DNA of 25,048 nt, from positions 1-25,048 of the IMG/VR virus record IMGVR_UViG_3300025085_000176. One strand, written 5' to 3'. How positions within the stretch are numbered: position 1 is the first letter of the stretch; each line of letters opens with the position of its first letter. The notes below the pieces were generated by a model, which was not told the DNA's origin, made no database searches, and saw nothing but the letters and a program-made list of their open reading frames with translations. Of the stretch, positions 1 through 25,048 are shown piece after piece. The stretch comes from a virus. The position numbers were made by a program, and so were the translations under genes.

Positions 1-568
1 AGGAGATGGTAACTGTATCTTGTTTGTACTGCCTAGACATTCCTATTCCAAGGTATCTAGCTCCAGCACCTCCACTCTTTACGTTACTTTCGTATGATAT
101 CACGCCACCTTGCATTATTAAACCCGCGAACATAAGTGGTTGTAATTTGGTATCTTTTTTAAACTCTTGCCTGGTACTTCTTATGATTTGTCTTTCTTTA
201 GTTACATGGTCTAAACCTACACGCTCTACCACTTCAAAAAAACCATCATTATTGCTACCAGCATGTTTCAACGCTCTTATTAAATAAGCATCTGGGGCTT
301 GTGTTACAGCAGAACTAAAAGTTGCGTACGTACTATTACTTCTACGTTGACCAGTTTGGTCTGTGAACGAACCAGCATAAATTGCTACTACTGGTTTTGT
401 TTTGTTGTTTGTTTTTATGTTAGCAAGTTCTGGAACTAATAATGATCCTATCTCTGGCTTTTCTATTTTTTGTAGTGGTGGTAGATTGTTTTCTAACGGA
501 TCTATTATTATCGCGCAACTAGAAAGTAAAGTTGCCAACAGGTAAAGATATAGTCGTTGTATCACCAT
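1..568 (-). CDS. csgG: CsgG-like curli secretion pore lipoprotein (3' end beyond window)
   Basis: Reading the minus strand from the ATG at 568 gives 189 residues that stay open to the left edge. Residues 1-18 form a lipoprotein signal with lipobox LSSC (Cys18). The body matches CsgG along its length: QTGQ near 71-74, FSSAV near 84-88, ERQIIR near 125-130, and the family's most diagnostic stretch ISYESNVKSGGAGARYLGIG at 157-176. E. coli CsgG is a 277-aa lipoprotein that forms a nonameric outer-membrane channel for curli subunits, so about two thirds is visible here. The start overlaps the end of csgF by 50 nt with no clear ribosome site, which suggests translational coupling. The constriction loop (residues 74-87) differs from E. 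coli: Phe56 (mature E. coli numbering) is kept, but Tyr51 and Asn55 appear to be Ser and Thr and the loop is one residue longer. What it exports in a phage is unknown; no csgA/B-like repeat protein is visible. Confidence 0.92.
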   Translation of the reverse strand, partial: MVIQRLYLYLLATLLSSCAIIIDPLENNLPPLQKIEKPEIGSLLVPELANIKTNNKTKPVVAIYAGSFTDQTGQRRSNSTYATFSSAVTQAPDAYLIRALKHAGSNNDGFFEVVERVGLDHVTKERQIIRSTRQEFKKDTKLQPLMFAGLIMQGGVISYESNVKSGGAGARYLGIGMSRQYKQDTVTIS

Positions 569-956
569 TAGAATCCGTTATTGTTAAAGTTATTATACCG
601 TCAACAACATTATACTCTATAGTGTTACCTTCTAACTCTAAAATACCACTGGTGCTTGCAGTTTCACCAAATAAGTTTTCTACTAGCTGTCTTGATAGCT
701 GTGCATAGATTCTGCTTTCCAAGTTTCTAATAAACCTAGCTAGTGTAGTATTTTCTTTATCTCTTTCTATCTCGTCTTGTAATGCTTTGATCTCTGCTTT
801 TAGAGTCATCTTTCTAGTGTGCATTTGGTTTTCTATAGTCAAATAGTGTGCAGATGTACCAATACCAGAGAATGACGGTGACTTAAATTTATGTACCATT
901 TCATCTGCTGATACAGATAAACATAATACCAATAAACTAATCTTTCCTTTTGTCAT
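519..956 (-). CDS. csgF: CsgF-like curli assembly factor
   Basis: This 145-aa protein has a Sec signal peptide of about 17 residues with a plausible cut after SVSA. The mature N-terminus contains KFKSPSFSG (23-31), which aligns with QFRNPNFGG of E. coli CsgF, the segment that inserts into the CsgG barrel and forms a second constriction. The C-terminal part (about 105-140: IEYNVVDGIITLTITDSNG, then TTTISLP) aligns with the CsgF ending [20 protein letters not shown]. Mature length is about 128 residues against 119 in E. coli. A charged, probably helical insert at 45-80 is the main difference. In curli systems CsgF caps CsgG at the cell surface. The start overlaps the upstream membrane-protein gene by 20 nt and the 3' end overlaps csgG by 50 nt. 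The ribosome site is weak (AAAGAA), again suggesting coupling. Confidence 0.88.
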   Translation of the reverse strand: MTKGKISLLVLCLSVSADEMVHKFKSPSFSGIGTSAHYLTIENQMHTRKMTLKAEIKALQDEIERDKENTTLARFIRNLESRIYAQLSRQLVENLFGETASTSGILELEGNTIEYNVVDGIITLTITDSNGDTTTISLPVGNFTF

Positions 957-1287
957 TTCTTTTTGCTTTACCTATTTTGTTAGTGTCTATTAATTGTGGT
1001 ACACCTAACATGGTTTTAATCATTGTGTCTTGTCTGATAATCTCGTTATCTAACGACCTGACTCTATCTATCAATGCTACAAGAATACCATGTTGTGTGT
1101 CTAGTTTTGTTCCTAGTCTATCTTCCATAGCTGTGAGTGATGTATTAACCTTATCATCTACGGTATCTAATTTAGTTTCCATACCATCTATAATTCTGTT
1201 AATCAGTTTCCATACGAACATACCTAAACCTATAGCCGCAGCTACAGGAAAACCTAACTCGGTTATTAAGGTAACAATGTCGTTCAT
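937..1287 (-). CDS. One-TM coiled-coil membrane protein, holin-like
   Basis: This 116-aa protein has a single hydrophobic segment at about 10-30 (ITELGFPVAAAIGLGMFVWK). A heptad-patterned coiled coil follows at roughly 33-95, and the tail is basic (KIGKAKRNDKRKD). This layout matches small holin or holin-like phage proteins (BhlA/XhlA type), which sit in the inner membrane with the coil in the cytoplasm. The gene lies directly upstream of csgF, overlapping it by 20 nt, so the two are probably translated together. No endolysin or spanin is visible in the window, so a lysis role is inferred from shape and position only. It could equally be an inner-membrane partner of the CsgG/CsgF pair. Confidence 0.75.
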   Translation of the reverse strand: MNDIVTLITELGFPVAAAIGLGMFVWKLINRIIDGMETKLDTVDDKVNTSLTAMEDRLGTKLDTQHGILVALIDRVRSLDNEIIRQDTMIKTMLGVPQLIDTNKIGKAKRNDKRKD

Positions 1288-1367
1288 TTAGATTTTGTTA
1301 ATCTGTCTTCTGTTTTTTGGAATGACCGTTCTAAAAATTTGTCTATAAGATAACTTATAAACTTCAC
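1284..1367 (-). CDS. 27-aa small ORF joining its neighbours by stop/start overlaps
   Basis: A GTG-initiated ORF encodes MKFISYLIDKFLERSFQKTE followed by DRLTKSK. Its GTG overlaps the TGA of the upstream 48-aa gene (GTGA), and its TGA overlaps the ATG of the membrane-protein gene (ATGA). The peptide looks amphipathic, with a basic C-terminus. The two exact 4-nt overlaps fill an otherwise empty gap and match the genome's packing style, which is the main reason to call it. There is no convincing ribosome site and I recognise no family. It may act only as a coupling leader for the membrane protein. Confidence 0.5.
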   Translation of the reverse strand: MKFISYLIDKFLERSFQKTEDRLTKSK

Positions 1368-1510
1368 TTCTTTTTAGCTGTTCTTTTTGCTTTCTTAAAA
1401 GCACTAGCTTTAGGTGCGCCTTTAGTTCCAGGCTTTCTCATTTTCTCATTAGAACCAGCTTTGATTCTTTTTCTTTTTGCATGTATGTTTGCGTATAGTC
1501 CTTTTGGCAT
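1364..1510 (-). CDS. Conserved small basic marine-phage protein (48 aa)
   Basis: The protein begins MPKGLYANIHAKRKRIKAGS and is very rich in Lys/Arg, with the ending AKRTAKKK. A good Shine-Dalgarno site (AAGGAGATAAGT) precedes the ATG at 1510. From memory, near-identical short proteins recur in T7-like and P22-like marine phages close to structural genes, without a known function. The charge suggests nucleic-acid binding or packaging inside the particle, but this is inference. Confidence 0.8.
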   Translation of the reverse strand: MPKGLYANIHAKRKRIKAGSNEKMRKPGTKGAPKASAFKKAKRTAKKK

Positions 1511-1520
1511 ACTTATCTCC

Positions 1521-1793
1521 TTACCATTTTACTTTGTTAGCCCAGTAAGCTGCTGACAACTTACCCTTTGCGATATTCTTAGCGTGTCTCGCTTTAAATG
1601 ATTTTCTTCTAGCTTTGCCCTTGGCAGTCATAGGGTTTTTACCAGCGCCACTAACACCTTGTTGACCAAAGCGAATTAATTTAATCCTGTCTCCTGACTT
1701 TGCTAGAACAGCGTGTGACTTTGTTTTATGGCCAGGTGTACGTTTAGGTTTGTTATAACCCGCGAATTTTTCGCCTCTATATGTTAATGCCAT
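1521..1793 (-). CDS. Conserved basic marine-phage protein, DUF6321-like
   Basis: This 90-aa, strongly basic protein has HKTKSHAVLAK, IKLIRFGQQGVSGAG, and a C-terminal block KARHAKNIAKGK then AAYWANKVKW. These segments match a small conserved family that I recall as DUF6321, common in marine phages. No function is established. The gene is in the minus-strand late unit, 10 nt upstream of the 48-aa basic protein, and is divergent from the 74-aa gene starting at 1815 with only 21 nt between the two starts. The family name is from memory; the conserved nature of the sequence is the safer statement. Confidence 0.8.
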   Translation of the reverse strand: MALTYRGEKFAGYNKPKRTPGHKTKSHAVLAKSGDRIKLIRFGQQGVSGAGKNPMTAKGKARRKSFKARHAKNIAKGKLSAAYWANKVKW

Positions 1794-1802
1794 AACTTAT
1801 TG

Positions 1803-1808
1803 TATAAT
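1803..1808 (+). promoter_or_regulatory. TATAAT -10 box placed for a leaderless start
   Basis: A consensus TATAAT lies 6 nt before the ATG at 1815, so transcription would begin at or next to the A of the start codon. There is no Shine-Dalgarno site before that ATG, which fits a leaderless transcript. The -35 region is weak (TGTTAA near 1782, with a short spacer). Confidence 0.4.
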
Positions 1809-1814
1809 AATCGG

Positions 1815-2039
1815 ATGGAGAACAAAACATTTTATTTTGAATGGGAGAACAGCCCAGCGGTTTTAATGCCTACAGGCAGAAAAACTTACTTTGGTTATTT
1901 TATAAAAGATAACAACTGGGAAACCGCTAACGCCTTACAAATTGGAGATTTCTTTGATGATGGGGAAATATTAAACAAAGGAGAGTTTGATAAAAGATTT
2001 GGTGGTATAGGCAAAAAACTTCCTAAATTACCAACTTAA
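1815..2039 (+). CDS. Counter-oriented 74-aa protein of unknown function
   Basis: This is the only plus-strand gene in the left minus-strand unit. It fills the gap between two minus-strand genes exactly: its stop ends at 2039 and the stop of the RelA/SpoT-like gene begins at 2040. The protein (MENKTFYFEWENSPAVLMPT and onward) is aromatic-rich, has a near-neutral charge balance, and shows no signal peptide or TM segment. I recognise no family. ATG 1815 is preferred; a TTG at 1800 would add five residues. A gene with its own promoter placed against the direction of a late operon resembles a phage moron. Its convergence with the RelA/SpoT-like gene also allows a regulatory or immunity role, but nothing in the sequence proves it. 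Confidence 0.6.
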   Translation: MENKTFYFEWENSPAVLMPTGRKTYFGYFIKDNNWETANALQIGDFFDDGEILNKGEFDKRFGGIGKKLPKLPT

Positions 2040-3023
2040 TTATTTTATGGTAACAATTCTTTTTTTAAAAGATGGATCTATCTTTTTACGAGCTTCATCG
2101 TATATTTTTCTTTGTATATTAAATAGCTCTGTTTCTTTTTTAATTAAATCTTCTGAAACCTCTTTGCCTTGAGATAGGGCTTTTTCCCTTAAAGATCTTT
2201 GTATTGTGTAATATTTATGAGTTTTATCAGCAGCCTCCGCCATTGGTTTTGATATGAGTTGAACCTCTGCTATAACTGAGTCACCAGCATCGTCAACGTA
2301 TTTAATTTTTACGCCCCTGGATTGAAATCCAGTGTTTTTGATAAGTTTTTCGCCCTCGTCTATAACATCATATTTTTTATTTAATTGTGCAACGACTTTG
2401 TCTGAGTCAGCAGGCTTATTAACATAGATCCTGGTTCTTATTCCATCTGTTATCTTTTGTACGTTTCCCTGTTTTCTTAAAGCTTTGTCCTGGATGCTTT
2501 CCAAAGACTTAACCTCAACATCAATGGTTTTACCACCGGACATTTTAAATTTAGGTGCTTTTTCTAATCCAAGGTTGTCAGCTATAGACTTAACTTCTGC
2601 CTGAAACCCTGGGTTTAATTTAGTGCTTGTGTTGTATAAATCTTCTGGGCTTTTTATTGCAGCCTGGGTGGATGTTATAAAATCTATCTCCTGGCTTTTA
2701 GGAATATCTGGAGTGTATAAGTATTGTTTTTTACCTGGAACAGATTTTAGTAAACCAGAGCCAACTGTTGCTGCTGCTTTGGCTGGAGCGCCTAAAATGC
2801 CAAGCGCTTCTATCGGGGTATCTGGAACAATAAAATCTTTCATGCCTCTACCTAATTTTTGTAAGTTGGCTATGACTGGATCTGGAGAATATTGTTGTCT
2901 TTTTATCTTTTCAAGATCCATTGGGGATAATGGAGCTGCAATACCTGTACGATTTGGTGGGCTTAGTGGCTTGGAATAAGGAGTGGTTACTCCTGCCTGC
3001 AAAATTTGATTCAACTTATCCAT
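2040..3023 (-). CDS. RelA/SpoT-fold nucleotidyltransferase-like protein, probable virion-associated effector
   Basis: This 327-aa protein has two parts. Residues 1-110 are Pro/Ala/Gly-rich and low in structure, like the N-terminal arms of other phage virion proteins. Residues about 165-275 follow the RelA/SpoT synthetase pattern: VKSLESIQDK (171-180, like the K/RxKxxxSxxxK block); ITDGIRTRI (191-199, like FDVRAVRI of RelA, metal-binding Asp at D193); TGFQSRG (231-237, in place of NGYQSIH); and AEVQL (252-256, like VEIQI, catalytic Glu at E253). Asp, Glu and an aromatic at the G-loop position are kept, but the His of GYxSxH and the Arg of EIQIRT are missing. There is no hydrolase domain. The gene is downstream of portal after two tiny genes, the place where MuF-type toxins sit in other phages. 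It may make (p)ppGpp-like nucleotides or modify tRNA like toxSAS enzymes, or it may be inactive. Confidence 0.65.
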   Translation of the reverse strand: MDKLNQILQAGVTTPYSKPLSPPNRTGIAAPLSPMDLEKIKRQQYSPDPVIANLQKLGRGMKDFIVPDTPIEALGILGAPAKAAATVGSGLLKSVPGKKQYLYTPDIPKSQEIDFITSTQAAIKSPEDLYNTSTKLNPGFQAEVKSIADNLGLEKAPKFKMSGGKTIDVEVKSLESIQDKALRKQGNVQKITDGIRTRIYVNKPADSDKVVAQLNKKYDVIDEGEKLIKNTGFQSRGVKIKYVDDAGDSVIAEVQLISKPMAEAADKTHKYYTIQRSLREKALSQGKEVSEDLIKKETELFNIQRKIYDEARKKIDPSFKKRIVTIK

Positions 3024-3121
3024 TACTTTTTCTTTCTAGGTCTGCCTCTTTTTTTAATTACAGGAGCTGGCTTCATTAGATTGTCTAGCCAAGTCCAAAA
3101 TTTATTAAAATATTTTTTCAT
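3023..3121 (-). CDS. 32-aa protein with AT-hook-like tail
   Basis: The sequence runs MKKYFNKFWTWLDNLMKPAP then VIKKRGRPRKKK. The C-terminal KRGRPRK is an AT-hook core (GRP flanked by basic residues), which binds the minor groove of AT-rich DNA. The N-terminal half is an aromatic amphipathic stretch. The start shares TAATG with the upstream gene's stop, and the stop shares TAATG with the start of the RelA/SpoT-like gene. I have seen similar short AT-hook proteins near structural genes of marine phages, but the role is unknown. Confidence 0.65.
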   Translation of the reverse strand: MKKYFNKFWTWLDNLMKPAPVIKKRGRPRKKK

Positions 3122-3333
3122 TAGTGTATCGTCCTTTCTTCATAATATATTATTTCAGAATCTTCTGTCACTTCACCACCAGACATTAAAGACATTATCT
3201 GCATAGCGTGATTTCTATTTCTTGCTTTAATTTCTTTACCAACATAAACCATATCGTCAACAATCACTTCAATATCAAATATTTTGTGGTGGGACATTGC
3301 CTGTAAATAATCCTTGAGCTTGAGCTTTTGCAT
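3121..3333 (-). CDS. Small unknown protein after portal (70 aa)
   Basis: The protein continues MSHHKIFDIEVIVDDMVYVG (13-32), then KARNRNHAMQIMS and an acidic end. It looks like a compact alpha/beta fold without a motif I can name. With the start at 3333 (AAGGA about 10 nt upstream) the gene overlaps the portal 3' end by 59 nt. The internal ATG at 3297 would cut the overlap to 23 nt but has a more distant ribosome site. The short beta-rich sequence and the place after portal suggest a minor head or regulatory role, which is a guess. Confidence 0.65.
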   Translation of the reverse strand: MQKLKLKDYLQAMSHHKIFDIEVIVDDMVYVGKEIKARNRNHAMQIMSLMSGGEVTEDSEIIYYEERTIH

Positions 3334-5425
3334 TTTGTCTTATTCCTTCTCTGTCTCTTTCCATTATTGCATTGATCTCTGCGACATTAACCTGTGCGCC
3401 GTACTTAGCTTGCATCTCTACAACCTTAACTTTAAGCTGTGCTTCTTCTATGTCTCTTTGTCTGTCATCGTCCATGATAATCTTCATTCTGTCTGTTTCA
3501 GCGTCGATCATTGCCTTCTGTGCGCTAACTTGTGCCTTCATTGCTTCGGCCTGTGCAAGCATTTCAGCTGCATCTGGCTTCTGTTCTTCTGGTTGTTGCG
3601 GTGGCATTGGTGGAACTTCTGGATTTATGAAGGATGATGAGTCTTTAAACCCAGCCATTTCTATCATTTTGGTCAATGTATTAGCGTATTGTTGCATTGA
3701 TACCAATGGATTCTGTGGTCCTAGCAATTGCATGATTTGTTCTTGTTTTTGCGCTACATTTTGTAGAACTGAGAACTTTTCTTGATCTGAAGACTTAGAT
3801 ATCGCTACATTTACAATAATATCTTTGTCATTATCCCAGTATCTTGGATCTACTGGTACGAATTTGTTGTTTAATCTATACACATCTTGCGCGTTTTGGT
3901 GCTTGATAACCAAGTTATTAACCGTTTTGAAGATATCTTTGAGGCCACCTTCTGCAAAATGTCTGCATATCAGCTCTACTCTTCCTTGTGCGCCACTCAT
4001 AGTAGCCGAAACAGCTTGCGAGGTGCTAGATTGTAGAGCGTCTGCGTTGAGGCCAGCTGATGCTTTAGATACGCCAGTTCTATTTTCTTTGGCTTCGTCT
4101 AAATATCCTAATACTGGGAACGCTTCTTTACCCACAAACGGCACGGCAAATGGTTGTACCATTCCTGGCGCACGCATCCTAATAGGTTGCCCTATGTCGG
4201 TGTTTAATACATCATCAATATTAACTTGTCCTTCAACAATACCCATGCGTGGGAAGATTGAATGACCTAGTGAGTCTAAAGTGTCACGCATAATTTGTGA
4301 CTTAGCAGCTTGTATAGGTTTTAGATAATCAGCTGGACATGAACCTATAGCTGTGTGCGGTTCTGGATCAGGACAGAACATACATATTGGTAGTTCATCC
4401 CATGGTTCTACATTTACAACATGTAAGCCGTTGCCGATACTACAAACTCTAACGCGTTCGTCTATACCGTCACCATCAAAATCATAGAACAAGTAATGCT
4501 CTACATATAAAACATCTTTTCCGCCAGCATCGTTTCTGTCTGGGTATACCATGTTATCAAATGGGTTTCTTGCTTCTATCTCTTCAAAAGCCTCTGGATC
4601 TACCGCGCTTCCGCCGTAGCCAGCATGTTGTTCTACTTCCTCTTGGTCGTAGCCCATTGCCACCAAATCAGAAACCGACTTAATCATTCTGTGTGCAACG
4701 TAAGATGCTGATTCAAGATCGCGTGCGTGTCTTGATATTAATACTTCCTCTGGTGGTATCGCTTCAATACACACTTGGTTTTTTTGCTTGAGTCTTCTAA
4801 TAGTAAGATCATAGCTTGTTGGTATTTCTTGGGTTATCTCCTCGCCACTAACAGGATCAAGGGTAGTAATACTTTCGGTAACAGAAGACTCTTCTACAAT
4901 TTCTACATCTTTGTCTATGATAAGCGCTTGGTAGGATTGTGGATCTAAACCTGTGTATTCGTGCGTGGTAGCTTTGACTGTATCATCCCAAAACACTTTG
5001 ACAAAACCAGTCTTTCTAACGAGCGCATCTTTAAACGCATCGTATAAAACTTGGAAACCATTATTTTTTTGTTGGATAATATAATTAATATAATCGGTTT
5101 GCTGTTCAGCAAGTTGGATATCCTCTGGACCTTTAGGTACAAATTCTACAACTTTCTTAGTACCAAAGAATGTACGCATGATAGACGGCAACATAAACAA
5201 TATGCTTTCTCTAACATCAGTAGATATAAACTCTGACTGTAGCGAGCTAGTTCCTTCTGGCTCGTTGCCTAAATAATATTCTGTTGACTCGGCTCTGTCC
5301 GAACCGACCTGGTGTATGAAATCACTAGCGTCATCCATTTCGGATTTAATAACGCCGACAAGATTTTCCATGTTGGTTTCTTCTGACACCTTTACGGACA
5401 TTTCTTCTTTGTATTGTTTTGCCAT
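3275..5425 (-). CDS. Portal protein, P22-like family
   Basis: This 716-aa protein follows TerL by 3 nt. Portal features include an N-terminal helical part with DVRESILFMLPSIMRTFFG (about 70-88), the long central alpha/beta region with RNPFDNMVYPDRND and FYDFDGDGIDERVRVC, and FCPDPEPHTAIGSCPADYL followed by a long helical stem region. The C-terminus has a Pro/Gln stretch (PPMPPQQPEEQ) and then a coiled coil rich in Ala, Glu and Lys. P22 portal is 725 aa, so the size fits the P22/BPP-1-like portals of podoviruses. Portals form the dodecameric ring through which TerL pumps DNA and to which the tail attaches. The TerS-TerL-portal order supports the call. Confidence 0.9.
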   Translation of the reverse strand: MAKQYKEEMSVKVSEETNMENLVGVIKSEMDDASDFIHQVGSDRAESTEYYLGNEPEGTSSLQSEFISTDVRESILFMLPSIMRTFFGTKKVVEFVPKGPEDIQLAEQQTDYINYIIQQKNNGFQVLYDAFKDALVRKTGFVKVFWDDTVKATTHEYTGLDPQSYQALIIDKDVEIVEESSVTESITTLDPVSGEEITQEIPTSYDLTIRRLKQKNQVCIEAIPPEEVLISRHARDLESASYVAHRMIKSVSDLVAMGYDQEEVEQHAGYGGSAVDPEAFEEIEARNPFDNMVYPDRNDAGGKDVLYVEHYLFYDFDGDGIDERVRVCSIGNGLHVVNVEPWDELPICMFCPDPEPHTAIGSCPADYLKPIQAAKSQIMRDTLDSLGHSIFPRMGIVEGQVNIDDVLNTDIGQPIRMRAPGMVQPFAVPFVGKEAFPVLGYLDEAKENRTGVSKASAGLNADALQSSTSQAVSATMSGAQGRVELICRHFAEGGLKDIFKTVNNLVIKHQNAQDVYRLNNKFVPVDPRYWDNDKDIIVNVAISKSSDQEKFSVLQNVAQKQEQIMQLLGPQNPLVSMQQYANTLTKMIEMAGFKDSSSFINPEVPPMPPQQPEEQKPDAAEMLAQAEAMKAQVSAQKAMIDAETDRMKIIMDDDRQRDIEEAQLKVKVVEMQAKYGAQVNVAEINAIMERDREGIRQNAKAQAQGLFTGNVPPQNI

Positions 5426-5428
5426 AAA

Positions 5429-6961
5429 TTACCCTATTCTGATTATCCTAGATTTTAGTGGTTTCTTGAAATTATAACCTAAAAAGTTAACGCTTCCACC
5501 AAAACTTGCAGCGGAGGATGCCATGGTCAATGCAAGTGCATCTGCTTTGTCGGGTGATTTAATTCCACGCTTACGCATTTCATCTTTTGATTCTATTTTT
5601 ATTTTGCCAGTAGACGTATATTTATAAAGGGGTGCAGCAAGTTCTGCAACGAGTTCATCGTCTTGTGGTAGTCTGCAATCACGTTGCGTTAACCAGTCTT
5701 TGATCGCAAACCATAATTCCGCGCGTAGGTTTAAATAATTTTTTTTCGTGGCGGGTGCTTCTGCGACATTGACTCCGCGCACGGGCAAGTTCTGCTCGGC
5801 GAGTCTGTCGACCACGCCCGCGCCTAGTCCGATTACATCTACTAGTATTTCTTGCGGTTGCTCTATATTGGTGCATTCGTCGTACATATTTTTTATCACA
5901 CCGCATAACTGCATCAGATCCATAGACTTAAATGACTTAATACTCATTACATGGTTACCTTGTCTAATACATAGCGCGGAGTTATCACCGCCGAATCTTG
6001 CGACATCCAATCCCCATATAATCGGTGCGTTAGCTGTAAGTGATACATCCCTATCAATCGCAGCTTTAACTAAACTCATTGGTATTACGGTATCATCATC
6101 CGCAGATGGAAACTCACCCATCACCTCCACGCGCGCGACGGTGGAATCTTCGCCGTACTGCTCAATCATGCTTTGGAAAAGCTTTTGGTCTGTGCCTTCA
6201 ACCGTGCGTGAGTCTATTTGCACGTTCTTCCAGAAGGATTGTTTAGAGTTAAAGCTGTCGTAGAATGGCCCTGTGTTTCGGCGTGGGTTGGAAAAAGTAA
6301 ACCAGTATCTATTACGCGTTGGCTCGGAGAAGAATCCTTCTGATACAGAATAGATAGGAGCTGGGATACCAGATGCCTCGTCCATAATTAAGCAAACACC
6401 ATAAGAAGAGTGAATACCCGCGAACGCGTCTGGGTTTTCCTCGCTCCATAATTGTGCCTGGGCGTAGTAATAACCAGTATCTATTTTAAGATCGTTAATT
6501 AATGCCTCTTCAAACCAAGGTGCTGGTTTTATGGTTGTTGCTGTTTTATGAAACCAATGTGAATTTATTGATAGCGTTAGCCACTTACCTAACTCCGCCC
6601 AGGTTCTTGATCTAAGCTGTTGTTCGGTGTTAGCGGTAACAATAATGGTTGAACCAAGCCTGGTAGATAACATCCATAGAATGATCCATGCAACTAGTGC
6701 AGATTTACCAATACCACGACCAGAGGCTACAGCAAGTCTAAACATCTCTGGTAAGTCTAATACATTGTTACGCTCAATGTGTATTGCCATTTCTCGTAAA
6801 ATTTTTTCTTGCCACTTCCTTGGTCCTTTAAACTCTTCAAGGGGGGTGTCTTTCTGTCCCCATGGGAATACATACTTAACAAAGTTTACTGGGTTGTCTT
6901 TGATTGGTCCTGACCATAGTTCGGTCATCAACTCGCGCTCTTGTTTTATTCCATATTTCAT
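5429..6961 (-). CDS. terL: Terminase large subunit
   Basis: This 510-aa DNA-packaging motor has both expected domains. In the ATPase, Walker A is SGRGIGKS (80-87), Walker B plus the catalytic Glu is CLIMDEA (190-196), and the coupling motif is TFSNP (222-226). In the C-terminal RNase H-like nuclease, the metal-binding acids lie in GLDVARFGGD (D319), LVDV (D375) and SPDKADALAL (D471/D474). Length and motif spacing are normal, with nothing missing. It works with TerS and the portal ring to cut concatemeric DNA and fill the head. The gene is separated from terS by 142 nt containing a homopolymer tract. Confidence 0.95.
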   Translation of the reverse strand: MKYGIKQERELMTELWSGPIKDNPVNFVKYVFPWGQKDTPLEEFKGPRKWQEKILREMAIHIERNNVLDLPEMFRLAVASGRGIGKSALVAWIILWMLSTRLGSTIIVTANTEQQLRSRTWAELGKWLTLSINSHWFHKTATTIKPAPWFEEALINDLKIDTGYYYAQAQLWSEENPDAFAGIHSSYGVCLIMDEASGIPAPIYSVSEGFFSEPTRNRYWFTFSNPRRNTGPFYDSFNSKQSFWKNVQIDSRTVEGTDQKLFQSMIEQYGEDSTVARVEVMGEFPSADDDTVIPMSLVKAAIDRDVSLTANAPIIWGLDVARFGGDNSALCIRQGNHVMSIKSFKSMDLMQLCGVIKNMYDECTNIEQPQEILVDVIGLGAGVVDRLAEQNLPVRGVNVAEAPATKKNYLNLRAELWFAIKDWLTQRDCRLPQDDELVAELAAPLYKYTSTGKIKIESKDEMRKRGIKSPDKADALALTMASSAASFGGSVNFLGYNFKKPLKSRIIRIG

Positions 6962-6974
6962 ATTAAAAAAAATT

Positions 6975-7058
6975 TTAGTTCATTAGTTCTGTATAAGAAT
7001 CACCCGCAATAGAAAAAAGGGGGGGGGCTAAATACTGATTTTCTTGAGAGAGTCGCAT
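6975..7058 (-). CDS. 27-aa ORF across a C9T6 tract between terS and terL (doubtful)
   Basis: An ATG at 7058 opens a 27-codon frame (MRLSQENQYLAPPLFSIAGD, then SYTELMN) ending 13 nt before the terL start. Its middle is encoded by nine C followed by six T on the minus strand, so any slippage of the tract would change the frame. There is no clear Shine-Dalgarno site and no family match I know. It may be chance, but it is the only minus-strand frame filling part of this spacer. Confidence 0.25.
   Translation of the reverse strand: MRLSQENQYLAPPLFSIAGDSYTELMN
7013..7027. repeat. Homopolymer tract A6G9 (plus strand)
   Basis: Six A are followed by nine G in the 142-nt terS-terL spacer. It is the longest G:C homopolymer in the window and stands out in AT-rich DNA. 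It may be a slippage hot spot or a sequencing/assembly weak point. Confidence 0.8.
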
Positions 7059-7103
7059 GGTTAAAAAATGAAGCTTAAAAAACTATGCTTGTATCTAACC
7101 CCG

Positions 7104-7550
7104 TTATTCATTCACGCTCACGTCCACGCTCGCCCGCTCTGACGAAAGCTTTTTAGTTCCCGCGCTGCTTGGCTTGTGGTCAATCACGCGCGCCCGAGCT
7201 TGCGTGAGTACGTCGCCCAGGTTGAGATTATGTTCTACCGTCTGCTTGTCTGCCCAGGTATCGCGGTCTGCTGATTTGAGGTAGAGCTGGATGCTGTTGA
7301 AGTCGCCGTCCTGGATCTTCTCCATGAGCTTTGAGGTTGCGAGCTGAAGTCCCTTCGCCTTGCCAGCGTCCAATCTCTCCTTTAATTCCGAATTTTTTTT
7401 GTTTCTATGTTTATTAAATGTGTCCCAGCCTATCCCTAAACTCCTACAAATATCCATAATTCCCATATTAAGAGACGCTAGATATTCAACACGATCATAG
7501 TCAATGACTATAGGTTTTCTTCCTCGTTTTTTTGGCATTTTCTCAATCAT
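7104..7550 (-). CDS. terS: Terminase small subunit
   Basis: This 148-aa protein has a basic N-terminus (KKRGRKPIV), a helix-turn-helix region (about 18-50: VEYLASLNMGIMDICRSLGI) and a helical oligomerisation region (LDAGKAKGLQLATSKLMEKI). It then carries the terminase small subunit signature IQLYLKSADRDTWADKQ. TerS recognises the packaging site and recruits TerL. Its position upstream of terL supports the call. The last third of the gene is clearly GC-richer than its neighbours. ATG 7550 is used; ATG 7538 (MPKKRGRK) is an equally plausible start because neither has a strong ribosome site. Confidence 0.85.
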   Translation of the reverse strand: MIEKMPKKRGRKPIVIDYDRVEYLASLNMGIMDICRSLGIGWDTFNKHRNKKNSELKERLDAGKAKGLQLATSKLMEKIQDGDFNSIQLYLKSADRDTWADKQTVEHNLNLGDVLTQARARVIDHKPSSAGTKKLSSERASVDVSVNE

Positions 7551-7560
7551 AATCCGATTA

Positions 7561-7566
7561 ATTATA
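7561..7566 (-). promoter_or_regulatory. TATAAT -10 box for the terS unit
   Basis: A consensus TATAAT on the minus strand lies 10 nt before the ATG at 7550, giving a leader of only a few bases, or about 16 nt if ATG 7538 is used. No good -35 is seen, so an activator or phage-modified polymerase may be needed. Confidence 0.4.
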
Positions 7567-7618
7567 GCTTAAATACAAGATTGTTAGCTATTTATTACTA
7601 TTAATTAGTGTATAGGTG

Positions 7619-7646
7619 TTGACAATAGAGTAGTATAGTGTAATAT
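7619..7646 (+). promoter_or_regulatory. Sigma-70-type promoter of the plus-strand small-gene unit
   Basis: A perfect TTGACA (7619-7624), a 16-nt spacer and TAATAT (7641-7646) lie upstream of the 172-aa gene. Transcription would begin near 7653. The gene also has a full Shine-Dalgarno sequence (AAGGAGG, 7669-7675), so strong early expression by host polymerase is likely. Confidence 0.6.
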
Positions 7647-7680
7647 ATAAATGTGGTTGTTAATTTAAAAGGAGGAAATA

Positions 7681-8199
7681 ATGACTATTATTTATAACAA
7701 GGATGCAGCTGACAACGCTGTTACAGTTGACAATTATCCCTGGGGATACAAACTCAAGACCAAGAGAAAATATTGGATTGAGACAACCAAGAGAGGTGAC
7801 AGGCTTTGTTACCAAACTCTAAATCCCAAGACTGATAAGTGGTGCGCTGTTAAGAAAAGCACTTATGCTGGTATCAAAGTTCTTTACGAGAACGAGGATG
7901 GACATATCAAGACTTACACGCTAGATCCTGTCTGGGATAGCAAAGAATGGCTTGCTGAGTTCCAGGAGATTGTTGATATTGCCAAGTTGACTGATGCTCA
8001 AAGAGCAAAGATATGTGAAATGAAAACAATACACCATGTAAGAAAAATGGTTGATGTTCAGATTGTCAATACAACAATGATGGATGATGAAGAGATAGCC
8101 AAGAGAGATGCTGAACAAGAAGAGATAACAAATAAACTAACTAACTACGCCAACCATGTCTATGGTAAGTGCCTGGTTAAAAACAACATAGGAGGATAG
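7681..8199 (+). CDS. Unknown 172-aa early-type protein
   Basis: This is the first gene of the plus-strand unit, behind the best promoter and ribosome site in the window. The N-terminal half is rich in aromatic and basic residues (NYPWGYKLKTKRKYWIETTK, then LCYQTLNPKTDKWCAVKKST), suggesting a compact beta-type domain. The C-terminal half is helical and acidic (MMDDEEIAKRDAEQEEITNK). No signal peptide, TM segment or catalytic motif is seen. I have a weak memory of similar sequences in marine podoviruses but know no function. The position argues for an early, host-directed role. Confidence 0.75.
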   Translation: MTIIYNKDAADNAVTVDNYPWGYKLKTKRKYWIETTKRGDRLCYQTLNPKTDKWCAVKKSTYAGIKVLYENEDGHIKTYTLDPVWDSKEWLAEFQEIVDIAKLTDAQRAKICEMKTIHHVRKMVDVQIVNTTMMDDEEIAKRDAEQEEITNKLTNYANHVYGKCLVKNNIGG

Positions 8200-8202
8200 G
8201 TT

Positions 8203-8358
8203 ATGAAACCAATTGGAGGATATACATTATTTTTTGCAATAGATAGACTTGAAATGACAATTGAAAACATCAAGTTTCAAAAAGGCCAGGTCTTTGATGA
8301 TGATCTTGAGAAGCTTGAAATGATACTTGAAGCGTTAAAAAACAAGGAGGATAAATAA
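8203..8358 (+). CDS. Small helical protein (51 aa)
   Basis: An ATG at 8203 preceded by GGAGGATAGGTT encodes MKPIGGYTLFFAIDRLEMTI and a helical, acidic/basic C-terminus (DDDLEKLEMILEALKNKEDK). The stop overlaps the next start as TAATG, and the next gene's ribosome site (AAGGAGG) lies in its last codons. No family is recognised. It may be a small dimeric or coiled-coil regulator. Confidence 0.65.
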   Translation: MKPIGGYTLFFAIDRLEMTIENIKFQKGQVFDDDLEKLEMILEALKNKEDK

Positions 8359-8618
8359 TGGAATATAAATTCTACATAACAGGCAGCCATGGATACCTGG
8401 TTGTCAAACACAAAGAACTAGAAGATCTAGGCATAGCCAACAAGATCAGCCCGTTCAGCTATCAAATGGGTAACAAAGTTTACCTAGAGGAAGACTGTGA
8501 CGCTTACATGTTTATGAATACTTACAAAGAGGTCAAAGAAGATCCAATGGTTATTGACTGGATACACAAGGAAATACCAAAAGATAAAATGACCAGATAT
8601 GTGGAGGGAATTGCATGA
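8358..8618 (+). CDS. Unknown 86-aa protein
   Basis: This protein begins MEYKFYITGSHGYLVVKHKE and is acidic overall, with alternating aromatic residues (YQMGNKVYLEEDCDAYMFM). It has the look of a small alpha/beta cytoplasmic protein. It has a perfect AAGGAGG site inside the upstream gene and overlaps the HAD gene by 4 nt (ATGA), so the three genes are translated together. I recognise no family, and no metal-binding or catalytic pattern is evident. Confidence 0.7.
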   Translation: MEYKFYITGSHGYLVVKHKELEDLGIANKISPFSYQMGNKVYLEEDCDAYMFMNTYKEVKEDPMVIDWIHKEIPKDKMTRYVEGIA

Positions 8619-9082
8619 AGATATTTGTTGATATGGACGGAGTACTAGCTGACTTTATCAAAGGAGTAGAAGGGCCAAAGTTTTTAAACGGCCCTTTAGA
8701 TCCAAACATGTATGACTTTAGAAAAAAGGAACTAAGTGATAAAGGTTTGTTTTTAGAGTTACCAGTGTTACCAGGTACTCCAGCTCTAATTAAATACATC
8801 AAGGATACTGGCCTGTACTGGGAGATCCTAACAGCAACAGGTGATGTCAATAGAAAAAGAGTTGCAGCTGATAAGAACTTTTGGATTGGTAAACATATTG
8901 ATCCAGGAGTACTTGTAACATGCACCATCAAAGGCAAACATAAAGCAGCTTATGCCAGGGAGGATCACATATTAATTGATGATAGAGCGGACAACATCAA
9001 CGCCTGGATACAAGCTGGTGGTATTGGGATCTTACACAAAGAAGCCCAGGACACCATAAGAAAACTTGAATTAATAGTGTAA
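8615..9082 (+). CDS. HAD-superfamily 5'(3')-deoxyribonucleotidase-like phosphatase
   Basis: This 155-aa protein carries the HAD motifs in order: motif I FVDMDGVLADF (4-14; nucleophile D6, acid/base D8), motif II LTATGD (72-77; T73), a motif III lysine in the KGKHKAAYA region (107-114), and motif IV ILIDDRADNINAWIQAGG (119-136; D122/D123). DxDGVLADF together with IDDRADNIxxW is typical of the small 5'-nucleotidase (NT5C) branch that many phages encode. It would dephosphorylate (deoxy)nucleoside monophosphates in the cytoplasm, trimming or salvaging nucleotide pools during phage DNA synthesis. Substrate choice cannot be read from sequence. The length is normal and all catalytic residues are present. 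Confidence 0.85.
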   Translation: MKIFVDMDGVLADFIKGVEGPKFLNGPLDPNMYDFRKKELSDKGLFLELPVLPGTPALIKYIKDTGLYWEILTATGDVNRKRVAADKNFWIGKHIDPGVLVTCTIKGKHKAAYAREDHILIDDRADNINAWIQAGGIGILHKEAQDTIRKLELIV

Positions 9083-9087
9083 AAGAG

Positions 9088-9115
9088 TAGACATGTGCAT
9101 ATATAATGTTATAAT
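9088..9115 (+). promoter_or_regulatory. Extended -10 promoter inside the small-gene unit
   Basis: TAGACA (9088-9093), a 16-nt spacer and TATAAT (9110-9115) are preceded by TGT, giving the extended -10 form TGTTATAAT. It sits in the only sizeable gap of the unit (9083-9151) and would drive the genes from 9152 onward. Confidence 0.6.
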
Positions 9116-9151
9116 TATAGGGTAATGAGGTTGTTAAATAAGGAGGAAATA

Positions 9152-9373
9152 ATGACGACAGTAACTAAGTTGGTTGATGAAAAAACGGGTGCGCCAATAA
9201 ACATTGGTGATAAGGTAAAAACATTCAGGGATGAAACTGTTACTATTACTGGTTGGGATGCCTATGGTAGAAACAGAGTCTACTACACCTATGAAGACGG
9301 CTACGATGTCACAATGGAAGGTGGCAAGTATGCTGGTGTTGTGGGTGCTAAAATTATTTGGGAGGTAGTGTAA
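9152..9373 (+). CDS. Small beta-rich protein (73 aa)
   Basis: The ATG at 9152 is chosen because AAGGAGG lies directly upstream; an in-frame ATG at 9125 has no ribosome site. The sequence (TKLVDEKTGAPINIGDKVKT, then ETVTITGWDAYGRNRVYYTY) reads as a small all-beta barrel of the SH3 or KOW kind, with GDKV at the usual turn. Many phages carry such small barrels without known function. Its stop overlaps the next start (TAATG). Confidence 0.7.
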   Translation: MTTVTKLVDEKTGAPINIGDKVKTFRDETVTITGWDAYGRNRVYYTYEDGYDVTMEGGKYAGVVGAKIIWEVV

Positions 9374-9462
9374 TGAACTTATTAAAAAAACTATTCAGAA
9401 AACCAGCCAGGCGTAAAGCTTGGCACGGTTCATATTTAATTAATCATTTCTTAAAGAACTAG
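9373..9462 (+). CDS. 29-aa basic peptide
   Basis: The ORF encodes MNLLKKLFRKPARRKAWHGS then YLINHFLKN, which is very basic. The start forms TAATG with the upstream stop, and GGAGG lies 7-11 nt before it. The tight overlap and good ribosome site support translation. No function can be assigned; such cationic amphipathic peptides may bind nucleic acid or membranes. Confidence 0.55.
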   Translation: MNLLKKLFRKPARRKAWHGSYLINHFLKN

Positions 9463-9471
9463 GACCAGTAC

Positions 9472-9567
9472 ATGAAGATTGACAGGCGCAAGATCCCGCA
9501 GCATTTAAGACATTTAACCAATAAACAATTAGATTTACTAATTCAACTATTTAAGGCAAGACTATGA
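9472..9567 (+). CDS. 31-aa small ORF
   Basis: The ORF encodes MKIDRRKIPQHLRHLTNKQL then DLLIQLFKARL, which is basic and helical. Its TGA overlaps the next ATG (ATGA). A weak ribosome site (TAGGACC) is present. It is called because it fills the gap in frame with tight coupling; the function is unknown. Confidence 0.5.
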   Translation: MKIDRRKIPQHLRHLTNKQLDLLIQLFKARL

Positions 9568-9746
9568 CATTTGACCAGGCATACGCAAAATACAGAGCGC
9601 ACATGGTAGACAATGGAATTACAGGAAGTAATACCTACATTTCAAAGAAAGCCTCTAAAACGAACACAGAAGGCGCGTGGTTGCTTAAAGACACAGACAA
9701 GGACAACATAGCCTATGTAGACAAACATGGCGTTACAAGGCTTTAG
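9564..9746 (+). CDS. Unknown 60-aa protein
   Basis: This protein (MTFDQAYAKYRAHMVDNGIT, then WLLKDTDKDNIAYVDKHG) has a helical start and a probable beta C-terminus. It is coupled to the upstream ORF by ATGA and has AAGG about 9 nt before its start. No family is recognised. It belongs to the chain of small genes between the HAD gene and the convergent HTH gene. Confidence 0.6.
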   Translation: MTFDQAYAKYRAHMVDNGITGSNTYISKKASKTNTEGAWLLKDTDKDNIAYVDKHGVTRL

Positions 9747-9747
9747 A

Positions 9748-9930
9748 ATGAACACAGAAGAGATAATGAGACAAATGAGAGAAAAGTACGGCTTGAAAAA
9801 CATTTCTGGTTGGAACAACGGCTTGACACCAGAGAAGCTATTAAAAATAGTATCTAAAGACGATAGATCTAAGCTTTATACAGCTTTTAAAAAAGATAAA
9901 AGATATAATCACTTAATTAACGAGGAGTAA
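9748..9930 (+). CDS. Unknown 60-aa helical protein
   Basis: ATG 9748 is preferred over ATG 9727 because AAGG lies at the right distance before it and the upstream stop is at 9746. The protein (MNTEEIMRQMREKYGLKNIS and onward) is helical and basic (KLLKIVSKDDRSKLYTAFKK). It has no recognised motif. It may be a small nucleic-acid- or protein-binding factor; this is only a guess from charge and helicity. Confidence 0.6.
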   Translation: MNTEEIMRQMREKYGLKNISGWNNGLTPEKLLKIVSKDDRSKLYTAFKKDKRYNHLINEE

Positions 9931-9933
9931 CTA

Positions 9934-10062
9934 ATGGCGGGCAAGGGCAGCAGACCAAGACCAATACCAGACCGTAAGAAATACGAGTCAGAATTTGATA
10001 GAATATTTGGTAAACGTAAAAAGAAAAAAGAAACAGGTAAGAACAAAGATAAGACGGGTTGA
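9934..10062 (+). CDS. Conserved short marine-phage protein MAGKGSRPRP type (42 aa)
   Basis: ATG 9934 is preceded by GAGGAG. The product is MAGKGSRPRPIPDRKKYESE followed by FDRIFGKRKKKKETGKNKDK and TG. From memory, short proteins beginning GKGSxxRP with an FDxIFGK segment are widespread in marine podoviruses and cyanophages. Its strong positive charge suggests binding to nucleic acid or a host factor, but the role is unknown. It is the last gene of the plus-strand unit. Confidence 0.7.
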   Translation: MAGKGSRPRPIPDRKKYESEFDRIFGKRKKKKETGKNKDKTG

Positions 10063-10086
10063 TCTTTTAGATTAATCCATCCACGA

Positions 10087-10131
10087 GCGCGCACGGGATA
10101 CTCCCCCTCCTCAACAACCTTCCGTGTGCGT
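10087..10131. terminator. Imperfect GC-rich inverted repeat between convergent units
   Basis: GCGCGCACGG (10087-10096) can pair with CCGTGTGCGT (10122-10131) over 10 bp, with two G-U pairs and a 25-nt loop. It lies exactly between the end of the plus-strand unit and the end of the minus-strand HTH gene. There is no T-run, so a terminator role is only possible. Confidence 0.25.
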
Positions 10132-10135
10132 TCAC

Positions 10136-10570
10136 CTACAGAAGATCCACTAACCCCACTAATAAAAAATGCTTCTTACCACCAGGCTGCGACTTCCTTA
10201 ATCGCTTCTGCTCACCCTCTAACACACACCAGACCACCTCTTTGTCTATCAGCTCAGTCATAGCTCGCCCAGATGTTTTCCTATTAACACCAGTCATCTT
10301 TGCATAATAACTAATCGCATCATGGCTGCTCCAGGTTTCATATCTCCACCGCTCGCACACGGACCAGAGAATCAATTTGGCACTTACTGACAAATCCGTT
10401 CTCCCGCACTCACGCCTGTACCAATCCCAAACCACTCCCCTGGCTCTTACAAAATCACCCTCGCGTCTTGCTAGCTCTAACGGGACAAACACTCCCGCGC
10501 GCTCCCGCTCGCTCGTGTGTGCCGTGATCCACCAGTGATCTTTGCTTACAGGTTTAAATCTTTTGTACAT
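10136..10570 (-). CDS. Helix-turn-helix (winged-helix) protein, possible replication initiator
   Basis: With the start at 10570 (GAGAGGAAAT ribosome site just before) the protein has 144 residues. The upstream frame to 10603 would start inside a hairpin and has no such site. Residues about 60-130 hold a winged-helix pattern (SAKLILWSVCERWRYETWSS, ISYYAKMTGVNRKTSGRAMT, ELIDKEVVW), like helix-turn-helix domains of phage O-type or DnaD-like replication proteins. The gene is GC-richer than most of the window, which may mean recent acquisition. It lies downstream of a tandem repeat array and a leader hairpin, so it may bind the repeats as initiator or repressor. The family assignment is tentative. 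Confidence 0.6.
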   Translation of the reverse strand: MYKRFKPVSKDHWWITAHTSERERAGVFVPLELARREGDFVRARGVVWDWYRRECGRTDLSVSAKLILWSVCERWRYETWSSHDAISYYAKMTGVNRKTSGRAMTELIDKEVVWCVLEGEQKRLRKSQPGGKKHFLLVGLVDLL

Positions 10571-10584
10571 ATTTCCTCTCTCTT

Positions 10585-10616
10585 GAAAGCTGAACCCCCT
10601 CAAGGGGTTCGCTTTC
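10585..10616 (-). promoter_or_regulatory. Leader hairpin before the HTH gene
   Basis: GAAAGC-T-GAACCCC pairs with GGGGTTC-GCTTTC: 13 bp with one bulge and the 5-nt loop CTCAA. It ends 14 nt before the start codon at 10570, just ahead of the ribosome site. On the minus strand it is followed by CAAGAGAG, not a T-run, so it is unlikely to be a terminator. It may control translation or mRNA stability, or form a cruciform near an origin. Confidence 0.6.
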
Positions 10617-10631
10617 TCTATGTATAATTTT

Positions 10632-10637
10632 ATTATA
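10632..10637 (-). promoter_or_regulatory. TATAAT -10 box for the HTH gene
   Basis: TATAAT on the minus strand lies between the repeat array and the leader hairpin. One arm of the 9-bp inverted repeat (10647-10655) falls in the -10/-35 spacer, so a protein bound there would compete with polymerase. The -35 is poor. Confidence 0.4.
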
Positions 10638-10646
10638 CGGATATAT

Positions 10647-10727
10647 GGGAGTGTTCTACTAGAGTTATGTCCCTAACTTACTCAAGGTATGTCCCTAACT
10701 TACTCAAGGTATGTCCCTAACACTCCC
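10647..10727. repeat. 22-bp tandem repeats bounded by a 9-bp inverted repeat (candidate origin or operator)
   Basis: TATGTCCCTAACTTACTCAA (plus GG) occurs at 10666-10687 and again at 10688-10709 without change. A third, partial copy (TATGTCCCTAAC) spans 10710-10721. The array is enclosed by GGGAGTGTT at 10647-10655 and its perfect reverse complement AACACTCCC at 10719-10727. It sits between the stop of the primase-helicase gene and the promoter of the HTH gene. Iterons beside replication genes are typical of phage and plasmid origins, and the same layout could be an autoregulatory operator. The spacer 10604-10735 holds no gene. Confidence 0.8.
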
Positions 10728-10735
10728 TATGGTTA

Positions 10736-12565
10736 TTAAAAATTGTCATATAAATTACTGGTATCTAGCGGTTCATTTAATGGCTCTAACACACCGTTGC
10801 GTCTGAATAATGTTTTAGAGGAATAGTCTACGCCTCCGCTGTTGGATTTTACTAGCGCGCCTCTAACCACCGCCATTCTATCGTAAGGCACATGTTGCTC
10901 TTCACAAATCCTTTCACAATCCTCAACACTTGCCAGTGCCATTACAAGAACAAATCTTATTGAGTCCACGAGTGACGATGCGCCGCGCACGCTGGTTCTC
11001 TGAACCATTGAATCATCTGAGTCCACAGTCAAGCCTTGTTTATTTAAGTGGTGAATAGTTAGCGTGCAACAGTTTAACCTTGCGCTGATGTTTGCACAGT
11101 AAGATCCCCAAAGCTGTCCCGCCTCGTTACTGCTTGATACGTTACCAGTAGTGAATGCCTGGAGCGGATCAAAACAAACCAACTTTAAATCTGGTATAAC
11201 TTGCAGCTCCTCAACCAAATCTTGTGCAAGCTGAGTGACGCCCTCTTCCTTTAACAATATCATTGGTTCTTTTTGCTCTGGAACTGGAAAAATATAAACA
11301 TCATATTCACTTTTAAACCTGTTGCCGTTTGGATCTAATAGATCTAATCTTCTGTGGATCTCTGGTATATCATCTTCAGCTGAAAACAAAATTACGTTTC
11401 CATGTTCCTTAACATCTTTACCCCACCAACGGCCACCACCGCAAGCTATTCTTAATGCCAGTTGAATTACACTCAAAGACTTTCCAACGCCACCTGACGC
11501 TGCTAACAGTCCAGGTTTACCCATTGGTATTAATCCATCCACTAAAAATTTTTGTGGTTCTGGCTTACCGACTAGGTTTCTGATCGCGTATTTTTGTATG
11601 CCTAACTTGTGGTCCATGAGTTCAGCTTTAACTTTATCTAAACCATGCCTTAGATATAAATCATTGTAATCACCACGTTCGCTGGGCAGACGCACGGCCA
11701 CGTTGGGTATTGCAGTTGCACATTCCTGGGCTTTCTTTTCGCCCACTCCATTGTCATCATGGTCCAAAGCCAAAATAATTCTAGCACCCGTTAACCTGCG
11801 AAATTTAGAGACTGCATCCAATGTAAAATTGGCACTAAAAACGCAAGCCACGGGAATTTGGGTAGCTTCATATATTGTTGCGGATGTTGAGTAACCTTCA
11901 GCTACTATCAACTTTTCACAACTTGCTAGTTCATTGAATGTAGTTCCAATTAAAAATACATTACCTTTAATTTCTGACGATGAAGCAAACTTTTTGTTAC
12001 CTTTTTTATCGATATACTGTATAGATCTTATCTGACCTGTAGTAGAATACACGGGAACAATCAAGCTATCGTACGATTGTTTCAACCCATAGTTTTTAAC
12101 CTTTTTATTCGTGAGATATTCATGTTCAATAACATTTTGACATTTATCAAATTTTTCCCTTATCTCTATAGCCACCTCATCCTGCCTAGCCTTCCGCTTA
12201 ATACTCTCTTCTTTCGCAGCCTGCTCCATTTTTTTCTGTAAGGCTTCTCTATCAACCTGGCTTAATGTAGAGGAACTAACAGAACTCCACTTACCCTCAA
12301 AACCAGTCTTCCAATTACCATAAGTGGCAAAGTGATGGCCATTGAATGTATTGACTACATACCAGCCTGATCTAGCGCCACCTAAGTCTGGCTTCATTCC
12401 TGGTAACGCTGTGGGTACTCTGACTATTTCTCCAGACGCTTGTAAATGATTTACCTGCAAGCCTTGCGCCTGCATCTCATTCATTAAATCATTTATTGTT
12501 TTTGTTTCTTTGTTTTTTGTTTCAAATAATATGTTTCTATCGTTGCAGTATTTTTTTAGATCCAT
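10736..12565 (-). CDS. Toprim primase / RecA-like helicase fusion
   Basis: This 609-aa replication protein joins a Toprim primase to a RepA/DnaB-type ATPase. Toprim motifs: LIVAEGYSTSATIYEAT (219-235; E223) and IILALDHDDNG (263-273; D268/D270). ATPase motifs: Walker A ASGGVGKS (356-363), FSAEDD (394-399), Walker B LVCFDPLQ (462-469) and LTIHHLNKQG. Phage proteins of this kind unwind the fork and lay primers, as T7 gp4 does. I see no zinc-binding CxxC motif at the N-terminus, which T7 gp4 needs for template reading. The preceding gene, overlapping by 29 nt, encodes a Cys/His protein that might supply it. It is the last gene of the replication operon, next to the repeat array. Confidence 0.88.
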   Translation of the reverse strand: MDLKKYCNDRNILFETKNKETKTINDLMNEMQAQGLQVNHLQASGEIVRVPTALPGMKPDLGGARSGWYVVNTFNGHHFATYGNWKTGFEGKWSSVSSSTLSQVDREALQKKMEQAAKEESIKRKARQDEVAIEIREKFDKCQNVIEHEYLTNKKVKNYGLKQSYDSLIVPVYSTTGQIRSIQYIDKKGNKKFASSSEIKGNVFLIGTTFNELASCEKLIVAEGYSTSATIYEATQIPVACVFSANFTLDAVSKFRRLTGARIILALDHDDNGVGEKKAQECATAIPNVAVRLPSERGDYNDLYLRHGLDKVKAELMDHKLGIQKYAIRNLVGKPEPQKFLVDGLIPMGKPGLLAASGGVGKSLSVIQLALRIACGGGRWWGKDVKEHGNVILFSAEDDIPEIHRRLDLLDPNGNRFKSEYDVYIFPVPEQKEPMILLKEEGVTQLAQDLVEELQVIPDLKLVCFDPLQAFTTGNVSSSNEAGQLWGSYCANISARLNCCTLTIHHLNKQGLTVDSDDSMVQRTSVRGASSLVDSIRFVLVMALASVEDCERICEEQHVPYDRMAVVRGALVKSNSGGVDYSSKTLFRRNGVLEPLNEPLDTSNLYDNF

Positions 12566-12932
12566 TTAAAGCTCTCTCATCATCTTCTTTGGCTCTGGCG
12601 TTAGCCCAGTTTAGATATTCTCTAATAATTGAAACAAATACTTTTTTTCTATCTTCACGTTTCCATTTGTGTAATGGATTTTCTTTGTTAGCAATTAATA
12701 ATTTTTTATATAAGTCTTTGGTGGATGCTATAGCGTACTCGGTACCAATGTCATTAAGTTGCGCCTTATTTGGAAGGCGTTTGCCTTCTTTAATTTTGTC
12801 TAAATGAGCCATACAGCATGCTCCAATCCAGTTGTTGTTATCTTCGTACAAAAATGGCCCAGCTGGGGATTTACAATATCCACAAAGCGTGGGCCTATCT
12901 TCCTTGAGGCTAAAACGGCGCGTCTTCGTCAT
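12537..12932 (-). CDS. Cys/His (zinc-type) protein upstream of primase
   Basis: This 131-aa protein has an N-terminal metal-binding pattern CGYC (17-20) and CCMAH (39-43), followed by a basic helical region (KENPLHKWKREDRKKVF) and an amphipathic C-terminal helix. The 3' end overlaps the primase-helicase start by 29 nt, and the 5' end overlaps the SSB-like gene by 23 nt. The pattern suggests a zinc ribbon or treble-clef fold that contacts DNA or a replication partner. I recognise no named family. A detached primase zinc domain or an HNH-like remnant are both possible. Confidence 0.7.
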   Translation of the reverse strand: MTKTRRFSLKEDRPTLCGYCKSPAGPFLYEDNNNWIGACCMAHLDKIKEGKRLPNKAQLNDIGTEYAIASTKDLYKKLLIANKENPLHKWKREDRKKVFVSIIREYLNWANARAKEDDERALNGSKKILQR

Positions 12933-13416
12933 CGTCTACCGTTGTTGATCCCATTTTTTCAAGATCAGCAGCCGATGGTGATGCTTCAATCGGTTTTTCG
13001 CTTACCGTTTTTTTCTTTTCATTAGCGGGTTTCCATGTTTCTCCCCACTCATGGTCAACTTCAAAATAGATGCTGTCTTGCTTTTGTTTAATAAGAGCTG
13101 TGACACTTTTACCCATAAAAGCAGATTGAGTGTCATCTGGAAGTTCTTGCAAGCCCATTGCTTTACACATAGCTAACAAAGATTTTAAGCTGTTTGTTAC
13201 AACGCTTTCTTTTTGATGCTGCATGTGAAACATAGCATCTACAGTTTGACCAGTATCAGCTACTTCAAACTTAATACTATAACCTTCCCAGTTAGGGTTG
13301 GTCTTACTTATCAAGCCTTCTTTTTCACCGTAATAGTGCAAGACGTATCTTTTTGGTTCTAAACTAACCTTGCCGTCAGTTTCTAGGTTTACATTATTAT
13401 ATTTACTTAAGTCCAT
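12910..13416 (-). CDS. SSB-like single-stranded DNA-binding protein (DUF669-like)
   Basis: This 168-aa protein starts MDLSKYNNVNLE. Its beta-rich core (KRYVLHYYGEKEGLI, YSIKFEVADTGQTVDAMFHM) is followed by a low-complexity linker and an acidic tail ending DDDEDAPF. That ending is close to the DDDIPF tip of bacterial SSB, which recruits partner proteins. Phage DUF669 proteins with this layout sit beside Sak4-like ATPases and act as single-strand binding or recombination mediators. The gene lies between a zinc-type miniprotein and the Cys/His protein in the replication operon. The OB fold is inferred, not seen. Confidence 0.72.
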   Translation of the reverse strand: MDLSKYNNVNLETDGKVSLEPKRYVLHYYGEKEGLISKTNPNWEGYSIKFEVADTGQTVDAMFHMQHQKESVVTNSLKSLLAMCKAMGLQELPDDTQSAFMGKSVTALIKQKQDSIYFEVDHEWGETWKPANEKKKTVSEKPIEASPSAADLEKMGSTTVDDDEDAPF

Positions 13417-13431
13417 TATTTTTCTCCTCTG

Positions 13432-13560
13432 TTATATCCAACATTTATATTCAACGCAGTCATCCTCTTTAGATCCGCAGTAGTTACAATAACCATCTGT
13501 GTATTGTGGATCTTCACCAGTATCAAACTCGTTGTATTCTTTTAAAATTATTTCGTTCAT
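13432..13560 (-). CDS. 42-aa zinc-finger-type miniprotein
   Basis: ATG 13560 overlaps the stop of the ATPase gene (ATGA). The product MNEIILKEYNEFDTGEDPQY continues with CNYC (25-28), Cys35 and Cys40, so four cysteines could bind one zinc. It is acidic elsewhere. Its tight coupling inside the replication operon supports a real gene. Its partner or target is unknown. Confidence 0.65.
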   Translation of the reverse strand: MNEIILKEYNEFDTGEDPQYTDGYCNYCGSKEDDCVEYKCWI

Positions 13561-14282
13561 TTCAACATCTCCTTTCTAATAGTTTCCCAATCCATTGGTA
13601 TTTCATCTGGAAGGTTGTATCTGTTTTTAGCTAAAAAAGCTGGCTCTTCATTGGTGTATACAATTCTGTCACCGCTGACAGTTTTAGTAGTCATACCGCC
13701 GCTTTTACCTTGCACCTTAACAGTGCCAAGTTTTTTTGCTGCAAAGAAACATGCGTCTGAGTGTTCTAACAACAATGCCGCAGCTTTTCTATGCAATTTA
13801 AGTGAGTACCTATCATAAGGCTCTATTCTAGGATCTTCTACTTTTCTAACTTCACTGTGGCATATCTGGAATATCATCATACCTTTTTCTCTTAATACAT
13901 TAAGAGCGTCAATGTACTTGCGCCAGTAGTTAAGCGTTTCGGTATAGCCCTTTCCGAAACTTGGTTGATCTATTGATTTCCAACCGTTGTCCTGGCAAGC
14001 CTTTTCCCATAATAAATTCTCTAACCAATCAAGAGAATCAATACATACTGTTTTATAGTCATGTTCCTCGGTGGCTAGCTCGTTTAGATTTTCCATTACG
14101 TCTTGGTAAGTCTTACAACGAATGTTGTCCATTTCTATTTTACCTAAACCATCTTCGACATCTAATAAGATAGGGTTTTTAGTTTGTGAAGCTAAGAATG
14201 TTTTACCAACAGCTGGTCCACCATGTACGATAATTCGTGGTGGTTTCTGCTTAGATTTTTTTCGTATATCAGCTAGACTCAT
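13557..14282 (-). CDS. Sak4-like RecA-fold ATPase (recombination)
   Basis: This 241-aa protein has one RecA-like ATPase domain: Walker A HGGPAVGKT (20-28), acidic DVEDG (41-45), Walker B KTVCIDSLDWLE (77-88), and a sensor-like region MIFQICHSEV (136-145). Size and spacing fit the AAA_24/Sak4 family of phage single-strand annealing ATPases. Those proteins act with an SSB-like partner in recombination-dependent replication. The DUF669-like protein and the Cas4-like nuclease in the same operon support this. The 5' end overlaps the preceding small gene by 4 nt. Similar domains exist in other nucleotide-binding phage proteins, so function is inferred from family and context. Confidence 0.8.
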   Translation of the reverse strand: MSLADIRKKSKQKPPRIIVHGGPAVGKTFLASQTKNPILLDVEDGLGKIEMDNIRCKTYQDVMENLNELATEEHDYKTVCIDSLDWLENLLWEKACQDNGWKSIDQPSFGKGYTETLNYWRKYIDALNVLREKGMMIFQICHSEVRKVEDPRIEPYDRYSLKLHRKAAALLLEHSDACFFAAKKLGTVKVQGKSGGMTTKTVSGDRIVYTNEEPAFLAKNRYNLPDEIPMDWETIRKEMLK

Positions 14283-14524
14283 TCTGCCACCTCAATTACT
14301 GATTCGTTTTCTAATGACTCTTTTAGTCTTCTTGAGTACTCAGCTCTTAATATGTCAAGCTTCTCTACTTCAAAATTAGCATTACCAACAAATTCATTTT
14401 TTTGTTTTTCTAGTACTGCTAATTTGTTATACAACAAACCTTGCTCATCATTAAGATCGTCAAGATTATATTCTTGTCCACCCTCTTCAAAGCTAAAGGT
14501 TTTTACTTCTTCGTTATTGCTCAT
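14279..14524 (-). CDS. Small coiled-coil protein (81 aa)
   Basis: The acidic protein begins MSNNEEVKTFSFEEGGQEYN, then LDDLNDEQGLLYNKLAVLEK and a long helix. The pattern of a short strand pair (FSFEEGGQEYNLDDL) followed by a coiled coil resembles small phage families such as DUF6447, found in marine phages. No enzymatic motif is present. It overlaps both neighbours by 4 nt (ATGA at each end), so it is probably made together with the nuclease and the ATPase and may bridge them. Confidence 0.65.
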   Translation of the reverse strand: MSNNEEVKTFSFEEGGQEYNLDDLNDEQGLLYNKLAVLEKQKNEFVGNANFEVEKLDILRAEYSRRLKESLENESVIEVAE

Positions 14525-15252
14525 TTTTTTTCCTTGTTATTTTGTTTATATAAATCGCAAATGCTTCTCGCGTTGCACCAGCGACAGTGATCCCCGTATA
14601 CATATACAGGATTTTCTTCTTCGCACGCATTAACAGCGGGCTGTAAGAAATCGTAGGCCCAATCTACTAAATATTCAGCAGTTGTAACCCATGTTTTTAT
14701 AGGGCCGCCGCCCCATGTAGCTCTAGGTTGTACGATAGTAATCTCAATTTCTGTGTCTTCACTACCATATCTTGATAATGCGCCTAGGGCATATATCATT
14801 GCTTGTTTGTTGTTGTCTGGGCTGACAGGAAACTTACCAGTTTTAAGGTCGATAACGCACATTCTCTTAGGGGTTACGATTAGCGCGTCAGCATAACCGT
14901 ATAGATTGTCTGAAATCTCTTCCAGCCTAACCTTTTGTTCAACAAGCAGTCTCCCGTCAATTTCTTTTGTACGATTTTGAACATAATTAACGTAGACTTT
15001 CGCGCAATCTATCATGTCTTGATCTACTTCTATTTCAAAATCCTCAACTAATTCTTTTTTACCTAACCAATAGTCTTCTAAACTAACATCTACTATGTAA
15101 CCCTTCAACAGCTGCTCTGTCATAGAGTGTATTAATGTTCCTACTGCCGCAGGTACGCCAACCTGGTAGTCAACTTTCGCAGCTAACTTTGGCATGCCTG
15201 GACAATTAGTCCATTTATCAGCAGAAGATGGGCTAAGTAAAGCGTGCTTCAT
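14521..15252 (-). CDS. PD-(D/E)XK exonuclease, DUF2800 / Cas4-AddB-like
   Basis: This 243-aa protein starts with the family's LSPSSADKWTNCPG segment. Nuclease-fold motifs follow: VGTLIH (37-42), GYADALIV (119-126; D122), VIDLKTGK (133-140; D135 and K137) and QAMIYAL (150-156). Cys17 and the C-terminal HCRWCNARSIC give the one-plus-three cysteine arrangement that holds a 4Fe-4S cluster in Cas4 and AddB nucleases. The enzyme would resect DNA ends for the Sak4/SSB pair in recombination-dependent replication. All catalytic residues are present. It overlaps the upstream HTH gene by 20 nt. Confidence 0.85.
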   Translation of the reverse strand: MKHALLSPSSADKWTNCPGMPKLAAKVDYQVGVPAAVGTLIHSMTEQLLKGYIVDVSLEDYWLGKKELVEDFEIEVDQDMIDCAKVYVNYVQNRTKEIDGRLLVEQKVRLEEISDNLYGYADALIVTPKRMCVIDLKTGKFPVSPDNNKQAMIYALGALSRYGSEDTEIEITIVQPRATWGGGPIKTWVTTAEYLVDWAYDFLQPAVNACEEENPVYVYGDHCRWCNARSICDLYKQNNKEKK

Positions 15253-15436
15253 TTGATACCTTTGCTTTCTCTTCTTCCTTTAGAATCTCCTCCATATCGT
15301 AAACAACTTTACCAGCTAGTTTTAGATAGTTTGGTCCCATTTTTTTGTTTCTCCAGTTCTCAATAGTCCTTGGAGACCGCATCCAGCGTTTAGCTAGTTG
15401 CTTGGTATCAATAAACTTTTTTTCACTATTACTCAT
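15233..15436 (-). CDS. HTH_17 / excisionase-type DNA-binding protein
   Basis: This 67-aa protein has the winged-helix pattern of MerR-like helix-turn-helix proteins: FIDTKQLAKRWMRSPRTIEN (8-27), WRNKKMGPNYLKLAGKVVYD, then EEILKEEE. GPxYLKLxGKVxY is the typical wing. It is the first gene of the replication operon behind a divergent promoter, so it probably regulates this operon or the DUF3310 gene. Such proteins also act as excisionases, but no integrase is visible in this window. Confidence 0.8.
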   Translation of the reverse strand: MSNSEKKFIDTKQLAKRWMRSPRTIENWRNKKMGPNYLKLAGKVVYDMEEILKEEEKAKVSNEARFT

Positions 15437-15466
15437 TTTTTATTCCTTTTTGTGTTCAGTTGCATT

Positions 15467-15495
15467 ATGATATACTCTCTTCTACGAAGAAACAA
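15467..15495 (-). promoter_or_regulatory. Promoter of the replication operon
   Basis: TTGTTT (15495-15490), a 17-nt spacer and TATCAT (15472-15467) on the minus strand precede the HTH gene, whose AAGGAAT ribosome site lies just before ATG 15436. Its -10 overlaps that of the opposite promoter. Confidence 0.45.
15468..15476 (+). promoter_or_regulatory. Extended -10 promoter of the DUF3310 unit
   Basis: TGATATACT (TGN plus TATACT) lies in the divergent spacer. The transcript would have a leader of about 40 nt before AAGGAAAT and ATG 15522. No good -35 is present, as is normal for extended -10 promoters. Confidence 0.45.
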
Positions 15496-15521
15496 GTATA
15501 AAATATAAAAAAGGAAATATT

Positions 15522-15839
15522 ATGAGTATAGACAAAATAACACCAGAAGAATGGGATCAATCTATAGATAGACTTGCAACCAATAACCAGGTAGGTGGCG
15601 AACATTATAACAAACTAAGAATACAACCAATTGATTATATTTATGCAAACAAGCTATCCTATAACTTAGGCAGTTGCTTGAAGTATATAACTAGAAGCAA
15701 AGGCGACAGAAAAGATAGAATAAAAGATTTGCTAAAAGCAAAACACTTTGTTGATCTTGAGTTGGAAATGGTCTACGGAGTAGATAATGAGGGTAATAAT
15801 ATTGGGGCTTACTCTGTAGAGGTAACAATAAATAACTGA
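15522..15839 (+). CDS. DUF3310 protein (T7 gp1.7 nucleotide-kinase family)
   Basis: This 105-aa protein has the DUF3310 signature: QVGGEHYNKLRIQPIDYIYA (about 23-42), NKLSYNLGSCLKYITRSKGD (43-62), then DLLKAKHFVDLELEM. T7 gp1.7, a member, is reported to be a nucleotide kinase without a P-loop that acts on dTMP/dGMP. Whether this shorter protein keeps that activity is unknown. It is driven by its own promoter, divergent from the replication operon, which fits early DNA-metabolism expression. Confidence 0.82.
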   Translation: MSIDKITPEEWDQSIDRLATNNQVGGEHYNKLRIQPIDYIYANKLSYNLGSCLKYITRSKGDRKDRIKDLLKAKHFVDLELEMVYGVDNEGNNIGAYSVEVTINN

Positions 15840-15846
15840 GAAGATT

Positions 15847-16062
15847 ATGAATTTTGATGAATTTAATGATCCAATATATGAAGAAAGAAACGGTAGAAAA
15901 CCTATCTATATAAACAAATACCTTGCAAAAAAATTTATAGATTTTTGCCAGGCTGAACAGAAAGAACCACATGATGTGGCTGAGTATCTAATATCTTTAG
16001 GTATGAACTCTGTAACACATTATAAAGATCCTACTGTGTCTGTTGACATTGAAGCTCTTTAA
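15847..16062 (+). CDS. Unknown 71-aa protein, possible ribbon-helix-helix type
   Basis: The protein (PIYINKYLAKKFIDFCQAEQ, then EPHDVAEYLISLGMNSVTHY) has a strand-helix-helix arrangement with a polar stretch, like small ribbon-helix-helix regulators. The match is only by shape. It follows the DUF3310 gene by 7 nt. Its last 32 nt overlap the 3' end of the convergent PD-(D/E)XK gene, an antisense arrangement that could couple the two. Confidence 0.6.
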   Translation: MNFDEFNDPIYEERNGRKPIYINKYLAKKFIDFCQAEQKEPHDVAEYLISLGMNSVTHYKDPTVSVDIEAL

Positions 16063-16444
16063 ATAAGTTTTCTACATTTTTCAGCGAGTCAATCGCTTGG
16101 ATATCTTTGTCTTGAACAGTTACTTGCTTGCTACCATCTGGAAAGAAAAACATCACTTTTTGACAGTTTAACGCAACCAAAGCATATACATCTATATCAC
16201 CTTTATCATAAAACCTAGTCTTAGAATGAGATCCACATCTAAGATCAAACCTCCAACTCCTTCTAGCTTTCTCTATTTGCTTTTGTGTTTTGACCTGGCA
16301 CTTATAAAGAGTGTGGCCAACCTCAAAGATGATGTCGGCTTTAGAACCATGTGGCATAACAGTAACAGTATCAGAAAGGGTAGAAAGCACCGAGGCTACT
16401 AAATATTCTCCAGATCGGCCAACTCTTTCTGATTGGCGGGACAT
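16031..16444 (-). CDS. Small PD-(D/E)XK nuclease-like protein
   Basis: This 137-aa protein fits the short PD-(D/E)XK endonuclease families (PF11645-like and archaeal-resolvase-like): GRSGEYLVASVLS (9-21; E13), MPHGSKADIIF (30-40; D37) and YKCQVKTQ (47-54; Q50, K52). In this group the usual E-x-K is often Q-V-K, so it may be active. It could resolve branched DNA before packaging or act as a homing or defence-related nuclease. It is transcribed after the ejection-type proteins, with only 4 nt between, and converges on the 71-aa gene with 32 nt of overlap. Confidence 0.7.
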   Translation of the reverse strand: MSRQSERVGRSGEYLVASVLSTLSDTVTVMPHGSKADIIFEVGHTLYKCQVKTQKQIEKARRSWRFDLRCGSHSKTRFYDKGDIDVYALVALNCQKVMFFFPDGSKQVTVQDKDIQAIDSLKNVENLFKELQCQQTQ

Positions 16445-16448
16445 GAGG

Positions 16449-17945
16449 TTATTCTATTGGGGGGCTTAAAAGCTCGGAGGTTATTAAGGGCGTGGTTCTT
16501 TGTGCTGCCTGTGATCCAATATTTAAAGATTCTAGCAACGCTCTTTGTGATAATGGGCTTTGATATGATCCTAACGTCATAGAAGAAATTGCAGCGGCTA
16601 TAGGATCTATTGAGGAAAATCCAGTCAAGGCTCCTCCTGCTGTTATAAATCTTGGTATTGTTCCTGATTCTGGTATTTCTCTGCCAACTATACCCTCTCC
16701 AAGCCTTCCTATATCTTGCAGTCTTCCTTCCCCTGTAAAGGTTCTTCTTTTCGCCGATGTTGGATCTAACGCCCTAGATTGTCTTAAAAGCTGAGTTGGC
16801 GTAAATGTAGTGTCTTTGGAGGATGCTGTTGCTGCTTTTGATATTGTTAGCAAATCACCATAAGCATTTTTAGCGTTTTTGTAATTTTTCACAACAGTTT
16901 GTGGATTATTTTTTATTAAATGATCTGAAAAAACATTATATATATCAGAATAAACCTCACCCATTTCTCTTTGCGCTGCGTCTGTACTTGTTGAGTAATT
17001 CCTTGCTTGTCTGTTTAAATACGAATCTGCTTTTTGTAAATCTTTACCAGTCAATTGACCTGTTACAGTTTTTCTTTTACTTTTTTCAAAAATCATTTTA
17101 TTTAATTTTGAATTTATGTTTTTTATTTCTGCTTTTGTTAAGGGGCTATCAATTAATACCTCATTTATTTGTTGTTGTAATTCAGCAATGTTTTTTACTT
17201 TTAATCCTCTAACCGTTTGCTCCAATCTATCTAAAACAGTTCTTTCAAAAACCTTTGGAGCGTCTTCTAGTTTAATATCTTTAGGCATTTGATAACCGAT
17301 TTTATCTAAAGCTCTGTTATAAACAGCTATATTAAATGTTTCTTTACCTCTTTTTAGAGCTTCGCTTGTTCCAATTAAAGGTATTGAGGTTGCTGTTTCT
17401 TCAAACCTTTTTAATCCTCTTGCCATTGGACCTCCAAGAGCTTGACCAGGAGTCAATTCAACTCCCTCTTCCATTAGCTCTTTGGCTTCTTTTGTTTTAG
17501 TGGGTAAAAGCCTTTGTGATACTGGGCCTAAAACAGCAGATGCAGCCCCACTCGCAGCACCAGATTTCAATCTTTCTCCAACATCCCCTTCAGCCATTCC
17601 TGTACCATAAGCTAATCCTAATCCGCCACTTTTCAAACCAGTTCCTAAAGCTGTTTTAGCCAAACCAAGACCGCCAGTAAGAAGACCTCCACCTATTTCA
17701 GATCCGTAAGCTAACGCTGGTTGTTCTTCTTTAAATGTTTGTATGTCTTGTCTAATTTCTTTAACCAAAGTTTCATAATCTTTATTACTAGCCAAAGATC
17801 TAGCAAAAGCTTCAACCTCATCACCAAAACCAAAAGCAAGCCCTTGACCGATGGCAGATCTAACGATATCTCTAAAACCACCAACTTCGGCTTGTTTTTG
17901 TATTGATTTGTTTGGTACGTATTTTCTATCTTTATATTTTGCCAT
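16449..17945 (-). CDS. Probable internal virion / DNA-ejection protein (498 aa)
   Basis: The N-terminus is basic, and residues about 30-150 are Gly/Ala-rich and hydrophobic (GQGLAFGFGDEVEAFA, IGGGLLTGGLGLAKTALGTG, GLGLAYGTGMAEG), the kind of region that inserts into membranes in podovirus ejection proteins. A long helical part follows (about 230-370) and a second Gly-rich hydrophobic patch near the end. It is the last of three consecutive large genes after the tail genes, as with P22 gp7/gp20/gp16. No lytic transglycosylase motif is seen. It shares TAATG with the upstream gene. The role is inferred from composition and position. Confidence 0.6.
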   Translation of the reverse strand: MAKYKDRKYVPNKSIQKQAEVGGFRDIVRSAIGQGLAFGFGDEVEAFARSLASNKDYETLVKEIRQDIQTFKEEQPALAYGSEIGGGLLTGGLGLAKTALGTGLKSGGLGLAYGTGMAEGDVGERLKSGAASGAASAVLGPVSQRLLPTKTKEAKELMEEGVELTPGQALGGPMARGLKRFEETATSIPLIGTSEALKRGKETFNIAVYNRALDKIGYQMPKDIKLEDAPKVFERTVLDRLEQTVRGLKVKNIAELQQQINEVLIDSPLTKAEIKNINSKLNKMIFEKSKRKTVTGQLTGKDLQKADSYLNRQARNYSTSTDAAQREMGEVYSDIYNVFSDHLIKNNPQTVVKNYKNAKNAYGDLLTISKAATASSKDTTFTPTQLLRQSRALDPTSAKRRTFTGEGRLQDIGRLGEGIVGREIPESGTIPRFITAGGALTGFSSIDPIAAAISSMTLGSYQSPLSQRALLESLNIGSQAAQRTTPLITSELLSPPIE

Positions 17946-18985
17946 TATTCAAAATCTGAAAGTCTAAATATAGTTAATCTTGGATTCACTGGATCAGTCA
18001 TGTCCACATAAGCCTCACCATTTTTTATCTGACCAGAATCATATAGATCGCCAATATCCTGTTTATTTAAGTTTATCTGTTGATAGAGTGGGGGTACTAA
18101 ATTATTTTTAAATAAGTAATCATTAAAACCAACTGTATCGCCTTTATTTTCTCTAAAATACTTTTCTTTAAGTCTTAACAGTTCTTGTTCTCTTTCCGCT
18201 TGTTGAATCATGGTTGCAAGTGTAAGCTCGTTTCCTTCTTTAGTATTACCAAGTTGAATGGTGGATGAGGCAAATAAATTGGCTTCAAAATCAGAAGTAG
18301 CACCAGAACCTGGCGGCCTCATTCTTGGAACTGTATAGTTTGCAAGAGCCTGGAATAATTCTTGTCCACTTACTTCTGTTTGATCTTGGCCAGTGATATC
18401 ATTAAACAACCTTCTTAATGGTAAAGACACATTAGCTATTGGGCCAGTCTCAAAATTTGGGTTTTGTAATAATATTTGTGCAGATTGTAATCTTGGTAAC
18501 AATTCTCTGCTTGTTGTTGCAATTTCTCTTGATGTTTTTATATCTGATTCGCCAAGTCTTGCTAATGATTTTATATATTCTTCTTCTCCTTTTCCCATCT
18601 GAATTACAGTAGCTTTGGCTTTTTCTTTATCACGTAAGAATGCAAGATATTCTGCTTCTGTGGGCGTTGAGTCTGTTCTTATATATTCTTCATAAGATGC
18701 TGGCCCTTTAGTTGTTTTAGGCGTAAACATTCTAGGATCTAAACCAGCTTGTATTAATTTTATTTGGTCAGCATATCTTGGATCTTGGGCAAATTGTTGC
18801 ATCAATCTGTCTTGCTCTGCTTGTGCTTCTTGCTGTTCAAACTGTTGTTGTAAACCTATAGCCCTACCAACTGGATCTCCTTGTTTAAAAGCCTCTGCTG
18901 CTACAGATAATCCTATAGCACGCCTTCTATTTCTTTCAACTTGCTCCTCTGGTGTTAGAGGTGTTTTAGGTTTTCCAAATCCCAT
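17945..18985 (-). CDS. Probable internal virion protein (346 aa)
   Basis: This protein is rich in Gln, Glu and Arg. The first 80 residues are strongly helical (QQQFEQQEAQAEQDRLMQQF), then come a central alpha region and a C-terminal part with PPGSGATSDFEANLFASSTI. It has no TM segment, signal peptide or enzyme motif. It lies between the Q-rich 333-aa protein and the 498-aa protein, in the usual place for ejection proteins or scaffolded internal core proteins in podoviruses. I cannot match it to a named family. Confidence 0.6.
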   Translation of the reverse strand: MGFGKPKTPLTPEEQVERNRRRAIGLSVAAEAFKQGDPVGRAIGLQQQFEQQEAQAEQDRLMQQFAQDPRYADQIKLIQAGLDPRMFTPKTTKGPASYEEYIRTDSTPTEAEYLAFLRDKEKAKATVIQMGKGEEEYIKSLARLGESDIKTSREIATTSRELLPRLQSAQILLQNPNFETGPIANVSLPLRRLFNDITGQDQTEVSGQELFQALANYTVPRMRPPGSGATSDFEANLFASSTIQLGNTKEGNELTLATMIQQAEREQELLRLKEKYFRENKGDTVGFNDYLFKNNLVPPLYQQINLNKQDIGDLYDSGQIKNGEAYVDMTDPVNPRLTIFRLSDFE

Positions 18986-18987
18986 AA

Positions 18988-19989
18988 TTAAATCCCTGGT
19001 AATCCTGTTCCTGCGCCTGGTAAAAATGAAGGCATGTTAATCTGCGAGGCTATGTTTGAAGCTCCGCCAAGTCCTCCTACTGATAGTGGGCCAAACATAC
19101 CACCTGTAGCCATTCCAGCTGCTAATCCCAATATGTCGCCGCCAACACTTAAAGGTGACGCAAATTTTTCAGTAGTTCCGCTTTGGCCCATAAGTTTTGG
19201 CATCATTCCAAGTCCTTGTCCTAGCAATCCTAATTGATATGCTGGGTATTGTTGTTGTCTCATAAACTCGCTAAAGTCAAAGTCTCTACCTTGTTGCTCT
19301 AGTCCTCTAGCCAAACCACCGTAGCCACCAAGTAATCCTAGTGCTTGTTGTTGTCCGCCTAATAAACCACTTAGTAAACCAGCTTGTTGTTGTCTGCCTC
19401 TGAGTTCTAATTCTGGTGCAAGCATAGCCATCTGTTGTTGTCTTGCTATGTCAGACTCAGCAGCTCTTTGTGCTTGCTCAAATCCTGACTGTCGTAAACC
19501 TGCAACTGTTCTAGCTTCTTGTTCTTGTAAAGGTCTCAATGCTTCTTGCTCGTATATAGTTCCTCTTGAACCACCAAACGCGCCCGCACGCATTGCTACA
19601 TCTTCTGCTTGCTGTTGTTGTAAATCTCTACGTCTAGCAAAGTCTTGCTCTGTTAGATCTATGACTCGTTGTTCATAAGGTGATTGATATGCACCAATAT
19701 CTACATCTAATAAAGAAGGCACATCACTTAACTGTGGCGCTTGTTGACTGGCTAATTGTTGTAGCAGTCCAGTAGGATCAAGTCCACCAAATGCACTGCC
19801 GTACAGGTCTTGTATGCCTGCACCCATCTGCATCTCTTCTGGAGATAACCCAGCTATTCTATCACCAGTATAACCTTGGAATGGTATATCAGCTGCTTCT
19901 TTGGCTTGTTGATAATAGTCTTTAAATAAGTCCATCTGCCAATCTGGCATTGTGGCTTGCGAAGTTGTTTTGGTTTTTCCTTTACTCAT
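18988..19989 (-). CDS. Probable internal virion protein, Gln/Gly-rich (333 aa)
   Basis: The central part is a long Gln/Ala/Arg-rich helix (RRRDLQQQQAEDVAMRAGAF, ARQQQMAMLAPELELRGRQQ), followed by Leu/Gly-rich stretches (GLLSGLLGGQQQALGLLGGY) and a hydrophobic Gly-rich end. This composition and its place just after the GNAT-like gene match internal or injection proteins of marine podoviruses. The YQSPYEQRVIDLTEQDFARR segment is reminiscent of a conserved phage tail/ejection family I cannot name exactly. It overlaps the GNAT-like gene by 4 nt. Confidence 0.6.
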   Translation of the reverse strand: MSKGKTKTTSQATMPDWQMDLFKDYYQQAKEAADIPFQGYTGDRIAGLSPEEMQMGAGIQDLYGSAFGGLDPTGLLQQLASQQAPQLSDVPSLLDVDIGAYQSPYEQRVIDLTEQDFARRRDLQQQQAEDVAMRAGAFGGSRGTIYEQEALRPLQEQEARTVAGLRQSGFEQAQRAAESDIARQQQMAMLAPELELRGRQQQAGLLSGLLGGQQQALGLLGGYGGLARGLEQQGRDFDFSEFMRQQQYPAYQLGLLGQGLGMMPKLMGQSGTTEKFASPLSVGGDILGLAAGMATGGMFGPLSVGGLGGASNIASQINMPSFLPGAGTGLPGI

Positions 19990-20363
19990 AAATCTTTTCT
20001 AATTAAATGTTCTGTTACAAATCCAAGATGTTTAAGCTTTCTTGTCCATCCTTTTCTGCCACCACCGTAGAGCCTTTTGACTCCACATTGCTTTGCATAC
20101 TCTTCTATGTGTGGCAACATTGCCTCTAATTCTTTATAGTCACCACCACAAAAAAGTAAATTCATTGCGGTGTGCTGTGGAAATACTACAAACTCTGTTA
20201 CAAAGGCTGCGTTTTTACTAGCCCAAAGTAGGAATATTCCTTCTCTTATTTTATCTTCTATGTCATCAATTGTATAGGCATCTTGATGTTTAACCGCTTT
20301 TGCTATAAGAGGTTTAGTTCTTATCCATTCCTCTTGCCAGCTTTCTTTAATCGCCTTTTGCAT
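19986..20363 (-). CDS. GNAT-like phage protein
   Basis: This 125-aa protein has the layout of the small acetyltransferase-fold proteins that podoviruses carry next to ejection-protein genes: FVTEFVVFPQHTAMNLLFCG (54-73), then a helix (YKELEAMLPHIEEYAKQCGV), then LYGGGRKGWTRKLKHLGFVT (98-117). GRxGWxRxLxxLGF is the conserved end of that group. The acetyl-CoA loop (Q/RxxGxG/A) is not clear, so catalysis is uncertain and a structural or assembly role is possible. It overlaps its upstream neighbour by 17 nt. Confidence 0.7.
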   Translation of the reverse strand: MQKAIKESWQEEWIRTKPLIAKAVKHQDAYTIDDIEDKIREGIFLLWASKNAAFVTEFVVFPQHTAMNLLFCGGDYKELEAMLPHIEEYAKQCGVKRLYGGGRKGWTRKLKHLGFVTEHLIRKDL

Positions 20364-20712
20364 ACTCTACTAGACTAACAAATACATTAATGTTTGCATG
20401 GTTAACTTCTATTTTTAATATTTCACCAGCAGTTAAAACTAAGTCTCTTGTCAGCATTTCATCTGTTGCATGTGCTGTTATGTTGTGTTCTTTAAATAAA
20501 TAATGGGTTGTTGCACCAGATACTACTGCTAAATCTATATTAGTTTGTTGGTTGCCATCATCACCTATTAAAATAGACTCAATAACAGCAAAGTCAAAGT
20601 CAGTACCGCTTGGTGCTGTGTATATTGTTTGTAATGAGCCAGTAGTACCAACATCTAATTTAGCATTAGTAACCTGTTGTATGTACTGGCTTTTGCTTTC
20701 TGGAGATATCAT
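20347..20712 (-). CDS. Small beta-type virion protein (121 aa)
   Basis: Alternating hydrophobic residues (GSLQTIYTAPSGTDFDFAVI, DLAVVSGATTHYLFKEHNIT, AGEILKIEVNHANINVFVSL) point to an all-beta sandwich. Proteins of this size and pattern next to a tail hub are often head-tail joining, decoration or tail-tip pieces. TAPSGTxFDxAVIESIL is a motif I recall from marine phage tail-region proteins without a function. It overlaps the gp10-like gene by 4 nt. Confidence 0.6.
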   Translation of the reverse strand: MISPESKSQYIQQVTNAKLDVGTTGSLQTIYTAPSGTDFDFAVIESILIGDDGNQQTNIDLAVVSGATTHYLFKEHNITAHATDEMLTRDLVLTAGEILKIEVNHANINVFVSLVEYAKGD

Positions 20713-22223
20713 CTTCTACCCCTTGGTTTACCGTCTACTCTTATTTTGCCAACTTGGAAATCTTGGGTTAGTGATCCTGTCACTTTCATAGATACTTGTC
20801 TTGCGCTAAACCTTGCATCGGTATAACCATCTGTATCAAAAGTAAAGTTACCAAAATCTGTTTCTGCGCCAAGCGGTGTAAACCTACCTTTAAATCCTAC
20901 TGTTATGCCTGGTAATGTTGCTGCTTCTTCATCTGGAATAATCTGATTAACTTGCACTACTCTATCGCCATTACCTATTTCTATAGGTGCGCTTTCACAA
21001 AATGGTACTTGTGTTCCTATGCCTGGTGAATTAAATAGTGATCTTTTATCGTGTTCATAAACAAATCCACTAGAGTCACATGATATTGGATGGTCAAATA
21101 CACCTTGGTCTACCCAACATGTTCTGTCCATTGATCCTATTGACCATACATTATCTAAGTAATTCCAAATAACATATTTGTTTGGTGTTTGTTGGTCTAT
21201 ATCTCCAACTGGAAAGAACCACCAAACTTCATTAAAGTCTATGTTGTGTGTGCCAAAAGTATTAGCTGAACTGTTTATTTGTATATTATCAAAGATAAAA
21301 TCATGCACGTCTGATTTAAGTTCTCTTAATCTACCATCAAATGTAAAGAATGAGTTCTCACCTATCCATGATATAAAGTTACCAGATGATGCTATTGCTC
21401 TAGGGCTAATAGCTTTACAGCTTACACCAGCATCTTGTATACCATATACAAATGGTGAGCCTACATAATAGAGTCTATTAATACCAATATCACTAAATAT
21501 AATAATATCGTTTTGCCATTTAACTGCATATAAAGCTCTACCACCTGTTGGTATTTGCAAGTCACCTGCTGTATTTCTAGCAGTAGATGTCCAGTTAGTG
21601 TTATCTTCTCTATCTGACCAAGATACTTTTCTTGGATCGCTATTAGATCCTATAGCTATTAAATGTCTTTCGTTACTAACTATAATGGCTTGACAGCCTA
21701 TTGGAGAATTACTGATTTGTGTAGCTATGGTATCTGGTGAACCTGATCCTGCATCTGGTCTCCATTGATAAATTTTACCGTCACTAGAACAACAGAAGAC
21801 TAAATGCTCACCCCAGTTATCAAATGAAAAATGATCTACTTTAAGTGCTAGTGTAGATGTTGATCTTTCGTCACCGTAATCTTCTTCACCATAATCGTAT
21901 GTACCATAACCAGTTGATGAATTTACTATATCGCCTACAAAACCTACTGGTGTTATGTCAGTCCATGTATCGTCATATAAAACATAGACTTTACTTCTAG
22001 TTCCAACAACTAATACTTTATTACCGTTATTAGCTCTATAAGAATACATAGCTATTGGTGTGCCTGTGAGTGCAGTATCTTTAAAATTTGTCCAACCACC
22101 TATTGGTTTTAGATAACCGTTTTCAAAACGTACTAAATCACCATCTACCCAACGTCCTTTATTAGCGTAGTCAGTACCGTTTTTGATTATTCCTGCGGGT
22201 GGTGTAATTGGGTATAGGGCCAT
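20709..22223 (-). CDS. P22 gp10-like tail hub / packaged DNA stabilization protein
   Basis: This 504-aa protein starts with LYPITPPAGIIKNGTDYANKG and RWVDGDLVRFENGYLKPIGG, the hallmark start of gp10-type proteins. Repeated blades follow (VLVVGTRSKVYVLYDDTWTD, HLVFCCSSDGKIYQWRPD, NDIIIFSDIGINRLYYVGSP, YVIWNYLDNVWSIGSMDRTC), as expected for a beta-propeller. P22 gp10 is 472 aa and closes the portal after packaging while anchoring the fibres. The order fibre, hub, GNAT-like, ejection proteins supports this. Length and start are normal. Confidence 0.82.
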   Translation of the reverse strand: MALYPITPPAGIIKNGTDYANKGRWVDGDLVRFENGYLKPIGGWTNFKDTALTGTPIAMYSYRANNGNKVLVVGTRSKVYVLYDDTWTDITPVGFVGDIVNSSTGYGTYDYGEEDYGDERSTSTLALKVDHFSFDNWGEHLVFCCSSDGKIYQWRPDAGSGSPDTIATQISNSPIGCQAIIVSNERHLIAIGSNSDPRKVSWSDREDNTNWTSTARNTAGDLQIPTGGRALYAVKWQNDIIIFSDIGINRLYYVGSPFVYGIQDAGVSCKAISPRAIASSGNFISWIGENSFFTFDGRLRELKSDVHDFIFDNIQINSSANTFGTHNIDFNEVWWFFPVGDIDQQTPNKYVIWNYLDNVWSIGSMDRTCWVDQGVFDHPISCDSSGFVYEHDKRSLFNSPGIGTQVPFCESAPIEIGNGDRVVQVNQIIPDEEAATLPGITVGFKGRFTPLGAETDFGNFTFDTDGYTDARFSARQVSMKVTGSLTQDFQVGKIRVDGKPRGRR

Positions 22224-22232
22224 TGTCAGCTC

Positions 22233-23120
22233 CTATACTGTACGTTTCCACATATATGCAACTATGTATGGTTGTAAGTTATTATGCGCCCCACCGCCAC
22301 CTGTGGCTTGTGTAGTTTGTGTTGATGTTGGCGCACCACCAGCAACCTCTATTGCTCCAGTACCACCTGGATTGTCACTAGTGCTTAATGAATGTGTATG
22401 TGATGGTATTTCACTAATAGAAAGTGTATGTGTTTTTGCACCGCCAGTCTCTTCTGCTGTGTCAAAGTCTGTATCACCAGAATCTAAACCAACTATAACC
22501 TTACCAGCTCCGAAAGCTACCCATGTACCAAAGCCAAGCAATGTTGCTGGATTGGTTGAACTGGTTGCATTGATATAAATAGATCCAACTGGGTACACCT
22601 TTTCTAGCACGTTAGTACCATCGATTTGTAGCTCGCCACCAGTAGTATTTACATTACCACTAGCGGTTACAGTTGTTGCTGTTACTGTGGTTGCTGCAAC
22701 AGTTGATGCTGAATTAGCACCGATAGCAGTACCATCTATTGCACCGCCATTAATATCTACTGTGGTTAATGTAGATGTACCGCTTATTGTTGCGCTGTTT
22801 AAAGTAGCTAAACCAGTTGTTGATAAAGTAGTAAATGCACCTGTAGAAGCTGAGTTAGCTCCTATTGGAGATCCATCTATAGCACCACCATTGATATCAA
22901 TAGTTGTAAAAGATGCTGTACCAGTAGAAGTTAATGTTCCTGCTACTGTTAAAGTTTTACCGCTACCAACATTAAGACCAACACTAGTTCCGTTACCAGC
23001 GTCTGCAAAGATACCATCAACAGTATCTAGGTCTGTGTTAATTTTACCTCCCCAAGTATTAGTAGATGCTCCTACTTCTGGTTTGGTTAGGTTTAAATTG
23101 GTAGTAAAGGTATCTGCCAT
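22233..23120 (-). CDS. Tail fibre / collar protein with HTH(S) collar-type C-terminus
   Basis: In this 295-aa protein the N-terminus ([20 protein letters not shown]) is a common phage fibre start. The shaft holds two copies of the repeat [19 protein letters not shown] (75-93 and 122-140). The C-terminal domain begins [20 protein letters not shown] (175-194) and contains [20 protein letters not shown] (224-243) and ends [19 protein letters not shown]. This is the tail-collar family of T4 gp12 and related fibres; the HxH can bind iron in such trimers. It would contribute to host recognition or attach to the gp10-like hub. Confidence 0.85.
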
Positions 23121-23125
23121 AATGC

Positions 23126-23233
23126 TTACTTCTTAAATTTGGATTTTATTAACTCAATCCATTCTGGTTTCTTTTTATATATTATAAACAATATTACGCC
23201 TGTTATGACAATTATCTCTATCAAGACTTCCAT
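23126..23233 (-). CDS. 35-aa single-TM protein
   Basis: ATG 23233 is preceded by AGGAGAGTAAT. The product [20 protein letters not shown] then [15 protein letters not shown] has one N-terminal TM segment (about 3-19) and a basic cytoplasmic tail. It lies between two tail genes in the late operon. Small phage proteins of this shape can be holins, pinholins or anti-holins, but nothing proves that here. Confidence 0.65.
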
Positions 23234-23234
23234 A

Positions 23235-23591
23235 TTACTCTCCTATGGTTTTTGTTTCAGTAGTTGGGTTAATCTCTTCAGCTATTTTAGAGTCTAAAGC
23301 AGATTTTAAGTTTGCTACTTCCTCTTCACCCATAATGCCTTCTACCCAACCAGTAACTACTGCATTGGTTAAGTCTGCAAAAGGTATAAAGTCAGAACCA
23401 ATATCCTCTAGTGATAATGATTGTGTGCCATAAACACTAGCAGTATATGGTACTTGCACTCCATCTACTTCATGTGTCTCGCTGCTCTCAGCGTTTAGTC
23501 TGTAATGTACGTTATATACTGTGTCAGTATGTTCTTCGTATGTGGGATAAACGTCTACTGTTTTGCAATCCCAAGTGTATGTATTTGCCAT
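23235..23591 (-). CDS. Conserved tail-region protein (118 aa), DUF7936-like
   Basis: The start ANTYTWDCKTVDVYPTYEEH and the segments VYNVHYRLNAE, FIPFADLTNAVVTGWVE and LKSALDSKIAEEINP match a small family frequent beside tail-fibre genes in cyanophages and other marine phages (I recall it as DUF7936). Its function is not known; a fibre chaperone or small tail attachment is possible. It stands 12 nt downstream of the S74 fibre gene and has its own AGGAGAAAT ribosome site. Confidence 0.72.
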   Translation of the reverse strand: MANTYTWDCKTVDVYPTYEEHTDTVYNVHYRLNAESSETHEVDGVQVPYTASVYGTQSLSLEDIGSDFIPFADLTNAVVTGWVEGIMGEEEVANLKSALDSKIAEEINPTTETKTIGE

Positions 23592-23603
23592 GTTATATTT
23601 CTC

Positions 23604-25048
23604 CTATATTGCTGCAATTATAAATGCTAAGAGTTCATTATACCTGACTCCTAACCTAGTTTTCTCTTCGCCTGTTGTTTCGTCTGTCCAAGTGGTTGAT
23701 ATAAACATACCATAATCACCTGCATCTAAACCTTCAGCACTAAAAGCCTGTTGTAAATCTTGTGCCATTATACCAAAATGTATTCTAGCATCATCACCTT
23801 TATCAGCTACAGCAGACTTCCATCTGTACTTTTTCAGTAATCCTTTAGCTGCAACTGCAACTCTAGTTTCTGCTTCTGATAAATCTTCTATGTCTTGTTT
23901 TTCGTTTATGTCTGATGTTTGGATAGTTCCGTTGGTGGCATATATGTCTTTGAATCTAAAAGTAGCACCACCCAAATCTATCTCATTATCATCTCTAGTA
24001 TTGCTTAACATTGGTGAAATTTTGTTGCCACTAAAGTAAAGACCTGCTTTATTGGTTGTACCTGATATTGTTAAGTTACCACCATTAGAACCAATACTTC
24101 CAACTGTTGAGCCGTCTTTTCTGAATTGCAGTATTTCACCATCACTACCTGTATTATTTAATATTAAACAAGGTTGTGTTCCTGAAGATTCTCTAGCAAT
24201 TGTAGATGGACCATTCGGGTCTAGTAAAATACCACCACCTGAAGTTGCACTATATAGTGTTGTTGAAGTAGTCCCAACAAGTAGATTCCCCGAGGCATCC
24301 AGTCTCATATGTTCTGTATATGGAGAATAACCTGTAAAAATATGGTTATTGGCATTAATGTATAACGGAGAACCTTGGCTACGGATAATATTATTTGTAC
24401 CATCGTGTCCTATTTTTAAATCGCTTCCTGTTCCTGCTAAAATAAATTCATTATCACCAAGTTTCAAACCACCAACATTAGCTGTTCCTGAAAGGTGAAG
24501 GTCTTTGAATCTTGAACTAGATACACCTAAATCAATAGTTCCATCATTATTACTTGTACCTCCGACAGTTCTAGGGCGAATGTCTGACGAAGCTAACATC
24601 AAGCTAAAGTTACTAGATGATTCTATATAAGGGTTGCCTGAATAAGTACCAATACTTCCAACTGTTGTGCCATCTTTTCTGAAAGAAACTATATCACCAT
24701 CTGAAGAAAGTCTGTTTAGATAAAGTGTAGTACCGCCACTTCTTGCAATAGCTGAAGCACTGTTTGGTTTTAAATTTATACCAGTTGCAGAATTACTACT
24801 TGATAAAGTGCTGCTAGTAGTCCCCACCAACAGATTGCCCGAGGAATCCAGTCTCATGGATTCACTTAGGGTTGAGCTAGTTGAACCTGATGAAGTGTAG
24901 AACTTCATTGCACTTTCAGCAGATAGATTTCCTGTGCTTGTAAGTTCGACATCAATCGCACCAAGAACTTTATCGTATCCTGCTACAAATTGAGATGTGT
25001 TTTGACTAAATGTTAAAGATGCACTTTTACCACTTCCTGCTAAAGAGG
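23604..25048 (-). CDS. Tail fibre with C-terminal peptidase S74 chaperone (5' end beyond window)
   Basis: The frame stays open upstream of the ATG at 24908 to the right edge (for example FVAGYDKVLGAIDVELTSTG), so that ATG is internal and at least 480 residues are seen. Counting from it, two similar shaft modules occupy about 18-145 and 201-330, each with MRLD(S/A)SGNLLVGTTS and FRKDG(S/T)TVGSIG. The C-terminal 100 residues are an intramolecular chaperone of the S74 family: TSDINEKQDIEDLSEAETRV, KKYRWK, FGIMAQDLQQAF and VRYNELLAFIIAAI. The self-cleaving dyad is present as S332 and K337, five residues apart as in phage endosialidases. The chaperone would fold the trimer and then be released. 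The fibre probably sets host range. Confidence 0.88.
   Translation of the reverse strand, partial: SLAGSGKSASLTFSQNTSQFVAGYDKVLGAIDVELTSTGNLSAESAMKFYTSSGSTSSTLSESMRLDSSGNLLVGTTSSTLSSSNSATGINLKPNSASAIARSGGTTLYLNRLSSDGDIVSFRKDGTTVGSIGTYSGNPYIESSSNFSLMLASSDIRPRTVGGTSNNDGTIDLGVSSSRFKDLHLSGTANVGGLKLGDNEFILAGTGSDLKIGHDGTNNIIRSQGSPLYINANNHIFTGYSPYTEHMRLDASGNLLVGTTSTTLYSATSGGGILLDPNGPSTIARESSGTQPCLILNNTGSDGEILQFRKDGSTVGSIGSNGGNLTISGTTNKAGLYFSGNKISPMLSNTRDDNEIDLGGATFRFKDIYATNGTIQTSDINEKQDIEDLSEAETRVAVAAKGLLKKYRWKSAVADKGDDARIHFGIMAQDLQQAFSAEGLDAGDYGMFISTTWTDETTGEEKTRLGVRYNELLAFIIAAI
23919..24308 (-). repeat. Fibre shaft module, copy 2
   Basis: This copy is related to the module at 24474-24857 at protein and DNA level. 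Shared marks are the start (MRLDASGNLLVGTTS), FRKDGSTVGSIG and IDLGGATFRFKD, offset by 183-185 residues. Confidence 0.7.
24474..24857 (-). repeat. Fibre shaft module, copy 1
   Basis: This partner of the module at 23919-24308 has MRLDSSGNLLVGTTS, FRKDGTTVGSIG and IDLGVSSSRFKD in the same order. The DNA coding for the VGTT and TVGSIG parts remains clearly alike, so the duplication is still visible in nucleotides. Confidence 0.7.

Follow-up and report, generated by a model that had tools for sequence, protein, structure and literature searches.

The window analysed here is an entire virus record of 25,048 bases. It contains the upstream half of a phage cassette of six genes, which encode, in order, a small membrane/coiled-coil protein, CsgF, CsgG, a curlin-like protein, a protein with a FecR domain and an adenylate cyclase with a CHASE2 domain. 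Judged from sequence comparison, the cassette is exchanged between phage contexts. The explanation that we favour, held with moderate confidence over the whole chain from pore assembly to signalling, is that the cassette exports a curli-like surface fibre.

CsgG and CsgF in the window

The features of the record on which the analysis rests are as follows.

1..127, no strand: record edge; exactly 127 nt common to contig L012, which stops at the same base (a common suffix)
2..568, minus strand: csgG, first 189 codons from the ATG; Pfam CsgG 100.1 bits, E 1.4e-28, cut-off 20.8
519..956, minus strand: csgF, 145 aa; Pfam CsgF (PF10614) 68.3 bits, E 9.3e-19, cut-off 25.8, profile positions 7-132 of 132
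937..1287, minus strand: 116-aa putative membrane/coiled-coil protein, first gene of the cassette
1364..1510, minus strand: 48-aa basic protein, left neighbour of the cassette site
1521..1793, minus strand: 90-aa basic protein, PHROG 7595 (E 8.9e-39), a phage gene flanking the cassette site
3275..5425, minus strand: SU10-type portal protein, Pfam SU10_portal E 9.9e-193; anchor for the comparison of filled and empty sites
5429-6961, minus strand: terminase-like protein of the late region

The identity of the genes in the cassette is close to certain. As the sequence-only reading had proposed, CsgG carries both a lipobox (LLSSC) and the block ISYESNVKSGGAGARYLGIG, csgF overlaps csgG by 50 nt (519-568), and the pair lies in a phage late unit, with the SU10-type portal and the terminase-like protein on the same record; the profile search that it suggested places both proteins above their Pfam cut-offs. 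The CsgG fragment covers positions 7-130 of the 210 in the Pfam profile (PF03783), and the 3' end of the gene runs off the record. In contig L002, where the protein reaches its full length of 287 aa, the Pfam score rises to 156.2 bits (E 9.7e-46). NCBIfam prefers CsgG (8.3e-46) to HfaB (8.1e-4), with both scores under the NCBIfam cut-offs (156.7 of 505 and 18.7 of 300 bits, respectively).

The solved CsgG, a nonameric pore of the curli system, was matched at 1.5e-60 by a profile of eight phage CsgG proteins, across which Cys18 is invariant; of the 162 complete CsgG ORFs, counted with re-fetched contigs, 158 show the lipobox pattern. In CsgF, a FKSPSFSG stretch that we take to resemble E. coli CsgF follows the signal peptide and is a candidate for the N-terminal segment that inserts into the CsgG neck. 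A PDB search with the single CsgF sequence returned no CsgF match, only noise.

On the minus strand, the genes of the window run from the terminase-like protein through the SU10-type portal, a RelA/SpoT-domain protein, the two small basic proteins and the 116-aa protein to CsgF and CsgG. The window portal is 41.5% identical to that of Sinorhizobium phage phiM5 and 32.6% to that of Pelagibacter phage HTVC106P, and the terminase is 47.5% identical to that of phage DSL-LC05 and 35.4% to that of epsilon15. Records in this lineage, with its SU10-type portal, are 35-37 kb long. The RelA/SpoT domain lies in a 327-aa protein between the portal and the small basic genes (2040-3023, minus strand; PF04607 30.1 bits, cut-off 27), a possible phage alarmone enzyme judging by this domain, and only some relatives carry such a gene. 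At the other end of the record, the region around a 118-aa ORF (23235-23591), at about 23126-23611, matches at 84-93% identity the sequence that precedes the csg module in L054, L055, L056, L058 and L078, and perhaps marks a second insertion site of the cassette.

Continuation past the record edge

Since the record ends inside csgG, the window cannot show an absence of curli subunits. Contig L002 (15,041 nt) is identical to the window over 7,683 nt up to the edge, which falls at L002 position 8,568, and extends 6.5 kb further. Farther upstream the two diverge, which makes L002 a close relative rather than a second copy of the record. It carries the following genes of the cassette at and past the edge.

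L002 8001-8864: csgG, complete, 287 aa
L002 8806-9516: curlin-like gene with a secreted product, directly after csgG
L002 9347-10546: FecR-domain gene
L002 10546-12294: gene for CHASE2 plus a class III cyclase

Beyond the cyclase, L002 encodes a resolvase-like protein, a holin with three transmembrane segments (PF11351), an M15 endolysin and a scaffold-like protein. Among the contigs collected here, six contain the last 127 nt of the window and reach further (L002, L007, L008, L009, L010 and L163), and the curlin-like gene is seen in all of them. A stretch of 4,109 nt starting 127 nt before the window edge (L002:8442-12550) is identical in L002, L007, L009 and L010, and the flanking backbones of L002 and the other three are about 85% identical. 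The window edge is probably a branch in an assembly graph, arising from two phages that share an identical stretch, with an apparent word length of 127 nt. L002 resembles L006 both before and beyond the shared stretch, and it is therefore probably a true recombinant rather than a chimera.

The earlier description of a pore pair without curli subunits is thus an artefact of the edge. L002 has a curlin-like gene after csgG, as do all 77 loci with at least 1,500 nt downstream in the csgG-anchored set of 82, which comprises the best 80 of 107 IMG/VR relatives together with HTVC008M and Melnitz; we therefore reject the reading of a pore without subunits. The open frame of 287 aa in L002 likewise rules out, for that contig, the frameshifted csgG 3' end that had been raised as a possible objection.

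The secreted repeat protein

The curlin-like protein of L002, which lies outside the window, scores 13.1 bits against a cut-off of 20.7 for Pfam Curlin_rpt. Its homology to the curlins of myophages is clear (hhalign E 1.8e-18, and 6.6e-17 and 6.2e-14 with a podophage-only profile), and three of the four proteins of HTVC008M and Melnitz pass the Curlin_rpt cut-off, the first HTVC008M protein being the one that fails. Similarity to bacterial curlins was sought with the podophage-only profile among the 255 ORFs of four loci. The top match was the phage-type locus L247, followed at ranks 2-4 by curlins near bacterial csgG in L244, L245 and L246, whose E-values are weak (0.0015, 0.028 and 0.56). 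The other, longer curlin of L245 (761 aa) was absent among the 12 matches listed. A profile that includes the myophage rows gave 0.0034, 3.8e-9 and 0.0006 for the curlins of these three loci, which themselves pass Curlin_rpt. Against a set of bacterial curlins, hhalign returned a probability of 52% (E 1.4e-4).

The AlphaFold2 model of the protein consists of strand-turn-strand repeats (pLDDT 70.4, pTM 0.69). Foldseek found no PDB match to it at E <= 0.001, and VIA-align placed SufB/D-type and other beta-helices first (Z ~17), with CsgA not found among the 50 matches listed; the VIA-align result was counted only as support for a beta-solenoid. We take the secreted repeat protein to be a diverged curlin-like beta-solenoid. 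It might instead be a soluble or wall-attached beta-solenoid, acting as a decoy, a receptor mask or an enzyme-like protein and using the same pore. The weak direct similarity to bacterial curlins and the SufB/D-type matches of the model would suit such a protein, yet we regard it as rather unlikely given the homology to myophage curlins and a CsgG and CsgF neighbourhood like that of the three bacterial curli loci looked at.

Content, order and selection of the cassette

Each search retained its best 80 loci (of 107 relatives for csgG, of at least 597 for the portal and of 177 for the small gene), and the counts therefore lean toward close relatives. The profiles of the cassette families were built from the loci of this analysis, HTVC008M and Melnitz included. 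Among the 82 csgG-anchored loci (best 80 of 107 plus the two cultured phages) with enough flank, a FecR-domain gene follows csgG in 77 of 77 and the cyclase in 50 of 50, while csgF precedes csgG in 70 of 70 and the small membrane gene precedes csgF in 62 of 62.

For the six genes in six locus pairs, compared with gene overlaps trimmed, dN/dS ranges from 0.025 to 0.167, leaving aside the curlin-like, FecR and cyclase genes of the L002/L007 pair, the compared parts of which are identical. These values indicate that the cassette is maintained as working genes. The class III cyclase motifs, scored for the roles that we take them to have, are kept in 138-139 of 140 complete cyclase ORFs (re-fetches counted).

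The sequence-only reading had assigned the pore to something other than curli on the premise that subunits were missing. With a secreted curlin-like repeat protein behind csgG in every locus that reaches far enough (77/77; best 80 of 107 plus two), and under purifying selection, that premise is gone.

Another use of the pore would be import, in which an ungated CsgG admits larger nutrients or cofactors to the infected cell, with FecR hinting at iron or siderophores. This has been suggested in the available text of PMC7029224 and PMC9599517, and Pfam scans of the ORFs submitted from the window, from L002 and from the HTVC008M and Melnitz modules gave no match to CsgE. However, import leaves CsgF and the curlin-like protein unexplained. 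Moreover, the FecR-domain proteins scanned have no second Pfam domain over cut-off, and the name FecR therefore says little about iron. Import is, in our assessment, quite unlikely. The AlphaFold2 model of the FecR-domain protein (pLDDT 30, pTM 0.15) was set aside.

Several further features of the cassette were observed. The FecR-domain proteins at L002:9347-10546 and L082:5061-6167 end in an I-x-I-x-Q strand, as do the curlin-like proteins of HTVC008M and Melnitz. In L050, from another phage context, a DNA methyltransferase-like gene (PHROG 67; 10537-11214) stands between FecR and the cyclase. One IMG/VR contig (L208/L212) carries the module twice, over 5,439 nt at 99.6% identity, with FecR and cyclase in one long frame in one copy; the double module is either a tandem duplication or an assembly misjoin.

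The small membrane/coiled-coil gene

In our reading of its sequence, the 116-aa protein would have a single hydrophobic stretch, with a middle part resembling a coiled coil and a tail rich in basic residues. All of its Pfam matches are below cut-off, NCBIfam gave none, and neither library shows a kinase domain in it, nor did Pfam find one in one homologue each from HTVC008M and Melnitz. Starting from the small gene (best 80 of 177), csgF follows in all 76 occurrences with enough flank. In the bacterial curli loci L244-L246 the phage profile of the gene matched nothing at E <= 0.01, and the similarity of the gene to holin families is weak (PHROG E 0.011 and 0.015). In two contigs (L148:13308-13658 and L161:3480-3830) the gene immediately precedes the holin and csg genes are absent; it stands there either as the remnant of a lost cassette or as an independent lysis-associated gene.

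Exchange between phage contexts

The same six genes are found beside tail-fibre and virion genes in L027, L035, L050, L055 and L071. Twenty-one such records were searched for an SU10-type portal: six have a distant one (E 2e-13 to 4e-24, where three records from the lineage of the window give 9e-194 to 5e-196), and the other 15, perhaps fragments, show none. One of the distant portals shares 31-36% identity with the portals of HTVC115P, HTVC033P and roseophages.

The history of the cassette was followed through CsgG, for which 162 complete ORFs (re-fetches counted) yielded 137 that could be classified by context and 62 that were kept as distinct. Among the 25 ORFs dropped are those of L118, L145 and L147, which carry markers of two contexts. 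The clade test was run after a first CsgG tree with loose context labels had been seen, and the final tree used the classified loci. In this quick tree of 62 distinct CsgG proteins the window's context does not form one clade, and the AU test rejects such a clade (p 4e-60). The tree needs 10 changes of context, and its well-supported branches alone force at least five for the window's context. Furthermore, the identical 4.1-kb stretch fits a recent exchange of most of the module.

Filled and empty sites

Whether a phage of the window's lineage carries the cassette was scored at the portal-anchored site, an empty site being one that reaches the resolvase, holin or endolysin genes without any module gene. 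With one locus per contig, the 80 portal-anchored loci (best 80 of at least 597) comprise 23 with csgF/csgG, 30 that are empty, two with the small gene alone and 25 that are too short; these counts are used in place of a table of 57 spanning loci in which some contigs appear twice. When the endolysin must be reached, the same 80 (best of at least 597) divide into six filled, 25 empty, two with the small gene alone and 47 that do not span the site, a requirement biased toward empty sites, since a filled one is about 5 kb longer.

Filled and empty sites occur in phages with nearly the same portal, as in the pairs L104/L111 (97.8% portal DNA identity), L018/L091 (96.0%) and L105/L120 (95.9%), and these are natural pairs for comparison. 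The gene for the 90-aa basic protein (1521-1793) is present in both filled and empty loci, and that for the 48-aa basic protein is found next to the cassette and, in several loci, also borders the empty site. Between L084 (the L002 contig) and L144, homology breaks off close to the end of the 48-aa gene (L084:7243) and returns two bases past the cyclase stop (12358), leaving 5,114 nt in L084 and 22 nt in L144. Such sharp boundaries indicate that the six genes are gained and lost together, except in the two contigs that have only the small gene.

The empty site bears on two further explanations. The first is that the gene set is host DNA or an assembly error and no phage gene set at all, as had been feared when misassembled host DNA was named as a possible undoing of the reading. 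The 127-nt shared sequence at the window edge, as at an assembly-graph branch, and the contig with a 99.6% identical module repeat might be cited for it. However, portal and terminase lie on the record itself, and the same gene order recurs across the 82 loci (best 80 of 107 plus two) as far as each reaches. The cassette also occurs in records with two kinds of portal and in the cultured phages HTVC008M and Melnitz, and relatives have an empty site. Host DNA is ruled out by the portal and terminase, the gene order across loci and the empty site, and the explanation as a whole is scarcely credible.

The second is that CsgG-CsgF opens or depolarises the outer membrane, serving to time lysis or acting like a pinholin, as proposed for Melnitz. 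In the window's lineage the cassette does stand just upstream of the holin (PF11351) and the M15 endolysin, and the small gene is weakly holin-like and, in two contigs, alone beside the holin; the published proposal, in the available text of PMC9004378, rests on the pore genes, modelling and synteny. Yet the three-TM holin is kept in 20 of the 25 empty-site loci chosen for reaching the M15 endolysin, and the other contexts examined place the cassette next to tail and virion genes. In addition, a curlin-like gene under purifying selection accompanies the pore in all 77 loci that reach far enough (best 80 of 107 plus two); this deprives the published reading of phage CsgGF as a lysis pore of its main premise, and Melnitz itself has two annotated curlin associated repeat proteins with Pfam support. 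A pore acting by itself is therefore unlikely.

Proposed function

Export of a curli-like fibre, by comparison, seems fairly probable. Late in infection, the phage would make a nonameric CsgG pore in the host outer membrane, capped on the outside by CsgF. The curlin-like protein, exported by Sec, would pass through this pore and assemble on the surface as a curli-like fibre or coat, while the FecR-domain protein and the membrane CHASE2 cyclase might sense envelope or secretion load and set cAMP. The surface layer could serve the phage by aggregating neighbouring hosts or by blocking competing phages.

A broader and more tentative proposal, which we consider possible rather than probable, is that of a mobile six-gene cassette, swapped between unrelated marine phage lineages, that builds a surface fibre through a phage-specific form of type VIII secretion. 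The small membrane/coiled-coil protein, seen here only in phage-like loci, would join CsgG and CsgF, and the FecR/CHASE2-cyclase pair would couple secretion to cAMP.

The SAR11 and OM43 hosts are said, in the available text of PMC9599517 and PMC9004378, to lack genes for a protein layer of this kind. If the fibre reading is true, marine phages remodel the surface of the infected cell, which bears on aggregation and on competition between phages.

Comparison with known systems

Chromosomal curli loci in the class of a Maricaulis MAG (L244-L246, 15-16 kb) share with the phages a csgF that adjoins csgG and curlin-repeat genes nearby, whereas the phage profiles of the small gene, FecR and cyclase had no match in them at E <= 0.01. 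In the genome sample searched such bacterial loci are rare: CsgF scored over the cut-off in four of 240 genomes, and in one of these through phage-type loci alone. A search of the genome contigs with a single CsgG found no relative, and one with a CsgG alignment found three loci, L235 with CsgG alone and L234 and L236 with a phage-type cassette; the latter two look like phage contigs binned into MAGs. An unannotated GenBank entry titled as a Salmonella phage (OR851715.1, 1,499 bp) contains a CsgG-like stretch of 38% identity, and is perhaps a bacterial csgG rather than a phage one.

The statement in the sequence-only reading that csgG/csgF-like genes had been noted in marine phages is borne out by PMC7029224, PMC9004378 and PMC9599517, as far as their available text goes. 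A phage-borne curli module is thus already in print. The text available of these papers does not name the SU10-portal lineage, nor did titles or abstract openings in a limited literature search indicate a csg module in it.

In the podophages of the HTVC023P type, the available text of PMC9599517 describes csgF, csgG, a curlin-repeat gene and FecR in an invariant order, in many cases joined by an adenylate cyclase, and no CsgE, the module always being preceded by one, sometimes two, histidine kinases; it also reports curlin genes in myophages. The mean genome length given there for this type is 58.8 kb, in contrast to the 35-37 kb of the window's lineage with its SU10-type portal, and the terminase and portal of that lineage resemble those of epsilon15-, DSL-LC05- and phiM5-like phages, unlike the HTVC023P type. 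The GOV2.0 contig survey of the same paper may, from the text available, hold SU10-portal phages under its Podoviridae label. A further difference is that the gene before csgF lacks a kinase domain here. HTVC008M and Melnitz have two homologues of the small gene in that position, matching the one or two kinases of PMC9599517, so that, judged from position, the published "histidine kinase" label probably refers to the small gene.

For pelagimyophages, the available text of PMC7029224 describes csgF/csgG and proposes sibling capture. HTVC008M (KC465899, Kyanoviridae) has the same order as the cassette described here, with two small membrane genes, CsgF, CsgG, a curlin-like gene, FecR, a second curlin-like gene and the cyclase; its CsgG is 46% identical over 70% of the window fragment, and its second curlin-like gene, between FecR and the cyclase, is absent in L002. 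In Melnitz, the available text of PMC9004378 proposes a lysis role for CsgGF, states that csgA/csgB are lacking and reports no clumping of infected cells. Nevertheless, the Melnitz record (MZ577097) has the same cassette order, and GenBank annotates two curlin associated repeat proteins near csgG in it; together with their Pfam curlin repeats, this argues against the premise, in the text available, that csgA/csgB are lacking. To these known systems the present analysis adds the SU10-portal lineage, its empty site, exchange between phage contexts, and a small gene without a kinase domain.
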